Shown here: one piece after another, positions 1-54,721 of the stretch
How the letters are laid out: the number at the start of each line of letters is the position of its first letter
How positions within the stretch are numbered: position 1 is the stretch's first letter
Source of the DNA: an uncultured Opitutaceae bacterium
GTDB taxonomy: Bacteria; Verrucomicrobiota; Verrucomicrobiia; Opitutales; Opitutaceae
DNA length: 54,721 nucleotides
NCBI GenBank assembly: GCA_903890485.1
Contig: CAITBM010000143.1
Span: 1-54,721, forward strand
Direction of reading: 5' to 3'
The notes under the pieces: generated by a model
What the model was told of the DNA's origin: nothing
Databases searched by the model: none
The model's input: the letters and a program-made list of their open reading frames with translations, nothing else
Program-made: the position numbers and the translations under genes

Positions 1-28
1 CGAATGCCGCCGCGCCCCTGGCGCGCGG

Positions 29-121
29 CTAGTGGCCGGCCGTCAGGGGGGGTCGCCGGAAGGCCTGCTGGACGAAAAGGCACAGGTTGTTTTTCCATTC
101 CGCCGGGTCGTGCGCGTGGAA
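29..121 (-). pseudogene. 3' stub of a truncated resident gene
   Basis: Reading the minus strand, an open frame ends at a TAG and encodes a protein-like C-terminus (HAHDPAEWKNNLCLFVQQ, then AFRRPPLTAGH). Going upstream, coding character is lost near base 120 and the frame closes with TAA a few codons further on. High GC stops at about the same place and the lower-GC islet begins. The residue pattern recalls C-termini of alpha/beta-hydrolase or esterase proteins, but it is too short to assign. The reading is inference: the 5' part was probably replaced when the neighbouring cassette arrived. Confidence 0.35.
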
Positions 122-244
122 AACGCATCGTGACCGTAGAACTGGTGCGTTTGGTTAGCGTTGCTTTCATACATTCGGAATCAAATCCACGCGAAATCCC
201 GGAGCGACTGAACTAGAGGCGGAAAATTGCTCCAGTTTCCAATT
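122..244. other. Lower-GC non-coding stretch at left edge of the islet
   Basis: No credible gene is seen between the resident-gene stub and the NUDIX gene. Base composition changes from very GC-rich to roughly balanced around position 120-140. No integrase, insertion sequence end or flanking direct repeat could be identified by eye. Confidence 0.4.
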
Positions 245-637
245 CTAGAGTTTAGTGGCCGCGAGTGCCGATATAAGAGGGATGTCGGCAGGTGCGAAAG
301 GAAGCTTGGATAGTTCAGACGGTGTGTCCCAAATAACTTGGGCATGGAAATTTAAGCGAATGTCCAGCGAACGTGGGAAAGCCCAATATGCTCGCAGAAG
401 GATTTCGCCTTTCGAGTAATTGTACCGGCTTTCGCCGAAAAAGTCGCCAATGTCCGTGTCGATTCCAAGCTCCTCCTTAAGCTCCCTAGCAAGGCACTCA
501 TGTTCGGTTTCGTCAGCTTCCAGCTTGCCTCCAGGGAATTCCCAAAGGCCCGCGAGCGCGTCAGTGTCTGGGCGTCGTGCAGCTAAGATTCGCCCGTTTG
601 CAATCAAGAGAGCAGCGATTACTACTGGTGAGCCCAT
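245..637 (-). CDS. NUDIX hydrolase, NudG/MutT-like (deoxy)nucleoside triphosphate pyrophosphohydrolase
   Basis: Complete 130-residue NUDIX protein. The NUDIX box is perfect: G37, E43, then R51-E52-L-K-E55-E56-L-G58-I, giving the metal-binding helix. Such enzymes hydrolyse NTPs to NMP and pyrophosphate. The C-terminal APADIPL motif and the LWEFPGGK lead-in resemble E. coli NudG, known for acting on 5-methyl-dCTP and oxidised nucleotides, at least as much as MutT. It is transcribed after the EVE-HNH gene, six bases from its stop codon, so the two form an operon. GC content is clearly below that of genes to the right. Substrate is inferred; an 8-oxo-dGTP role is equally possible from sequence alone. 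Confidence 0.88.
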   Translation of the reverse strand: MGSPVVIAALLIANGRILAARRPDTDALAGLWEFPGGKLEADETEHECLARELKEELGIDTDIGDFFGESRYNYSKGEILLRAYWAFPRSLDIRLNFHAQVIWDTPSELSKLPFAPADIPLISALAATKL

Positions 638-643
638 AATGAC

Positions 644-1639
644 CTAAGATATTCTTCGGCAGAGAAATACGTGATTTCTATGATATTCGAGATAACGTTT
701 CTGGCCCTCTGTAAAATGCCCAACATTTACTGGCGATAGTGTTTCCACGCCCATTTTTTGGAGAGATGGAAGATCTGCAACTGGGGCGATGACCAGCCTC
801 CCATTATCTTCAAATGAGATGAAACCGCGGTCAAAGAGATGATCAATGGAAGGCGTCAACAGTAGGCCGTTCTCGCCATCAAGGCGCTCTGGATTCGAGC
901 TATCCCTCCAAGGACGACAGTGGCTAGCCCTCAAATGCTCAATTCGATTAACCCGAGTTACGCGACAACAGTCTTCTAGCTTGAGAACCCGTTTCTTGAA
1001 GAGACCTTGACCTTTCCGAGCCTGGACGAGTGCTAACCGTTCGGTCTCGGGGATCTTGTCGTCTCCCTGTATCTCTTCCTGTAGATGTAGCTCCCATTGT
1101 GCAACCGCTGGGAGCGTATCGATTACACCCGGATCTTCATTCACCAGCTGCGGCTGGTTTGAGGCCATTGCCTGGTCAAATTCGTAGCCGATCAGCATCC
1201 CAAGCAAACGAGCCATATCCTCAGGTATTTCAGCAAGATACACAACTTCCTTTCCATCTCCGGTTGTTCGGAGCGGGGATCCTTCTGAGGGGAGCAGAGG
1301 GCGAATACGATCGATGTGATCCTTCGGGCGAATTTTTTGAGTAAGGGTCGCGAATGCTACGTCGACCTTCCACCCGATGAGATTCCAATAGGAACCTGCT
1401 GTTCCGAAGACGCCCGGCTTTGGGCATTCGTAACAGTAGCCGCGTGCAATTCCGATGGCCTGGATTTTTGTTTTTACGAACGAAAAAATCAAATCTCCTG
1501 GAGCGACCTCCCGCATATTTTCGTAATAGCGGTTGAATCGATCGCCATGGCGACCTCGGCTCGCCTTTGGCGACCAAAGGAATCCACCGGAAATCTCTTG
1601 TTTGGCTGTTTGGTTTTGATTGACCCACCAAAAACGCAC
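644..1639 (-). CDS. EVE-HNH endonuclease, probable modification-dependent (type IV) restriction enzyme
   Basis: A 331-residue two-domain protein. Residues 1 to about 148 form an EVE domain (PUA/YTH-like fold), opening with FWWVNQNQT and continuing with SPK, GDLIFSF and IGIARGYC; EVE domains flip out and read modified bases. Residues about 205-275 form an HNH nuclease with C224/C225, RASH (H240), ENGLLL (N257) and DHLFDRG (H267), the order expected for the beta-beta-alpha-metal active site. This architecture matches the EVE-HNH nucleases such as VcaM4I that cut DNA carrying 5-methyl- or 5-hydroxymethylcytosine. No methyltransferase is nearby, as expected for type IV restriction. Low GC suggests transfer. 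It is the first gene of a two-gene operon with the NUDIX hydrolase. Confidence 0.85.
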   Translation of the reverse strand: MRFWWVNQNQTAKQEISGGFLWSPKASRGRHGDRFNRYYENMREVAPGDLIFSFVKTKIQAIGIARGYCYECPKPGVFGTAGSYWNLIGWKVDVAFATLTQKIRPKDHIDRIRPLLPSEGSPLRTTGDGKEVVYLAEIPEDMARLLGMLIGYEFDQAMASNQPQLVNEDPGVIDTLPAVAQWELHLQEEIQGDDKIPETERLALVQARKGQGLFKKRVLKLEDCCRVTRVNRIEHLRASHCRPWRDSSNPERLDGENGLLLTPSIDHLFDRGFISFEDNGRLVIAPVADLPSLQKMGVETLSPVNVGHFTEGQKRYLEYHRNHVFLCRRIS

Positions 1640-1929
1640 TTAGGGATTCTCGGTGAACTCGGGTGCGGTGTCCAGGTTCTCCTCCCTACCTTTGCGTGGG
1701 CCACTCAATAGGGCGAATTTTCGCCAAGAATCCGGAAACCAGCACAATTTCAAAATTCCGGGCAGTTCGGGCAGTAGGCATACCGATGTACCAGTCTCCC
1801 AAAAATCCTTTAAAAACCTGGGTCACCCGAAATGACCACCCCGATTTTTAAAATCTCTCCTGATTTTATAAAAACTAACCTGGTAATTTAAAAACTTAGG
1901 TGAACTTCTCCAGAAACCTTGGCTCCGGC
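1640..1929. other. Low-GC intergenic region with A-tract repeats
   Basis: No credible coding frame. The part near 1640-1750 should hold the promoter of the EVE-HNH operon. From 1808 to 1905 three imperfect copies of a motif like (T)TTAAAAACYT followed by a GG-containing tail occur. Composition returns to GC-rich close to the 3' end of the dsbD-like gene, which marks the right edge of the islet. Confidence 0.45.
1808..1905. repeat. Three imperfect A-tract repeats
   Basis: Copies read TTTAAAAACCTGGGTCACC (from 1809), TTTATAAAAACTAACCTGG (from 1864) and TTTAAAAACTTAGGTGAAC (from 1887). They are partly degenerate and unevenly spaced. They could be regulatory, scar sequence from insertion, or chance in an AT-richer stretch. 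Confidence 0.3.
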
Positions 1930-4011
1930 CTATTTGAGTGCGTTCGTGACGACCGAAGGGGACAGGATCTCGGGGAGGATGACCGGATCCGGACGGCCGG
2001 GAAGCCAGATGAGGTTAAAGGGCACGGCGGCGCGGTGGTACTTCGCCAATTCCGCGGTGATCTGCGGGTCCTTGTTGGTCCAGTCTCCCCGAAGGGTCGC
2101 AATGTGCCGTTCCGCGAAGAGGTGGAGCACATCGGCCGAGTGGAACACGAGGCGCTTGTTGGCCTGGCAGGTCGCACACCAGCGCGCCGTGAAGTCCACG
2201 TAGACGATCCGGTTCTCAGACCGGAGCTTCTCGACGGACTCGGGGCTCCATTTTTCCCAGACGATGTCGCCGGGCGCCGCGGCCACGGGCCATCCCGTCC
2301 AGGCCCCGAGTGCCAGGAGGACGACGCAGGCCACGGTCCCAAACCGGGCCCTGCCCGGGGAGGCCCCCGGGGCGTTCCACCGGCCGTAGGTCCAGACCGC
2401 GAGCGCGACCAGGACGAGCCCGAAGAGGGCCGCGAGGAGGCCGTTCTCGGGCAGCTGGCCGGCCATGACCCAGACCAGGTAGGCGACCGTGGCGTAGAGG
2501 GGGAACGCCATCGCCTGCTTGAAGGTTTCCATCCAGGCGCCCGGCCGGGGCAGCACCTTGACCGCGGCAGGGAAGGCCGAGAGGAGCAGGTAGGGCGTCG
2601 ACAGTCCAATCGCGATCACGGTGAAGATTGTGAAGGATTCCAGGGTCGAGAGGGCGAGCGCGGCGCCGAGCGCCGGGGCAAGGAAGGGTGCGGCGCACGG
2701 GGTGGCGGCCACGGTCGCCAGGGCGCCCGTCAGGAACGAGCCGAGGAGTCCCGACTTGGACTGGAGACCGGACCCGATCCCGGTCGCCGTGAGCCCGAAC
2801 TCAAAGACGCCGCTCATGTTGAGGGCAAAGGCCAGCATCGCCGCCGCCAGGCCAAAGACAAAGGTGGGCGACTGGAGCTGGAATCCCCAGCCGAGCTGGC
2901 TTCCTCCCGCCCGAAGGACCGCGAGGATGCCGGCCAATACCCAGAACGACAGGAGGACCCCCGAGGTGAAGACCAGGCCGTGAAGCGTGACCTTTTTCCT
3001 GTCGGAGCCGGCCTGGTTCACAAAGCCGAGGATCTTGATCCCCAGGACCGGGAAGACGCACGGCATCAGGTTGAGGATCAGTCCCCCGACAAAGGCCAGG
3101 GCCAGGGTGCCGATGAAGCCGCCCGCGGCGGCGGGCGGCGCGGCGGGCGCAGGAGCCACGACCACCGGCAGGTCGTCAAAGGTCAAGCTGACCTTGAGCC
3201 CGGGCAGGGAGCCGTCGGCGCGCCATCCCTTCTGGGACGTGGCGACCCCCTTCAGGCGCTGGGCGTCGTTGGGGCCGTCGGAGGCGATGGGAAGCGTGAG
3301 GGTGAAGCCGCCCTTGCCGTCGCTCTCGACCTTCTGGGGCTGGTCGCTTGCGATGGTGCCGTCCTCGGAGAAGAAATGGAGCGCTTCGGGCCCGGGATGG
3401 GATGACCCCTCCCTGGGGGTGAGGCGGAGCACCGCCTCCTTCGCGCCCCGGGTGGCGGAGATCTGCCACGACGGATCGGCAACGGGCAGTTCCGCGATTA
3501 CCGAGCGCAGCCGCGTCCCGTAGGTCGGGTCGGCCCCGGGGGCCTCCGCCGCCACGGGGAGGGAGAGGGAGAGCTTGGCGCTTCCCGGGACGCACTCGTC
3601 CTTGCACATGAGCCAGTCGGCCGACGCCGCCAGGTCGACCCGGGTCCCGGGCTTGAGGTCCTTGGGCGGCGTGAGGGTGACGGGGAGCAGCACGTCGCCG
3701 TCGTAGCCGTTTCCGATCACGTTGCCCCGCGTGTCGGAGAGGACGATCGGGGCGGGCCAGGCGATGTCGCTGGCCGTCCATCCTGGGGGAAGGGACCACT
3801 TGATCGTCGTCGGCAGCCCGGTGCCGGGGTTCACCCAGTAGGTGTGCCAGTGTTCCGCGTGCACCAGGTGAAGGGCCACCGGAAAGGGGGTGCCGGGCTG
3901 GACGGAGGCGTCCGCCGAGACCAGGGACGCGGTCACCTGGGCCCGGCCGGTCCGCGGCGAGGCGAGGAGCGCGAGGGCTGCAAGCAGGACAAGGGCTGGC
4001 GTTCGCTTCAT
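1930..4011 (-). CDS. dsbD: Thiol:disulfide interchange protein, DsbD family
   Basis: A 693-residue inner-membrane protein with a signal peptide (residues 1-24, ending GRA). The N-terminal periplasmic domain resembles DsbD_N and carries a C136-x3-C140 pair. A multi-helix transmembrane electron-transfer domain follows, with C318 in LMPCVFPVLG and C439 in ATPCAAPF. A C-terminal periplasmic thioredoxin domain carries WCATC (C612, C615). This is the full relay that moves reducing power from cytoplasmic thioredoxin to periplasmic targets such as apocytochromes c or disulfide isomerases. It lies 58 bp downstream of a c-type cytochrome gene on the same strand, which fits a role in keeping haem-binding cysteines reduced. 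Confidence 0.9.
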   Translation of the reverse strand: MKRTPALVLLAALALLASPRTGRAQVTASLVSADASVQPGTPFPVALHLVHAEHWHTYWVNPGTGLPTTIKWSLPPGWTASDIAWPAPIVLSDTRGNVIGNGYDGDVLLPVTLTPPKDLKPGTRVDLAASADWLMCKDECVPGSAKLSLSLPVAAEAPGADPTYGTRLRSVIAELPVADPSWQISATRGAKEAVLRLTPREGSSHPGPEALHFFSEDGTIASDQPQKVESDGKGGFTLTLPIASDGPNDAQRLKGVATSQKGWRADGSLPGLKVSLTFDDLPVVVAPAPAAPPAAAGGFIGTLALAFVGGLILNLMPCVFPVLGIKILGFVNQAGSDRKKVTLHGLVFTSGVLLSFWVLAGILAVLRAGGSQLGWGFQLQSPTFVFGLAAAMLAFALNMSGVFEFGLTATGIGSGLQSKSGLLGSFLTGALATVAATPCAAPFLAPALGAALALSTLESFTIFTVIAIGLSTPYLLLSAFPAAVKVLPRPGAWMETFKQAMAFPLYATVAYLVWVMAGQLPENGLLAALFGLVLVALAVWTYGRWNAPGASPGRARFGTVACVVLLALGAWTGWPVAAAPGDIVWEKWSPESVEKLRSENRIVYVDFTARWCATCQANKRLVFHSADVLHLFAERHIATLRGDWTNKDPQITAELAKYHRAAVPFNLIWLPGRPDPVILPEILSPSVVTNALK

Positions 4012-4069
4012 AGGGTACAGTTCCTCGCGGAATGCGCAGTGTGCCGCCTACGGCCGCGCCTGCAAGCGC

Positions 4070-5035
4070 TCAGCCGCCCTTGGCCCCTGCACTGATCCAC
4101 CTCTCGACCATCTGGATCTCCTCCGGGGTGAGGGGCTTGTCCCCGTCGCTCGGCATGGAGTCGTCGTCCGTGGACGGCAGGTGGACCCGCCGGATCAAAT
4201 CGCTCTTCTTGAGGTTGCCCGGGACCACCGCCGGGCCGTCGTCGCCCCCCTTCATGAGCTGCTCGTAGGAGTCCATCCTCAGGCCTCCCTTGTGCTTCTC
4301 CGGCCTGTGGCAGGAGACGCAGCTCCGCTGGAAGAGCGGCTCCACGTGCACGGAATAGAAAGCCGGGTTGTCGGGATTGACGCTGCGAAGGCCCGCCTTC
4401 GGGGCCGGCACTTTCGCCGACTTCCCGGCGGCGACCGGACCAACTGCGGCAGGGGGAAGGCCGAGCACGGTCCTCAGTCCCGCCGGCATGGTGTCCGTCA
4501 GGAACCCGTCCCCGTGTGAAATCGAGCCTCCCAGGTGCGCGGTCCATATCAGCAGGCCGAGCGCAGCCGCAAGGAGGGTGGGGTAGGCGGCGGGGAGCCG
4601 GGATCGGGTGAGGGATGCCGCCGCGCAGGCGGCGCTGAACAGGACCCCCGCCCAGAGGTGCTGGGTGACGTCGCGTCCGCGGTAGCCCCCGCTCCAGGCA
4701 AGGAGCCACCCGTCAAATGCCGCAAGGAAAGCCGCGGCGCAGGTAAGGACGAGGATCCAGCCCGCCGCGGCGCGCAGGTGGGACCAGCCGGGGCGGCGCC
4801 CGGCAAGCTCAAGCAGCGGGACCAGGACCATGAAGGCCACCGGGCCGTGGACCAGGAGAGGGTGGAACCGGCCGATGAACTGGCCGAGCCCGGAGTGCTC
4901 GCTGCCGTCCGGGGCAACGCGCTTGGCGAGGACCACGAGCGCCGCCCAAAGGGCCGCCCAGAGGAACACGGCAGATCCCGCAGGCGGGCTGGGCCGCTCC
5001 GGGGGCGTGGGGTCGTCGGGTCGGGCGCTCGGCAT
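4070..5035 (-). CDS. Membrane protein with DUF2231-like helices and planctomycete-type cytochrome c domain
   Basis: A 321-residue protein starting MPSARPDDP; this ATG was chosen because residues upstream in frame are low-complexity. Several transmembrane helices include a stretch reading FHPLLVHGPVAFMVLVPLLE, typical of DUF2231 proteins. The C-terminal exported domain has a haem c motif C239-V-S-C242-H243 and the GGLRMDSYEQLMKGG and LTPEEIQMVERWI patterns of the planctomycete cytochrome C (PSCyt1) family found in Planctomycetes and Verrucomicrobia. Probably a membrane-bound electron-transfer protein. It precedes dsbD and is divergent from cstA. Confidence 0.8.
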   Translation of the reverse strand: MPSARPDDPTPPERPSPPAGSAVFLWAALWAALVVLAKRVAPDGSEHSGLGQFIGRFHPLLVHGPVAFMVLVPLLELAGRRPGWSHLRAAAGWILVLTCAAAFLAAFDGWLLAWSGGYRGRDVTQHLWAGVLFSAACAAASLTRSRLPAAYPTLLAAALGLLIWTAHLGGSISHGDGFLTDTMPAGLRTVLGLPPAAVGPVAAGKSAKVPAPKAGLRSVNPDNPAFYSVHVEPLFQRSCVSCHRPEKHKGGLRMDSYEQLMKGGDDGPAVVPGNLKKSDLIRRVHLPSTDDDSMPSDGDKPLTPEEIQMVERWISAGAKGG

Positions 5036-5152
5036 GAGGTCGGCTGACGATGGTTCACCCTTTCGTGGGGAGGCAAACCAACAAGTGCCTGACCGCGCTT
5101 GCACGCCGGGCCCCCATGGGCCAACGTTCCGCGCTTTCCGGAAACCCTCCCC

Positions 5153-7186
5153 ATGGCCCACGCGGAAACTTCCCTGCTGGTAAGGACCTTTCGCATCGCC
5201 TCGTGGACAGCCATCAGCGCCGCGGGTGCCGGAAGTATTGCCGTCCTGGCCCTGTCCCGCGGGGAGGAGGTGAGCGCCCTCTGGATGGTCGCCGCCGCCA
5301 CGTGCGTCTTTGCCGTCGCGTATCGTTTTCATTCGGCGTGGCTTATGGCGAAGGTTCTCATGATCGATGAATTTCGGGCCACGCCGTCCGAGACGCACTC
5401 CGATGGTAAGGATTTCGTAAGAACGAACCGGTGGGTCGTTTTCGGCCACCACTTCGCCGCCATCGCCGGTCCCGGGCCCCTGGTCGGGCCCGTGCTCGCG
5501 GCCCAGTTTGGGTACCTCCCGGGGCTCCTGTGGATCCTGGTGGGCGCCGTCTTCGGGGGCGCCGTGCACGACAGCGTCATCCTCTTTTGCTCGGTGAGGC
5601 GCGGCGGCCGCTCCCTGGGAAGCATGGTCCGCGACGAGGTCGGCCCCTTCGCGGGCCTGGTGGCCCTCGTGAGCATCACGGCCATCTCGGTCGTCCTCCT
5701 GGCCGTGCTGGCGCTCGTCGTGGTGAACGCGCTCGCCGAGTCCCCGTGGGGAGTCTTCACGATCGCCGCCACGATGCCGGTTGCCCTCGCCATGGGCTTG
5801 GCGCTCCGCTCCGGAGGCCACAACCGAAGGATCCTGGGCTGGGTGACCGCGGCGGGGATCCTTGCGCTTGTTGCTGCCGCCTGGGGCGGGCAGTTCGTCG
5901 CGGGCACCCGCCTGGAGGCCCTCCTCACCCTCAAGGGAACGACGCTCGCCTGGTGGGTCATGGGCTACGGGCTCGTCGCCTCCGTGGTCCCGGTCTGGCT
6001 CCTCCTGGCCCCGCGGGACTACCTGAGCACGTTCATGAAGATCGGGACCGTGGCGGCCTTGGGGATCGCGATCGGTGTCCTCGGTCCGCACCTGAGGATG
6101 CCCGCCCTCACGCGCTTCGTGGACGGCACGGGCCCCGTGTTCGCGGGCCCCGTCTTCCCGTTCTGCTTCATCACGATCGCTTGCGCCGCGGTGTCCGGGT
6201 TCCACGCGATCGTCTCCTCGGGCACGACCCCCAAGCTCCTGGCCGCCGAGCGCGACATCCGGACGATCGGCTACGGCGCGATGCTGACCGAGATGTGCGT
6301 CGGGGTGATGGCGATCATCGCGGCGTGCGCCCTGGAGCCCGGCCAGTACTTCGCGATCAACATGAAGGGAGAGGCGCTCAGCGTCACCGCGCACATTTCC
6401 GCGCTCGGTTTCGCGGTCACCCCGGCGGACATGGCCCACCTGGCCGAGAGCGTGGGCGAAAAGACGATGATCGGACGGGCGGGCGGCGCCCCGACCTTCG
6501 CCCTCGGCATGGCGCGGATGCTTTCCGGCGCGTTCAGGGGCGGGGCCGCGCTCGCGGTCTGGTACCACTTTGCGATCATGTTCGAGGCGCTTTTCATCCT
6601 GACGACGATCGACGCGGGGACCCGCATCGGCCGGTTCCTGGTCCAGGACCTCCTGGGCCTCGCCTGGAAGCCCCTGGGCGACACCCGGTCGCTGGCGGGC
6701 AACCTCGGCGCGACCGTCCTCTTCGTCGGCGCGTGGGGCTGGTTCCTCTACCAGGGGGTCGTCGACCCCCTGGGGGGCATCAACTCGCTCTGGCCTATCT
6801 TCGGGGTGGCAAACCAGCTCCTGGCCGTGATCGCCCTGGCGCTCGGAACCACGGTCCTGATCAAGATGGGCCGCGCCCGCTACCTGTGGGTGACGGCCGT
6901 CCCCCTCGCCTGGCTCCTCAGTGTCACGATGACCGCGGGATGGATGAAGATCTTCAGCCCCGACCCGCGCCTGGGCTTCCTCGCGGCGGCCAACGCGGCA
7001 ACCAACCCCCGACTCGCGTTCAACGCACATGTGGACGCCGCCGTCACCGGGGCATTCCTGCTCCTCACCGTGGTCGTCGTCCTGGCGAACGCCCGCGTGT
7101 GGGCGCTCCTCCTCGCGGGCAGGCTAAAGCCCGACCTTCGCGAGGAGCCGTTCGTCCCGTCGAGCGCCGCAGATCAGACCTCGTAA
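5153..7186 (+). CDS. cstA: Carbon starvation protein CstA family transporter
   Basis: About 677 residues with many transmembrane helices. The stretch from RTNRWVVFGHHFAAIAGPGP through GAVFGGAVHDSVILF is diagnostic of the CstA/YjiY family, which imports peptides or pyruvate through the inner membrane. The ATG beginning MAHAETSLL is preferred over an in-frame TTG 54 bases upstream; a GGAA lies about 12 bases before it. The 3' end overlaps the convergent phosphofructokinase gene by 13 bp. No adjacent CstA accessory or two-component gene is seen. Confidence 0.9.
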   Translation: MAHAETSLLVRTFRIASWTAISAAGAGSIAVLALSRGEEVSALWMVAAATCVFAVAYRFHSAWLMAKVLMIDEFRATPSETHSDGKDFVRTNRWVVFGHHFAAIAGPGPLVGPVLAAQFGYLPGLLWILVGAVFGGAVHDSVILFCSVRRGGRSLGSMVRDEVGPFAGLVALVSITAISVVLLAVLALVVVNALAESPWGVFTIAATMPVALAMGLALRSGGHNRRILGWVTAAGILALVAAAWGGQFVAGTRLEALLTLKGTTLAWWVMGYGLVASVVPVWLLLAPRDYLSTFMKIGTVAALGIAIGVLGPHLRMPALTRFVDGTGPVFAGPVFPFCFITIACAAVSGFHAIVSSGTTPKLLAAERDIRTIGYGAMLTEMCVGVMAIIAACALEPGQYFAINMKGEALSVTAHISALGFAVTPADMAHLAESVGEKTMIGRAGGAPTFALGMARMLSGAFRGGAALAVWYHFAIMFEALFILTTIDAGTRIGRFLVQDLLGLAWKPLGDTRSLAGNLGATVLFVGAWGWFLYQGVVDPLGGINSLWPIFGVANQLLAVIALALGTTVLIKMGRARYLWVTAVPLAWLLSVTMTAGWMKIFSPDPRLGFLAAANAATNPRLAFNAHVDAAVTGAFLLLTVVVVLANARVWALLLAGRLKPDLREEPFVPSSAADQTS

Positions 7187-8430
7187 GCCGGGAGGACCTT
7201 GTCCACCCGAACCTTGTCGAGGCGAGCGTACGTGGGCACCCCGGCATCGTGCGGAAGCACGACCTCGCCCTGGATCAGGGGCTGGGCATAGCGCAGGAAC
7301 TGGAAGTTCATGCTGACCAGGTCCTCGTTGATCCACTCGCGGGGAAGCTTCTTGGTGCCGTTGGCGATCTCGCTCAGGGGGGCAAGGCCGGTCTCGACGG
7401 TGTAGTGCTCGGTATCGCCGCGCACGAGGGTCACCATCTTGTCGGTCTCGCCGGCGATGGCCGCGCGAACGGCGGCCTGCCCGGCGAGGAATGCCTCGTC
7501 GACGTCGGTCTTGGAGGCAGCGTGCGCCGCCGCGCGCTGGATCAGTCCCGGCTGGGCGACGCGAACCTTGGCGGTCGGGATCCCCGTGGCGATGATCTCG
7601 CCCAGGGCCTCTCCGGCGCCGCCCAACTTGGCGTGCCCGAAGGCGTCCGTGGCCGAGTCAGCGGCCAGGTAGTTGCCGTCGGCGTCCACGAGGCCCTCGG
7701 CGACGACGATCAGGCAGAATTTCTCTCGCTTCAACACCCGGCGGACGTCCTCGAGGACCTTCTCCTGGTTGAAGGGCACCTCGGGAAGGAGGATCAGGTG
7801 CGGGGGATCGTGGGGATGGTCCCGGCGCTTGGCGAGCGCGGTGCCCGCGGCGATCCAGCCGGCGCTGCGACCCATGACCTCGACGATCGAAACCAGGTCG
7901 CCCTGGCCCATCGCCTCGTTGTCGCACGCGACCTCGCGGATCGTGGTCGAGAGGTACTTGATCACGCTGCCGTAGCCCGGGCAGTGGTCGGTGCCGGTCA
8001 GGTCGTTGTCGATCGTCTTCGGGACGCCGATCACGCGGAGCTCATAGCCCTGCTGCTGGGCGAGCTTGGAGATCTTGTCGGCGGTGTCCTGGGAGTCGTT
8101 GCCCCCGATGTAGAAGAAATAGCGGATGTTGTGGGCCTTGAAGACCTCGAGGACGCGCTCGAAGTCCTGCTGCTTCTTGAGCTTGTAGCGGCACGTTCCG
8201 AGGGCCGCCCCGGGCGTGTGGCGCAGCGCGCGGACCTGCTGCTGGGACTCGGAGGCCAGGTCGACCAGGTCTTCCTGGAGGATCCCCAAGACGCCGTTCA
8301 GGCCACCGTAGATTTCCTCAATGGCCTCGTGGTTCAAAGCCTCGGCGATGATGCCGGCCAGGCTTGCGTTGATGACGGAGGTCGGACCACCAGATTGACC
8401 CACCAGAATGTTTCCTACGAGTTCAGCCAT
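7174..8430 (-). CDS. pfp: 6-phosphofructokinase, pyrophosphate-dependent type
   Basis: A 418-residue PFK-family protein beginning LVGNILVGQSGGPTSVINAS. The phosphoryl-donor motif reads GGNDS rather than GGDGS of ATP enzymes, and the catalytic loop reads PKTIDND rather than PGTIDND; both point to PPi-dependent or PPi-clade enzymes. EVMGRSAGWIA is the substrate-binding motif. It catalyses fructose-6-phosphate to fructose-1,6-bisphosphate, reversibly with PPi. Donor choice is inferred. A separate promoter is likely in the short AT-rich leader. Confidence 0.88.
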   Translation of the reverse strand: MAELVGNILVGQSGGPTSVINASLAGIIAEALNHEAIEEIYGGLNGVLGILQEDLVDLASESQQQVRALRHTPGAALGTCRYKLKKQQDFERVLEVFKAHNIRYFFYIGGNDSQDTADKISKLAQQQGYELRVIGVPKTIDNDLTGTDHCPGYGSVIKYLSTTIREVACDNEAMGQGDLVSIVEVMGRSAGWIAAGTALAKRRDHPHDPPHLILLPEVPFNQEKVLEDVRRVLKREKFCLIVVAEGLVDADGNYLAADSATDAFGHAKLGGAGEALGEIIATGIPTAKVRVAQPGLIQRAAAHAASKTDVDEAFLAGQAAVRAAIAGETDKMVTLVRGDTEHYTVETGLAPLSEIANGTKKLPREWINEDLVSMNFQFLRYAQPLIQGEVVLPHDAGVPTYARLDKVRVDKVLPAYEV

Positions 8431-8530
8431 TTGAAAAGTTATAGAGGATTATCGCGACAGTGAGGGTCCACTAAAGCCCCGCCCCAAGGGGGGCGCAATT
8501 GAAAAGTTCGGGAGCTCCCCGAAACCGTTG
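8431..8530. other. Intergenic region with 10-bp direct repeat and GC hairpin
   Basis: TTGAAAAGTT occurs at 8431-8440 and 8499-8508. Between them lies a GC-rich inverted repeat (CGCCCC AAGG GGGGCG near 8480-8495), and a shorter TTCGGG/CCCGAA hairpin follows near 8507. The hairpins could terminate purB transcription, which runs on the minus strand into this region, but no clear U-tract follows. Confidence 0.35.
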
Positions 8531-9976
8531 TCAGAGCAGGCGCGCGGGCCGATAAACGGCGGCGCCCCTGATGCGCTTGGCGATGGGCTTAACCTCGGCG
8601 ACAAAGACGTCGACCTGGTTCGGGGCGGCCCCGACAAAACGCGCGCTCTCGGCGAGGATCGCCTGCAGGGCCTTCTTCCCGAGGCCGATCCTCTTGTCGC
8701 CCGCGATCCGGTCCACAAGCTCGGGCCCGGGCGCCCCGGAACGCATGGCCTTAACGGCGGCAAGCGCGTGCTCCTTGATCGCCTCGTGCGCGGTCTCGCG
8801 TCCGGCGCCGCGCTTCACCGACTCCATGAGGATCGTGGTGGTGGCCAGGAAGGGCAGGTTGCGCTCGTTCTCCTGGGCGATCGCGGTCGGGAACACCTCC
8901 ATCTGCTCTAGTACCGTGAGGAAGGTCTCCAGGCTCCCGTCCATCGCCAGGAAAGCGTCGGGAAGGGCGACCCGGCGGACCACCGAGCACGACACGTCGC
9001 CCTCGTTCCACTGGTCGCCAGCGAGGGAGCCCACCATCGTGACGTAGCCCCCGAGGATCGTGGAGAAGCCGCAGATGCGCTCGCAGTTGCGGGCGTTCGC
9101 CTTGTGCGGCATGGCCGACGAGCCGACCTGCCCAGTCTGGAAGCCCTCGGTCAGGAGCCCGGCCCCGGCCATGAGCCGCACCGTTGTTGCGAAACTCGCC
9201 GCCGCCGCGCCCGCCTGGTGGAGCGCCGAGACGACATCAAAATCCAGGCCGCGGGGATAGACCTGCCCCACGTTCCCGAGGGACGCGGGGATCCCGAGGT
9301 GCTTGAGGACGTGGTTCTCCAGGTCCGCGACCTTGTCGGCCCGGCCCCCGAGGAGGGTGAGCTGGTCCAGCTGGGTCCCGACGGCGCCCTTCAGCCCACG
9401 CACCGGGTACCGCTCGATCAGGCTGTCGATCCGCTCGAAGGCGATCAGGAGTTCCTGGCCGAACATCGCGAACCGCTTCCCGAGCGTTGTCGGCTGGGCG
9501 GGCACGTTGTGGGTGCGCGCCGTGATCATCAGGTCCCGGTGCTCCTCGGCGCGCTTGGAGAGGAGTATGAGGGCCGCGGCCATCTTCATCCGCACAAGCT
9601 TCAGCGATTGGAAGATCTGCAGCTGCTCCACGTTCTCGGTCAGGTCGCGGCTCGTGAGCCCCAAGTGGATGAACTGGCGCTTGGCCTGCTCCGAGAACTC
9701 CTCGATCCTGGCCTTCACGTCGTGGAGCGTCACGCGCTCGCGCTTGGCGATCGAGTCCAGGTCGATCTTCGACTTCACCTTCTCATAGTCCCGAATGGCC
9801 TCGGCCGGGATCGGGACGCCGAGCTCGCGCTGCGCCTTCATGACGGCAATCCAGAAATCCCGCTCCAGGAGCACCTTCCCGCGCTGCGACCAGATGTCCC
9901 TCATCGCAACCGAGGCGTAGCGCTCGGCCAGGACGTTAGGGAAAATCTCTCGGGGTGAGGGTTCGGGCTCGTTCAC
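8531..9976 (-). CDS. purB: Adenylosuccinate lyase
   Basis: A 481-residue fumarase/aspartase-superfamily lyase. The signature loop GSSAMPHKANARNCERI matches the GSSxMPxKxN consensus and supplies the catalytic serine; TARTHNVPAQPTTLGKR carries a catalytic His region, and HLGLTSRDLTENV is typical of PurB. It acts twice in purine synthesis (SAICAR to AICAR, adenylosuccinate to AMP). It lies downstream of holA on the same strand, separated by about 60 bp, so co-transcription is possible. Confidence 0.95.
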   Translation of the reverse strand: MNEPEPSPREIFPNVLAERYASVAMRDIWSQRGKVLLERDFWIAVMKAQRELGVPIPAEAIRDYEKVKSKIDLDSIAKRERVTLHDVKARIEEFSEQAKRQFIHLGLTSRDLTENVEQLQIFQSLKLVRMKMAAALILLSKRAEEHRDLMITARTHNVPAQPTTLGKRFAMFGQELLIAFERIDSLIERYPVRGLKGAVGTQLDQLTLLGGRADKVADLENHVLKHLGIPASLGNVGQVYPRGLDFDVVSALHQAGAAAASFATTVRLMAGAGLLTEGFQTGQVGSSAMPHKANARNCERICGFSTILGGYVTMVGSLAGDQWNEGDVSCSVVRRVALPDAFLAMDGSLETFLTVLEQMEVFPTAIAQENERNLPFLATTTILMESVKRGAGRETAHEAIKEHALAAVKAMRSGAPGPELVDRIAGDKRIGLGKKALQAILAESARFVGAAPNQVDVFVAEVKPIAKRIRGAAVYRPARLL

Positions 9977-10035
9977 GGCAAGCCGCCGAGTAAAACCCCC
10001 GGGCCGTCGAAGGCCACTGGAAAACGACGGGCGCC

Positions 10036-11157
10036 CTAGGCGGCGCCCAGCTTTGCCGCGGGCGTTGCCAGGCAGCGCACGGCCAGGTCGCGCAGCACAT
10101 CCTCCTGCTCGTTGGGCCGGCGGATGATCTCCTCGAACGCGTTCACAAGCTCGCGCTGGTTGTCGATCAGGCGGCGAAGGCTCGGGAGCGGCCCCGAGCC
10201 GGCGAGCTTGCCCACGTACCAGGGATTCTGGGTGAACACGTTAAAGGAGCTCTTCTCGGCCGCCGCCTCCCCGAACCGGGTAGCATAGGCCCCGGCAGCC
10301 CGCTGGAGCCCGTCGAGCCCCCGCGGGCCCACCCGGGCGTCGCCGGCGTCGACCAGGGCCCTGACCTGGGTGAGGATCCGGTTGCGGGTCTGGAGCGCGG
10401 AGAGGACGGGGCGCGCGTCGCCGCCGGCGAAGAAGTGCCGCTTCAGGGCCGCCAGGGTCCAGTTCAGGTCCCCGCTGAAGAACGCGTCGGCTGTCTCGAA
10501 GAAGTCCCCCTGGGCCGCGTTGGGCGAGAGCTCGGCGACAGCCGCCTCCTCGATCACGGTGGCCGGCGAGGCGTGGGTCGAGAGCTTGTGCACCTCCTCG
10601 ACCAGGAGGCGTGTGTTCGCCCCGACCTTGGCGAGCAGGAGCTCGAGCGCCCCGGGACCGAAGGTGACACCGATGGCGCGGGCCTCCGCCTGGACCACTC
10701 CCGCCAGCCCCTCGGCATCCTCGCCGCCCTCGGCGAGCGCAAAGTCGGCGCTCTTCTCGCACCACTTCGGGAACGAGCGGCGGCGGTCGACCGGGGCCGC
10801 TGTGATCAGGACCGCCGTCTCCTCGGGATTGACGCCCTCAAGGAGGCGCTGGAGCTCCTCCACGCACTTGAGCGTGGTCTCGCTCTTGCCGGTCACCGTG
10901 TCGGCGAGGAAGTTCACGTCCTTGAGCCACACGACCCGCTTGCCCCCGAACATGGGCACGGTCTGCACGGCCTCGCGGAAGCGGTTAACGGCGGTCTCCA
11001 CCTCGTCGACGTTCGCGGCGAAGCCGTTCACGACCTCCCGGGAAAACTCGTCGGCCGAGTCCTTGGCGAGCTCCTCGAAGCGCTCCCTGCCCATGCGGCC
11101 CACCAGGAAGTCGTCCTGGCCGCAGATGAACGAGAAGTTTCGGGTGGGGGCGGGCAT
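10036..11157 (-). CDS. holA: DNA polymerase III delta subunit
   Basis: A 373-residue protein of the HolA family. The N-terminal ATPase-like fold begins FSFICGQDDFLVGR, with PMFGGKRVVWLKDVNFL in domain I and LLLAKVGANTRLLVEEVHKL in domain II; the C-terminal helical domain contains the typical RNRIL...R pattern. It loads the beta clamp as part of the clamp-loader complex. Divergent from the fucosidase gene. Confidence 0.88.
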   Translation of the reverse strand: MPAPTRNFSFICGQDDFLVGRMGRERFEELAKDSADEFSREVVNGFAANVDEVETAVNRFREAVQTVPMFGGKRVVWLKDVNFLADTVTGKSETTLKCVEELQRLLEGVNPEETAVLITAAPVDRRRSFPKWCEKSADFALAEGGEDAEGLAGVVQAEARAIGVTFGPGALELLLAKVGANTRLLVEEVHKLSTHASPATVIEEAAVAELSPNAAQGDFFETADAFFSGDLNWTLAALKRHFFAGGDARPVLSALQTRNRILTQVRALVDAGDARVGPRGLDGLQRAAGAYATRFGEAAAEKSSFNVFTQNPWYVGKLAGSGPLPSLRRLIDNQRELVNAFEEIIRRPNEQEDVLRDLAVRCLATPAAKLGAA

Positions 11158-11315
11158 GTCCGTGGGGGATTCGACCGGATGGGCGCGCCCGGCACAATTT
11201 TAAAACGGGAGCCGTTCAGAGGGACCTCGACGGCGAAGGGCGGCGGCCCCAATGTGTGCGCACACCCTTGCGGCCCTCGAGCCCGCCCCGGGGACGCGAG
11301 GACCCCATCCCACCC
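11158..11315. promoter_or_regulatory. Divergent promoter region of holA and fucosidase with a 12-bp palindrome
   Basis: The 158-bp gap contains a perfect palindrome GTGTGCGCACAC at 11254-11265, about 50 bp before the fucosidase start. Its position suits an operator for a dimeric regulator of the glycosidase gene. No regulator gene is adjacent, and no convincing -35/-10 pair is seen. Confidence 0.35.
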
Positions 11316-13667
11316 ATGAGAATCCCGGCTTTCAGTGCCCTTGTCCTTTTCGCAGGCGCGCTCTGCGTCGCCCGCGCGCAGGCCCCGGTTCGTTATCTTA
11401 GCGACCCCGCCGACCCCTTCTACCAGCCGGATTGGGCCAGCCTGGGACGCTACCAGGCGCCGGACTGGTTCCGGGACGCGAAGTTCGGCATCTTCATGCA
11501 TTGGGGTGTCCAGAGTCTGCCCGCTCCGGCCAACGACGGCTGGTTTGCTCGCCAGATGTACATCCAGAACGGCGCAGCCTGGGGCACGGCGTACGCCTAC
11601 CACCTTGCGACCTACGGGCACCCGTCGGTCTCGGGATTCAAGGACATGATTCCCCTGTGGAAGGCCGAGAAATGGGATCCGGACGCCCTGGCAGCCTTCT
11701 TCAAGGAGATCGGCGCCCGCTACCTGGTCCCTGTGGCGGTCCATCACGACAACTTCGACCTCTATAACTCCAGGTACCAGCCGTGGAACTCCGTCCGGAT
11801 GGGGCCCAAGCGGGACATCGTCGGCGAATGGAAGAAGGCGGCCGAACGGCACGGCCTCAGGTTCGGCGTGTCCTCGCACGCCGACCGCTCGTGGTACTGG
11901 TTCAACACGTCGAAGGGTTCGGACACGACGGGGCCCCTGAAGGGGGTGCCCTATGACGGCAACCTGACGCTCGCCGACGGGAAGGGAAAGTGGTGGGAAG
12001 GGTTGGATCCCGCGGACCTCTACGGACCGCCGCACAGGGGGGGCTACGCCAACCCCCCGGACCCAACGGATGAGAAGCCGAGTGCCGCCTACATGCAGAA
12101 GTGGCTCGCGCGCACCCGGCAGCTGATCGACGACTACCACCCCGACCTCCTGTACTTCGACTCGCCGATGCCCCTCGGGGACTACGGCATGAGGATGGCG
12201 TCCTATTTCTACAGCGTCACGCCGGCCCCGGTCCTCAACATCAAGGTTTGGGAGCCGGGCACCGTCCCCGACGAGAGCGCCGTCGTCCTGGACATCGAGA
12301 AGGGCCAGAGCGACCGCCTGAGGCCCTTTCCGTGGCAGACGGACACCTCGCTCAACGAGAACTGGTTCATCGACTCAAAGCCCCTTGAGCTGAGCGCCGA
12401 GGTCGTCGTCCACAACCTTGCTGACATCGTGAGCAAGAACGGCAACCTGCTGCTCAACGTGAGCCTCAGACCCGACGGCACCCTGCCCGACGACCAGAGG
12501 GCGGAACTCGTGGAGGTCGGCGCGTGGCTCCACCAGAACGGCGAGGCCATCTATGGGACGAGGCCCTGGAGGATCGCAAGCGAGGGGCCAACCGTGGTTG
12601 CGGGCGGCGACTTCAAGCAGCAGAAGCAGCCGCTCACCTCCGAGGACATCCGCTTCACGACCAAGGGTGACACCCTCTACGCCATCCTCATGGGGTGGCC
12701 CGCGGACGGCGCCGTCCGCATCCGTTCCCTGACCTCGGCGGCCCAGGTCGAACTCGTCGGCTCCGACGCCAAGCTGACCTGGGAGAACGGCCTGGACGGG
12801 GTCCTTGTCCACCTTCCCGCCGCGCCGGTGGGGAAATTCGCGTACGCGCTCCGGATCAGGGGCCATGAGTCGCTCTTCGCGGCCCCGAACCTCCTGGCCT
12901 GGTGCATCGTCCCCTATGACGCCCTGAACCGGACCCCGGTGGAGCGGATGGCGATGCTCAAGCGCCTCGGCTTCACCCAGTACGCCTGGGACTGGCGCCA
13001 GCGGCACCTGAAGGACCTGCCCGAGGAGATCAAGGCGGCCCGCGACGCCGGAATCCAGATGCGCGCGGTCTGGCTCTGGGTCGACAACAAGACCGACCAG
13101 CCGGGACACCTGGGCCCGGCAAACCGCGCCGTGGTCGACGCCGTGACCCAGGCCAAGCTCTCGGTCGAGTACTGGGTCGGCTTTGACGCCAACTTCTTCG
13201 ATGGCCTTCCTGAGGCGGAGCGGGTCAAGAAGGGGGCCGCGATGGTCTCGTACATCCGGGAGCAGGCTCTCGTCACCGGCAGCACGGTCGCCCTCTACAA
13301 CCACGGCGCCTGGTTCGGCGAGCCGGACAATGAGATCAAGGTCATCAAGGCCGCGGGGGGGAGGGGACTGGGGATCGTGTACAACCTCCACCACGCCGAG
13401 GGCCAGGTGGACGGCTTCGCCGCGCTTCTTCCCCGGATGCTGCCCTACCTCCGGGCCGTGAACCTGAACGGGCTGCACCCCGGATCGACCGATTCGGAGA
13501 TCATCACCCTCGGCGAGGGCACGCTGGAGCGGGGACTCATCAAGACCCTGAAGGCCTCGGGGTACGCCGGGCCCCTCGGCATCCTCGGCCACACGGAGGG
13601 CAAGGACATCGAGAAAGTCCTCGCCGGGAATCTCGCGGGCCTGCGCGCGATCGCTGCGGGCCACTAG
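11316..13667 (+). CDS. Exported alpha-L-fucosidase (GH29) fused to a TIM-barrel-like C-terminal domain
   Basis: A 783-residue protein with a signal peptide (MRIPAFSALVLFAGALCVARA); the ATG encoding it was chosen over an upstream in-frame GTG. Residues about 45-400 are a GH29 catalytic domain: FGIFMHWGVQS, VAVHHDNFDLY, and LLYFDSPMP with D282 as likely nucleophile, then NLLLNVSLRPDGTLP typical of fucosidases. A beta-sandwich follows. Residues from about 525 to the end form an unrelated domain resembling xylose-isomerase-like or sugar-phosphate-isomerase TIM barrels (LLAWCIVPYDALNRTP, MLKRLGFTQYAWDW, GPLGILGHTEGKD). The enzyme probably removes fucose from polysaccharide in the periplasm or outside the cell; the role of the second domain is unknown. 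Confidence 0.85.
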   Translation: MRIPAFSALVLFAGALCVARAQAPVRYLSDPADPFYQPDWASLGRYQAPDWFRDAKFGIFMHWGVQSLPAPANDGWFARQMYIQNGAAWGTAYAYHLATYGHPSVSGFKDMIPLWKAEKWDPDALAAFFKEIGARYLVPVAVHHDNFDLYNSRYQPWNSVRMGPKRDIVGEWKKAAERHGLRFGVSSHADRSWYWFNTSKGSDTTGPLKGVPYDGNLTLADGKGKWWEGLDPADLYGPPHRGGYANPPDPTDEKPSAAYMQKWLARTRQLIDDYHPDLLYFDSPMPLGDYGMRMASYFYSVTPAPVLNIKVWEPGTVPDESAVVLDIEKGQSDRLRPFPWQTDTSLNENWFIDSKPLELSAEVVVHNLADIVSKNGNLLLNVSLRPDGTLPDDQRAELVEVGAWLHQNGEAIYGTRPWRIASEGPTVVAGGDFKQQKQPLTSEDIRFTTKGDTLYAILMGWPADGAVRIRSLTSAAQVELVGSDAKLTWENGLDGVLVHLPAAPVGKFAYALRIRGHESLFAAPNLLAWCIVPYDALNRTPVERMAMLKRLGFTQYAWDWRQRHLKDLPEEIKAARDAGIQMRAVWLWVDNKTDQPGHLGPANRAVVDAVTQAKLSVEYWVGFDANFFDGLPEAERVKKGAAMVSYIREQALVTGSTVALYNHGAWFGEPDNEIKVIKAAGGRGLGIVYNLHHAEGQVDGFAALLPRMLPYLRAVNLNGLHPGSTDSEIITLGEGTLERGLIKTLKASGYAGPLGILGHTEGKDIEKVLAGNLAGLRAIAAGH

Positions 13668-13731
13668 AATGGCGCACCCCGCTTCGGCAGAGAGACTTGC
13701 GTGTAAAGCGCAATACCCGTAGGCCCTCCGT

Positions 13732-15429
13732 GTGACTCCCTCAGTCCCGACACCGCCCCCCGGCGAGAAATCCTGGCGGCACGACCTTGTCCTCCTGGCG
13801 GTTCTGTTCGGGGCGCTTTTCGCGTGGAGGATGGGGAGCGCCCCGCTCCTCAACCCCGACGAGGGGCGCTACGCCGAGGTGCCGCGGGAGATGGTGGCCT
13901 CGGGCGACTGGGTGACGCCTCGCTTGAACGGGGTTCCCTACTTTGAGAAGCCCCCGCTCATGTACTGGGCCGTGGCGGCCTGCGAGGCCGCGTTCGGTCC
14001 GAGCGAATGGTCGGTCCGGCTGGCGCCGGCACTCTTTGGGATCGCGGGCATCCTCGCAGCCTACGGCGCCGGGCGCCGCCTCTACGGCCGCGAGGCCGGC
14101 TTCTGGTCGGCCGTCGTCCTGGGCACCTCCCTCCTTTTCCTGGCCCTGGGCCACATCGTGACCCTCGACATGGCGGTCTCGGTCCTCATGAGCGCGACGC
14201 TCTTCTGCTTCATCCTCGGGATGAAGGAGGCGCCCGGGCGGGCCCGGCGGTGGCTCTTCTACGGGCTCTATGCGAGCGCGGCCCTGGCGACCCTCACCAA
14301 GGGCCTCATGGGATTCCTGGTCACCGGAGCCGTCATGTTCCTGTGGGTGCTCCTCCTCGGGCAGTGGCGGAAGCTCTGGCCGCTGTACCTGCCGAGCGGC
14401 GTCCTGATCTTCCTGGCGATCGCCGCGCCGTGGCACTTCCTGGTCTCGGGCCGCAACCCCGGGTGGGCCCACTTCTATTTCATCTACGAGCACTTCCAGA
14501 GGTACTCCGACACGGGGCACGGGCGCTACCAGCCCTTCTGGTTCTTCGCCCCGATCCTTCTCCTTGGCCTCTTTCCCTGGACCGGGTTCCTCTGGTCCGC
14601 GTTCCGGGAGGCACTGGCCGGCGGCTGGTCCCGCCGCAAGGAGAACCCCGCCGCCTGGTTCCTCGCGATCTGGGCCGCCTTCATCTTCTTTTTCTTCAGC
14701 TACTCGAAGAGCAAGCTGATCCCCTACATCCTGCCGGTGTTCCCCGCACTGGCCGTCATCATCGGCCGCTGGCTTGCCGCGACCTTCGAGGCGAAGGACT
14801 CCTTCGCCCGCATGAGGACGGGGCTCCGGGTGTTCGGCTTCCTCTGCGGGCTGATCGCCGCCGCGCTCTGCGTCGCGGTCCTTAGGCCCGGGGTGATCCG
14901 CGACGCGGCGCAGGCTGCCGAGCTCAGGCCGTACGCGTTCGTGCTCGCGGCCATCCTCGTGGCCGGAGCGATGCGGGCCATGATCCAGAGGGGCCAGGCC
15001 CCGGCGCGGGGCGCCGTGACGGCCATGGCCGGGACCCTCGTGGTCTTGGTCGGCGTTCTTCTTTTCGCGATGCCGATCATCGACGTCCGGAGCACGAAGG
15101 ACCTGGCGGTTGCGGCCCGGTCCGCCGTGAAGCCGGGCGACCGGGTCTACCACTACCACGGGTTCTTCCACGATTTCACGTACTACTCGGGGGGCGAGGT
15201 CGGCCTCGTTAACTATACGGACGAGCTCGAGCTCCAGTTCCTGGACCCGTCCGAGAAGGCGGCGCGCTTCATCGATGACTCCGAGTTCAGGCGGCAGTGG
15301 GCCGGGCCGGGTCGGGTCTTTGCCGTCGCCCGCATCCGCGACGCGGCCGGGCTCTTCGCCGACCCGGACTTCCACTATCACCTCCTGGCCACCGGGCCCC
15401 ACCACTATCTTTTCAGCAACCAGCCTTGA
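13732..15429 (+). CDS. arnT: ArnT-like lipid A 4-amino-4-deoxy-L-arabinosyltransferase (GT-C)
   Basis: A 565-residue GT-C membrane glycosyltransferase starting at a GTG. The first periplasmic loop has LLNPDEGRYAEVPREM with D43-E44, the acidic metal-site motif of ArnT/PMT (GT83/GT39) enzymes, and WVTPRLNGVPYFEKPPLMYW, strongly ArnT-like. About 11-12 helices precede a C-terminal periplasmic domain. ArnT moves aminoarabinose from undecaprenyl phosphate to lipid A phosphates, lowering surface charge. Assignment as arnT rather than a generic GT39 rests on arnB, arnC and an arnA domain following immediately. Confidence 0.82.
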   Translation: MTPSVPTPPPGEKSWRHDLVLLAVLFGALFAWRMGSAPLLNPDEGRYAEVPREMVASGDWVTPRLNGVPYFEKPPLMYWAVAACEAAFGPSEWSVRLAPALFGIAGILAAYGAGRRLYGREAGFWSAVVLGTSLLFLALGHIVTLDMAVSVLMSATLFCFILGMKEAPGRARRWLFYGLYASAALATLTKGLMGFLVTGAVMFLWVLLLGQWRKLWPLYLPSGVLIFLAIAAPWHFLVSGRNPGWAHFYFIYEHFQRYSDTGHGRYQPFWFFAPILLLGLFPWTGFLWSAFREALAGGWSRRKENPAAWFLAIWAAFIFFFFSYSKSKLIPYILPVFPALAVIIGRWLAATFEAKDSFARMRTGLRVFGFLCGLIAAALCVAVLRPGVIRDAAQAAELRPYAFVLAAILVAGAMRAMIQRGQAPARGAVTAMAGTLVVLVGVLLFAMPIIDVRSTKDLAVAARSAVKPGDRVYHYHGFFHDFTYYSGGEVGLVNYTDELELQFLDPSEKAARFIDDSEFRRQWAGPGRVFAVARIRDAAGLFADPDFHYHLLATGPHHYLFSNQP

Positions 15430-15451
15430 GGATTAGCTGTCAGGCCCCAGT

Positions 15452-16642
15452 ATGCCTCCCGCAATGCCCTTGCCCTCAACCCTAGCCCCGCAGAAGCCCG
15501 CGGCGCCGTTCCTGCCGTTCACGCGGCCCACGATCGACGACGCGACCGTGGCCGGAGTGGCCGAGGTGCTGCGCTCCGGATGGATCTCCTCGGGGCCGCA
15601 GGTGAAGGCGTTCGAGGCCAAGCTCTCCGAGTATTTCGGCGGGAGGCCGGTGCGCGCGTTCAACTCCGGCACCTGCACGATGGAGATCGCGCTCCGGATC
15701 GCCGGGATCAAGTCCGGGGACGAGGTGATCACGACACCGCTCACCTGGGTGGCCACGAGCAACGTGGTCCTCGAGATCGGCGCCAGGCCCGTCTTTGTCG
15801 ACATCGACCCGGTGACGCGCCTGATCGACCTCGGCCAGGTCGAGCGCGCCATCACCCCCAGGACCCGGGCCATCATCCCGGTCGACCTCTCCGGGCTGCC
15901 CGTCGACCGCGACCGGCTCTATGCGATCGCGCAAAGGCACAAGCTTCGGGTGGTCGAGGACGCCGCCCAATCGTTCGGAAGCACCTGGAAGGGCCGGAAG
16001 ATTGGCGCCCTGGGCGACTTTGTCTCCTTCAGCTTCCACGCGAACAAGAACATCACCACGACCGAGGGCGGCTGCTTGGTCCTCAACGACGAGCGCGAGG
16101 CGAAGCTCGCCGAGCAGTACCGCCTGCAAGGGGTGGTCCGGACCGGCCACGACGGCATGGAGGTGGAGCTTGTCGGGGGAAAGTACAACCTGACGGACGT
16201 CGCGGCCCGGATTGGCCTGGGCCAATTGCCTCACTTGGAGGAGTTCACCGCGAAACGCCACGAGCTTGCCCGCGCCTATTTCGAGGAGTTCTCCCGCCCG
16301 TCGGTGGCCGCGCTCGGGGTCGGCCTGCCCGTTGCCAACTTCACGGACACGAACTGGCACATGTTCCAGGTGATGCTCCCGGAGGCGCGCCTATCGCTCA
16401 AGCGGGCGGCCGTCATGGAGGCTCTCCACAAGGAAGGGATCGGCTCAGGCGTCCACTACCCGGCAATCCACCTGTTCAAGCTCTACCGGGCGATGGGATG
16501 GAAGGACGGCGACTTCCCCCACGCCGAATACGCCGGCCGCAACATCCTCACGCTCCCGCTCTTTCCCGCCATGTCCAGGGCCGATGTCTCGCGGGTGGTC
16601 CAGGCGCTGGCATCGATCCTCGAATCCCACCGCATCCCATGA
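15452..16642 (+). CDS. arnB: UDP-4-amino-4-deoxy-L-arabinose aminotransferase
   Basis: A 396-residue DegT/DnrJ/EryC1 PLP aminotransferase. The lysine that binds PLP is K199 in SFHANKNITTTEGG. FLPFTRPTIDD near the start, GDEVITTPLTWVATSNVV, AITPRTRAIIPV and YNLTDVAARIGLGQL track E. coli ArnB closely. It transaminates UDP-Ara4O to UDP-Ara4N. The gene overlaps arnC by 4 bp (ATGA), indicating translational coupling. Another in-frame ATG lies four codons downstream of the chosen start. Confidence 0.9.
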   Translation: MPPAMPLPSTLAPQKPAAPFLPFTRPTIDDATVAGVAEVLRSGWISSGPQVKAFEAKLSEYFGGRPVRAFNSGTCTMEIALRIAGIKSGDEVITTPLTWVATSNVVLEIGARPVFVDIDPVTRLIDLGQVERAITPRTRAIIPVDLSGLPVDRDRLYAIAQRHKLRVVEDAAQSFGSTWKGRKIGALGDFVSFSFHANKNITTTEGGCLVLNDEREAKLAEQYRLQGVVRTGHDGMEVELVGGKYNLTDVAARIGLGQLPHLEEFTAKRHELARAYFEEFSRPSVAALGVGLPVANFTDTNWHMFQVMLPEARLSLKRAAVMEALHKEGIGSGVHYPAIHLFKLYRAMGWKDGDFPHAEYAGRNILTLPLFPAMSRADVSRVVQALASILESHRIP

Positions 16643-17580
16643 GCACGGCACCCGAACTCTCCGTCGTCATCCCGGTCTACAACGAGGCGCTGAACCTGCC
16701 GCTCCTCTTCTCAAGGCTCTACCCGGTCCTGGACGGCGTCGGCCGCACCTACGAGGTCATCTTCACCAACGACGGGAGCGCCGACTCCTCCCTTGAGCTC
16801 CTGAAGGCGCAATTCGAGAAGCGGCGGGATGTGACGCGCGTGATCGATTTCAATGCCAACTACGGGCAGCACATGGCGATCATGGCCGCGTTCGAGCGTG
16901 TCCGGGGCCAGGTGATCGTGACCCTGGACGCGGACCTCCAGAACCCGCCCGAGGAGATCCCGAAGCTTCTGGCCTTGATCGACACCGGGCACGACTACGT
17001 GGGCGGTTTCCGCCTGAACAGGAAGGACAGCCTCTTCCGGACCGTGGCCTCACGGATCATCAACGGCGTCCGCCGCAGCACGACCTCGATCGAGATGACG
17101 GACCAGGGCTGCATGCTCCGCGCCTACAAGCGCCCGATCATCGAGGCGATCGTGCGGAGCGGCGCCAACAACACCTTCATCCCGGCCCTCGCCTACAGCT
17201 TCTCCGGCAACCCGACCGAGGTGGGGGTGAAGCACGAGGAGCGCCATGCGGGCGTGTCCAACTATTCGCTCTACAGCCTGATCCGACTCAACTTCGACCT
17301 CATCACGGGCTTCTCCCTGGCGCCGCTTCAAATCTTCACGATGATCTCGATGGCGTGTGCGGCCGGCAGCTTCCTGCTCATGATCGTCCTGGCGCTCCGC
17401 CGGCTGATCCTGGGACCCGAGGAGGGCGGCCTCTTCACCCTCTTTGGGATCCTGTTCTTCCTGATCAGCGTCACCATGGTCGGGATCGGCCTCATTGGGG
17501 AGTACGTGGGCCGCACCTACCAGGTGGTGCGCGTCCGTCAGCGCTATTTTGTCCGGCAGATGATCGAGGCCCCGGAATAG
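16639..17580 (+). CDS. arnC: Undecaprenyl-phosphate 4-deoxy-4-formamido-L-arabinose transferase
   Basis: A 313-residue family 2 glycosyltransferase. The GT2 core begins ELSVVIPVYNEALNLP, has NDGSADSS and a DxD-like TLDADLQNPPEE, and MTDQGCMLRAYKR. Two C-terminal transmembrane helices (about residues 233-290) anchor it. ArnC loads formylated aminoarabinose onto undecaprenyl phosphate on the cytoplasmic side. The start codon overlaps the arnB stop. A dolichol-phosphate-mannose-synthase-like role is the alternative, made unlikely by context. Confidence 0.88.
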   Translation: MSTAPELSVVIPVYNEALNLPLLFSRLYPVLDGVGRTYEVIFTNDGSADSSLELLKAQFEKRRDVTRVIDFNANYGQHMAIMAAFERVRGQVIVTLDADLQNPPEEIPKLLALIDTGHDYVGGFRLNRKDSLFRTVASRIINGVRRSTTSIEMTDQGCMLRAYKRPIIEAIVRSGANNTFIPALAYSFSGNPTEVGVKHEERHAGVSNYSLYSLIRLNFDLITGFSLAPLQIFTMISMACAAGSFLLMIVLALRRLILGPEEGGLFTLFGILFFLISVTMVGIGLIGEYVGRTYQVVRVRQRYFVRQMIEAPE

Positions 17581-17595
17581 GCCCGCGGCCCGACC

Positions 17596-18501
17596 ATGCC
17601 CGCCCCCCGGATCCTTTTCTTTGGCTACAGCGAGGTGGGCTACGAGTGCCTGTCGCTCCTCCTGGAGCGCGGCGACAATGTGGTCGCGCTCATCACCCAC
17701 GAGGACAACCCGAACGAGAAGATCTGGTTCAAGACGCCGGCCGTGGCCGCGAGGGAGAAGGGCATTCCGGTCCACACCCCGGAGCGGGTGGGCACACCGG
17801 AATGGATGGAGCGCATCGCCGCGCTGCGTCCCGACCTGATCCTTTCGGTCTACTACCGGAACATGATCGGGATGAAGGTGCTCGGGATGGCGCCCCTCGG
17901 GGCGTTCAACATGCACGGCTCACTCCTTCCCCGGTACCGGGGTCGCGCGCCGATCAACTGGGCGGTGCTCCACGGCGAGCCGAGGATCGGGATGACGCTC
18001 CACCGGATGGTGAAGGAGCCCGACGCGGGCGCCATCGTGGACCAGGACGGGGTCGACATCGGACCGAGGGAGACGGCCGAGCAGGCGTTCCGGAAGGTGC
18101 TGCCCTGCGCCCGCAGGGTGCTGGCGCGCCAGATCGACGCGCTCCTCGCGGGGACCGCGAAGGAGACGGCCCAGGACGCCTCGAAGGCCACCTATTTTGG
18201 CGGACGGAAGCCCGAGGACGGGCGGATCCAGTGGACGCAGACCTCCCGGCAAATCTTCAACCTGGTGCGCGCGGTCACCGACCCCTACCCGGGGGCGTTC
18301 ACCGAGGTGGCGGCTTCGCGCCTGATGGTGTGGTGGGCCGAGCCGGATTCGGCGCCGACCTTTGACCGGCGCGGAAGGCCGGGGGAAATCCTCTCGGTTT
18401 CACCCCTGGTGGTCGCAACCGGGGATGGCGCGATCGAGGTCACGAGGTCCGAGTGGAAGGGCGACGCTCCGGTCCTCACGGTTGGCCAGGTCCTTGGCTA
18501 G
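17596..18501 (+). CDS. arnA: UDP-Ara4N formyltransferase (stand-alone ArnA N-terminal domain)
   Basis: A 301-residue formyltransferase. FNMHGSLLPRYRGRAPINW with N105 and H107, and D143 in EPDAGAIV, are the three catalytic residues of ArnA/Fmt enzymes. THEDNPNEKIWF and VRAVTDPYPGAF match ArnA rather than methionyl-tRNA formyltransferase. The protein stops after the formyltransferase C-subdomain; the decarboxylase half found in E. coli ArnA is missing here and is encoded separately at 34566-35603. It transfers formyl from N10-formyl-THF to UDP-Ara4N. Follows arnC by 15 bp. Confidence 0.9.
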   Translation: MPAPRILFFGYSEVGYECLSLLLERGDNVVALITHEDNPNEKIWFKTPAVAAREKGIPVHTPERVGTPEWMERIAALRPDLILSVYYRNMIGMKVLGMAPLGAFNMHGSLLPRYRGRAPINWAVLHGEPRIGMTLHRMVKEPDAGAIVDQDGVDIGPRETAEQAFRKVLPCARRVLARQIDALLAGTAKETAQDASKATYFGGRKPEDGRIQWTQTSRQIFNLVRAVTDPYPGAFTEVAASRLMVWWAEPDSAPTFDRRGRPGEILSVSPLVVATGDGAIEVTRSEWKGDAPVLTVGQVLG

Positions 18502-18554
18502 CCCCACGGCGCTTTTCGATCGTTTACCCGGGGGCGGGTTCGTAGACAGAAGGG

Positions 18555-19307
18555 ATGCCTCCAGAGTCGCCCGATCCCATGCATCCTCCCGGCGATGGCC
18601 AGGCCCGGGCGGTGGCGGCGCAGGTCCGCCAGTTTCTCGACTTCATCGTGAACGAGCCCTCTGAGGAGCTCTCCGCGATCACCGGGGGCAACAAGCGGAA
18701 GATCGTCGGCGAGATCCTATCCGATGTCGCGGAGAACCTCGCGAGGCCGGATCCCGTACTGAGCGTGCGCCGGCGCCTCACGAACTACGTGACCCTCACG
18801 GTCCAGGACGAGGTGCTGACCCTGACCCCGGAGGAGGCCCCGTTCCCGGGCATAAACGGGACGCTCAGGCTCCGGCTCCCGGAACTGGCCTCGGTCAATC
18901 CGCGGGTCCGAGAATTTTTCGGGGTGGGATCCCCCAGGCTCGACTCCGTCGACCAGATGGCCGAGCGGCTCCGGGCGCGCTCGGTCGTCTTCAACCTGTG
19001 GGCGCGTGCCTACAACGTGGCCCGCATCGAGCTGGGAGACTGGGACCGGGACAAGCGGAGGGACTGGCTGGGTCCATTCAGGATTGCGCAGGCGATCCTG
19101 TGTGAATTCGCGTACCGGAGGGACCTGGGTATGCCCTCGAACCTGGGGCCCGGGACGGGGCCGCGCGGCGTTCCGGTCGAGTTCATGGCCTACGCCGAAT
19201 TTGAAAAGATGGTCCTTGAGGGGCACCGCGGGCCGAGGTCCCTATGGGAGGAGCGGTGGGAGAACGAGCTCAAGGGACCCTGCCCGCTGAAGGGCCGGGA
19301 GTTCTAG
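18555..19307 (+). CDS. Hypothetical protein
   Basis: About 250 residues, soluble, no signal peptide or membrane helix; family not recognised. The N-terminal third is helical (VAAQVRQFLDFIVNEPSEEL) with KRKIVGEILSDVAENL, and the C-terminal half is rich in aromatic and charged residues (FNLWARAYNVARIELGDWDRDKRRDW). Codon use matches the neighbours, supporting a real gene. A second ATG eight codons in may be the true start. It follows the arn operon by about 50 bp and may be read from it. Confidence 0.6.
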   Translation: MPPESPDPMHPPGDGQARAVAAQVRQFLDFIVNEPSEELSAITGGNKRKIVGEILSDVAENLARPDPVLSVRRRLTNYVTLTVQDEVLTLTPEEAPFPGINGTLRLRLPELASVNPRVREFFGVGSPRLDSVDQMAERLRARSVVFNLWARAYNVARIELGDWDRDKRRDWLGPFRIAQAILCEFAYRRDLGMPSNLGPGTGPRGVPVEFMAYAEFEKMVLEGHRGPRSLWEERWENELKGPCPLKGREF

Positions 19308-19831
19308 GGCTCGAGGTCCGCCTGGATCTCGACCCGTGAGCCGTCGGGGGAAAGCTGAACCTCTGTCCAGCGTTCGTTGATCCTGAGCCCCTTTTCGGCC
19401 GCCTCATCCCGGATATGGTCCCAGGCGTTGAAGACCGAGCCCGGAGGAACGTGCACGCGCAGGGCCGCAACCCGGTGGTGCCCCAACACCACCCAGGTGA
19501 AGCCTTCCGGCACAGGCTTCTTTGACTTCACGGGAATCGCGAGGGTGTAGGTCGAGACCTTGCCGTCGCCGTTCCATCTCGGGCCCATGTACTGGAGGGG
19601 ACCGGTGACCTCCAAGTGAGCCGCGTCGACCTGCTGGCGCAGCATGGAGGTTCCCTCCTTCACGAAAGCTGCGATCTGCTCGGGGAACAGGTCGCCGGTG
19701 ACGCACAGGAATACGGTGTCCGGGAGCTACTTCACCACAAGGGGCTCGATCCCGGGCAGATTGGCTGCTCGGCCCATTGGCTCTGACACCAGCACCAAGC
19801 TTAGCGCGAAGATGCGGAATAGGGAATTCAT
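19304..19831 (-). pseudogene. Exported GyrI-like/effector-binding domain protein interrupted by an amber codon
   Basis: The frame begins with a signal peptide (MNSLFRIFALSLVLVSEPMG, then RAANLPG), continues to EPLVVK and meets TAG at 19727-19729. The same frame then runs on as LPDTVFLCVTGDLFPEQIAA and stays open to 19304. The downstream part has the look of a GyrI-like or AraC-effector-binding beta-alpha fold (STYTLAIPVKSK, EGFTWVVLGHHRVAALRVHV). Continuity on both sides shows one gene of about 175 codons with a single nonsense codon, perhaps GAG or CAG changed to TAG. A sequencing error or readthrough would give the same picture; a GTG at 19663 could also restart translation. Confidence 0.6.
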
Positions 19832-19947
19832 CGCATTGTTGTCATGGGCATTCCCGGTGCAGGAATTCTTAATCAAGGAATGGACTTCGGCCGGGTGAGG
19901 GGCTGGCGAGGATCGGCCATCGGTCGCAAGCTCAGTGAAAAGGACAT

Positions 19948-21297
19948 TTACGCCGCGCGATGCACCCGGAGGATCGCCTCGACACTCTTGTCCACGTCGT
20001 CCGCCGTGGTCGCCCAAGAGGAGACGCTGATCCGCATGGCGGTCCTTCCTTGCCACACCGTGACGCCGCACCAGCAGGTGCCCTCGGCCTGAATCCCCTC
20101 GATCACTCTTTTGGTCCGCTCCGCGTCGCCAAACGAGACGAGAACCTGGTTGAGGAAAACCTCGTTGAGTATCTCGCAGCCGGAGGCGGCCAGCTTTTCG
20201 GCGAAGCGGCGCGCCTGGGTGCAGTTGCGCTCGATCATCTCGGCAATGCCCTCGCGGCCGAGCGAGCGGAGCGCGGCCCAGACCTCGATGCCGCGGGCAC
20301 GCCGCGAGAGCTCCGGCGCGAAATCCGAGGGATTTCGAAACTCGCTCTGGGTGGGAAGGTACTCGGCGGTGACGGCCATGGCCGCGCGGAGCGAGTCGGG
20401 CTCCCGCACAAACGCGAGCCCGCAGTCGTAGGGGACGTTGAGCCACTTGTGGGCGTCCGTGGCCCAGGAGTCGGCGAGCTCGATCCCGGCGGCAAGGTGC
20501 TTGTGGCTCACGGTGGCGGCGGCCCACAGGCCGAACGCGCCGTCGACATGGACCCACGCGCCATTGGGCTTCGCCTTCCGGCAGATCTCCACGATGGGGT
20601 CGAAGGCGCCGGTGTTCACATTTCCCGCCTGGGCGCAGATGATCGTGGGGCCCGTAATCTCCGGGATCTGGTCCGCGCGCATCCGACCGGCGCCGTCCAC
20701 GGGAACCCTGACGACGCGGCTCCGCCCGAGGCCCAGAATCCCGAGCGACTTGGTGACGGAGGGATGGACCTCCGCGCCCACGATGACGGTGATCGGCGGG
20801 GCGCCGAAGAGACCGTTCGCCTCGACGTCCCAGCCGACGCGGGCGAGGACACTGTGCCGTGCTGCCGCGAGCGCGCAGAGGTTCGCGACGGTGGCTCCCG
20901 TGACAAACGCCCCCGCGCAGGTCGGCGGCAGGCCGAGGATCTCAAGAAGCCAGCGCAGGGCCATTTGCTCGATGAACGCAGCACTGGGTGTGGCGCGGTA
21001 GAGCGCGCAGTTCTGGTCCCAGGCGCCCGCAATCCAGTTGGCGCCCAGCGTCACGGGGAGTGCTCCCCCGATCACGAATCCGAAGAAGCGTCCTCCCGCC
21101 ATGGCCGTTGTGCCCGGGGAGCCGAGCTCGTCGAGAAGCCTCAGGGTGTCCCGGGGATCGCTCGGCTTCGCAGGAAGGGGTTCATCGAACGCAGTCAGGT
21201 TCGCCACGGCCTCCGGCGAGGGCGCAACGGACCTTGAATCGAGGCTCTCCAGGTAGGCGATCGCGCGCCGAGAGGCATCATTGAGGATGTCTTTCAT
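19948..21297 (-). CDS. Group II PLP-dependent amino acid decarboxylase
   Basis: A 449-residue fold-type I PLP enzyme of the aromatic-L-amino-acid/glutamate decarboxylase group. K284 in SWATDAHKWLNVPYDCG is the PLP lysine, WVHVDGAFGLW supplies the aspartate that pairs with the pyridine nitrogen, and GAFVTGATVANLCALAAAR is the phosphate-binding region. Substrate cannot be told from sequence; related proteins act on tyrosine, tryptophan, DOPA or acidic amino acids, and some bacterial ones are uncharacterised. The cupin gene lies 16 bp upstream on the same strand, forming a pair. Confidence 0.85.
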   Translation of the reverse strand: MKDILNDASRRAIAYLESLDSRSVAPSPEAVANLTAFDEPLPAKPSDPRDTLRLLDELGSPGTTAMAGGRFFGFVIGGALPVTLGANWIAGAWDQNCALYRATPSAAFIEQMALRWLLEILGLPPTCAGAFVTGATVANLCALAAARHSVLARVGWDVEANGLFGAPPITVIVGAEVHPSVTKSLGILGLGRSRVVRVPVDGAGRMRADQIPEITGPTIICAQAGNVNTGAFDPIVEICRKAKPNGAWVHVDGAFGLWAAATVSHKHLAAGIELADSWATDAHKWLNVPYDCGLAFVREPDSLRAAMAVTAEYLPTQSEFRNPSDFAPELSRRARGIEVWAALRSLGREGIAEMIERNCTQARRFAEKLAASGCEILNEVFLNQVLVSFGDAERTKRVIEGIQAEGTCWCGVTVWQGRTAMRISVSSWATTADDVDKSVEAILRVHRAA

Positions 21298-21313
21298 GGT
21301 GTCAGCTGGTAGG

Positions 21314-22171
21314 TCAGGCCTTCTTCGGGGTTTTTTCCGAGGTGATCCTGATCACCTGGTAGGTGCAGGGAACGGCCCCCGTGTTCCGCATCGTGCGCTC
21401 GTCGTTGGGGGCGACGTAGTAGAGGGAGCCGGCACCGAGCACCCGGGTCACGGCGCCCAGCGTCACCTCGAGCCTGCCCGACTTGACGATGAAGAGCTCG
21501 TCCCCGGGGTCGCGGTTGCGCGGGGTTGTGGACTGCCCCGGGTCCAGGGTCGTCAAATGGCTGTCGAACCTCTGGAACGTGAGCGTCGGGGAATCCACGA
21601 CGTTGGTGTGGAGGCCGATCTTTGTCGTGCCGGCCGGCATGTGGTCGCAGTCGATGACGCAGGAGCGGAGCGCTGCGGAGGGCGCCCGTTCGGCGGCGGG
21701 CTGGCCACCGACCGTGAGTACCCTGGCCGTGACGAAGTTCACCACGTAGTACGTCGCGAGGGACTCGCCGACGTTGGTCACGCCGTGCGTGTCATTGGAT
21801 GCGAGGAAGATGAGTGAGCCCGGCCCCGCCCGCTGGACCTTCCCGTTGATCGATACGTCCAATTGCCCCTCCTTGGTGATAAGCATCTCCTCCCACGGAT
21901 GGCGGTGCGGCGCGTGGGGACTCATCCCGGGCCTGAGCCGCGTGACGTGGATCTCAAGTTTTTCCAGAGCGGGCGTCGGATCGTCGAGGATGGGGCAGGA
22001 GAGGCCCACGGGGCTCGGCCGGAACACAAGCGAGTCCCAGTCGACGAACGTCGACCCGATGGGGACCGTGCGGACGGGCGGGGAGTAGGAGAGGGCGGGG
22101 GGCTCGGCCGCACGCAGCGAGGCGGCGGCGCTGCAGATCAGGACCAGCATGAACCGGGTTGGGATTCTCAT
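21314..22171 (-). CDS. Exported bicupin protein
   Basis: About 285 residues with a signal peptide (MRIPTRFMLVLICSAAASLR); this ATG was chosen over an upstream one because it places the peptide at the N-terminus. Two cupin barrels follow. The first has HAPHRHPWEEMLITKEGQLD with the HxH-E metal ligands, and GPGSLIFLASNDTHG. The second (RDPGDELFIVKSGRLEVTL, GAGSLYYVAPNDERT) lacks the histidine pair, so only the first barrel looks metal-binding. Substrate unknown. It heads a likely operon with the decarboxylase. Confidence 0.75.
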   Translation of the reverse strand: MRIPTRFMLVLICSAAASLRAAEPPALSYSPPVRTVPIGSTFVDWDSLVFRPSPVGLSCPILDDPTPALEKLEIHVTRLRPGMSPHAPHRHPWEEMLITKEGQLDVSINGKVQRAGPGSLIFLASNDTHGVTNVGESLATYYVVNFVTARVLTVGGQPAAERAPSAALRSCVIDCDHMPAGTTKIGLHTNVVDSPTLTFQRFDSHLTTLDPGQSTTPRNRDPGDELFIVKSGRLEVTLGAVTRVLGAGSLYYVAPNDERTMRNTGAVPCTYQVIRITSEKTPKKA

Positions 22172-22314
22172 CGTGGGGTGGTGACGGGCTTCATCCTCGG
22201 GGCAACGGCATTCCAGCATTGAACGGGCGCGAGTCCAACCCCCTTTGGGCCCGGGAAATCAGAAATCCGTAACTTTTTGGGGCGGGCGCGTGTTTGGAGG
22301 GGGTAACCATTACC

Positions 22315-22695
22315 ATGAAGAACAAGATCCTCAGCCTCTCCTCGATCCTGGTCGCAAGTGCGGCCTTTCTCGCGCTAGCCCCCACCCAACTCAAGGCCCA
22401 GACCATCATCGGCTCTGAAGTCAAGATGCCCAAGCCGGTCGCCCAGCCCGCACCGGACTACTCCCTCGATCTTCGTCGCGACGGCGTCGAAGGGGAGGTG
22501 GTTGTCTCCTTCGTCGTCACGCCCTCGGGCGAGGTGTCCCACCCGGTGATCGTGAGCTCCACAGATCCGCGGCTTGGGTACCCGACGCTGGTGGCGCTCC
22601 GCAACTGGAAATACCTGCCGGCAACCAGGGCGGGTATTCCCATCGCCTCCCGGGTCCTCGAGACCGTGAAGTACAAAATGTCCGACGCCTCCTGA
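22315..22695 (+). CDS. Small exported TonB C-terminal-domain protein
   Basis: A 126-residue protein: signal peptide (KILSLSSILVASAAFLAL), then a single TonB_C-type domain with EGEVVVSFVVTPSGEVSHPV, ALRNWKYLPATRAG and a terminal beta strand. It lacks the membrane anchor and Pro-rich spacer of an energy transducer, so it is probably periplasmic and not a working TonB. The ATG is preceded by GGAGGGGG about 12 bases upstream. A strong inverted repeat follows the gene. Confidence 0.75.
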   Translation: MKNKILSLSSILVASAAFLALAPTQLKAQTIIGSEVKMPKPVAQPAPDYSLDLRRDGVEGEVVVSFVVTPSGEVSHPVIVSSTDPRLGYPTLVALRNWKYLPATRAGIPIASRVLETVKYKMSDAS

Positions 22696-22721
22696 GGGAG
22701 TCGCTCCTTCCCGGCGGAATC

Positions 22722-22748
22722 CAGCCCGCCCCGCATTGGGGCGGGCTG
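22722..22748 (+). terminator. GC-rich hairpin after the TonB-C gene
   Basis: A perfect 11-bp stem, CAGCCCGCCCC with its complement, around a GCATT loop. Only a short T run follows on the plus strand. It sits between the TonB-C gene and the convergent nitroreductase gene and could serve both. Confidence 0.6.
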
Positions 22749-22775
22749 TTCATGCGCTGGCCCGGCGTCCGGGGT

Positions 22776-23354
22776 CTACGCCGAGCAGAAGGTGACGCGC
22801 TGGTCTAGGGGCACCCGTGTCGATGACGGCACCACGCCGGCCTTTGCATACCCGAGGTAGACGAGTCCCATGGGCGTGTGCCGCTGGTCGAGCCCGAGCC
22901 AGCGGGCAAACGCTTCGTGGCAGGTCACGGGCGGCGTGGACCAGAACGAACCGATCCCACGCTGGTGGGCTGAGAGCAGGAGGTTCTGCACCGCGCAGGC
23001 GGTGGCGCAAAGCTCGTCCAACCTCGAAATCTTTCCTCCGCTGTCCGTGAGGCCTGCGACCGCGATGCAAATCGGGGCCTGAAGCGGCCCCTCGCGCAGC
23101 TTGGCCATCTTTTCGGGCTGGATTTCGGCCGCCGGGGTCGTTGCGGCGTACAGGGATTGCAGGGCGTCGGCCAGCCGGACGCGGCCCTCCCCGGTAAACA
23201 CGTGCAATCGCCAGGGTTGGGTCAGGCCGTGGGTGGGCGCCCAGTGGGCGTCCTCAAGGATTTCGACGAGGAGGTCGTGGGGGATGTCGCGGCCGGCGTC
23301 CATTTGAGCCGGTTTGATCGTGCGCCGGGTGCGGTAGGGAAACGGGGAGGACAT
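22776..23354 (-). CDS. Nitroreductase family protein (YdjA-like)
   Basis: A 192-residue FMN-dependent nitroreductase, close in length to E. coli YdjA. It begins MSSPFPYRTRRTIKPAQM (R-R-T, the FMN phosphate-binding start), has EDAHWAPTHGLTQPWRLHVF typical of the family, and ends in the dimer-swapped GLVYLGYAK...RVPLDQRV segment. The start was placed at this ATG because frame residues upstream do not resemble the family. It probably reduces nitro compounds or quinones with NAD(P)H; true substrate unknown. Confidence 0.85.
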   Translation of the reverse strand: MSSPFPYRTRRTIKPAQMDAGRDIPHDLLVEILEDAHWAPTHGLTQPWRLHVFTGEGRVRLADALQSLYAATTPAAEIQPEKMAKLREGPLQAPICIAVAGLTDSGGKISRLDELCATACAVQNLLLSAHQRGIGSFWSTPPVTCHEAFARWLGLDQRHTPMGLVYLGYAKAGVVPSSTRVPLDQRVTFCSA

Positions 23355-23362
23355 GGGGATGA

Positions 23363-24070
23363 TTACGGGTCGGTTGCCGGCGAGATGCTCGATGGCGCGC
23401 CCTTTAAAGATGAAGCGATGATCCAAGCCGAAGCCGCCAGCAAAAAGGTCACGAGGGTCTCCGACCATTGAACCTGCGGCGAAGGCGCCCACTGGGGCGC
23501 GGGTTTGGCGAAAAAACTAGGCAACCAGACCATGGCCCCAAAAAGGCTGACCATGGTCGCCTCCAATGTTGCCGCCAGGCGGGGAAGGGTCCCCAAAAGG
23601 AGGGCGAAGCCTGCGGCGGCGTGGCAGGCTCCAGTGACATACGTGAGCCCCTCCTTGGCGGGAAGCCATGCCGGTACCATGGCCGCAGTGTACGTTGCAT
23701 AGGCGAAATGCGCGGCACCATACACCACGCAGGCGGCGCCAAAGACCCGTCTCGCGGCGCGTAGCTCACGGTCGCCCCCAAGCGCCCGGCCCGACGCAGA
23801 GCCCTGTTGGCGGCGGAGCATCACGTAGAGGGTCCATGCCCCCATCAGCGGCCCCAATGCTTCGGCAAGGCCGTACCAGCTGCCGACAATCAGGGGTTTG
23901 CTGAAGACGGGGGGTGCGCGCTCCACGGCCCAGGCCAACAGGCCCACGCCGACAACCCACAGGCTTGCCAAGGCGGTGCGCTCAAAGAACAGGCCGGCGC
24001 TCGCGGCCAGGAGGAGCGCACCAAGCGCGGTCTCACAAGCCGACCCCCAGTGGAGCGAGGAGGGGGACAT
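23363..24070 (-). pseudogene. DoxX-like membrane protein, apparently 5'-truncated
   Basis: An open frame of about 235 residues with six or seven hydrophobic segments. The pattern AHFAYATYTAAMVPAWLPAK, then a long helix, and SLFGAMVWLPSFFAKP near the end is typical of DoxX-like proteins. Compared with that family from memory, the first helix and roughly 40 residues seem to be missing. The frame's start coincides with the 3' break of the fragment at 24033-24239, suggesting a deletion joined the two. The ATG at the junction (MSPSSLHWGSAC) could still allow expression, so this may be a shortened but active gene. Confidence 0.55.
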
Positions 24071-24239
24071 ATTCCTCGGGCTGGAAGGAACCGTCGGGCA
24101 GTTTCGTGCGGACGTAGTCCTTGCTGACCCTTGAGCACACCGCGGTGACACCCTCGGCTGCATCGGGCTTTGCGTTCAGAAGCGTGCCGCCGAAGGCCAG
24201 CAGGCACACCGACACTCTGCGCATGGTACGAGCATTCAT
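24033..24239 (-). pseudogene. N-terminal fragment of a paralogue of the protein at 24559-25377
   Basis: A 68-residue frame with a signal peptide (MNARTMRRVSVCLLAFGGTLL) followed by VTAVCSRVSKDYVRTKLPDG, SFQPEEY. The intact gene to the right reads ITAVSSRVYNGYVHRSLPDG, SLRPETYGFA at the same place. Similarity ends just after this, near 24070, where the DoxX-like coding begins in another frame. Reading: a broken copy of the neighbouring family, left by a deletion. Confidence 0.6.
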
Positions 24240-24558
24240 CTTAGTTGGGGACAGTGCTCAGGCAGTTCCTCCCGTACTACGGGTTCAGGATAAGAAACCC
24301 AGAGCAGCTTCGCGAGTCGGAACGGGGATCGGACCGCAGCGCGAAGTCAGCGCTGGGGAAACACTCCCCCGCGAGCAAGGCCGCCCTTGTGGCACCCACC
24401 GAGGCGCTCCGAAGCGAATAGGTCCCGCGGGCCCCAGTCGGGCGGATTTCCAGAGGGCACCTCCTCATGGATGAAGGGGATCGACCCCGGGGGGGGTTAT
24501 GCTAGGGTATCCCCTTCTAAGGAATCGGACTCCCACCGGGGGATTCCCCCAAAGCCCT
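24240..24558. other. Intergenic region between divergent paralogues
   Basis: About 320 bp without a credible gene. It must hold the promoters of the two divergent related genes. Near 24485-24545 runs of G and C occur in alternating order and could form hairpins. No recognised RNA motif or operator is seen. Confidence 0.35.
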
Positions 24559-25377
24559 ATGGTTTTCCTGCGCCCATCAATTGCCTGCACCGCGGTGCTC
24601 TGCACGGCGCTCCTGCAAGCGTCGCTTCTCGGATCGGGAAGCCAGGACATCACGGCTGTATCCTCCCGGGTCTACAACGGCTACGTGCACAGGTCCCTTC
24701 CCGACGGCTCCCTCCGGCCGGAGACCTACGGCTTTGCCGTCGGAGGCGAACTCAACAGGAGCTCGGCTGGGGCGGAGAGCGTCGGGGGCCTTCCCACGGC
24801 CGACCGCTCGATCGATGGCATCGCGTTCGCCGAGATCTCGGGAATCATCCGCGGGCCGCTTGCCGCGCAGAAGTATGTGCCGACCGGCGATCCGAAGACC
24901 GCGGACCTGCTCATCGTGGTTTACTGGGGCAGGACCATCGGCACCAACGCCTTTGGGGGGATCGTCAACGGGGGCGACCGCGACAAGATCGACCTGGAGA
25001 ACGCCCGGCTCCTCGGGTTCGACTCGGAGAAGGTGTTCGACCTGGGCTACGACGACCACGCCAACATGATGGCGAACATCCGCCGCGAGGTCTACGCGGG
25101 CGTCATGGACGCCATCGAGGACGACCGCTATTTCGTGATCCTGCGGGCCTACGACTTTCCGCTGCTCTGGAAGCAGAGGCAGGCCAAGCTCCTGTGGGAG
25201 ACCCGATTCAGCCTTTCGCAGCGGCACCACGACTTCAGGAAGGACCTGCCCGCGATGACCCAGGTGGCCGCCGAGTATTTCGGAAAGGACAGCCTTGGCC
25301 TCGTGCAAAAGCCGATCCCCGAGGGCCGGGTCGACGTCGGGGAGACCAAGAGCCTGGGCGAGGTGCCCGAGAAATAG
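24559..25377 (+). CDS. Exported hypothetical protein
   Basis: A 272-residue protein of no recognised family with a signal peptide (MVFLRPSIACTAVLCTALLQ). The mature part is soluble: a conserved-looking SRVYNGYVHRSLPDGSLRPE segment, then ADLLIVVYWGRTIGTN, FDLGYDDHANMM and a helical C-terminus with RFSLSQRHHDFRKDLPAMTQ. The start is the ATG directly before the signal peptide. A truncated paralogue lies divergently upstream, so this family was once duplicated here. Confidence 0.65.
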   Translation: MVFLRPSIACTAVLCTALLQASLLGSGSQDITAVSSRVYNGYVHRSLPDGSLRPETYGFAVGGELNRSSAGAESVGGLPTADRSIDGIAFAEISGIIRGPLAAQKYVPTGDPKTADLLIVVYWGRTIGTNAFGGIVNGGDRDKIDLENARLLGFDSEKVFDLGYDDHANMMANIRREVYAGVMDAIEDDRYFVILRAYDFPLLWKQRQAKLLWETRFSLSQRHHDFRKDLPAMTQVAAEYFGKDSLGLVQKPIPEGRVDVGETKSLGEVPEK

Positions 25378-25422
25378 GATTCCCCGGGGTCCCCGTCCGC
25401 TGGCCGGGCCTGGCCGGGTGGG

Positions 25423-27048
25423 TCAGCGTTTGCCGGTCAGGACGATCTTCAGGTTCCTCACACTGAACGCCAAACGCCTGCGGTCGCCCGGGGTTGGACT
25501 GCTCGCGGGCTGGTCGCTGTGGAAGACGAGCACCGTGTCACCCGGCGGAAGCACAAGGCCGGCGATCGATATGGGGGAGTACCGGGCCGGCATGATCTCG
25601 CCGCTCCAGGCAGGAATCCCGTTGGCGGTCACCGTGACGGTTCGCGGCTCCAGGGTGGCCATCCCGAGGCTCAGGTCACATAGGAGAGTGAACGGCTGCG
25701 GATTGTGGACCGAGATCGAGCCATCCCCCATGCTCCAGCGCCAGTATTCCTCCTTGAGCCTGCTGGGAATCCGCAAGGTCTCGGGCGCCCACCAATTCCC
25801 GGGACTGTAAGTGACCGAGACCCCGATGTTGTCGGGCGTGTGAAACCTGAGATCCGATGGCCCTTCGACCACATAGCGCTGCGTTGTCTTATCCGGCATG
25901 CTCGACCGGATAATTTCCGCGGATCCCAGGACGCCGAGATTGCCGAGCAGCAGCAGGGTCGGCCACCAGCGGCCGCGGGGGACGAGGACGTTGAACGCAA
26001 GGGTCATGGGGAGCAGCACCCGGGCTGCCGCCGAGGGATAGTCCGCCCAGACGGAGTCGCCCAGGAATGCCATGAGCGCCGCGTGGACGGCCCCGAGCCT
26101 CCACCAGGAGTCCCTCCAGCGGATGCGGACGATGAAGAAAAGGAACTGAGCGAGGAGCCCCACCAGCATCAGGACGTCGAACAGGGCCCTTCCGCCCGCT
26201 GAGGTTCCCACCGCCACCAGGCCCGACAGGGAGTCGATCCCCTTGTTCCAGAACCCACTGAAGGGGGGCGAGAAATTGCGGGCGCCGACTTCACTTCCAT
26301 GCCCGATCCACAATTCCAGGCACAGGACCCACAGGAGGACCGGAAGGAGAACCAGCGCGATCTGCAAGAGCCCAACGGCCCGAGCCCGCGGCTTCGAGGA
26401 ATCGGGAAACCTGAGCGCCGAGGCGCTCAGGACGCTCGTGTCCTTGCCCAGGCCCGAGACCCCGAAGAGGAGGGCGGCCCAGACGGGTCGGTCGGACTCG
26501 ATCAGCGCCATCCCCGCGGCAACCAGCAGCAGGCTCGGGCCGTCCACGAGGGATCCCCTCACGCTGAAGACGAGGCCAAAGGAGAAGAGAATGGCGGACC
26601 ACCTGAAGAAATTCCCCAAGGAGCGCGGCGGGAACCAGCGCAGGAGAAGGCCGGCCAGGAGGTACCAGCAGGCGATGTTCTGCAGGGCGTAGGCGTTCAT
26701 GACCCGGAACGGGTCCCCAGCCCCGAGCACCCAGGCCGTCACCGAGAAGAGGATCCTCCGGGCCCGGTAGGGCAGGGTGTCGACAGACTTGTTGAGCGCG
26801 GGGTCCCCGATGTTCGGGTGCACCGCGATCTGCGCGTACCACTGCCCGTCGTAGCCGCGGGAACGGGGCAGCTCGAAATGGTTCACCGCCTTCACCTCCG
26901 GCAGGTAGACGCTGTGGTTCAGCTCGCCGAACTCGATCAGGTAGGTGAACCCCTGGCCCGGGATGTAGTAGTGCGCCACGATCCAGGTGAAGAGCAGCAC
27001 CACGCTCCCGTAAACGAGGCGCCAGAGCGTAGGGGAGCTGACACGCAT
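25423..27048 (-). CDS. Multi-pass membrane protein, possible GT-C glycosyltransferase
   Basis: About 541 residues. The first two thirds contain ten or so hydrophobic helices. The first periplasmic loop reads SRGYDGQWYAQIAVHP, similar in place and style to the GYDGQ(F/W)Y motif of some polyprenyl-phosphate-dependent GT-C proteins. The last third (from about residue 410) is a soluble, beta-rich extracytoplasmic domain (TVTVTANGIPAWSGEI, LVLPPGDTVLVFHSD). Donor and acceptor are unknown; it could be a surface glycan enzyme. It is read on its own, downstream of the amtB terminator. Confidence 0.6.
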   Translation of the reverse strand: MRVSSPTLWRLVYGSVVLLFTWIVAHYYIPGQGFTYLIEFGELNHSVYLPEVKAVNHFELPRSRGYDGQWYAQIAVHPNIGDPALNKSVDTLPYRARRILFSVTAWVLGAGDPFRVMNAYALQNIACWYLLAGLLLRWFPPRSLGNFFRWSAILFSFGLVFSVRGSLVDGPSLLLVAAGMALIESDRPVWAALLFGVSGLGKDTSVLSASALRFPDSSKPRARAVGLLQIALVLLPVLLWVLCLELWIGHGSEVGARNFSPPFSGFWNKGIDSLSGLVAVGTSAGGRALFDVLMLVGLLAQFLFFIVRIRWRDSWWRLGAVHAALMAFLGDSVWADYPSAAARVLLPMTLAFNVLVPRGRWWPTLLLLGNLGVLGSAEIIRSSMPDKTTQRYVVEGPSDLRFHTPDNIGVSVTYSPGNWWAPETLRIPSRLKEEYWRWSMGDGSISVHNPQPFTLLCDLSLGMATLEPRTVTVTANGIPAWSGEIMPARYSPISIAGLVLPPGDTVLVFHSDQPASSPTPGDRRRLAFSVRNLKIVLTGKR

Positions 27049-27101
27049 CCCGGAATTGCATCCGACCCCTCGGCGGGCGCAACCCCTTTGACGAGGGGCA
27101 G

Positions 27102-27130
27102 AAAAAAGGCCGCCGTACAAGACGGCGGCC
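27102..27130 (-). terminator. Rho-independent terminator of amtB
   Basis: On the minus strand a 9-bp stem (GGCCGCCGT with complement, ACAAG/CTTGT loop) is followed by six T residues. It lies 58 bp beyond the amtB stop and just before the next minus-strand gene. Confidence 0.8.
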
Positions 27131-27187
27131 TTCGGGCCCGGGGCAGCGGGCCCCTCGGCCGGCCTCTCCCCTAGGTTTCGAGAAGGA

Positions 27188-28789
27188 TCAGGTGGGGGCC
27201 ACCTCGGAGTGCTCGCCCATCGTGGAACCTTCCACGGCGGACTCGAGCTCCGGGTAGGCGACGCCGCCGTGCTCGTGGAGGTCGAGGCCCTCGAGCTCGA
27301 TCTTCTTGGAGACCCGGAGCGTGCCCGTGGCCTTCACCGCGTACATGAGGATCATGGCGCAGACAAAGACCGACAGGCCGATCGCCGCGTTGCCGATGAC
27401 CTGGGCGACCAGCTGCTGGGTGCCGCCGCCGTAGAAGAGGCCGGTGACAACGGATCCGGCCGAGTTGTCGGCGCCGGTCGTCGTCGGCGCCCCGAATTCG
27501 CCGGTGGCGAAGAGGCCGAGGCTGAGCGTGCCCCAGATGCCGGCCGCGCCGTGGACAGGCCAGGCGCCGCAGGGGTCGTCGATCCGGAGGTACTCAAGGA
27601 GGTCGGTGGCGAGGATCACGATGACACCGGCCACGGCGCCAAGGATCAGGGCGCCCAGGGGCGATACCCAGTAGCACGGGCAGGTGATGGCGACCAGGCC
27701 CGCGAGGAGGCCGTTAAGCGTCGCCCCGCAGTCCCACTTCTTGTTTCGGGGATAGACGAAGAAGAGCGCCGCCAGTCCGCCGGTGCAGGCGGCGAGCGTC
27801 GTGTTGGTGGCGACGCGGGCGATGCCGATCGAGTCCATCGCGGAGAGCGTGCTGCCGGGGTTGAACCCGTACCATCCGAACCAGAGGATGACGGCGCCCA
27901 CGGAGGCGATCGTCATGTTGTGGTAGGGCATCGGCCCGCCGCCGTCGCGCTTGAACTTGCGGCCGATGCGGGGTCCCAGGACGATGGCCCCGGCCAGGGC
28001 GATCGACCCGCCGATCGTGTGGACCACGGTCGAGCCGGCAAAGTCATGGAACGCGGCCGGGTGGATGTTGTTCAGCCAGCCGTCCGGGCCCCAGGCCCAG
28101 TGGCCGAAGATCGGGTAGAGGAACCCGCTCACGCCGATCGAGTACCAGAGGTCGCCCCAGAACCCGGTGCGGCCGAGCATGGCGCCCGAGGTGATCGTCG
28201 AGCACGTGTCGGCGAACGCGAACTGGAACAGGAAGAACGCCAGGGTGGCGACGCCCGTCGAGCCGTAGGTGTCCGGGATGTGCTGCAGGAAGTAGTACTG
28301 GTTGCCGATGAACCCGTTGCCGGAGCCGAACATCCACGCGAAGCCGAAGGCGTAGAAGAGGACGCCGCACAGGCAGGTGTCGACCACGCCCTCGAGGAGG
28401 ACGTTTACGGTCTCCCGGGTGCGGGCGAACCCGGCCTCCAGGAACATGAACCCGGCCTGCATGAAGAACACGAGGAAGGCCGTGATCAGCACCCACATGG
28501 TGTTGATCGCGTTCACGTACGGGGGATCAGGGACGGGGGCCGGGGCGGCGGAGGGAGCCGCCGTTGCCGGGGCAGCCGCTGCGGGGGCCGCAGCCGGTGT
28601 CGCCGCGGGCGCTGAGGCCGTGGCGGGCGCGGTCTGCGCGTGGGCCTTGGTGCCCGAGCCCACGAAGAACGAGACGGTGAACACAACCAGGAAGCAGAAG
28701 GCGATGCCGATCATCTTCCCGCCGAAGAGGGCGTAGAAGAACCGGCGCTCCTTGGGATCCTTCATCTTGGTGATAAACTTGTTGATCAT
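27188..28789 (-). CDS. amtB: Ammonium channel with long exported N-terminal extension
   Basis: A 533-residue Amt/MEP protein. An N-terminal signal-like helix (about residues 25-45) is followed by about 45 Ala/Pro-rich residues beginning AQTAPATASAPAA, then the channel from PPYVNAINTMWVLITAF on. The pore histidine pair is present: H257 in STVVHTIGG and H413 in WPVHGAAGIWG; AFFLFQFAFADTCSTI forms part of the vestibule. It passes ammonium through the inner membrane. No glnK/glnB lies next to it, unlike many amtB loci. A sigma54-like promoter lies about 180 bp upstream. Confidence 0.93.
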   Translation of the reverse strand: MINKFITKMKDPKERRFFYALFGGKMIGIAFCFLVVFTVSFFVGSGTKAHAQTAPATASAPAATPAAAPAAAAPATAAPSAAPAPVPDPPYVNAINTMWVLITAFLVFFMQAGFMFLEAGFARTRETVNVLLEGVVDTCLCGVLFYAFGFAWMFGSGNGFIGNQYYFLQHIPDTYGSTGVATLAFFLFQFAFADTCSTITSGAMLGRTGFWGDLWYSIGVSGFLYPIFGHWAWGPDGWLNNIHPAAFHDFAGSTVVHTIGGSIALAGAIVLGPRIGRKFKRDGGGPMPYHNMTIASVGAVILWFGWYGFNPGSTLSAMDSIGIARVATNTTLAACTGGLAALFFVYPRNKKWDCGATLNGLLAGLVAITCPCYWVSPLGALILGAVAGVIVILATDLLEYLRIDDPCGAWPVHGAAGIWGTLSLGLFATGEFGAPTTTGADNSAGSVVTGLFYGGGTQQLVAQVIGNAAIGLSVFVCAMILMYAVKATGTLRVSKKIELEGLDLHEHGGVAYPELESAVEGSTMGEHSEVAPT

Positions 28790-28968
28790 AAATTTTTTGT
28801 TGAGGGTCTATTTTCTGGGAATGGAGGGTGCCGCGTTTCAAACGGCCCGGCTCGTGCTGGGGGATCCTTCTGGTTTGGTTCTGATCATCTTTGGGCGGTG
28901 GCTTGGGTTGTGGTGGTGTGCAGTTCGTGGGCGCCCTGGGTGGTTCTTCAAGGCGGCTCCGACCAGAA

Positions 28969-28984
28969 AGCAAAGGGTATGCCA
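28969..28984 (-). promoter_or_regulatory. Sigma54-like promoter of amtB
   Basis: TGGCATACCCTTTGCT on the minus strand: GG and GC separated by exactly 10 bases, close to the consensus TGGCACG-N4-TTGCW. Transcription would start some 165 nt before the amtB start codon. Sigma54 control fits nitrogen genes; it is a sequence match only. Confidence 0.65.
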
Positions 28985-29049
28985 CTTAATAAAATCTTAA
29001 CGCTTACAACATGTTTTTTAGCGTTTCTTTTATTAAACCATTGGCATAC
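28977..29049. repeat. 73-bp imperfect palindrome
   Basis: Three nested inverted pairs share a centre near 29012: GTATGCCA/TGGCATAC (28977-28984 and 29042-29049), TTAATAAAA/TTTTATTAA (28986-28994 and 29028-29036) and AACGCT/AGCGTT (28999-29004 and 29020-29025). The outer pair contains the -24 elements of both opposed promoters. Confidence 0.75.
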
Positions 29050-29057
29050 AAGCGGCT
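29042..29057 (+). promoter_or_regulatory. Sigma54-like promoter of the permease gene
   Basis: TGGCATACAAGCGGCT on the plus strand, GG-N10-GC spacing, with a weaker -12 part than the amtB element. It is about 115 bp before the permease start codon. Confidence 0.5.
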
Positions 29058-29172
29058 TAGGTGATCAGCGCGGACGTTAAATCCGCATTAAGCCCTCGCA
29101 CCTAAGTCCAACGCAGTCCCGTCAGCTCCAACTCAACTCGCCCCAGAACGCCTCGAATACCCACCCACGACT

Positions 29173-31074
29173 ATGCCTGAACCTACTACCAACACACCGA
29201 CGATGAAGCCCACGCTGGGCCTCACCGGCCTAACCATCAATGCGATGGCCCTGATCGCACCCGGAGCGTTCCTTTGGCTCACGTTCCAGGAACAAGCCCT
29301 CTATGGTGCACCGGCCGCCGGAGCCTCCATGTGGTTCGGCATCGTTGCCGCCCTCCTCCTGTGCTTGGCGACCGCGGTCAGCTACGCGGAGCTTTCCAAG
29401 CTCTACCCGGGAGCAGGCTCCTCGTACTTCTATGCGGAGCAGGCCTTCCTCTCCAAGAGCAAGGCCTACAAGTTCGCCCGCGTGATGAAGTTCTTCACGG
29501 GCTGGGCCAGCCATCTCTACTACTGGGTCTACCCGGGGTGCATGGTGGGCGTCACGGCGATCCTGGCGGGCTACCTCCTGAACCAGTTCTTCCCGGACAC
29601 GTTCAGCTCCAGCTACAACAGCCCGCTGTTCATGATCCTCTTCTGCATCATCTTCACGGCGGGCGTCGGCTACATCGCCTTCCGGGGCGTCACGGGCACG
29701 ACCGCCGTCAACATGGCGATCAACATCATCCAGATCTCGGCACTCCTCGTGTTCTCGGTGATCGCGATCGCCTACCGCACGAAGCATCCGGACGGATCGG
29801 TGGGCTACCACCTCTCCAACGGGGTCGCGGTCAACTACCAGGTCTTCCAGGACACCGTTAAGGACGACAAGGGGGCCCCGGTTCCCGTCCTCGACGCGAA
29901 CAACAAGCCCACGGTCGACGACAAGGGCCAGCCGGTCTACCAGATGGCCGACCAGACGGACAAGGACGGCAATCCCGTCCCGGCCGACAAGGACGGCAAG
30001 GCCGTCACGGACCCAAAGCTCGCGGCTCCCTTCACGGTGAGCTACGCTATCGGGGACGCCTACACGACCGACCCGGCAACGAAGGTGACCACGTTCAACT
30101 TCCACCCGACGGCAAAGTCGGTCATCGGGCCTCACAGCTTCAACTTCGTCTTCATCCAGGCGTGCGTCGCGATCCTGATCCTGGTCGGGTTCGAGTCCGT
30201 CACCGCCATGGGTGAGGAGGCCAAGAACCCGAAGAAGGACATCGGCCGCGCCGTTCTCCTCTCGCTCGTGATCCAGGGCGCCGTGTGCTACCTGATCGAG
30301 TACTTCGCCGCCAACTACCTGCTGCACAACGGCTACACGCTGCCGCAGGCCTCGGGTTCCGGAGCGCCGATCGGCGACATGATGGTGATCGTCGGGACCT
30401 GGCTCTTCGGAAGCTACCAGGCCGGACGCGCCTTCATGCTGGTCCAGGCCTTCACGGTCTTCCTGGCGCTGATCGGAACGACGCTCGCCTGCTTGTCGAC
30501 GGGTGCCCGCGTCACCTACGCCATGGGCAGGGATGACGAGGTGCCCTCGCACTTCGGCCTCCTCCACGGCAAGACGCTGTCCCCCCACCGCTCGATCTGG
30601 ATCCTGTCGATCATCTCGATCGTCATCGGCATCGCGACGGTCTCGATCTACCTCGGCGGCTCGAGCCCGGCGGCCCTGGACAAGCACAACATCTGGTACA
30701 GCTTCGGGATCTTCGCCCCGGAGACCTACGCCAAGCTGCCGAACACGCTGCTCATTGTAACTCTGGTCAGCAACTTCGGCACCTTCCTGCTCTACATGAC
30801 GACCTGCATCATCGCGATCGTCGCTTTCCGCGAGCACCACATGTTCAATGGGTTTAAGCACCTGGTGGTGCCCGTGTTCGGCCTCCTGGCCAACCTGGCC
30901 TGCATGCTCTTCTACTTGATCGGTCCCTGGACCGTGGCGGGGATGAGCGTGAAGGAGCCGTACATCGCCCTCGGCGTGGCTGCAGTCTGGGGCATCTACG
31001 GGTGGTACTACTTCGCCAAGAGCAGCAAGGCGAAGGGCAAGGCCATGATCCTCACCGAGAAGCCGGCAGTTTGA
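29173..31074 (+). CDS. APC-superfamily amino acid permease with repeat-bearing insert
   Basis: A 633-residue transporter, longer than the usual 450-500. It opens LGLTGLTINAMALIAPGAFL, with SYAELSKLYPGAGSSYFYAE as the helix 2-3 region and GFESVTAMGEEAKNPKKDIG (helix 6, conserved Glu) typical of APC permeases. Between helices, residues about 205-320 form a hydrophilic insert with four copies of a D(D/K)(K/D)G-x-(P/A)V motif (from residue 231). Substrate unknown, perhaps an amino acid or amine. Divergent from amtB and followed by a terminator. Confidence 0.85.
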   Translation: MPEPTTNTPTMKPTLGLTGLTINAMALIAPGAFLWLTFQEQALYGAPAAGASMWFGIVAALLLCLATAVSYAELSKLYPGAGSSYFYAEQAFLSKSKAYKFARVMKFFTGWASHLYYWVYPGCMVGVTAILAGYLLNQFFPDTFSSSYNSPLFMILFCIIFTAGVGYIAFRGVTGTTAVNMAINIIQISALLVFSVIAIAYRTKHPDGSVGYHLSNGVAVNYQVFQDTVKDDKGAPVPVLDANNKPTVDDKGQPVYQMADQTDKDGNPVPADKDGKAVTDPKLAAPFTVSYAIGDAYTTDPATKVTTFNFHPTAKSVIGPHSFNFVFIQACVAILILVGFESVTAMGEEAKNPKKDIGRAVLLSLVIQGAVCYLIEYFAANYLLHNGYTLPQASGSGAPIGDMMVIVGTWLFGSYQAGRAFMLVQAFTVFLALIGTTLACLSTGARVTYAMGRDDEVPSHFGLLHGKTLSPHRSIWILSIISIVIGIATVSIYLGGSSPAALDKHNIWYSFGIFAPETYAKLPNTLLIVTLVSNFGTFLLYMTTCIIAIVAFREHHMFNGFKHLVVPVFGLLANLACMLFYLIGPWTVAGMSVKEPYIALGVAAVWGIYGWYYFAKSSKAKGKAMILTEKPAV

Positions 31075-31103
31075 TTTGACCTGACCGGCCCATAGAGTTC
31101 CAT

Positions 31104-31142
31104 GGCCCCGCCTGCGCAGAGCAAGCGGGGCCATTTCTTTCT
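31104..31142 (+). terminator. Terminator after the permease gene
   Basis: GGCCCCGC and GCGGGGCC form an 8-bp stem that can extend by TGC/GCA after one mismatch; ATTTCTTTCT follows. It separates the permease from the kinase gene, though readthrough is possible across the short gap. Confidence 0.7.
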
Positions 31143-31153
31143 GCATTAACCCC

Positions 31154-32968
31154 ATGCGACTGCGCTACGCACGAATCACCGACATCGGGCCCGTCAGGCC
31201 CGTGAACGAGGACTGGCTGGACTTCTGGGAGTCGCCGGACCCGCTCACCCGCGAGAAGCAGGGGAGCGCGGCGATCCTGGCTGACGGGGTGGGGGGCTAC
31301 GAGAACGGCGAGGTTGCAAGCCGACTTGCGGTCGATGCCGCGCTCAAGGACTTCCAGGCCTCGTCGGGCGACATGAAGCCCTACGCCCTCCTGAGGAGGA
31401 TGTTCACGGCCGCCTGCGCCGCCGTGCACGACACGTCGCTCTCCGAGTACAAGGGCCGCAAGATGGCGACCACGCTCGTGGCCTCGGTGTTCAGGGACGG
31501 CGCCGTGTGCGTCGCCAACGTGGGCGACACCCGGTCTTATTTCATCCGCCAGAAGACGATCCGGCGCCTGACGACCGACCACGTCGCGACTTCCGTTCCC
31601 GTGAAGCTCGGGATGATGCTCGAGCTCCAGGCCATGGCCAGCCCCAAGCGGAGCGAGCTCACACGGAGCGTCGGGGCGGAGCCCTTCTGCCAGCCCGACT
31701 TTGCAACGCAGCTCCTCCACCACGGGGACTTTGTGCTCCAGTGCACCGACGGGCTCCACGCCTTCGTGCTCGACGAGGAGATGCGGGAGATCATCTGCCG
31801 CTCCCACCCCTACGACGCCTGCAAGGAATTGGTGGCGCTCGCGCAGAAGCGCGGCAGCGACGACAACGTCTCGCTCCAGATCATCGAGGTCAGGAACTGG
31901 GAGCAGGTCGCCCAGACCGCCCGGAAGAGCATGGACCACAACGTGACGCCCACGAAGAGGGCTGTTGTGGCTGCGGCGGTGGCGTCCGGGTCGGGCGAGC
32001 CCGGGCCGGGCAAGGTACTCGACGGGAGGTTCGAGATCACGGACCTGGTCGCGCGCAGCAACATGGCTTCGATCTTCAAGGGCACGGACAGGAAGACCGG
32101 GCAGGACGTCGCGATCAAGGTGCCGCTCATGGCGCTTGAGAGCGACATTGCCGGGTTCGAGCGCTTTCAGCGCGAGGAGGAGATCGGGGCCAGGCTCAAC
32201 CATCCGGCGATCCTGAAGGTGATCAAGGTCGACGGGCCCAAGAGCCGGCCGTACCTGGTCATGGAATTCCTGGAGGGAAAGACCCTGGCGGAGGTGATCA
32301 GCAAGCGCAGGCTCTCCGAGGGGGAGGCCGTTGCCTACGCGAGCCAGATCTGCGACGCGCTCGAGTACCTCCACCAGAACGGCATCACCCACCGCGACAT
32401 GAAGCCGCAGAACATCATGGTGTGCAAGGATGGGAGCCTGCGGCTCTTCGACTTTGGGATCGCCAGGGTCGAGGCGGCGCGCCGCCTGACCTTTGTCGGC
32501 CTGACGCCCGCGCTGGGGACCCCGGACTACATCTCGCCCGAGCAGGTGAAGGGCAAGCGGGGCGACCACCGGAGCGACATCTACAGCCTGGGCGCGATCC
32601 TCTACGAGCTGGTGACCGGCTCCACGCCCTTCCAGGGCGAGAGCCCGTACGTGGTCATGAACGCGCGGATAACCGGGGACCCCGAGGCTCCCCGCAAGCT
32701 GAACCCCGAGATGAACCCCGCTCTGGAGGAGGTCATCCTTCACGCGCTCGAGCGCGACCCGAAAAGACGCTACGCGACCGCGGCCGACATGAAGCGGGAG
32801 TTGGACGACCTGGAGAAGGTCGACATCACCCACCGCGACCAGAGGCTGCGGGCCCCCCAGCCCTGGAAGGGCAAGAGCCACACGGCCCTCATGATCGTGG
32901 GCATCGTGCTCCTTCAGGTCCTCCTCTTCTTTGCCCTTTTCGTGCTCCTTTCCAGGAAACACCACTGA
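31154..32968 (+). CDS. Bifunctional PP2C phosphatase / Ser-Thr protein kinase, membrane-anchored
   Basis: A 604-residue fusion. Residues about 5-255 are a PP2C-like phosphatase (ILADGVGGYENGEVAS with D44, CVANVGDTRSYFI, LLQCTDGL-type segment, RGSDDNVSL). Residues about 295-560 are a Hanks-type kinase: lysine K322 in DVAIKVP, HRDMKPQN with D415, DFGIAR with D433, and GTPDYISPEQVKG in the activation segment. The glycine-rich loop is weak (VARSNMASIFKG). A single C-terminal helix (about 578-598) anchors it, ending RKHH with both catalytic domains cytoplasmic. Related fusions are often found beside nitrate-assimilation transport genes; here it sits among ammonium and amino acid transport genes. 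Confidence 0.9.
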   Translation: MRLRYARITDIGPVRPVNEDWLDFWESPDPLTREKQGSAAILADGVGGYENGEVASRLAVDAALKDFQASSGDMKPYALLRRMFTAACAAVHDTSLSEYKGRKMATTLVASVFRDGAVCVANVGDTRSYFIRQKTIRRLTTDHVATSVPVKLGMMLELQAMASPKRSELTRSVGAEPFCQPDFATQLLHHGDFVLQCTDGLHAFVLDEEMREIICRSHPYDACKELVALAQKRGSDDNVSLQIIEVRNWEQVAQTARKSMDHNVTPTKRAVVAAAVASGSGEPGPGKVLDGRFEITDLVARSNMASIFKGTDRKTGQDVAIKVPLMALESDIAGFERFQREEEIGARLNHPAILKVIKVDGPKSRPYLVMEFLEGKTLAEVISKRRLSEGEAVAYASQICDALEYLHQNGITHRDMKPQNIMVCKDGSLRLFDFGIARVEAARRLTFVGLTPALGTPDYISPEQVKGKRGDHRSDIYSLGAILYELVTGSTPFQGESPYVVMNARITGDPEAPRKLNPEMNPALEEVILHALERDPKRRYATAADMKRELDDLEKVDITHRDQRLRAPQPWKGKSHTALMIVGIVLLQVLLFFALFVLLSRKHH

Positions 32969-33026
32969 TTTTTGGGGCCTAAATTGCCCGAAGCCCGGCA
33001 TTAAGAAAATATTAAGAAATGGGGTA

Positions 33027-33050
33027 TTTTGGGCTGTTTTCGGCCCAAAA
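33027..33050. terminator. Possible terminator between kinase and porin genes
   Basis: TTTTGGGC and GCCCAAAA form an 8-bp stem. The T/A ends lie inside the stem and no further U-tract follows, so strength is uncertain. Nearby 33052-33080 has another A-rich stretch without a gene. Confidence 0.4.
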
Positions 33051-33132
33051 AAGGGCAAAATGAGGCTAAAACGGCCTATTTTCAGGGATCCCGCGAGCCA
33101 TGACAGGGAAAAAAAGGACGCGTTTTCGGGGA

Positions 33133-33148
33133 TGGCATCAATGCTGCT
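33133..33148 (+). promoter_or_regulatory. Sigma54-like promoter of the porin gene
   Basis: TGGCATCAATGCTGCT with GG-N10-GC spacing, about 70 bp before the porin start. It shares TGGCAT and the terminal GCT with the two elements in the amtB/permease region. Confidence 0.5.
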
Positions 33149-33154
33149 ATCCCG

Positions 33155-33183
33155 GTCGCATGCGATTCAACACCAGTCGCATG
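33155..33183 (+). repeat. GTCGCATG direct repeat in the porin leader
   Basis: Two copies of GTCGCATG start 21 bp apart, about two helical turns, just downstream of the sigma54-like element. This could be a binding site for a regulator or be part of the mRNA leader; function unknown. Confidence 0.3.
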
Positions 33184-33218
33184 AGAGTTACTAACCTCCC
33201 TACTGCCGAAACACCCGT

Positions 33219-34442
33219 ATGAACAAGAAACTGTATCCTCTGTACCTGTGCGCGCTCACAATGAGCGCCGTATCCCTGCGAGCCCAGACGGCTCCCGCGG
33301 CTGCGCCCGCTCCTGCAGCGGCCGCCCCGGCTGCCGCTGCTCCTGCGGCCGCCCCGACCTCCCCGGTCTCGACACCGGCCATGGAAGGTCCGCTCGCAGC
33401 CAACGTGAAGCCGCTCAGCTTCGACGTGCCGGACTTCGGGAAGATCTATGTGTCCGGCGCGATCACCGCGATTGCGCTCGGCGACTCGCCGGCCTTCGCG
33501 GGCCAGAAGAGCGGCTTTGCCGACCTGAGCAACGCCCAGGTCTTCGTGCAGAAGGTGGACGGGGCCTTCCAGTTCTTCGCCCAGGGCGGGACCTATTCGT
33601 TTCCGACCGTCGGTGTCCCGTACACCCGGTCCGGAGCGACGAACACGGCCCTCTTCGGCGCGCTGCCCCAGGCCTTCGTCAAATTTGTGAGCGGCAACTT
33701 CTCGATCGAGGCCGGCAAGCTGCCGACCCTGATCGGTGCCGAGTACGGCTTCACGTTCGAGAACATGAACATCTCGCGCGGCCTGCTCTGGAATCAGGAG
33801 CCCCTCGTGAGCCGCGGCATCCAGGCCAACTACACCGCGGGCCCCGTCGCCCTCTCCGCCTCCTGGAATGACGGCTTCTACTCTGACCGCTTCAACTGGG
33901 GCTCGGCCTCGGCGGCCTGGACGATCAATTCCTCCAACACGCTGGCCGTCATCTTCGGCGGGAACTTCGGCACGACCGCCTACGGCACCTCCGCCACCCC
34001 GGTCGCCCAGAACAACGACAAGCAGCTCTGGAACGTGATCTATTCGTACACCTCGGGCCCCTGGCTCGCGCAGGGTTACTACCAGTACGCGGACACGGCC
34101 ACGGGTACGGCCATCGGCATCGGCAAGGCGTCCTCGACCTCGGGGGTCGGCGTCCTCGTCAACTACGCCGTCCCGAACACGAGCTGGAACCTCTCGGGCC
34201 GAATCGAGAACATCACCTCCTCGGGCAGCGCCACGGATGGCTCGGCGAACCTCCTCTACGGCCAGGGCAGCAAGGCCTGGTCGTTCACGGTGACGCCGAC
34301 CTACCAGTCAGGCGTATTCTTCACCCGCGGGGAGATCTCGTGGGTATCGGCCTCCTCGACCGCCGCCGGTTCTGCCTTCGGCAGCACGGGCAACAGCAAG
34401 TCGACGGCCCGCTTCGCGGTTGAGACCGGCATCCTCTTCTAA
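33219..34442 (+). CDS. Outer-membrane beta-barrel porin (OmpL/BBP2-like)
   Basis: A 407-residue protein with a signal peptide (MNKKLYPLYLCALTMSAVSL), then an Ala/Pro-rich linker starting AQTAPAAAPAPAAAA, then a beta-barrel of alternating strands (YVSGAITAIALGD, FQFFAQGGTYSF, FVKFVSGNFSIEAGKLPTLIGAEY, GIQANYTAGPVALSASWNDGF). It ends in phenylalanine (AVETGILF), the usual signal for outer-membrane insertion. FSIEAGKLPTLIGAEY resembles the BBP2/OmpL-like porin family. Probably a small-solute pore; placed in the nitrogen-transport cluster and likely co-regulated with it. Confidence 0.8.
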   Translation: MNKKLYPLYLCALTMSAVSLRAQTAPAAAPAPAAAAPAAAAPAAAPTSPVSTPAMEGPLAANVKPLSFDVPDFGKIYVSGAITAIALGDSPAFAGQKSGFADLSNAQVFVQKVDGAFQFFAQGGTYSFPTVGVPYTRSGATNTALFGALPQAFVKFVSGNFSIEAGKLPTLIGAEYGFTFENMNISRGLLWNQEPLVSRGIQANYTAGPVALSASWNDGFYSDRFNWGSASAAWTINSSNTLAVIFGGNFGTTAYGTSATPVAQNNDKQLWNVIYSYTSGPWLAQGYYQYADTATGTAIGIGKASSTSGVGVLVNYAVPNTSWNLSGRIENITSSGSATDGSANLLYGQGSKAWSFTVTPTYQSGVFFTRGEISWVSASSTAAGSAFGSTGNSKSTARFAVETGILF

Positions 34443-34460
34443 ACATCTAGACGGGAACAC

Positions 34461-34494
34461 AAAGCCCGCGCCCCTGCCAGGGCGCGGGCTTTTT
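34461..34494 (+). terminator. Strong terminator after the porin gene
   Basis: AAAGCCCGCGCCC and its complement form a perfect stem around a CTGCCA loop, followed by T residues. It closes the nitrogen-transport cluster before the second arn locus. Confidence 0.9.
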
Positions 34495-34565
34495 CGCGCC
34501 CAAAGCGGACGCGCTGTTCTTTCGTGTCATTTGCCGGATTTCGTGGTTAATCCTACCCCACATCC

Positions 34566-35603
34566 ATGCCCCTACGCGTCCTCATCCTCGGTGCCAACGG
34601 TTTCATCGGCAGCTCGCTCACCCATGCGATCCTCAAGCAGAAGGACTGGGAGGTCTACGGCATGGACGTGGGAGGCCACAAGCTGGGCGACTGCCTGGGC
34701 AACCCCCGGTTCACGTTCGTCGAGGGCGACATCACCATCTCCCGCGAGTGGATCGAGTACCACGTCAAGAAGTGCGACGCCGTCATCCCGCTGGTCGCCA
34801 TCGCCAACCCCGTCCAGTACGTGAAGGACCCCCTCCGGGTCTTCGAGCTCGATTTCGAGGCGAACCTGGAGATCGTGCGCAAGTGCGCGAAGTACAAGAA
34901 GCGCATCATCTTCCCGTCGACCTCCGAGGTGTACGGGATGTGCCCGGACCGGGAGCTGAATGAGCAGACAAGCTCGCTCGTCTACGGGCCGATCGAGCGC
35001 CAGCGCTGGATCTACGCGGCGTCCAAGCAGCTCCTCGACCGGGTGATCTACGCCTATGGCGTTCGAGACGGAGTCGACTACACTCTGTTCAGGCCCTTCA
35101 ACTGGATCGGACCGAAGCTCGACAACGTGATGGAGCCGAAGGAGGGGAGCTCGCGCCTCTTCACGCAGTTCATCTCGAACGTCATCTTCGAGAAGCCGCT
35201 CCAGCTGGTGGACGGCGGCAAGCAGAGCCGGTCCTTCACCTTCATTGACGACGGCGTGGACGCGCTCCTGCGCATCATCGAGAACAAGGACGGCAAGGCC
35301 TCCCGCCAGATCTTCAACATCGGCAATCCCGACAACAACGTGAGCGTCGCGAAGCTGGCCAAGCTGATCATCGCCGCGTTCAAGGACTTCCCGGAGTACC
35401 GGGAGCAGGCCGCGAAGGCGAAGACGGTCGTGGTGTCCTCGGGCAAGTACTTCGGCAAGTACTACCAGGACATCCAGCGCAGGGTCCCGTCGGTCGCCGC
35501 GATCCACCGGCAGCTCGGCTGGAAGCCCAAGGTCGACCTGAAGACGGCCATCCGGCTCACGCTCGACTACCACCTGGCGCACAAGGACTACAGCCTCGAC
35601 TAG
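34566..35603 (+). CDS. arnA: UDP-glucuronate decarboxylase (stand-alone ArnA C-terminal domain)
   Basis: A 345-residue extended short-chain dehydrogenase. The NAD-binding motif is LILGANGFIGSSL. WIEYHVKKCDAVIPLVAIAN, RIIFPSTSEVYGMC (S120, E121), Y150-x3-K154 in YAASKQLLDR and R222 in KQSRSFTFI match the decarboxylase half of E. coli ArnA, in which the serine, glutamate and arginine are catalytic. It oxidises and decarboxylates UDP-glucuronate to UDP-Ara4O, the first committed step of Ara4N synthesis. The formyltransferase half is a separate gene about 16 kb away. arnD follows after 6 bp. Confidence 0.92.
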   Translation: MPLRVLILGANGFIGSSLTHAILKQKDWEVYGMDVGGHKLGDCLGNPRFTFVEGDITISREWIEYHVKKCDAVIPLVAIANPVQYVKDPLRVFELDFEANLEIVRKCAKYKKRIIFPSTSEVYGMCPDRELNEQTSSLVYGPIERQRWIYAASKQLLDRVIYAYGVRDGVDYTLFRPFNWIGPKLDNVMEPKEGSSRLFTQFISNVIFEKPLQLVDGGKQSRSFTFIDDGVDALLRIIENKDGKASRQIFNIGNPDNNVSVAKLAKLIIAAFKDFPEYREQAAKAKTVVVSSGKYFGKYYQDIQRRVPSVAAIHRQLGWKPKVDLKTAIRLTLDYHLAHKDYSLD

Positions 35604-35609
35604 GGCGCC

Positions 35610-36521
35610 ATGGCGGCTCGACTCGCGCTGAAGGTTGACGCCGACACGGACCGGGGGACCCGGATTGGCATCCCGAACCTGGCCGCCGACTGCGCGGAGT
35701 TCGGGGCCACGGCGTGCTTCCTCTTTTCCCTGGGGCCGGACCAGACGGGCCGCGCGATCACGCGGATCTTCCGCCCGGGATTCTTCGGCAAGGTGAGCCG
35801 GACAAGCGTGGTGGAAATCTACGGGCTGAGGACGCTCCTGAACGGGACGCTCCTGCCCGCGCCCCACGTGGGCCGGCGCAACGGGGACACGATGAGGCGG
35901 GTTGAGGACGCCGGCTTCGAGGTCGGGATCCACTGCTACCGCCACTACCGCTGGCAGGACTACCTGGACCGGATGGATCTCGACGAGATCCGCGCGGAGT
36001 TCGGCGCGGCGCGGCGCGAGTTCGCGAGGATCTTCGGAAGGGAATCCTCCACGGCCGGGGCGGCCGGGTGGCAGAGCAATGCCAGGAGCCGCGAGGTCTA
36101 CGACGAGGCGGGGCTCCTTTACTCGAGCGACACGCGCGGCACCCACCCCTTCTTCCCGAGGATCGGCGCCAAGACCTATGCCACGCTCGAGATCCCGAGC
36201 ACCCTGCCGACCTTGGACGAGCTCATGGGCCGGCCCGAGTACCCCGACGGCGCGATCGCCGGGCATCTCATGTCGCTGCTGCGCGAGGACCGCCTGAACG
36301 TCTTCACGCTGCATTCCGAGATCGAGGGCATGGGGCGGCGTGCCATCTTCCGGGAACTCCTGGCTGCCTGCAGGAAGGCCGGGGTCGAGTTTGTGCGGAT
36401 GGACACCACGGCGCGCGAGCTGCTCGCGGCGAGGGAGAAGCTGCCCGTCTGCGAGCAGGTGATGGCCACGATCGAGGGCCGCAGCGGCCTGGTCGCCACG
36501 CAGGGGCCGTTGGACCGATGA
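35610..36521 (+). CDS. arnD: 4-deoxy-4-formamido-L-arabinose-phosphoundecaprenol deformylase
   Basis: A 303-residue polysaccharide-deacetylase (NodB-like) fold. LALKVDADTDRGTRIGIPNL carries the metal-binding Asp pair region; GFEVGIHCYRHYRWQDYLD supplies the His ligands; AGWQSNARSREVYDEAGLLYSSD and LNVFTLHSEIEGMGRR are ArnD hallmarks. It removes the formyl group after transfer to the lipid carrier, making the step irreversible. The stop overlaps the next gene's start (ATGA). Confidence 0.88.
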   Translation: MAARLALKVDADTDRGTRIGIPNLAADCAEFGATACFLFSLGPDQTGRAITRIFRPGFFGKVSRTSVVEIYGLRTLLNGTLLPAPHVGRRNGDTMRRVEDAGFEVGIHCYRHYRWQDYLDRMDLDEIRAEFGAARREFARIFGRESSTAGAAGWQSNARSREVYDEAGLLYSSDTRGTHPFFPRIGAKTYATLEIPSTLPTLDELMGRPEYPDGAIAGHLMSLLREDRLNVFTLHSEIEGMGRRAIFRELLAACRKAGVEFVRMDTTARELLAAREKLPVCEQVMATIEGRSGLVATQGPLDR

Positions 36522-37087
36522 GCCGGGCCGGCTGGAATCCACGGAGGGCCGTGGACGCGGACGTTCCCGCGCTCGAGGAACTGATCGCGCTCTCCGTCCG
36601 GGGGATCCACGGACCCTACTACAGGCAGGAGCAGATCGACGCCTCGATCGGCACCGTGTTCGGTGTGGACAGGCAGCTCATCGAGGACGGGACCTATTTT
36701 GTCGTGGAGCATGGGGGCAGGGTGGTCGGGTGCGGCGGCTGGAGCAGGCGGGCCACGCTCTGCGGGAGCGACTCGCTGCGGACCAGGCGGGACCCGGAGG
36801 TCGATCCCCGGACCGAGCCGGCCCGGGTCCGCGCGTTCTTCGTGCATCCGGACTGGGTGAGGAGGGGGATAGGCGCTTCCATCATGGCGCTCTGCGAGCG
36901 CGAGATCCGTGCCGCCGGCTTTGGCCGGGTCGTGATCATGGCGACCCTGCCCGGGGTGCCCCTCTACGCCTCGTTCGGCTACCGCGAGACCGAGCGCATC
37001 GCGGTGCCGATGCCGGGCGGCCTCACGATCGAGACCGTCCGGATGGAGAAGGCGCTCCTAGGAGGCGCGGTCCAGGCGCACCAGTAG
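36518..37087 (+). CDS. GNAT-family N-acetyltransferase
   Basis: A 189-residue GNAT protein starting at the ATG that overlaps the arnD stop. RAFFVHPDWVRRGIGASIMALCE is the acetyl-CoA pyrophosphate-binding motif A (R/Q-x-x-G-x-G/A), and YASFGYRETERIAVP is the C-terminal motif B. Substrate unknown. Translational coupling to arnD suggests a role with envelope sugars, but this may be an incidental operon partner. Its 3' end overlaps the convergent lptF by 30 bp. Confidence 0.82.
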   Translation: MSRAGWNPRRAVDADVPALEELIALSVRGIHGPYYRQEQIDASIGTVFGVDRQLIEDGTYFVVEHGGRVVGCGGWSRRATLCGSDSLRTRRDPEVDPRTEPARVRAFFVHPDWVRRGIGASIMALCEREIRAAGFGRVVIMATLPGVPLYASFGYRETERIAVPMPGGLTIETVRMEKALLGGAVQAHQ

Positions 37088-38221
37088 CCACGCCCCGATC
37101 GAGAGGAAGATCAGGTTCGGGGCCCAGAGCAGGAGGTCCGGGCGGTACTCGGGGTGCTGGTCGAGCCATCCGACCACCACGATCAGGAAGTAGTAGGTCA
37201 GGGCGAGAAGGACCGCGACCCCCAGGTTGGCGCTCGTCTCGCGGCGCGAGACCTTGATTCCCAGGGGCACGCCGACGAAGGCGAAGGAGAAGACCGCGAG
37301 GGCCATGTTGATCTTGTCCTGGATGGTGAGCGAAACCTTCATCACGTTGCGCGCGTGCTGCCTCTCGCCCCCGGGGGCGACGGTCTCGCCCGCCACCCGG
37401 TCCCGCTCGGCGAGCAATTCGCTGTAGGTCATCCACTGGAGCTTCTGGTGCACGCTCTGGCTGCCAAAGTACTTGGAGAGCGAGAGGTGCACCGGGTCGA
37501 CCTGCCCGAAGGTGTTCACCCTGAGCGGCTGCGTGAAGTCGTCCAGGGCCTTGCGGTCGTGCTCGTCGACTCGGGCGTTGGCCAGGGTGACGATGAACTC
37601 GTTGGTGGCCTCGTCGTACTCCACGTGCCCGGACTCCGCCCGGACGAACCGGACGACCCTGCGCTCGCCGTCGATCTGCCAGAGCCAGAAGTCCTTCACG
37701 TCGGTGCCGTCCTTTGACCCCGAGCCCATCGAGCCCACGTAGACGACGTATCCCGGGAATTCGCGGATGAAGGTCTTCGGCCGGAGGTAGCTCAGGGGAT
37801 TGGCCCGGATGGCGACCGCAAGCTCCCGGTGGTACTGGACGCGGGCCCAGGGCATCGACTCGAAGTTCACGCGCAGGGCGAGGAGGACGCCGAGGAAGGC
37901 CAGGAGGAGGGCCGGGCGGGCGATCCGGGGCAGGCTCAGCCCCGCCGCGCGCATGGCGGTCACCTCGCTGTCGCTGGAGAGGCGCCCCAGGGTGAGAAGC
38001 ACCCCGGTCAGCATGCCAAGCGGCAGCGCGTAAGAGATCACAAACGGGATCAGCAGGAGGACCAGGCGCGCGAACGAGAGGATCGGCAGCTGCCCGGAGA
38101 GGAGCGGTCCCAGGAGGTCGCGGATCACGTTGCCGGCGGCCAGCACAAAGGCGAAGAGGGCCACGGCGGCCATCGCCGTGGCGAGGACGCCCTTGAAGAT
38201 ATGCCGGTCCAGCAGGTTCAC
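37058..38221 (-). CDS. lptF: LptF/LptG-family LPS export permease
   Basis: A 387-residue YjgP/YjgQ-family protein. The N-terminal MNLLDRHIFKGVLATAMAAV helix, the SYALPLGMLTGVLLTLGRLS stretch and SDSEVTAMRAAGLSLPRI are diagnostic. A periplasmic beta-jellyroll domain lies between helices 3 and 4, and three C-terminal helices include GVPLGIKVSRRETSANLG. Together with LptB, LptC and a partner permease it lifts LPS from the inner membrane. The partner is not in this window. The start codon overlaps the sensor kinase gene end by 4 bp. Confidence 0.88.
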   Translation of the reverse strand: MNLLDRHIFKGVLATAMAAVALFAFVLAAGNVIRDLLGPLLSGQLPILSFARLVLLLIPFVISYALPLGMLTGVLLTLGRLSSDSEVTAMRAAGLSLPRIARPALLLAFLGVLLALRVNFESMPWARVQYHRELAVAIRANPLSYLRPKTFIREFPGYVVYVGSMGSGSKDGTDVKDFWLWQIDGERRVVRFVRAESGHVEYDEATNEFIVTLANARVDEHDRKALDDFTQPLRVNTFGQVDPVHLSLSKYFGSQSVHQKLQWMTYSELLAERDRVAGETVAPGGERQHARNVMKVSLTIQDKINMALAVFSFAFVGVPLGIKVSRRETSANLGVAVLLALTYYFLIVVVGWLDQHPEYRPDLLLWAPNLIFLSIGAWLLVRLDRAS

Positions 38222-40203
38222 GCGGGCGCCTTGGCCATCGCGGCGTGCACCGTGCGGATCAGGGTCTCGACGCTGAAGGGCTTGTCGAGGAAGTGGCGCA
38301 CCCCGCTCATGGCCGCGGCCTCCTTGTTCTCCTGGGTCGCCATCCCGCTCGCCGCGACAATCGGCAGGTCGGGCCTGATGTGGCGCAGGGCGAGGATGGT
38401 CTTCGATCCGTCGAGTCCGGGCATCTGCATGTCGACCAGCGCGGCCTGGAAAAGTGCCGGGGAGGCCCGCAGGAGCGAGACCGCCTCCGCCCCGTCAGCG
38501 GCCCCGACCGTGCGGAAGCCGAAGTTCTCGAGGGTGCTGCGCATGATGTGGCGCACCGACTCCTCGTCGTCGACCACGAGGATCGACTCGCCCTTGCCCC
38601 GGGGGAGCGGGCCCGAAGGGGCCCGGGACGGCTCCCCGTGTGCCGGCGGGGTGAGCCCGATGTCGGAGGTCGGCAGGAAGATGGAGAAGGTCGTCCCGCT
38701 TCCCTCCGAGGAGATGAAGGTGATGAAGCCGCAGTGGGCCTTCACGATCGACCGCGCCGTCGAAAGCCCCAGGCCGCTGCCCCGCCCGACGCCCTTTGTC
38801 GTGAAGAACGGGTCGAAGATCTGCCCCTTCAGGATGTCGGGTATCCCGCAGCCGGTGTCCGCGACGTCGATCCTCACGAAGGTCCCGGGCACGGCGTCGG
38901 GGTGGGGCCGGGGGGCGGTGGCGGGGACCTCCGCGTTCGAGGCCGAGATGGAAAGCTTTCCTCCTGTCGGCATCGCGTCCCGGGCGTTCACGGCGAGGCT
39001 GAGCAGCACCTGGTGGAGCTGCACCGGGTCCCCCGCGATGGAGGCCACGTTCGGGGCGATCTGGAAGCCCACGCGGATCGACTTGGGGAGGGTGCTGTCG
39101 AGGAAGGTGCGGACCTCGTTGAATAGGGAGGCCGGGCTCACTGCGATGCGGGGCCCCTCCATGCCGCGCGCAAAGAGGAGGATCTGGCGCACGAGCTCGG
39201 CGCCACGCTTGGCGCTGGCGGCGATCACGTCCAGGAGCTGTGCGGACTCGGCGTCGGCCTTGTCCGAAAGGAGGTCGCCGGCCATCATGATCGGGGCGAA
39301 GACGTTGTTCAGGTCGTGGGCGATGCCGCCGGCGAGGGTCCCGATGCTCTCCAGGCGCTGGTTCTGGAGGAGCTGGGACTCGAGGAGCTTGCGCTCGGTG
39401 ATGTCGGTGATGAAGCCCTCCAGCCGGCGCACCGCGCCCGGGGGCCCCGGCACCGTCCGCCCGCGCTCCCACACCCATTTCAGCTGGCCGCCCTTCATGC
39501 GGATCCGGTAGGTGAGCTCGAAGGCGTCGCCCCGCTCCACCGCGCGGGAGACGATGTCCCTCACGCCCTTCCGGTCCTCGGGATCGATGACCTCCTCGTA
39601 GCTCGTGTCGCGGTTGCGGACCAGGGCCTCGGGCTCGTAGCCCGTGAGGTCGCGGCACCCGGCGCTCACGAACTCCATGGTCCAGTGCTCGTCATCCAGG
39701 CAGCGATAGGCCATCCCGGGCAGGTTGCTGAAGAGGGCTGCGGTCGCCCGCTCCTGCTCCCGGTGCGTGGCCTCCGCCCTCTTGCGCTCGGTGACGTCCC
39801 TCTCGATGAAGACGAAGAAGTCCGCTCCCGTGGCCGGGCTCGTGACCACCGTTGCCTCGATCTCGATCCAGAATGCGCTGCCGTCCTTGCGGTAGTTGAG
39901 GAGCTCCGCGCGAATGGGCCGGCGGGCGGCGAGCGCCGCCTCTATGCGCTTCAGCTCGGCCACCGAGGTGCCCGGGCCGCGGAGAAATCCCGGGGAGCGC
40001 CCCAGGATCTCCTCGGGGGGATAACCCGTGATCCGCTCAAAAGCGGGATTCACGAAGAGCACCTTCGGGTCAAGGTCCGGCAGGGCCTTGCCCTCGGTTA
40101 CCATCACGATATCATTGAATTGCTCAAGGGAGGCACCAATCACATCCGGGGGGAGTGTGGTCCCTGAAAGCTCTTGGGGATTGGAGGTCTCGGCCTGACC
40201 CAT
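38218..40203 (-). CDS. Hybrid PAS sensor histidine kinase with receiver domain
   Basis: About 661 residues, cytoplasmic (no helix seen). PAS 1 covers about residues 20-140 (FERITGYPPEEILGRSPGFL, ending ERDVTERKRAEA), PAS 2 about 150-275 (ITDITERKLLES). The HisKA domain has H296 in GGIAHDLNNVFAPI; the ATPase domain has LLSLAVNARDAMP, DTGCGIP and GRGSGLGLSTARSIV. A C-terminal receiver has D591 in LVDMQMPGLDG and ends LDKPF. A signal passes from PAS to histidine to aspartate; the ligand and output partner are unknown. The ATG encoding MGQAETSNPQ was chosen. Confidence 0.9.
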   Translation of the reverse strand: MGQAETSNPQELSGTTLPPDVIGASLEQFNDIVMVTEGKALPDLDPKVLFVNPAFERITGYPPEEILGRSPGFLRGPGTSVAELKRIEAALAARRPIRAELLNYRKDGSAFWIEIEATVVTSPATGADFFVFIERDVTERKRAEATHREQERATAALFSNLPGMAYRCLDDEHWTMEFVSAGCRDLTGYEPEALVRNRDTSYEEVIDPEDRKGVRDIVSRAVERGDAFELTYRIRMKGGQLKWVWERGRTVPGPPGAVRRLEGFITDITERKLLESQLLQNQRLESIGTLAGGIAHDLNNVFAPIMMAGDLLSDKADAESAQLLDVIAASAKRGAELVRQILLFARGMEGPRIAVSPASLFNEVRTFLDSTLPKSIRVGFQIAPNVASIAGDPVQLHQVLLSLAVNARDAMPTGGKLSISASNAEVPATAPRPHPDAVPGTFVRIDVADTGCGIPDILKGQIFDPFFTTKGVGRGSGLGLSTARSIVKAHCGFITFISSEGSGTTFSIFLPTSDIGLTPPAHGEPSRAPSGPLPRGKGESILVVDDEESVRHIMRSTLENFGFRTVGAADGAEAVSLLRASPALFQAALVDMQMPGLDGSKTILALRHIRPDLPIVAASGMATQENKEAAAMSGVRHFLDKPFSVETLIRTVHAAMAKAPA

Positions 40204-40338
40204 GGGGCCATCTATAGAGGCGACGACAAGGCTTCGAAAGCGAATAGTGCATTTATTGTCGCCTAGGGTGTCCCCCAGGGGGCAGATTTTTCGAACGCGG
40301 GGGGTGAACCGGTGTCCACGGATCTCCCCTTGCCCTCC

Positions 40339-41208
40339 ATGTTCGCCCGACTTGCCCGCCTCCTCGCCGTTCTCGCCGTCCTCGCGGTCTCCTCCGCCCG
40401 GGCGGAGGAATCCGCTGCCCCCGAGGTCCCGGAGACCATGGCCGAGCGAAAGCTCAAGGAGATCGCCGTTCACCAGCGCGTCCTCTTTGCCGATGCAGCC
40501 GCCCAGGGGAAGGAGCTCGATGAGGCCGAGTTCAAGTCCCAAGTCGAGCAGTTGACCCGCGAGTATGAGTCCCTGCTTCGGGATAATCCCAAGTTTGCCG
40601 CGGGTTATGCCTCGTACGGCTACATGCTCTGGAAGATCAGCCTGCGAAAGCAGGCGGTGGCGATCCTGCTCAAGGCGAACCAATTAGATCCAGATATCCC
40701 TTTGGTTAAGAATGAATTGGGAAATTATCTGGCGGAGGAGGGGAAGCCCCTCGAGGCCCTCAACTACTACCTTTCCGCGGTGAAGCTCGATTCCAAGGAG
40801 CCCCTTTACCACTACCAGATCGGGACCCTCCTCTATGAGGCCCGGGACGAGTTCCTGAAGAGCGGCGAGTGGAGCCGGGCGGCGATCGACCACTCGATGC
40901 AAGAGGCTTTCAAGAACGCCTGCGAGATGGCGCCGGACCGGATCGAGTTTGCCTACCGCTACGCCGAGTCCTTCTACGACATGCAGGAGCCGGATTGGGG
41001 CGCGGCGCTGAAGGCGTGGCAGGACCTAGAGAGTCGCGCCGCCTCGGACATCGAGCGGCAGACCATGCGCCTGCACCAGGCCAATGTCCTGCTGAACATG
41101 GGAAAGCCCGCGCTGGCCCAAAAGACCCTCGAATCCGTGACGGATCCCGCGCTCCAGGTGCAGAAGCTGAAGCTCAATGCGCAGATCGTGCCCCTGGGCG
41201 CCAAGTAG
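40339..41208 (+). CDS. Exported TPR-like protein
   Basis: About 289 residues with a signal peptide (MFARLARLLAVLAVLAVSSA); an in-frame GTG at 40312 is an alternative start. Helical tetratricopeptide-like repeats follow (EYESLLRDNPKFAAGYASYG, KQAVAILLKANQLDPDIPLV, PLEALNYYLSAVKLDSKEPL). A scaffold or binding protein in the periplasm; partners unknown. It lies ten bases before the M50 protease gene and is divergent from the sensor kinase. Confidence 0.72.
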   Translation: MFARLARLLAVLAVLAVSSARAEESAAPEVPETMAERKLKEIAVHQRVLFADAAAQGKELDEAEFKSQVEQLTREYESLLRDNPKFAAGYASYGYMLWKISLRKQAVAILLKANQLDPDIPLVKNELGNYLAEEGKPLEALNYYLSAVKLDSKEPLYHYQIGTLLYEARDEFLKSGEWSRAAIDHSMQEAFKNACEMAPDRIEFAYRYAESFYDMQEPDWGAALKAWQDLESRAASDIERQTMRLHQANVLLNMGKPALAQKTLESVTDPALQVQKLKLNAQIVPLGAK

Positions 41209-41217
41209 GACCCACAG

Positions 41218-41895
41218 ATGGACCTCGACCCCCAATTCATCCGCCAGGGCCTGATCGTGTTCATCGTGCTGGTCGCCAGCATTGCCCTCCATGAGTGGGG
41301 CCATGCCGTCGTGGCCGACTGGCTGGGCGATGTCACGCCGCGCAGCGACGGCCGCGTCACCCTGAACCCGCTTTCCCACCTGGACCTGATGGGCAGCATC
41401 GTCTTTCCGCTCCTGAACATCTTCGTCCTGGGCGCCGGGCTGCCGTTCATCGCGTGGGGACGCCCCGTCGTCACCAACCCCTCCAATTTCAGGAACCGAT
41501 GGAGGGACGACATCCTGATCTCGTTGGCGGGTCCCGCGACAAACCTGCTTGTGGCGCTTGTCGCCATCCTGGTCGGCTGCGCCTTGGCCCCGGCCCAGCC
41601 GCGGTTCGGCGAGCTCGTGAAGAACCTTGTCGTGATGAACGTGGGCCTGGCCGTCTTCAACCTGCTCCCCATCCCCCCGCTCGACGGGGCCTCCGTTTTC
41701 CGGAGGGTGGTGGGCATGTCCGAGGAGACCTACCTCTCGGTCTCCCGGTGGAGCTGGCTGATCATCCTCGTTGTGCTCAACCTGGGCCTCACGCGCCACC
41801 TGATCGTGCTGATGGTCTCCGAGGCCTGCGGCCCCTACGCCTTCCTGTGCAGCAGGATCAGTCCCACGGCCTTCTCCATCATCTTCCAGTCGTGA
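41218..41895 (+). CDS. M50-family (site-2-protease-like) membrane metallopeptidase
   Basis: A 225-residue, multi-helix protein. Zinc motif H25-E26-W-G-H29 in ASIALHEWGHAV lies inside the first helices, and NLLPIPPLDGASVF is the conserved second zinc-ligand motif (with the Asp). SLAGPATNLLVAL is typical of the compact S2P group without PDZ or CBS domains. It cleaves within membranes; substrate unknown. The prmB start overlaps its stop codon (GTGA). Confidence 0.88.
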   Translation: MDLDPQFIRQGLIVFIVLVASIALHEWGHAVVADWLGDVTPRSDGRVTLNPLSHLDLMGSIVFPLLNIFVLGAGLPFIAWGRPVVTNPSNFRNRWRDDILISLAGPATNLLVALVAILVGCALAPAQPRFGELVKNLVVMNVGLAVFNLLPIPPLDGASVFRRVVGMSEETYLSVSRWSWLIILVVLNLGLTRHLIVLMVSEACGPYAFLCSRISPTAFSIIFQS

Positions 41896-42764
41896 CCCTC
41901 GCACAATGCCTCAAGCGCGCGGTGCGGATGTACGGGGAGAAGGGCGCCGCCATGGGGCAGATCGCGACCGAGCCCCGGGATGAGGCGCTCTACCTGATCC
42001 TCTCAACGCTCGGGCTCCCGCTCGACAGCGACCCGACGGTGCTCGACCGCTCGCTCTCGGCCGCCGAGTACGCCGGGGTCATGCAGGTCCTTAAGCGGCG
42101 CCTGGAGGAGCACGTGCCCGCGGCCTACATCACCCGGGAGGCCTGGCTCGGGGGGCTCAAGTTCTACGTCGACGAGCGGGTCCTCATCCCGCGCAGCTAT
42201 TTCGTCGAGATCCTGCCAACCCAGGTCGACCCCTGGCTCAAGAACCCGAACAAGGTCTCCCGCGTCGTCGACGTGTGCACCGGCTCGGGCTGCCTGGCCA
42301 TCCTCCTTGCGCGCCATTTCAGGAAGGCGAGGGTCGAGGGGCTCGACCTTTCCCCGGGGGCCCTCGAGGTCGCGGGCAAGAACGTGCGGCGCCACCGGCT
42401 CTCGAAGCGCGTGCGCCTGGTCCAGAGCGACCTCCTCTCCGGCGCCCCCGCCGGCCGCTACGACGTGATCCTCAGCAACCCGCCCTACGAGCCGACGGCG
42501 CATGTCGACCGGCTTCCGAGGGAGTTCAAGCACGAGCCTCGCCTGGCCCTCGACGGCGGCCGCGACGGCCTCGACCTGGTCCGCAGGCTGATCAGGGAGT
42601 CGGCCTCGCGCCTTAAGCCCGGCGGAATCCTGATGATCGAGGTCGGAGGGGGCAGGGCGCCCTTCGACAGGGAGTTCGGGCACCTTGAGCCCCACTGGTT
42701 CCACACCGAGGACGGCTCGGACTGCGTGTGCCTGATCCAGGCTGCCCGGCTCGGGGTCCGCTAG
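41892..42764 (+). CDS. prmB: Protein-(glutamine-N5) methyltransferase, PrmB-like
   Basis: About 290 residues starting at a GTG that overlaps the upstream stop, chosen because the N-terminal helical part (VTLAQCLKRAVRMYGEKG) aligns with the PrmB N-terminus. AAYITREAWLGGLKFYVDER, then VLIPRSYFVEI is the PrmB linker. The SAM domain has VVDVCTGSGCLAI and the catalytic ILSNPPYE. PrmB methylates a Gln of ribosomal protein L3. A HemK/PrmC (release-factor) role is the alternative, less likely. Confidence 0.88.
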   Translation: MTLAQCLKRAVRMYGEKGAAMGQIATEPRDEALYLILSTLGLPLDSDPTVLDRSLSAAEYAGVMQVLKRRLEEHVPAAYITREAWLGGLKFYVDERVLIPRSYFVEILPTQVDPWLKNPNKVSRVVDVCTGSGCLAILLARHFRKARVEGLDLSPGALEVAGKNVRRHRLSKRVRLVQSDLLSGAPAGRYDVILSNPPYEPTAHVDRLPREFKHEPRLALDGGRDGLDLVRRLIRESASRLKPGGILMIEVGGGRAPFDREFGHLEPHWFHTEDGSDCVCLIQAARLGVR

Positions 42765-43369
42765 GCGCGCGCCAGGTCGTAGAGGGCGTAGCCCGCGAAG
42801 AGGTTCGGCAGGAACCGGCAGGGGGTCCGCCAGTCGCCCAGGAGGTGCGCCCGCCGGGCGACCCTGATCGACTTCTCTCGGCAGAAATCCTCAAAGTCCG
42901 CGATCGAGAGGGGATTGGCCGGGCGGCTCTCGTGCCAGGACGTCGTGTAGACGGCGTTGCGCACCTTGCGGCCGCGCAGGAGCCCGTCCAGGCGGTTCTT
43001 CCAGAATCCGTGGTTCACAAAGCCGACGGTGACCGTGCTCCCGACCCGGAGCGCCTCGAGCACAACGCCCGCCGGGTCGTTCAGCTCATGGACGGTCCTC
43101 GAGCAGATGATCCGGTCGAAATGCCGGTCCGGGAACGCGCGCATGAACTCGGTCATGTCCCCCTGGTAGGCGGACAGCCCGCGCGCGACGCAGGCGCTGA
43201 TGCGGCCGAAATCCAGGTCGACCCCGGTGGCCGCCACCTGCTTTGCCTGGACCAGGTAGGCCATCAGCTCGCCCCGCCCGCAGCCGAGGTCCAGGACCCG
43301 GGACTGGGGCTCGACCCACTCCCCGATGACCTGCATGTCGACTGTCCTCTTTTCTACGAGTTTGCTCAT
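42761..43369 (-). CDS. metW: MetW-like SAM-dependent methyltransferase-fold protein
   Basis: A 202-residue class I fold: SRVLDLGCGRGELMAYL (SAM loop), GVDLDFGRISACVARGLSAY, and DRIICSRTVHELNDP. VGFVNHGFWKNRLDGLLRGR and YTTSWHESRPANPLSIADFE are MetW hallmarks. It is thought to work with MetX in homoserine acylation for methionine synthesis. It follows metX by about 15 bp on the same strand and overlaps convergent prmB by 4 bp. Confidence 0.9.
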   Translation of the reverse strand: MSKLVEKRTVDMQVIGEWVEPQSRVLDLGCGRGELMAYLVQAKQVAATGVDLDFGRISACVARGLSAYQGDMTEFMRAFPDRHFDRIICSRTVHELNDPAGVVLEALRVGSTVTVGFVNHGFWKNRLDGLLRGRKVRNAVYTTSWHESRPANPLSIADFEDFCREKSIRVARRAHLLGDWRTPCRFLPNLFAGYALYDLARA

Positions 43370-43384
43370 GTCGGTCGCGCGGGG

Positions 43385-44581
43385 TCAGATCGCAAAATCG
43401 AAGACGTAGGCCTCGGACCGCTCGAGGAAGCCCCGCACCAGGGCGTAGAGATCCGAGCTCTCGAGCAGGAACGAGTCGTGCCCGAGGTCCGTGGAGAGCT
43501 CGGCGTAGCTCGCGCGCTTGCCGGCCCTCAGGAGCGCAAGGGCGATCGAGCGGTTCTGCTCGGGGGGGAACAGCCAGTCGCTCGTGAAGCCGACGACAAG
43601 GGACTCGGCCTGCACGGGGGCGAACGCCTTCTCGAGCGAGCCGAACGCCCGGGCGGGGTCGAACTGGTCGATCGCCCGGGTGATGTACAGGTAGGAGTTG
43701 GCGTCGAACCGGTTGATGAAGCTCTGGCCCTGGTGGCGCAGGTAGCTCTCGACCTCGAACTGGGCGTCGAAGGTGTAGGATTCCCCGCCGGCGGACTCGC
43801 GCTTGCGGCGCCCGAACTTCCGGTCCATCCCCGCGTCGGAGAGGTAGGTGATGTGCGCCATCATTCGCGCGATCGCGAGCCCGACGCGCGGGCCACCCTC
43901 GCGCGCGTAGTCGCCGTTGTTCCAGGCAGGATCCTGCATGATCGCCTGCCTGCCGACCTCGTTGAACGCGATCGCCTGGGCGCTCTCGTTGGCGGTCGAG
44001 GCCATGATGATCTGGCGCTTGGTGAACGCGGGGTAGTCGATCGCGAAGAGCATGGCGGTCATGCCGCCCATCGACCCGCCGATGACGGCGTGGAGCTCGA
44101 CGATGCCCAGGTGGTCCAGCAGGAGCTTCTGCGCGCGGACCATGTCGCGGATCGTGACAAAGGGAAAGCGAAGGCCGTAGGGCTTGCCGGTCCCCGGGTC
44201 GACGGAGCTCGGGCCCGTGGATCCCTGGCATCCGCCGAGGACGTTGGCGCAGATCACGAAGAAGCGGCGCGTGTCGACCGCCTTGCCCGGGCCGATCAGG
44301 TTGTTCCACCAGCCGGGCTTTGCGTCGGTCTCGGCGTGCCACCCTGCGCAGTGGTGGTCGCCGCTCAGGGCGTGGCACACGAGGACGGCGTTGTCCCGGG
44401 TCGCGTTCAGCGCCCCATACGTCTCGTAGCGCAGCGTGAAGCCCTGGATCGACTGGCCGCTCGTGAAGGTGAACGTATCGGGGTGCGTGAAGTCCTTCGC
44501 CTGCACAATGCCGACGTCGTCCGCCGCTAGGGGGCGGCGGGCGGATACGGGCGACGGGGTAGCCTGGACGTCGTCTGTCAT
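43385..44581 (-). CDS. metX: Homoserine O-acyltransferase
   Basis: A 398-residue alpha/beta hydrolase starting MTDDVQATPS. The nucleophile elbow is VIGGSMGGMTAML; catalytic Asp and His lie near VVGFTSDWLFPP and STDLGHDSFLLE. LVCHALSGDHHCAGW and GGCQGSTGPSSVDPGTGKPY define the family. It transfers an acetyl (or succinyl) group to homoserine; the acyl donor cannot be settled here. Seventy-two bases separate it from yebC, too little for a SAM riboswitch. Confidence 0.93.
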   Translation of the reverse strand: MTDDVQATPSPVSARRPLAADDVGIVQAKDFTHPDTFTFTSGQSIQGFTLRYETYGALNATRDNAVLVCHALSGDHHCAGWHAETDAKPGWWNNLIGPGKAVDTRRFFVICANVLGGCQGSTGPSSVDPGTGKPYGLRFPFVTIRDMVRAQKLLLDHLGIVELHAVIGGSMGGMTAMLFAIDYPAFTKRQIIMASTANESAQAIAFNEVGRQAIMQDPAWNNGDYAREGGPRVGLAIARMMAHITYLSDAGMDRKFGRRKRESAGGESYTFDAQFEVESYLRHQGQSFINRFDANSYLYITRAIDQFDPARAFGSLEKAFAPVQAESLVVGFTSDWLFPPEQNRSIALALLRAGKRASYAELSTDLGHDSFLLESSDLYALVRGFLERSEAYVFDFAI

Positions 44582-44653
44582 GGCAAGGGGGATGTAACCA
44601 CAGGCCCCAGGACGACGCAAGGCGGCCGAACCCTTATGACGCCCTCGACAGGC

Positions 44654-45403
44654 CTAGGCGTGCGCCGCGGCGCTCACGGATTCGTCCATCTCCTCGTTCG
44701 AGAAGACCTGCTGCACGTCGTCCAGCTCGTCCAGGGCGTCGTGGAACTCGACCAGCGCCTTCGCGAGGGCGGCGTCGGTCACCGGCACCGTCGTCGTGGG
44801 GATGTACGCGATCTCGGCGCTCGCCGGCTTGATGCCGCGCCCCTCGAGGGCGTGCGACACCTTGTCGAAGAGGTGGAGGTCGCAGCGCACCTCGAAGCCC
44901 TCATCGGTGGTGATCACGTCGTCGGCGCCGGCCTCGAGCGCAACCTCCATGAGCGCGTCCTCCGTGGTCGCTCCCTTCGGGACCAGGAACTGGCCGGCGT
45001 GCAGGAACTGGAAGGCAACGGCCCCGGACCCGGCGAGGTTTCCGCCGAAGCGCGTGAACGCGGAGCGCACGTCCGCTGCCGCCCTGTTCTTGTTGTCGGT
45101 CATCACCTTCACGATCGTGGCCACGCCCCCGGGGCCGTAGCCCTCGTAGGTCAGCTCCTCGATCATGCTGCCGGCCAACTCCCCGGTGCCCTTCTTGATC
45201 GCGCGGTCGACGTTGTCGGCCGGCATGTTCGCCTCGCGCGCCTTGAGGAGCAGGGTCCTCAGGCGGGGGTTGGCCCCCGGGTCGCCGCCGCCCTTCGCGG
45301 CGATCGTGATTTCCCGGGAGAGCCGGCTGAAGACCTTGCCCCTGCGCACGTCGAGGACCGCCTTGGTCCGCTTTACCTTTGCCCACTTGTTGTGGCCTGC
45401 CAT
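44654..45403 (-). CDS. yebC: YebC/PmpR (TACO1) family protein
   Basis: A 249-residue protein starting MAGHNKWAKVKRTKAVLDVR, with FSRLSREITIAAKGGGDPGA, NMPADNVDRAIKKGTGE and YEGYGPGGVATIVKVMTDNK, the defining motifs. Known roles of this family are transcriptional control or easing ribosome stalling at proline stretches. It follows yidC by about 25 bp. Confidence 0.95.
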   Translation of the reverse strand: MAGHNKWAKVKRTKAVLDVRRGKVFSRLSREITIAAKGGGDPGANPRLRTLLLKAREANMPADNVDRAIKKGTGELAGSMIEELTYEGYGPGGVATIVKVMTDNKNRAAADVRSAFTRFGGNLAGSGAVAFQFLHAGQFLVPKGATTEDALMEVALEAGADDVITTDEGFEVRCDLHLFDKVSHALEGRGIKPASAEIAYIPTTTVPVTDAALAKALVEFHDALDELDDVQQVFSNEEMDESVSAAAHA

Positions 45404-45428
45404 GGCGGGATTCGCGGTGCGTTTTTGG

Positions 45429-47213
45429 CTAACCCTTCCTCGGAGTGACGTTCTTCGTCGGCTTGGCGCCCTTGATGGGGACGGTGTCCTCGGTGTCGGG
45501 AACCCGGTTGACCACCAGCTGCTGGCAGATCGTGAAGAGTCCGTTGATCGTCGAGTACAGGGAGAGCGCGCACGACCAGTTGTAGTAGAAGAGCACGAAC
45601 ATGATCGGCATGAACTGCATCATCTTCATCTGGGCGTTGTCGACCGCGGGCTGCGGGGTGACGCGCATCTGCATGAAGTTCACTACGCCGAGCAGGAGGG
45701 GCAGAACGTTCACGGCGACGGCGCCCAGGAGCGGAAGCGAGATCGTGGCGATCGTGTCGGGCATCGACAGGTCGGGGGCCCAGAGGAACGGGGCGAACCT
45801 GAGTTCGGCCGCGCTCCGGAGCATGGTGAAGAAGGCCCAGAAGAAGGGGATCGTCAGCAGCATCGGGATGCAGCCGGCGACCGGGTTGATCTTGTGCTTC
45901 TTGTAGAGCTCCATCGTCGCCGTCTGGAGCTTCTGGGGGTTGTCCTTGTACTTCTCCTTGATGAGCTTGAGCTCGGGCATGACCTTCTGCGTGCGGCGGG
46001 ACGTCCGGGACTGCGCGAGGGTGATCGGCAGGAAGAGGACCTTCAGGGAGAGGGTCGTCAGGATGATCGCGATTCCCCAGTTGGCGGTCCAGCTGTGGTA
46101 CCAGGTCATGACCGTCAGGAGGAGGGCGGCGCAGAAGCGGAAGATGAAGTTGCCGAAGTCCATCACTCGGTCCTCGTCGTGGCGGAACACGTCTGCGTTC
46201 GAGAGCCTCGGGTACTCCTTGGGGCCCACGTAGAAATTGCCGGAGAGGGTCGCCTGGCCGTGCGCGGGGATGGCGGGGACGTCGAAGTCGACCGCTGCGG
46301 TGATCCCGTAGGCCCGCTTGTCGGAGTCGGGCAGGTCGTTCAGGAGCTTCACCCGGCGCGACTCAAGGCCCGAGGCGGGCTCGTCGGGGGTCAGGATCGA
46401 GGCGAAGAACTGGTTCTTCACGGTCGCCCAGACGACGGGACCGGCGCCCGGGATCACGGCCTTCGGGCCGCTCACCCCGAACCCGAGGAAACCACCGCTC
46501 CCCTCGAGGGAGGCGCGCCTCACAAGGGTCTGGTCCTTGCCGTTGGAGAACTCGGTCGTCAGCTGCAGGCCCGTGTCCGCGGAGTTGCTCGGGGCCGCCG
46601 TTCCGATCGAGAAGGCCACCCGCATCGGCGAGACGGCCGAGTCGGAGAGGTTCCGCAGGGTCGTCTCGCAGCGGATCAGGTACGGGTCCGTGCCCGCCCC
46701 CTTGTCCGGGGACACGACGTAGTGGCGGGTGACCTCGATCCGCTTGTCCAGGACTGCGCGGTACACGACCTCCGTGTCGGTTCTCGACACGAGGCTGTAG
46801 CGCGTCTCGCGGTCCAGGCCCGGCAGCCCGATGAAGGAGAGCATCGGGTTGTCGTGGAGCTCGTTGAAGATGTACGGGTCGGGCCGGTGGAGGTCGGCCG
46901 GGTACTTGCGAAACGCGACGTTACGGATGGCGCCACCCGAGTCGGTGAAGTTGACCTCGACGAAGCTGTTTGCGATCCGGGTCACGGTCGCGCCCGACTG
47001 GTCGACCTGGGCCGTCGTGAAGGTGGGCTCCTCGGCAAGCGAGGCGCGCGTGCCCGTGAGCGGGGCCGAGGCCACGGGGGCGGCCGAAGTTGCCGCCGGG
47101 GCGGCCTGGGGCGGGCGCGCGGCGCCCTGGGGCGCGTTCTTCTGCGAGTAGACCAGGACGAAAAAGGCCGCAACGAAGAGGAGCGCGCCGATGAATGTGT
47201 TCTTTTTGTCCAC
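45429..47213 (-). CDS. yidC: Membrane protein insertase YidC
   Basis: A 594-residue YidC of the Gram-negative type: N-terminal helix (KNTFIGALLFVAAFFVLVYS), an Ala/Pro-rich linker, a large periplasmic beta domain, and the conserved insertase core (ADWTANWGIAIILTT-like helix, MPELKLIKEKYKDNPQKLQT coiled region, NPVAGCIPMLLTIPFFWAFF). It inserts proteins into the inner membrane alone or with SecYEG. The basic C-terminus (TPRKG) is short. It follows yidD by 13 bp. Confidence 0.95.
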   Translation of the reverse strand: MDKKNTFIGALLFVAAFFVLVYSQKNAPQGAARPPQAAPAATSAAPVASAPLTGTRASLAEEPTFTTAQVDQSGATVTRIANSFVEVNFTDSGGAIRNVAFRKYPADLHRPDPYIFNELHDNPMLSFIGLPGLDRETRYSLVSRTDTEVVYRAVLDKRIEVTRHYVVSPDKGAGTDPYLIRCETTLRNLSDSAVSPMRVAFSIGTAAPSNSADTGLQLTTEFSNGKDQTLVRRASLEGSGGFLGFGVSGPKAVIPGAGPVVWATVKNQFFASILTPDEPASGLESRRVKLLNDLPDSDKRAYGITAAVDFDVPAIPAHGQATLSGNFYVGPKEYPRLSNADVFRHDEDRVMDFGNFIFRFCAALLLTVMTWYHSWTANWGIAIILTTLSLKVLFLPITLAQSRTSRRTQKVMPELKLIKEKYKDNPQKLQTATMELYKKHKINPVAGCIPMLLTIPFFWAFFTMLRSAAELRFAPFLWAPDLSMPDTIATISLPLLGAVAVNVLPLLLGVVNFMQMRVTPQPAVDNAQMKMMQFMPIMFVLFYYNWSCALSLYSTINGLFTICQQLVVNRVPDTEDTVPIKGAKPTKNVTPRKG

Positions 47214-47226
47214 GAGGATGTTTGGT

Positions 47227-47511
47227 TTACCGCAGGGCCGGCGGCACGGGATCGTTACCGCCCGTATGGAAGGGCGTGCACTTGATGACTCGGCGCGCCG
47301 CCAGGTAGCTGCCCCGGAGGGCGCCGTGGGTGGCCACGGCCTCGGCGGCGTAGTGGGAGCAGGAGGGATAGAAGCGGCAGCCGTACGACGGCCCGAAGAT
47401 CGCGGGCAGCGCGGGCGAGGCCGTGTTTTGGTACAGGCGGATGAGCCCGATCGCCGCCACGGCGGCGAAGCCCTGGCCCCGGTGGGCGAGTGGTTCGGAG
47501 CCGGCGGTCAT
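47227..47511 (-). CDS. yidD: Membrane protein insertion efficiency factor YidD
   Basis: A 94-residue protein starting [32 protein letters not shown] and [15 protein letters not shown] (two of the conserved cysteines) are diagnostic, followed by [18 protein letters not shown]. It assists YidC-dependent insertion. Its start overlaps the rnpA stop (ATGA). Confidence 0.93.
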
Positions 47512-47873
47512 GGCGAGTGGGGGGAGGGCAGCGGGGCCATCTTGGGGCACGCCTCGACGAACACGCGGTCGAGCTGCGCGAACGACCAGGTGTTCACCTG
47601 GGAACGGGTCACGATCAGCAGGTCGCACGACCTAGGGAGCAGGTCCTGGCGGCGGCGGAAGATCTCGCGCATGCGGCGCTTGGCCCGGTTCCTGAGGATC
47701 GCCTTGCCGACGGCCTGGGTGGAGGCCACGAAACAGGCGCGGCGCTCGGCGGGGCTCTCGGGACCGGGGATCCACCAAAGGGTGAAGGCCCGGCAGTCGA
47801 TGCGCCGGCCGTTCTGGCGGACGTCGCGGATGTCGTTCTGACGCCGCAGGTGCTGCCCAGGGCGGAGACGCAT
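47508..47873 (-). CDS. rnpA: Ribonuclease P protein component
   Basis: About 121 residues starting [40 protein letters not shown] and [14 protein letters not shown] contain the RNR motif that contacts RNase P RNA. It supports 5' processing of tRNAs. It lies between rpmH and yidD, as in most bacteria. Confidence 0.92.
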
Positions 47874-47893
47874 GGGGACAGCGCTACCCGGAA

Positions 47894-48031
47894 TCAAACG
47901 ACGGTCAGCCTCTTACGGCCCTTCTTGCGGCGGGAGGCTAGCACTTTGCGGCCGCCGCGGGTGGCTTTGCGGGCGCGGAATCCTATCTTGCGGGCTCGTT
48001 TCTTGCGATGCGGACGGAAGGTGGGTTGCAT
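47894..48031 (-). CDS. rpmH: 50S ribosomal protein L34
   Basis: A 45-residue, strongly basic protein reading [18 protein letters not shown], then [17 protein letters not shown]. It fits L34, with TFRPH(R/N) and GFRAR conserved. It was found by direct translation of the minus strand. It heads rpmH-rnpA-yidD-yidC-yebC. No DnaA-box cluster or dnaA gene lies upstream in this window. Confidence 0.95.
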
Positions 48032-48158
48032 GGTATCGTGGCGTTTAAGAGTTGACTGAAGTGCCTTACCTAAAGGGGGGTGTCAAGGGCGGGATTGAAC
48101 CGCCTGGCGCCGCAGCGGGGACAGGGGTCCACCCGGGGATCGGTCCCTTAAGGGGCGC

Positions 48159-48614
48159 CTAGTGCTTGGACCACGCCCACCCGGTGATCCGCCAGCCGTC
48201 AGCACCCTTGATTAGGGCAAGAGTGATGAGGGATCCCGTTTCCTTAACCTGCACACCCTTAACCTTGTACGCATAGTCCGCGGGAAGGACCACGTAGGCC
48301 CGGTCCCCGGAGACGTCGACGTGCTGGGGCTTGCCAAAGGTCACGGCCCCGTCGGTTATCCCGTTCTTTGTGGCGTCACTGTCGTAGTCGCTCAGCCACC
48401 GGGAGAGTGCTCCCGAACCGTGCCACTCGTGCGGCGGAAACTCGTCGATGATCGACATCTGGTCGGCGCTGGAGGCGAGCATCGCCTTGGTGTCGCCCTT
48501 GTTGAAGGCGTCCAGGAACTGGAGGACGGGGGCCATGGCGTCGGATTCCGCCGAGGCGAAGGCGGGGCCGGTGAGGAGTAGCGAGGCGGCGAGCGCGAGC
48601 AGGAGTTTGTTCAT
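48159..48614 (-). CDS. Exported NTF2/SnoaL-like protein
   Basis: A 151-residue protein with signal peptide (MNKLLLALAASLLLTGPAFA). The remainder has an NTF2-like cone fold pattern: APVLQFLDAFNKGDTKAMLA, DQMSIIDEFPPHEW, VDVSGDRAYVVLPADYAYKV and a final GWRITGWAWSKH. Such domains bind small ligands or act as enzymes; function here is unknown. It stands alone on the minus strand. Confidence 0.75.
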   Translation of the reverse strand: MNKLLLALAASLLLTGPAFASAESDAMAPVLQFLDAFNKGDTKAMLASSADQMSIIDEFPPHEWHGSGALSRWLSDYDSDATKNGITDGAVTFGKPQHVDVSGDRAYVVLPADYAYKVKGVQVKETGSLITLALIKGADGWRITGWAWSKH

Positions 48615-48741
48615 AGGTCAGTATTCCACTGGGGGAGGGTTCAAGCGGAGGCCGGCCGGCGGGGAAATGCCCGGCCCGGGCCAAACGTCTCGGGGATTCT
48701 GCGGTGTTTCGAGCCCAAAACTCGCCGGGAACGCTGGGGGC

Positions 48742-48918
48742 CTAGAGTTCCCTCAGCGAGGCCGCGATCGGCAGCCTCGCGGCCCGAAGCGCGGGGAGGA
48801 GGCCGCCGACCGAGCCGATGACGGTGGCCAGCACCACGCCCTGGACGAGGAGGGGCGGAGTCGGTTGGCTGCCTCGCTCGATTCGGAGGGAATCCAGAGT
48901 AGCCTTGGAGAGGCTCAT
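48742..48918 (-). pseudogene. C-terminal stub of an ABC transporter permease (FtsX/MacB type)
   Basis: About 58 codons. The end reads PPLLVQGVVLATVIGSVGGL, LPALRAARLPIAASLREL, which is the last helix and the GLLPA-RAAR-LP-ALREL terminus of FtsX-like permeases. The rest of a permease (about 350 residues) is missing; upstream the frame loses coding character and the M28 peptidase gene begins on the other strand. Reading: a remnant of a deleted export system. Confidence 0.65.
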
Positions 48919-49033
48919 GCTCGCTGGCAGGTGAGCGCCCTGCCTTCCTGGGGGGCAACGGCGGAGTGTGCCGCACCCAAGGGGCCGCGGCGCCCCTTGA
49001 CTCGGGCAGCGGTCTGATCTCACTGGGGCTGCG

Positions 49034-50401
49034 ATGCGATCGAGCGCCCTGATCCTCACCGCCGCTGTGCTTGCGGCACCCTGCCCCGCCGCCGATTCGC
49101 CGACCGCCGATCCCGAGATAAGGGACCTGGTGGCGGCCATTTCGCCGGAGCGCATCCAGAGGTCCGTGTACGTCCTGACGAGCTTCAAGACCCGCCATAC
49201 GCTCTCCGACCCGCTCGCCAGCGGGGACGGGATCGGCGGGGCCGCCTCGTGGGTCCGCGCCGAGTTTGAGCGCGCGTCCAAGGACGCCGGGGGAAGGCTC
49301 CGGGTGGAGCGGGACACCTTTGAGCAGCCGCCGGCACCCCCGCGCATCCCGCAGGCCGCCTCCCTCACCAATATCGTTGCGACGCTTCCGGGCACGGATC
49401 CCGACCCGTCCGCCCGGACCCTCGTGGTGAGCGCCCACTACGATTCCCGGGCGACCAACCCCCTGGATGTGACGGGCGCTGCCCCCGGGGCGGACGACGA
49501 CGCCTCGGGCGTCGCGGCCGTGCTGGAGCTCGCCCACGTCCTTTCAAGGCACAAGTTCGCGGCGACAATCGTTTTCCTGGCCGTTGCCGGCGAGGAGCAG
49601 GCCTTGAACGGCTCGACGCACTGGGCCAAGGCGGCCCGCGAGCGCAGCGCCGACATCGAGGCGATGCTCGACAACGACATCATCGGCAGCAGCCGAGCCG
49701 AGGATGGCTCCGTGGACCGGGGCTCCGTGCGCCTCTTTGCCCAGGGGGTGCCGCCCGAGGCCGCGCCGGATGACCACCTCCTGGACCTGATCCGCAACGG
49801 CGGCGAGAACGACACGCCGCCGCGCGAGCTCGCCCGGGCGATCCGCGAGGTTGCCGCGGCCTATGTGCCGTCCCTGAAGGTGCGCGTGATCTACAGGGCG
49901 GACCGGTACCTGCGGGGGGGCGACCACCTGCCGTTCCTTGAGCGCGGCTACCCCGCTGTGCGGTTCACGGAGCCCGCGGAGGATTTCCGCAGGCAGCATC
50001 AGGACGTGAGGGTGGAGAACGGCGTCGCCTACGGGGACACGCCCGACCACCTGGATTTCGGGTATGTCGCCGACGTCGCCCGCGTGAACGCCGCCACCCT
50101 GGCTGTCCTAGCGAAGGCCCCGGCCCCGCCGAGAGGCGTGCAGATCGAGGCGGCCCGGCTTGAGAACGACACGACGCTGCGTTGGGACGCGGTTCCCGAC
50201 GGGAACCTTGCGGGCTACCGCATCGTGTGGCGGGAGACCACGGCGCCCTATTGGGAGCATGCGATGGAGGTCCCCAAGGACGTGACGCGCGCCACGGTGA
50301 CGGGGGTTTCCAAGGACAATGTCGTGTTCGGCGTGGAGGCCTTCGACGCCGCCGGCCACTCGAGCCCGGCCGTTTTCCCGGCCGCCCGCAGGACGCTCTA
50401 G
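49034..50401 (+). CDS. Exported M28-family zinc peptidase with C-terminal FN3-like domain
   Basis: A 455-residue protein with a signal peptide (MRSSALILTAAVLAAPCPAA). The M28 core has H135 in VVSAHYDSR, D155 within PGADDDASGVAA, VAGEEQALNGS with the general-base and ligand glutamates, MLDNDIIGSS, and GDTPDHLDF with the last His ligand. Residues from about 375 on form a beta-sandwich like fibronectin III (LRWDAVPDGNLAGYRIVWRE). Aminopeptidase- or carboxypeptidase-like activity in the periplasm is expected; substrate unknown. Confidence 0.88.
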   Translation: MRSSALILTAAVLAAPCPAADSPTADPEIRDLVAAISPERIQRSVYVLTSFKTRHTLSDPLASGDGIGGAASWVRAEFERASKDAGGRLRVERDTFEQPPAPPRIPQAASLTNIVATLPGTDPDPSARTLVVSAHYDSRATNPLDVTGAAPGADDDASGVAAVLELAHVLSRHKFAATIVFLAVAGEEQALNGSTHWAKAARERSADIEAMLDNDIIGSSRAEDGSVDRGSVRLFAQGVPPEAAPDDHLLDLIRNGGENDTPPRELARAIREVAAAYVPSLKVRVIYRADRYLRGGDHLPFLERGYPAVRFTEPAEDFRRQHQDVRVENGVAYGDTPDHLDFGYVADVARVNAATLAVLAKAPAPPRGVQIEAARLENDTTLRWDAVPDGNLAGYRIVWRETTAPYWEHAMEVPKDVTRATVTGVSKDNVVFGVEAFDAAGHSSPAVFPAARRTL

Positions 50402-50414
50402 CGCGCCGTTGCCC

Positions 50415-50963
50415 GTGCCGACCCCCTCGCTCCTGGACCAGCCGGTGGACATCGAAATCCTTGCGCACCCGGTGAGCGAGTCGGACCTGTCCGGCCTCTG
50501 CATTCTCCTGAGGGAAAGCGTGCACGCGGGGGCCTCGATCGGATTCCTCGACCCGCTCTCCGAATCCGATGCGCTCGTCTACTGGCGCAAGGTGGCCCTG
50601 GACCTGGACGGGGGCCATCGCCTGATCCTGGTGGCTCGCGACGCGGGAAGAATTGTGGGCACCGCCCAGCTGGCCCTCGAGTCGAGGGCGAACGGCCGGC
50701 ACCGCGCTGAGGTTCAGAAGGTGATGGTGTCGACCTCCGTGCGAAGGCGGGGGATCGCCTCCCTCCTCGTGTCCGACCTGGAGCGAAGGGCGAGGGAACG
50801 CGGGGTAAGGCTCCTCGTGCTCGACACGAGCGAGGGACCCGGCGGCGCCCGCGCATTCTACGACGCCCTCGGCTACTCGTACGTGGGCGGGATCCCGGGA
50901 TACGCCCTGGATCCCGACGGCGCACCGGCACGCAACGCAATCTACTTCAAGGAGCTCGCATGA
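50415..50963 (+). CDS. GNAT-family N-acetyltransferase
   Basis: About 182 residues. The start is uncertain: a GTG at this point or a TTG two codons earlier. VQKVMVSTSVRRRGIASLLV is the acetyl-CoA-binding motif, followed by GGARAFYDALGYSYVGGIPG. Known relatives acetylate small molecules or antibiotics; substrate unknown. The stop overlaps the next start codon (ATGA). Confidence 0.82.
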   Translation: MPTPSLLDQPVDIEILAHPVSESDLSGLCILLRESVHAGASIGFLDPLSESDALVYWRKVALDLDGGHRLILVARDAGRIVGTAQLALESRANGRHRAEVQKVMVSTSVRRRGIASLLVSDLERRARERGVRLLVLDTSEGPGGARAFYDALGYSYVGGIPGYALDPDGAPARNAIYFKELA

Positions 50964-51715
50964 GCGACGGCCACCAGCAGGACTTCTTCGGGAGCTTCGC
51001 ACCGGCCGAGGGCGTCCATCACGGCCCGCCGCCCGCGGTGGAGAAGTCGAGGGAGCAGGTCGTGTTCAAGCGAAGCGCGAGCGCCCGCAACTATCGGCTT
51101 TCCCTGCGGCGCGACGGTGTCGCGGTCGCCACGATACCGTCGCGGGGCTCCATGCGCGAGGCCGAGCGCTTCGTCGAGGAGCACCGAGAGTGGCTGGAGC
51201 GGGCCCGCGAGCGCCACCGCCAGCGGCCCCGGGCCGCCAGCGTCTGGACCATCGGGACGGCCCTGCTCTGGCGCGGCGAGTTCACGGAGATACGCCCGGC
51301 TTCGCTCGGTGAGAAACCCTCGGTGTGCCTGGCCGCAGACGTCTTCCGCGTGCCGCGCCTGGACGGCGACCTGCGCGCGGTGCTGGAGGCGCGCTTCATC
51401 AGGCTGGCCAAGGTCGAGCTTCCCGCGCGGACCTGGGAGCTCTCCGCGCAGACGCGCATGAACGTGACGCGCGTCACGGTCAGGGACCAGCGCTCGAGGT
51501 GGGGATCCTGCACGGCCGGCGGCGTCATCTCACTCAACTGGCGGCTGATCCTCACGCCGCCCGCCGTCCGCGATTACATCATCTACCACGAGCTCATGCA
51601 CCTTAAGGAAATGAATCACTCGGCAAGGTTTTGGGCGTGCGTCGACGAGGTGTGCCCGTCCTGGCGGGAGGCCGAGGCCTGGATCAAGCGCAACGGCGGG
51701 TTTGCCGGACTCTAG
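50960..51715 (+). CDS. YgjP-like (DUF45) zinc metallopeptidase
   Basis: A 251-residue protein. H210-E211-L-M-H214 in YIIYHELMHLKEMNHSARFW is the gluzincin-type zinc motif, and VRDQRSRWGSCTAGGVISLN is the diagnostic DUF45 segment. The N-terminal 90 residues are charged and carry the KRSASARNYRLSLRRDG start seen in relatives. Cytoplasmic; physiological substrate unknown. Coupled to the GNAT gene. Confidence 0.88.
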   Translation: MSDGHQQDFFGSFAPAEGVHHGPPPAVEKSREQVVFKRSASARNYRLSLRRDGVAVATIPSRGSMREAERFVEEHREWLERARERHRQRPRAASVWTIGTALLWRGEFTEIRPASLGEKPSVCLAADVFRVPRLDGDLRAVLEARFIRLAKVELPARTWELSAQTRMNVTRVTVRDQRSRWGSCTAGGVISLNWRLILTPPAVRDYIIYHELMHLKEMNHSARFWACVDEVCPSWREAEAWIKRNGGFAGL

Positions 51716-51767
51716 GGGAACGAAAAAACTCGGGGCATGTCGGAGAGGCCAGCACTCGTGCCCTCCC

Positions 51768-51995
51768 ATGCCGCGCAGACCCCGACCCAGTCCCTTGCAG
51801 AAGAAATCACCCGAGGCCGTGGCCGCGAAGAGGGGAGGCCACCGCATCGTGCGCGCGCTCGCCCGGAGCACGCTCCTGGCTGCAGGGCTCGTTGCCACGC
51901 ACCTCACGGTGGCCGAGATCGACCCGCGGTGCCCGCTCTTCAGCCCTACGCTCCTGGACAGGCTCCACTCGCCCGTCACCCGCATACACGAGTGA
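51768..51995 (+). CDS. Possible small hypothetical protein
   Basis: A 75-codon frame with a basic N-terminus (MPRRPRPSPLQKKSPEAVAA) and one weakly hydrophobic stretch (ALARSTLLAAGLVATHLTVA). No family is recognised. It fills the gap between the peptidase and the FKBP gene, but could equally be non-coding. Confidence 0.3.
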   Translation: MPRRPRPSPLQKKSPEAVAAKRGGHRIVRALARSTLLAAGLVATHLTVAEIDPRCPLFSPTLLDRLHSPVTRIHE

Positions 51996-51999
51996 CGGC

Positions 52000-52533
52000 T
52001 CAGCGGATGTCCACGAGCTCGACGTCGAAGACCAAGGTTGCATGGGCCGGGATCAGCGGGGGTTGTCCCGCTGCGCCGTAGGCGAGCCAGTAGGGGATGA
52101 TGAGCGTCCTCTTCGCCCCCTTCTTCATCGAGAGGAAGGCCTCGTCCCAGCCCTTGATCACCTGGCCGACCCCGACTTGGAAGGTGATCGGGGCCCCGTG
52201 CTTGTAGGAGCTGTCAAACTGGGTCCCGTCAAGGAGGCGCCCGACATACTGGGCCACGACGGTGTCGCCGATTTTGGGCGTGGTGGTTCCCACACCGGGC
52301 CCGTGGCTCACGTACATGAGACCCGACGCGGCCGTGTAGGCCGTCGGGTAGTTCTTGCGGATCAGGTAGGCGTCCTCGGAGGAGAGCTGCGGGGCGGACT
52401 CGGCCATCGAGGCCCTCATGGCGGCGTTGATGGGTTCCCCGGGATGCTTGCTCATCAGCATCCCCGAGCGCACGACAATCGCCAGGGTCAGGAGAATGAA
52501 TCCGAGAAGGATCAGGTAGAATTTGCTCCGCAT
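52000..52533 (-). CDS. FKBP-type peptidyl-prolyl cis-trans isomerase, membrane-anchored
   Basis: A 177-residue protein. An N-terminal helix (FYLILLGFILLTLAIVVRSG) anchors or exports it; a helical spacer follows, and the FKBP domain begins near residue 78 (GDTVVAQYVGRLLDGTQFDS, TFQVGVGQVIKGWDEAFLSM, LIIPYWLAYGAAG, LVFDVELVDI). The active-site aromatic and Asp residues look intact. It speeds folding of envelope proteins. Start chosen at the ATG before the hydrophobic helix. Confidence 0.88.
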   Translation of the reverse strand: MRSKFYLILLGFILLTLAIVVRSGMLMSKHPGEPINAAMRASMAESAPQLSSEDAYLIRKNYPTAYTAASGLMYVSHGPGVGTTTPKIGDTVVAQYVGRLLDGTQFDSSYKHGAPITFQVGVGQVIKGWDEAFLSMKKGAKRTLIIPYWLAYGAAGQPPLIPAHATLVFDVELVDIR

Positions 52534-52619
52534 GGGGTTGCTCTGGACCAAAGGCACGCCGGGCGAGATGGCAACCCGCCATTTGCGGAAATTGACCCCC
52601 GGCCCCAGGAACAGGGGAA

Positions 52620-52648
52620 CAAAAAACCTTCCCGGGCGAAGCCGGGAT
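52620..52648 (-). terminator. Terminator of the pilin-like gene
   Basis: On the minus strand TCCCGG and CCGGGA form a stem with a short loop, and a run of six T residues follows a few bases later. It is placed 27 bp after the pilin-like stop. Confidence 0.7.
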
Positions 52649-52674
52649 TTCTCAGCGCCGCCGAGTTCGGCTGG

Positions 52675-53031
52675 CTACATGTGGTAGGTGATCGTCCGCA
52701 CGCCGCCCACCCCGGTGACCGTGATCGTCGTGGCCTGGGTGTAGGCGCTTGGGTAATTCTCAGCAGCGATGGTGTTCAGCTCCTTGATGTACTGGGTCGG
52801 GCCCACGAGGTTGCTGAGCGCCGCCGTGGAAACTCCCGACTCGAGGAAATACTGGTCGGCGGCCGAAGATAGCTGCCGCGCGTTGTTGAGGACCGCCTTG
52901 TCCTGGGAGGCACTTGTAACCCTCTGAAACGCCGGAATCGCCATCGTGGCCAGAAGGCCAATGATGACGACGACGATCATTATCTCTACGAGGGTAAACC
53001 CCCGGCTAGAGACAGGGGATGAGGGCTTCAT
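52675..53031 (-). CDS. Type IV pilin-like prepilin
   Basis: A 118-residue protein with a short leader and the prepilin signal RG/FTLVEIMIVVVIIGLL, with the glutamate at mature position 5. The hydrophobic alpha-1 helix is followed by NNARQLSSAADQYFLESGVS, a pattern common in verrucomicrobial major-pilin or type II secretion pseudopilin proteins. No other pilus gene (pilB, pilC, pilD) is in the window. Role could be pilus, DNA uptake or secretion. Confidence 0.88.
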   Translation of the reverse strand: MKPSSPVSSRGFTLVEIMIVVVIIGLLATMAIPAFQRVTSASQDKAVLNNARQLSSAADQYFLESGVSTAALSNLVGPTQYIKELNTIAAENYPSAYTQATTITVTGVGGVRTITYHM

Positions 53032-53242
53032 ATTGGGCGGCCGCACGATCCGGCCGGTGGGACTATGCCAAACGTGCAGGGAAAATGCACGATTGGAGGC
53101 TTACGAAGTGCAAGGGGATGGCAAAAAATTGCAAAAAATTAAAGAATAAACGGCGCGCCTTCGCGGGAATTCACGGCCCAGAAATCAGCGAAACGATCCA
53201 TGGCTGATTGGGCCATGAATATCGAGGAAACGTAATTGGCTT
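53032..53242. promoter_or_regulatory. AT-rich leader region of the pilin-like gene
   Basis: About 210 bp without a gene, less GC-rich than its surroundings. It contains a perfect tandem repeat (GCAAAAAATT twice, 53121-53140) and a CATGGC/GCCATG inverted repeat near 53200-53218. It should hold the pilin promoter. A sigma54-like GG/GC pair occurs on the plus strand near 53119 but its spacing is one base short and it points away from the pilin gene. Confidence 0.45.
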
Positions 53243-54379
53243 CTAAAAAGATACTTGAGCCATCAATCCGTCAAGCATCGCGTCGATTGAGGCCTTGATT
53301 TTCGATCCCGGAATTTGTAAAAAATTTGGTAAAGTCTTTTTATAGAGGGCCAAATACTGGGCCTCCCGTTCCCGGGCTTCCGACAGGACGCCCTGGATCG
53401 CCCCCTGGAGCCGCGCCTCGTCATCACCGTGCTGCACGGGTTTGGACAAACCGATGAAGCGGGGGGCGAGCGCCTTGCCGACATGGAGAAACCATTCGTC
53501 GCGGTCCGCGAAGTAGACGGCCAGGATTGCCTGGTCCGCCAGCCCGAGGGACGTTGCAAGGGTCCCGACGAAGCGATCCGGGCTGTCGCCGGTGCCCGCC
53601 GGGACGAATTTTGCAAAAATCCGGGCGTCGATCCGGATCCCGGTCGCGCGATGGAAGTTGCCCAGCTTGAAGTTGAGGGTCTGTGCCCGCGGCGGGTCGA
53701 CTGGCAGGAGCTTGTCGGGGTCGTCAAACGGGGCACTCGGGCCGGGCTGGGGCGCATCGGTGAAACGCGCGGCCTTCGCCGAGAGCGCCGCGAACGTCGC
53801 CTCGTCCGCCTTGAACGCGTGGGCTGCGTCTCCGAGGCGAAGGATCCTCACGTGCATCACGTCGCCCTGGACGATGGACGGCAGCACCTCAAGTCCCCGG
53901 ACCGTGCGGCCAAAGACGGAGTACAGGTAATTCAGGCGCACCACCGGGGAGAGCGTGATGAAGAACTGCGAACCGTTCGTGTCGAGGCCGTCGTTGGCCA
54001 TCGAGAGGACCCCCGTCGCGTCGTGCCCTAGCTTGGGCGAGAACTCGTCGGGGAACGTGTAGCCCGGGCCGCCCTCGCCGGTTCCCTTGGGGTCGCCCCC
54101 CTGGACCACGAAACCGGGCACAACCCGGTGGAATGTGAGCCCCTCGAAGAACGGCTTTCGGGGCTGGGGTCCCAGGGTCCCCTCGGCGAGGCCCACGAAA
54201 TTGGCGACGGTGAGGGGGGCGTGGACGTAGTCCAGCTCGCAGGTGATCGTCCCCCTGGGCGTCGTGATCTCGGCGTAGAGCCCGTCCGGCAGCTGCGGAA
54301 GCGCGGCCGCTGCCAGCGGGACAAGCGGCAGAACGGCGGCCAGGCGCCTCAGTCCAGAAAGGAGCAGATGTATTGGCAA
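53243..54379 (-). CDS. Exported cyclophilin-type peptidyl-prolyl isomerase with C-terminal extension
   Basis: A 378-residue protein with a signal peptide (about residues 1-26). The cyclophilin domain spans about 30-190: [51 protein letters not shown] and [14 protein letters not shown], with the catalytic Arg in FHRV. About 185 further residues form an alpha/beta extension of unknown family. It helps fold periplasmic proteins. The start overlaps ppnP by 31 bp, so the two are co-transcribed. Confidence 0.88.
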
Positions 54380-54678
54380 AGGCCGCTTTCCACCAAGATT
54401 GCGAATCCGCTCTTGGCCGGGACCCTGAAGCTCGAGCCCGCGGCATAGACGCGGGGTTCCGAGGTGCCGTCAAGCGTGACCCGGCACGACCCGTCGACGA
54501 TCTCCATCAGCTCCGCGGCATCCGTGTTGAAATGGAATGTTCCGGGCCGGATCAGGCCCAAGGTCTTGCGGCCGCCCTCGGGCAGGAGCAGGGTGTGGCT
54601 CACGACGTTGCCGTCAAAATACACATTGGCCTTCGTGACGACGGAGACCCCGTTGAACTGGGTGGCGATTGCGGTCAT
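54349..54678 (-). CDS. ppnP: Pyrimidine/purine nucleoside phosphorylase (DUF1255 cupin)
   Basis: A 109-residue single-domain cupin. [40 protein letters not shown] and [20 protein letters not shown] match the PpnP family, which cleaves nucleosides with phosphate to sugar-1-phosphate and base. Residue pattern is full length. It lies just before the cyclophilin gene. Confidence 0.9.
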
Positions 54679-54721
54679 TGGTTGAGGGTTCCCATTCTGT
54701 AAGGTCGGCCCGCGGGGAGCC

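What the first reader, a model, noticed from the sequence alone, without database searches (positions are those of the whole stretch)
245..1639. EVE-HNH nuclease in an operon with a NudG-like NUDIX hydrolase: a possible two-step anti-phage cassette
The nuclease has the domain order of modification-dependent enzymes that cut 5mC/5hmC DNA. The NUDIX partner shares the APADIPL tail and lead-in with NudG, an enzyme known to hydrolyse 5-methyl-dCTP. The genes are six bases apart and both are low in GC. Inference: the nuclease destroys modified phage DNA while the hydrolase blocks re-use or build-up of modified dNTPs, protecting the host from its own nuclease. I know of no described system with this pairing.
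Basis: partly seen in the sequence, partly recalled or inferred. Interest (0 to 1): 0.8.

Follow-up and report, generated by a model that had tools for sequence, protein, structure and literature searches.

The report
Modified-DNA nuclease with nucleotide-cleaning partner
A bacterium carries, in one small gene pair that looks transferred, an enzyme predicted to cut DNA with modified cytosines and an enzyme that may destroy modified DNA building blocks; such pairs turn up repeatedly with different nucleases, which hints that bacteria keep modified cytosine out of their own DNA to use this defence safely.

Summary
The pair is real: an EVE-HNH nuclease (644-1639, minus; VcaM4I-like over its full length), then after 6 bp a 130-aa NUDIX gene (245-637, minus). 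Both are low in GC (50-53% against 67%), at a contig end.

The pairing is rare for EVE-HNH: 6 of 166 other full-length copies in three lineages, still well above a rough chance estimate. Related NUDIX genes sit directly beside 5 of 6 full-length SauUSI matches in the plasmid collection, and beside or fused to nucleases with McrA-type HNH domains; one is fused to an EVE domain, another to Vsr. Of 60 listed type I methylase records none has one adjacent. An unrelated MazG/DCTPP1-like enzyme lies near 8 of 80 EVE-HNH genes. NudG and DCTPP1 are reported 5-methyl-dCTP hydrolases; this genome has no C5-methyltransferase.

Best reading: a modified-cytosine nuclease with its own enzyme that clears modified dCTP, protecting host DNA. 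No substrate or phage test was possible. The NudG label is not supported. MutT beside SauUSI was noted once in a figure legend.

The parts
644..1639 (-). EVE-HNH modified-cytosine-dependent endonuclease, 331 aa, GTG start; first gene of the pair
   Evidence: VcaM4I 6yex E=3.3e-82 over residues 1-325; HNH_2 residues 225-277; PADLOC HNH; pocket and catalytic residues aligned
245..637 (-). NUDIX hydrolase of the MutT/NudG-like group, 130 aa; second gene, 6 bp downstream
   Evidence: Pfam NUDIX_4 1e-19 and NUDIX 5.5e-17; best PDB match NudG 2rrk 4.9e-26; intact Nudix box at residue 37
638..643 (-). 6-bp spacer between the two genes; ribosome-site-like AGG just before the NUDIX start
   Evidence: sequence, judged by eye
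1..1900 (.). low-GC (51.3%) segment that holds the pair, from the contig end to the 3' side of a dsbD-like gene (1930-4011, minus; named by eye)
   Evidence: composition; contig start; stretch 3' of the dsbD-like gene has different content in the 10 congeners where more than 1.4 kb is in view (judged by eye)

Best explanation
A horizontally acquired two-gene restriction cassette. Step 1 (strong homology inference): the EVE domain flips out 5mC or 5hmC in incoming DNA and the HNH domain cuts. Step 2 (inferred): the NUDIX enzyme hydrolyses 5-modified dCTP (5-methyl- or 5-hydroxymethyl-dCTP) to the monophosphate. Step 3 (inferred): this keeps modified cytosine that comes from degraded phage or environmental DNA out of host DNA, which has no C5-methyltransferase of its own, so that the nuclease does not attack the host. 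The same logic appears with other modified-cytosine nucleases (SauUSI, McrA type) and with a second, unrelated pyrophosphohydrolase (MazG/DCTPP1-like).
For: VcaM4I homology with conserved key residues. Pairing recurs in three further EVE-HNH lineages: L078 (genes overlap), a Sphingomonas plasmid with IMG/VR contig L134/L252, and Priestia plasmids. EVE-NUDIX fusion P0029 in L135. Fusions of a McrA-type HNH domain with NUDIX: P0011 and L133. NUDIX-Vsr fusion P0012. 4-bp-overlap operon with a McrA-type HNH gene in three Priestia plasmids. NUDIX directly upstream of SauUSI in 5 of 6 matches with at least 80% coverage in the plasmid collection. Priestia NUDIX proteins 72-79% identical to each other accompany three different nucleases. 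DCTPP1-like MazG near 8 of 80 EVE-HNH genes, 0 of 70 shorter control loci. No PF00145 in the genome. NudG (Orf135), RS21-C6 and DCTPP1 are described as 5-methyl-dCTP hydrolases, and 5-methyl-dCTP is readily incorporated by a polymerase in vitro (PMC10742078 passages). Control: type I HsdM, 0 of 60 listed records adjacent (against 26).
Against: 160 of 166 other full-length EVE-HNH copies have no adjacent NUDIX in view, so the partner is not needed everywhere. VcaM4I was tested against T4gt in E. coli without one (passages), though E. coli itself has NudG. The NUDIX group is mostly housekeeping: PDC-S07 matches 292 of 387 genomes, and none of 29 NUDIX loci in relatives has a type IV-like or HNH neighbour. 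In the phylum only 1 of 10 DUF3427 (SauUSI-like) matches has a NUDIX beside it. In the tree the row nearest to the window NUDIX, L187, has no nuclease in view. The window genome has a MazG-like gene elsewhere (G000:C34). One McrA-type fusion (Niallia) has lost Nudix-box residues. MazG is absent from all 80 viral EVE-HNH loci, and its enrichment elsewhere may reflect a defence-island helicase module. The substrate is inferred from distant relatives (39% identity to NudG). P0011 and P0018 match McrA only over the HNH domain.
Confidence: 0.5

Rival explanations
1. Hitchhiking: the NUDIX is an ordinary nucleotide-sanitising (8-oxo-dGTP or general) gene that landed beside the nuclease in a variable site; there is no functional link.
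For: The family is common and mostly housekeeping (292 of 387 genomes; 0 of 29 NUDIX loci in relatives beside a type IV-like or HNH gene). 160 of 166 EVE-HNH copies lack it. The site 3' of the dsbD-like gene varies between congeners.
Against: Recurrent adjacency in several gene orders, overlapping frames and three fusion types with a 5mC reader, a nuclease or a repair enzyme; 5 of 6 SauUSI against 0 of 60 listed HsdM in the plasmid collection.
Confidence: 0.25
2. Phage-directed depletion: the NUDIX hydrolyses hydroxymethyl-dCTP (and perhaps dCTP) during infection, so that a phage must either stay modified and be cut, or make plain-cytosine DNA open to other defences.
For: [quoted passage not shown] pairs occur in the plasmid collection and in IMG/VR contigs.
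Against: Depleting the modified dNTP would remove the mark that the partner nuclease needs (inference). No phage test was possible.
Confidence: 0.15
3. The NUDIX domain is a sensor or regulator: it binds modified nucleotides released during infection and controls the nuclease, by contact or by translational coupling.
For: Fusions to a McrA-type HNH domain and to an EVE domain; a fusion with a degenerate Nudix box in Niallia.
Against: The Nudix box is intact in the window protein and in the 14 other proteins checked, NudG included (the Niallia protein was not among them); the genes are separate here.
Confidence: 0.1

Closest known systems
VcaM4I (EVE-HNH modification-dependent endonuclease, PDB 6yex; PMC7897488, passages)
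   Same: Full-length homology, same domain order, conserved base pocket and HNH residues
   Different: The window enzyme has E131 where VcaM4I has the wedge Q128, and it has a NUDIX gene 6 bp downstream; the VcaM4I paper text contains no 'nudix', 'MutT' or 'operon'
SauUSI homologues with an adjacent MutT homologue (figure legend in PMC7641849)
   Same: A type IV enzyme directly beside a MutT/NudG-like NUDIX; seen here for 5 of 6 SauUSI matches in the plasmid collection
   Different: SauUSI is a PLD-helicase-DUF3427 protein, unlike EVE-HNH; the NUDIX comes first there and last here
E. coli NudG/Orf135 (PDB 2rrk)
   Same: Best PDB match of the NUDIX, E=4.9e-26; shared Nudix box, E33 and D118
   Different: 39% identity, below the NudG family cut-off, lacks R72 and R77, on another branch; the nudG gene seen stands between ynjF and ynjH, both on the other strand
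PADLOC candidate defence family PDC-S07
   Same: 134.5 bits, the only PADLOC match of the NUDIX at E up to 0.1
   Different: The model also takes E. coli NudG (146.2 bits) and a rhizobial MutT (140.7 bits), so the label is no proof of defence

Membership tests
EVE-HNH modification-dependent endonuclease (VcaM4I type) | N-terminal EVE and C-terminal HNH, full-length homology | tested here: met
   6yex residues 1-306 against 1-325, E=3.3e-82; HNH_2
EVE-HNH modification-dependent endonuclease (VcaM4I type) | Modified-base pocket (P24, W82, Y130 with Q10, T11, E15, W22) and HNH residues H224, N241, D250 | tested here: met
   P24, W85, Y134, Q10, T11, E15, W22 and H240, N257, D266 in the alignment; residue roles from passages
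EVE-HNH modification-dependent endonuclease (VcaM4I type) | Intercalating Q128 (not a defining residue of the family) | tested here: inconclusive
   E131 in the window; of the nine other rows of A1, seven have Q, one E (L086) and one T (P0005)
EVE-HNH modification-dependent endonuclease (VcaM4I type) | Cleavage of 5mC/5hmC DNA, restriction of T4gt | not testable with these tools
   needs protein and phage
NudG (pyrimidine dNTP diphosphatase) | Passes NCBIfam PRK10546 cut-off (156 bits) | tested here: not met
   109.9 bits
NudG (pyrimidine dNTP diphosphatase) | Groups with E. coli NudG in a tree | tested here: not met
   Window NUDIX lies in a 6-row group, 5 of them type IV-linked (90/81, not a starred fork); NudG elsewhere
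NudG (pyrimidine dNTP diphosphatase) | Hydrolysis of 5-methyl-dCTP | not testable with these tools
   needs an assay
NUDIX hydrolase superfamily | Nudix box and Pfam domain above cut-off | tested here: met
   NUDIX_4 70.8 bits against 35; box at residue 37
PADLOC PDC-S07 as a defence gene | Profile match that separates it from housekeeping NUDIX | tested here: inconclusive
   134.5 bits, but NudG scores 146.2 and 292 of 387 genomes match at E<=1e-10

The most novel reading that the evidence does not exclude
Type IV restriction often comes as a two-part immune logic: a reader-nuclease for modified cytosine plus a private pyrophosphohydrolase that clears 5-modified dCTP. The second part has been recruited repeatedly, by operon or fusion, from two unrelated folds (NUDIX and MazG/DCTPP1), so that the host pool, not a protecting methylase, defines 'self'. 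The window is an EVE-HNH/NUDIX version.
Probability: 0.4. Interest if true: 0.85.

Novelty: new variant of a known kind. Interest (0 to 1): 0.68.

Why it matters
Classical restriction protects the host by methylating its own DNA. Nucleases that cut modified DNA cannot do that; they need the host to be free of the mark. If a partner enzyme keeps modified dCTP out of the host pool, that is a distinct way to tell self from non-self. It would also give a role to NUDIX and MazG-like genes annotated only as mutT or 'nucleotide pyrophosphohydrolase' beside such nucleases. It is directly testable in E. coli.

Tried and rejected
Rejected: the tail motif as evidence for NudG; of 79 aligned MutT/NudG-like rows that cover it, all have the D and 78 the AD pair. 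Rejected: PDC-S07 as proof of defence; the model takes NudG and MutT. Rejected: NUDIX hits in L053 and L071 as pairs; they lie 4.7 and 2.8 kb away on the other strand. Not pursued: taxonomic naming of the genome; structure prediction; the contexts of the 18 phage-record NUDIX hits.

Led nowhere: SauUSI in viral contigs (none confirmed); EVE-HNH in phage records (two HNH-only hits); papers with 5X1X and MutT (three unrelated titles), Nudix with anti-phage, 5-hydroxymethyl and dCTP (none), MazG with DUF2075 (none), EVE domain with Nudix (none), Nudix with restriction-modification and defense island (two listed, not opened). The SauUSI paper is not held.

Limits of the counts: several of the 80 EVE-HNH loci end within 300 bp of the gene on one side (for example L026, L052, L055 and L072 downstream; L010, L020, L044 and L077 upstream), so adjacency could be missed there. 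The match list is cut, so counts from it are lower bounds. Of the 60 NUDIX records I viewed the context of 23, chosen partly by annotation: 14 beside or fused to a type IV-like nuclease or Vsr, 9 not. The tree holds 58 of 61 genomic NUDIX loci under locus names; L200 is there under its own name, and two were dropped by the length or stop filter. Control loci for MazG total 251 kb against 834 kb for the EVE-HNH loci.

Full report
WHAT IS THERE. Two minus-strand genes lie at the left end of the contig (the window is bases 1-54721 of contig C143). The first is a 331-aa protein, 644-1639. The second, 6 bp downstream, is a 130-aa protein, 245-637. The first matches VcaM4I, the structurally solved EVE-HNH endonuclease, over its whole length (E=3.3e-82). 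In that alignment the residues that hold the flipped base (paper passages: P24, W82, Y130, Q10, T11, E15, W22) correspond to P24, W85, Y134, Q10, T11, E15, W22, and the HNH residues to H240, N257, D266. The wedge residue Q128 differs (E131). The second is a NUDIX hydrolase with an intact Nudix box. GC is 50.2% and 52.9%, against 66.7% for bases 2001-54721. The pair follows a dsbD-like gene (named by eye, not by a call). Eleven congeners have this gene at E<=1e-60. In ten of them more than 1.4 kb 3' of it is in view, with different content and GC of 39-67% (judged by eye); in the eleventh only 103 bases are in view. None of the eleven loci has the NUDIX. Of 12 congeners, none has a NUDIX match at E<=1e-10 and one has a long EVE-HNH match (G007, 48% identity). 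I read this as a horizontally acquired segment (inference).

IS THE NUDIX A NudG? Its best PDB match is E. coli NudG, but it scores 109.9 bits against the NudG cut-off of 156. The APAD tail says little: of 79 aligned MutT/NudG-like rows that cover it, all have the D and 78 the AD pair, one annotated MutT included. R72 and R77 of NudG (their importance is recalled, not from a call) are absent. In a tree of 80 short sequences (few columns, rough support) the window protein lies in a 6-row group with NUDIX proteins linked to McrA-type, EVE-HNH and MrcB_N-HNH genes (90/81), away from NudG. Its nearest row in that group, L187, has no nuclease in view. Type IV-linked rows are clustered but arose several times (9 changes against 13.1 in shuffles, 1 of 500 as low). 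The linked rows come mostly from plasmid records and the others mostly from the window's own phylum, so part of this may be sampling. The PADLOC label PDC-S07 is not specific, since E. coli NudG scores higher (146.2 bits) and 292 of 387 genomes match.

HOW OFTEN IS THE PAIR SEEN FROM THE EVE-HNH SIDE? Genome collection: 1 of the 80 best loci (of 204 relatives found), L078, where NUDIX and EVE-HNH overlap by 19 bp; two more loci have a NUDIX 2.8 and 4.7 kb away on the other strand. The 387 genomes of the phylum: 7 with full-length EVE-HNH, of which only the window's own is paired. Plasmid collection: 4 of 15 records with at least 80% coverage, one Sphingomonas and three Priestia, by coordinates; two were viewed. 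IMG/VR: 1 of 65 full-length copies among the 80 best of 114. That is 6 of 166 outside the window, in three lineages. The gene order differs: NUDIX first (L078, Sphingomonas, L134/L252), divergent (Priestia), nuclease first (window). With about 0.3 such NUDIX genes per Mb (my rough reading), three or more lineages among 101 loci has P about 1e-5, and about 5e-5 for 166 loci by the same formula worked by hand. So the pair is enriched but uncommon.

THE SAME NUDIX GROUP WITH OTHER ENZYMES. (1) SauUSI: of 6 records of the plasmid collection with at least 80% coverage, 5 have a NUDIX directly upstream: Latilactobacillus, Lactiplantibacillus, Staphylococcus aureus, Limosilactobacillus and Hymenobacter. 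The SauUSI matches in S. aureus and Limosilactobacillus come in three pieces and are not annotated there. The Fusobacterium copy has no NUDIX beside it. In the 387 genomes of the phylum, 1 of 10 DUF3427 matches (G425) has a NUDIX directly beside it by coordinates (lower bound). (2) McrA type (similarity to McrA confined to the HNH domain; PADLOC type IV): 4 of 20 records with at least 80% coverage, namely three Priestia plasmids with a 4-bp overlap (P0018 against 6ghc 7.4e-21) and a fusion in Paenibacillus polymyxa (P0011: HNH 9.8e-23 to McrA, plus NUDIX; its first 270 residues are unassigned). Further fusions of the same kind: L133 in IMG/VR (57% identical to P0011, with a MazG-like gene nearby), and Niallia, whose Nudix box is degenerate. 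L136 has NUDIX overlapping a frame-broken McrA-like gene. (3) An EVE domain fused directly to a NUDIX domain: P0029 in L135, residues 127-262 matching the EVE part of VcaM4I (2.8e-21) and 287-411 matching NudG (5.3e-23). (4) A NUDIX-Vsr fusion in Collinsella. (5) HNH-NUDIX-helicase runs in L200 and L183 (the HNH enzyme has no known reader domain and the helicase is judged by eye), and a MrcB_N-HNH neighbour in Priestia aryabhattai. In Priestia, NUDIX proteins 72-79% identical to each other accompany three different nucleases. Of 23 NUDIX contexts viewed among the 60 plasmid records, 14 are of these kinds and 9 are not (chosen partly by annotation).

CONTROLS AND RESULTS AGAINST. Type I HsdM in the plasmid collection: of the 60 best records listed (3377 match, 71 with at least 80% coverage) none has an adjacent NUDIX from the full list; one (NZ_CP083270) has one within 5 kb, and it is the MrcB_N-HNH locus. 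NUDIX first: 4 of 11 viral-collection loci are paired with or fused to such enzymes, but only 2 of the 30 best PDC-S07 loci in the phylum (one of them the source of a query) and 0 of 29 NUDIX loci in relatives. Hence most members of this NUDIX group look like housekeeping genes, and most EVE-HNH genes do without one.

A SECOND PYROPHOSPHOHYDROLASE. Several loci also hold a 103-109-aa MazG-like gene. P0025 matches a 'pyrophosphatase' (4qgp, 1e-22) and then dCTP pyrophosphatase 1/RS21-C6 (6sqw and 2a3q, both 3.5e-17); the Lactiplantibacillus copy is weaker (4.5e-7). Such a gene lies within about 3.5 kb of EVE-HNH in 8 of 80 loci, some in apparent operons, against 0 of 80 viral EVE-HNH loci and 0 of 70 control loci, which are shorter (251 kb against 834 kb). 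At the density in relatives (72 copies in 95 genomes) about 0.17 are expected, P about 2e-11, and about 6e-7 at a fourfold higher density; the 80 loci come from other taxa, so this is rough. A helicase of the Schlafen group 3 (annotated DUF2075 in one record) travels with it in several loci, so a shared island module could explain part of this.

MECHANISM. E. coli Orf135 (NudG) and the mammalian RS21-C6/DCTPP1 are described as 5-methyl-dCTP hydrolases; [quoted passage not shown] the likely source is degraded methylated DNA; and phage kinases for the modified monophosphates are reported (passages of PMC10742078; NudG also in PMC5389931 passages). The window genome (97% complete) has no PF00145 C5-methyltransferase (0 matches; the control rings in 10 of 14 genomes) and no second NUDIX match at E<=0.001, though it has a MazG-like gene elsewhere. 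I therefore think the NUDIX keeps modified cytosine out of host DNA so that the nuclease can be kept. Shown: gene pair, domains, recurrence. Inferred: substrate, self-protection, phage defence.

NOVELTY. The EVE survey (PMC7641849; [quoted passage not shown] The VcaM4I paper contains neither 'nudix' nor 'MutT', and the McrBC/CoCoNuT survey PMC11090510 has no 'nudix'. Six papers name PDC-S07; in the two searched, PMC11514479 and PMC12988326, the word nudix does not occur. Searches for SauUSI with nudix (one paper, where the words are unrelated), type IV restriction with pyrophosphohydrolase and 5-methylcytosine (only PMC7641849), EVE domain with Nudix (none) and Nudix with restriction-modification and defense island (two listed, not opened) gave no description of the pairing as a system. 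The library holds only open-licence papers and no preprints, so this is weak evidence of absence. I rate it a new variant of a known kind (type IV restriction), with a broader pattern that may be new.

Noticed in passing
L317 1955-3439 (minus), Niallia taxi plasmid: McrA-type HNH-NUDIX fusion whose NUDIX part has lost box residues and the APAD tail: perhaps a binding module rather than an enzyme.
   Followed up: partly
L063 6987-7916 and L043 5068-5997: A second nuclease (HNH_2 tested in L063; similar N-terminus in L043) follows EVE-HNH, overlapping it by 4 bp in L063, with a MazG-like gene shortly after it.
   Followed up: partly
L036 3006-5756, L065 4538-5943, L126 8298-10330, L123 6656-8910: MazG/DCTPP1-like gene next to a helicase (Schlafen group 3 in L036 and L065; annotated DUF2075 or DNA/RNA helicase in L123 and L126) beside type IV-like nucleases; no paper found with MazG and DUF2075.
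   Followed up: partly
L130 4383-6550, Selenomonas plasmid pSRC2: NUDIX of the same group in a run with an AAA ATPase and a nucleoside 2-deoxyribosyltransferase, another nucleotide-pool enzyme.
   Followed up: no
L174 3-1908: A frame that looks by eye like the DUF2075-type helicase overlaps a NUDIX gene with no nuclease in view.
   Followed up: no
G346:C110 and G232:C114: HNH nuclease matches directly beside DUF3427 helicase matches.
   Followed up: no
window 1640-1930 and L319-L329: The stretch 3' of the dsbD-like gene has different content in the 10 congeners where it is in view and is often low in GC: a variable site that may collect foreign genes.
   Followed up: partly
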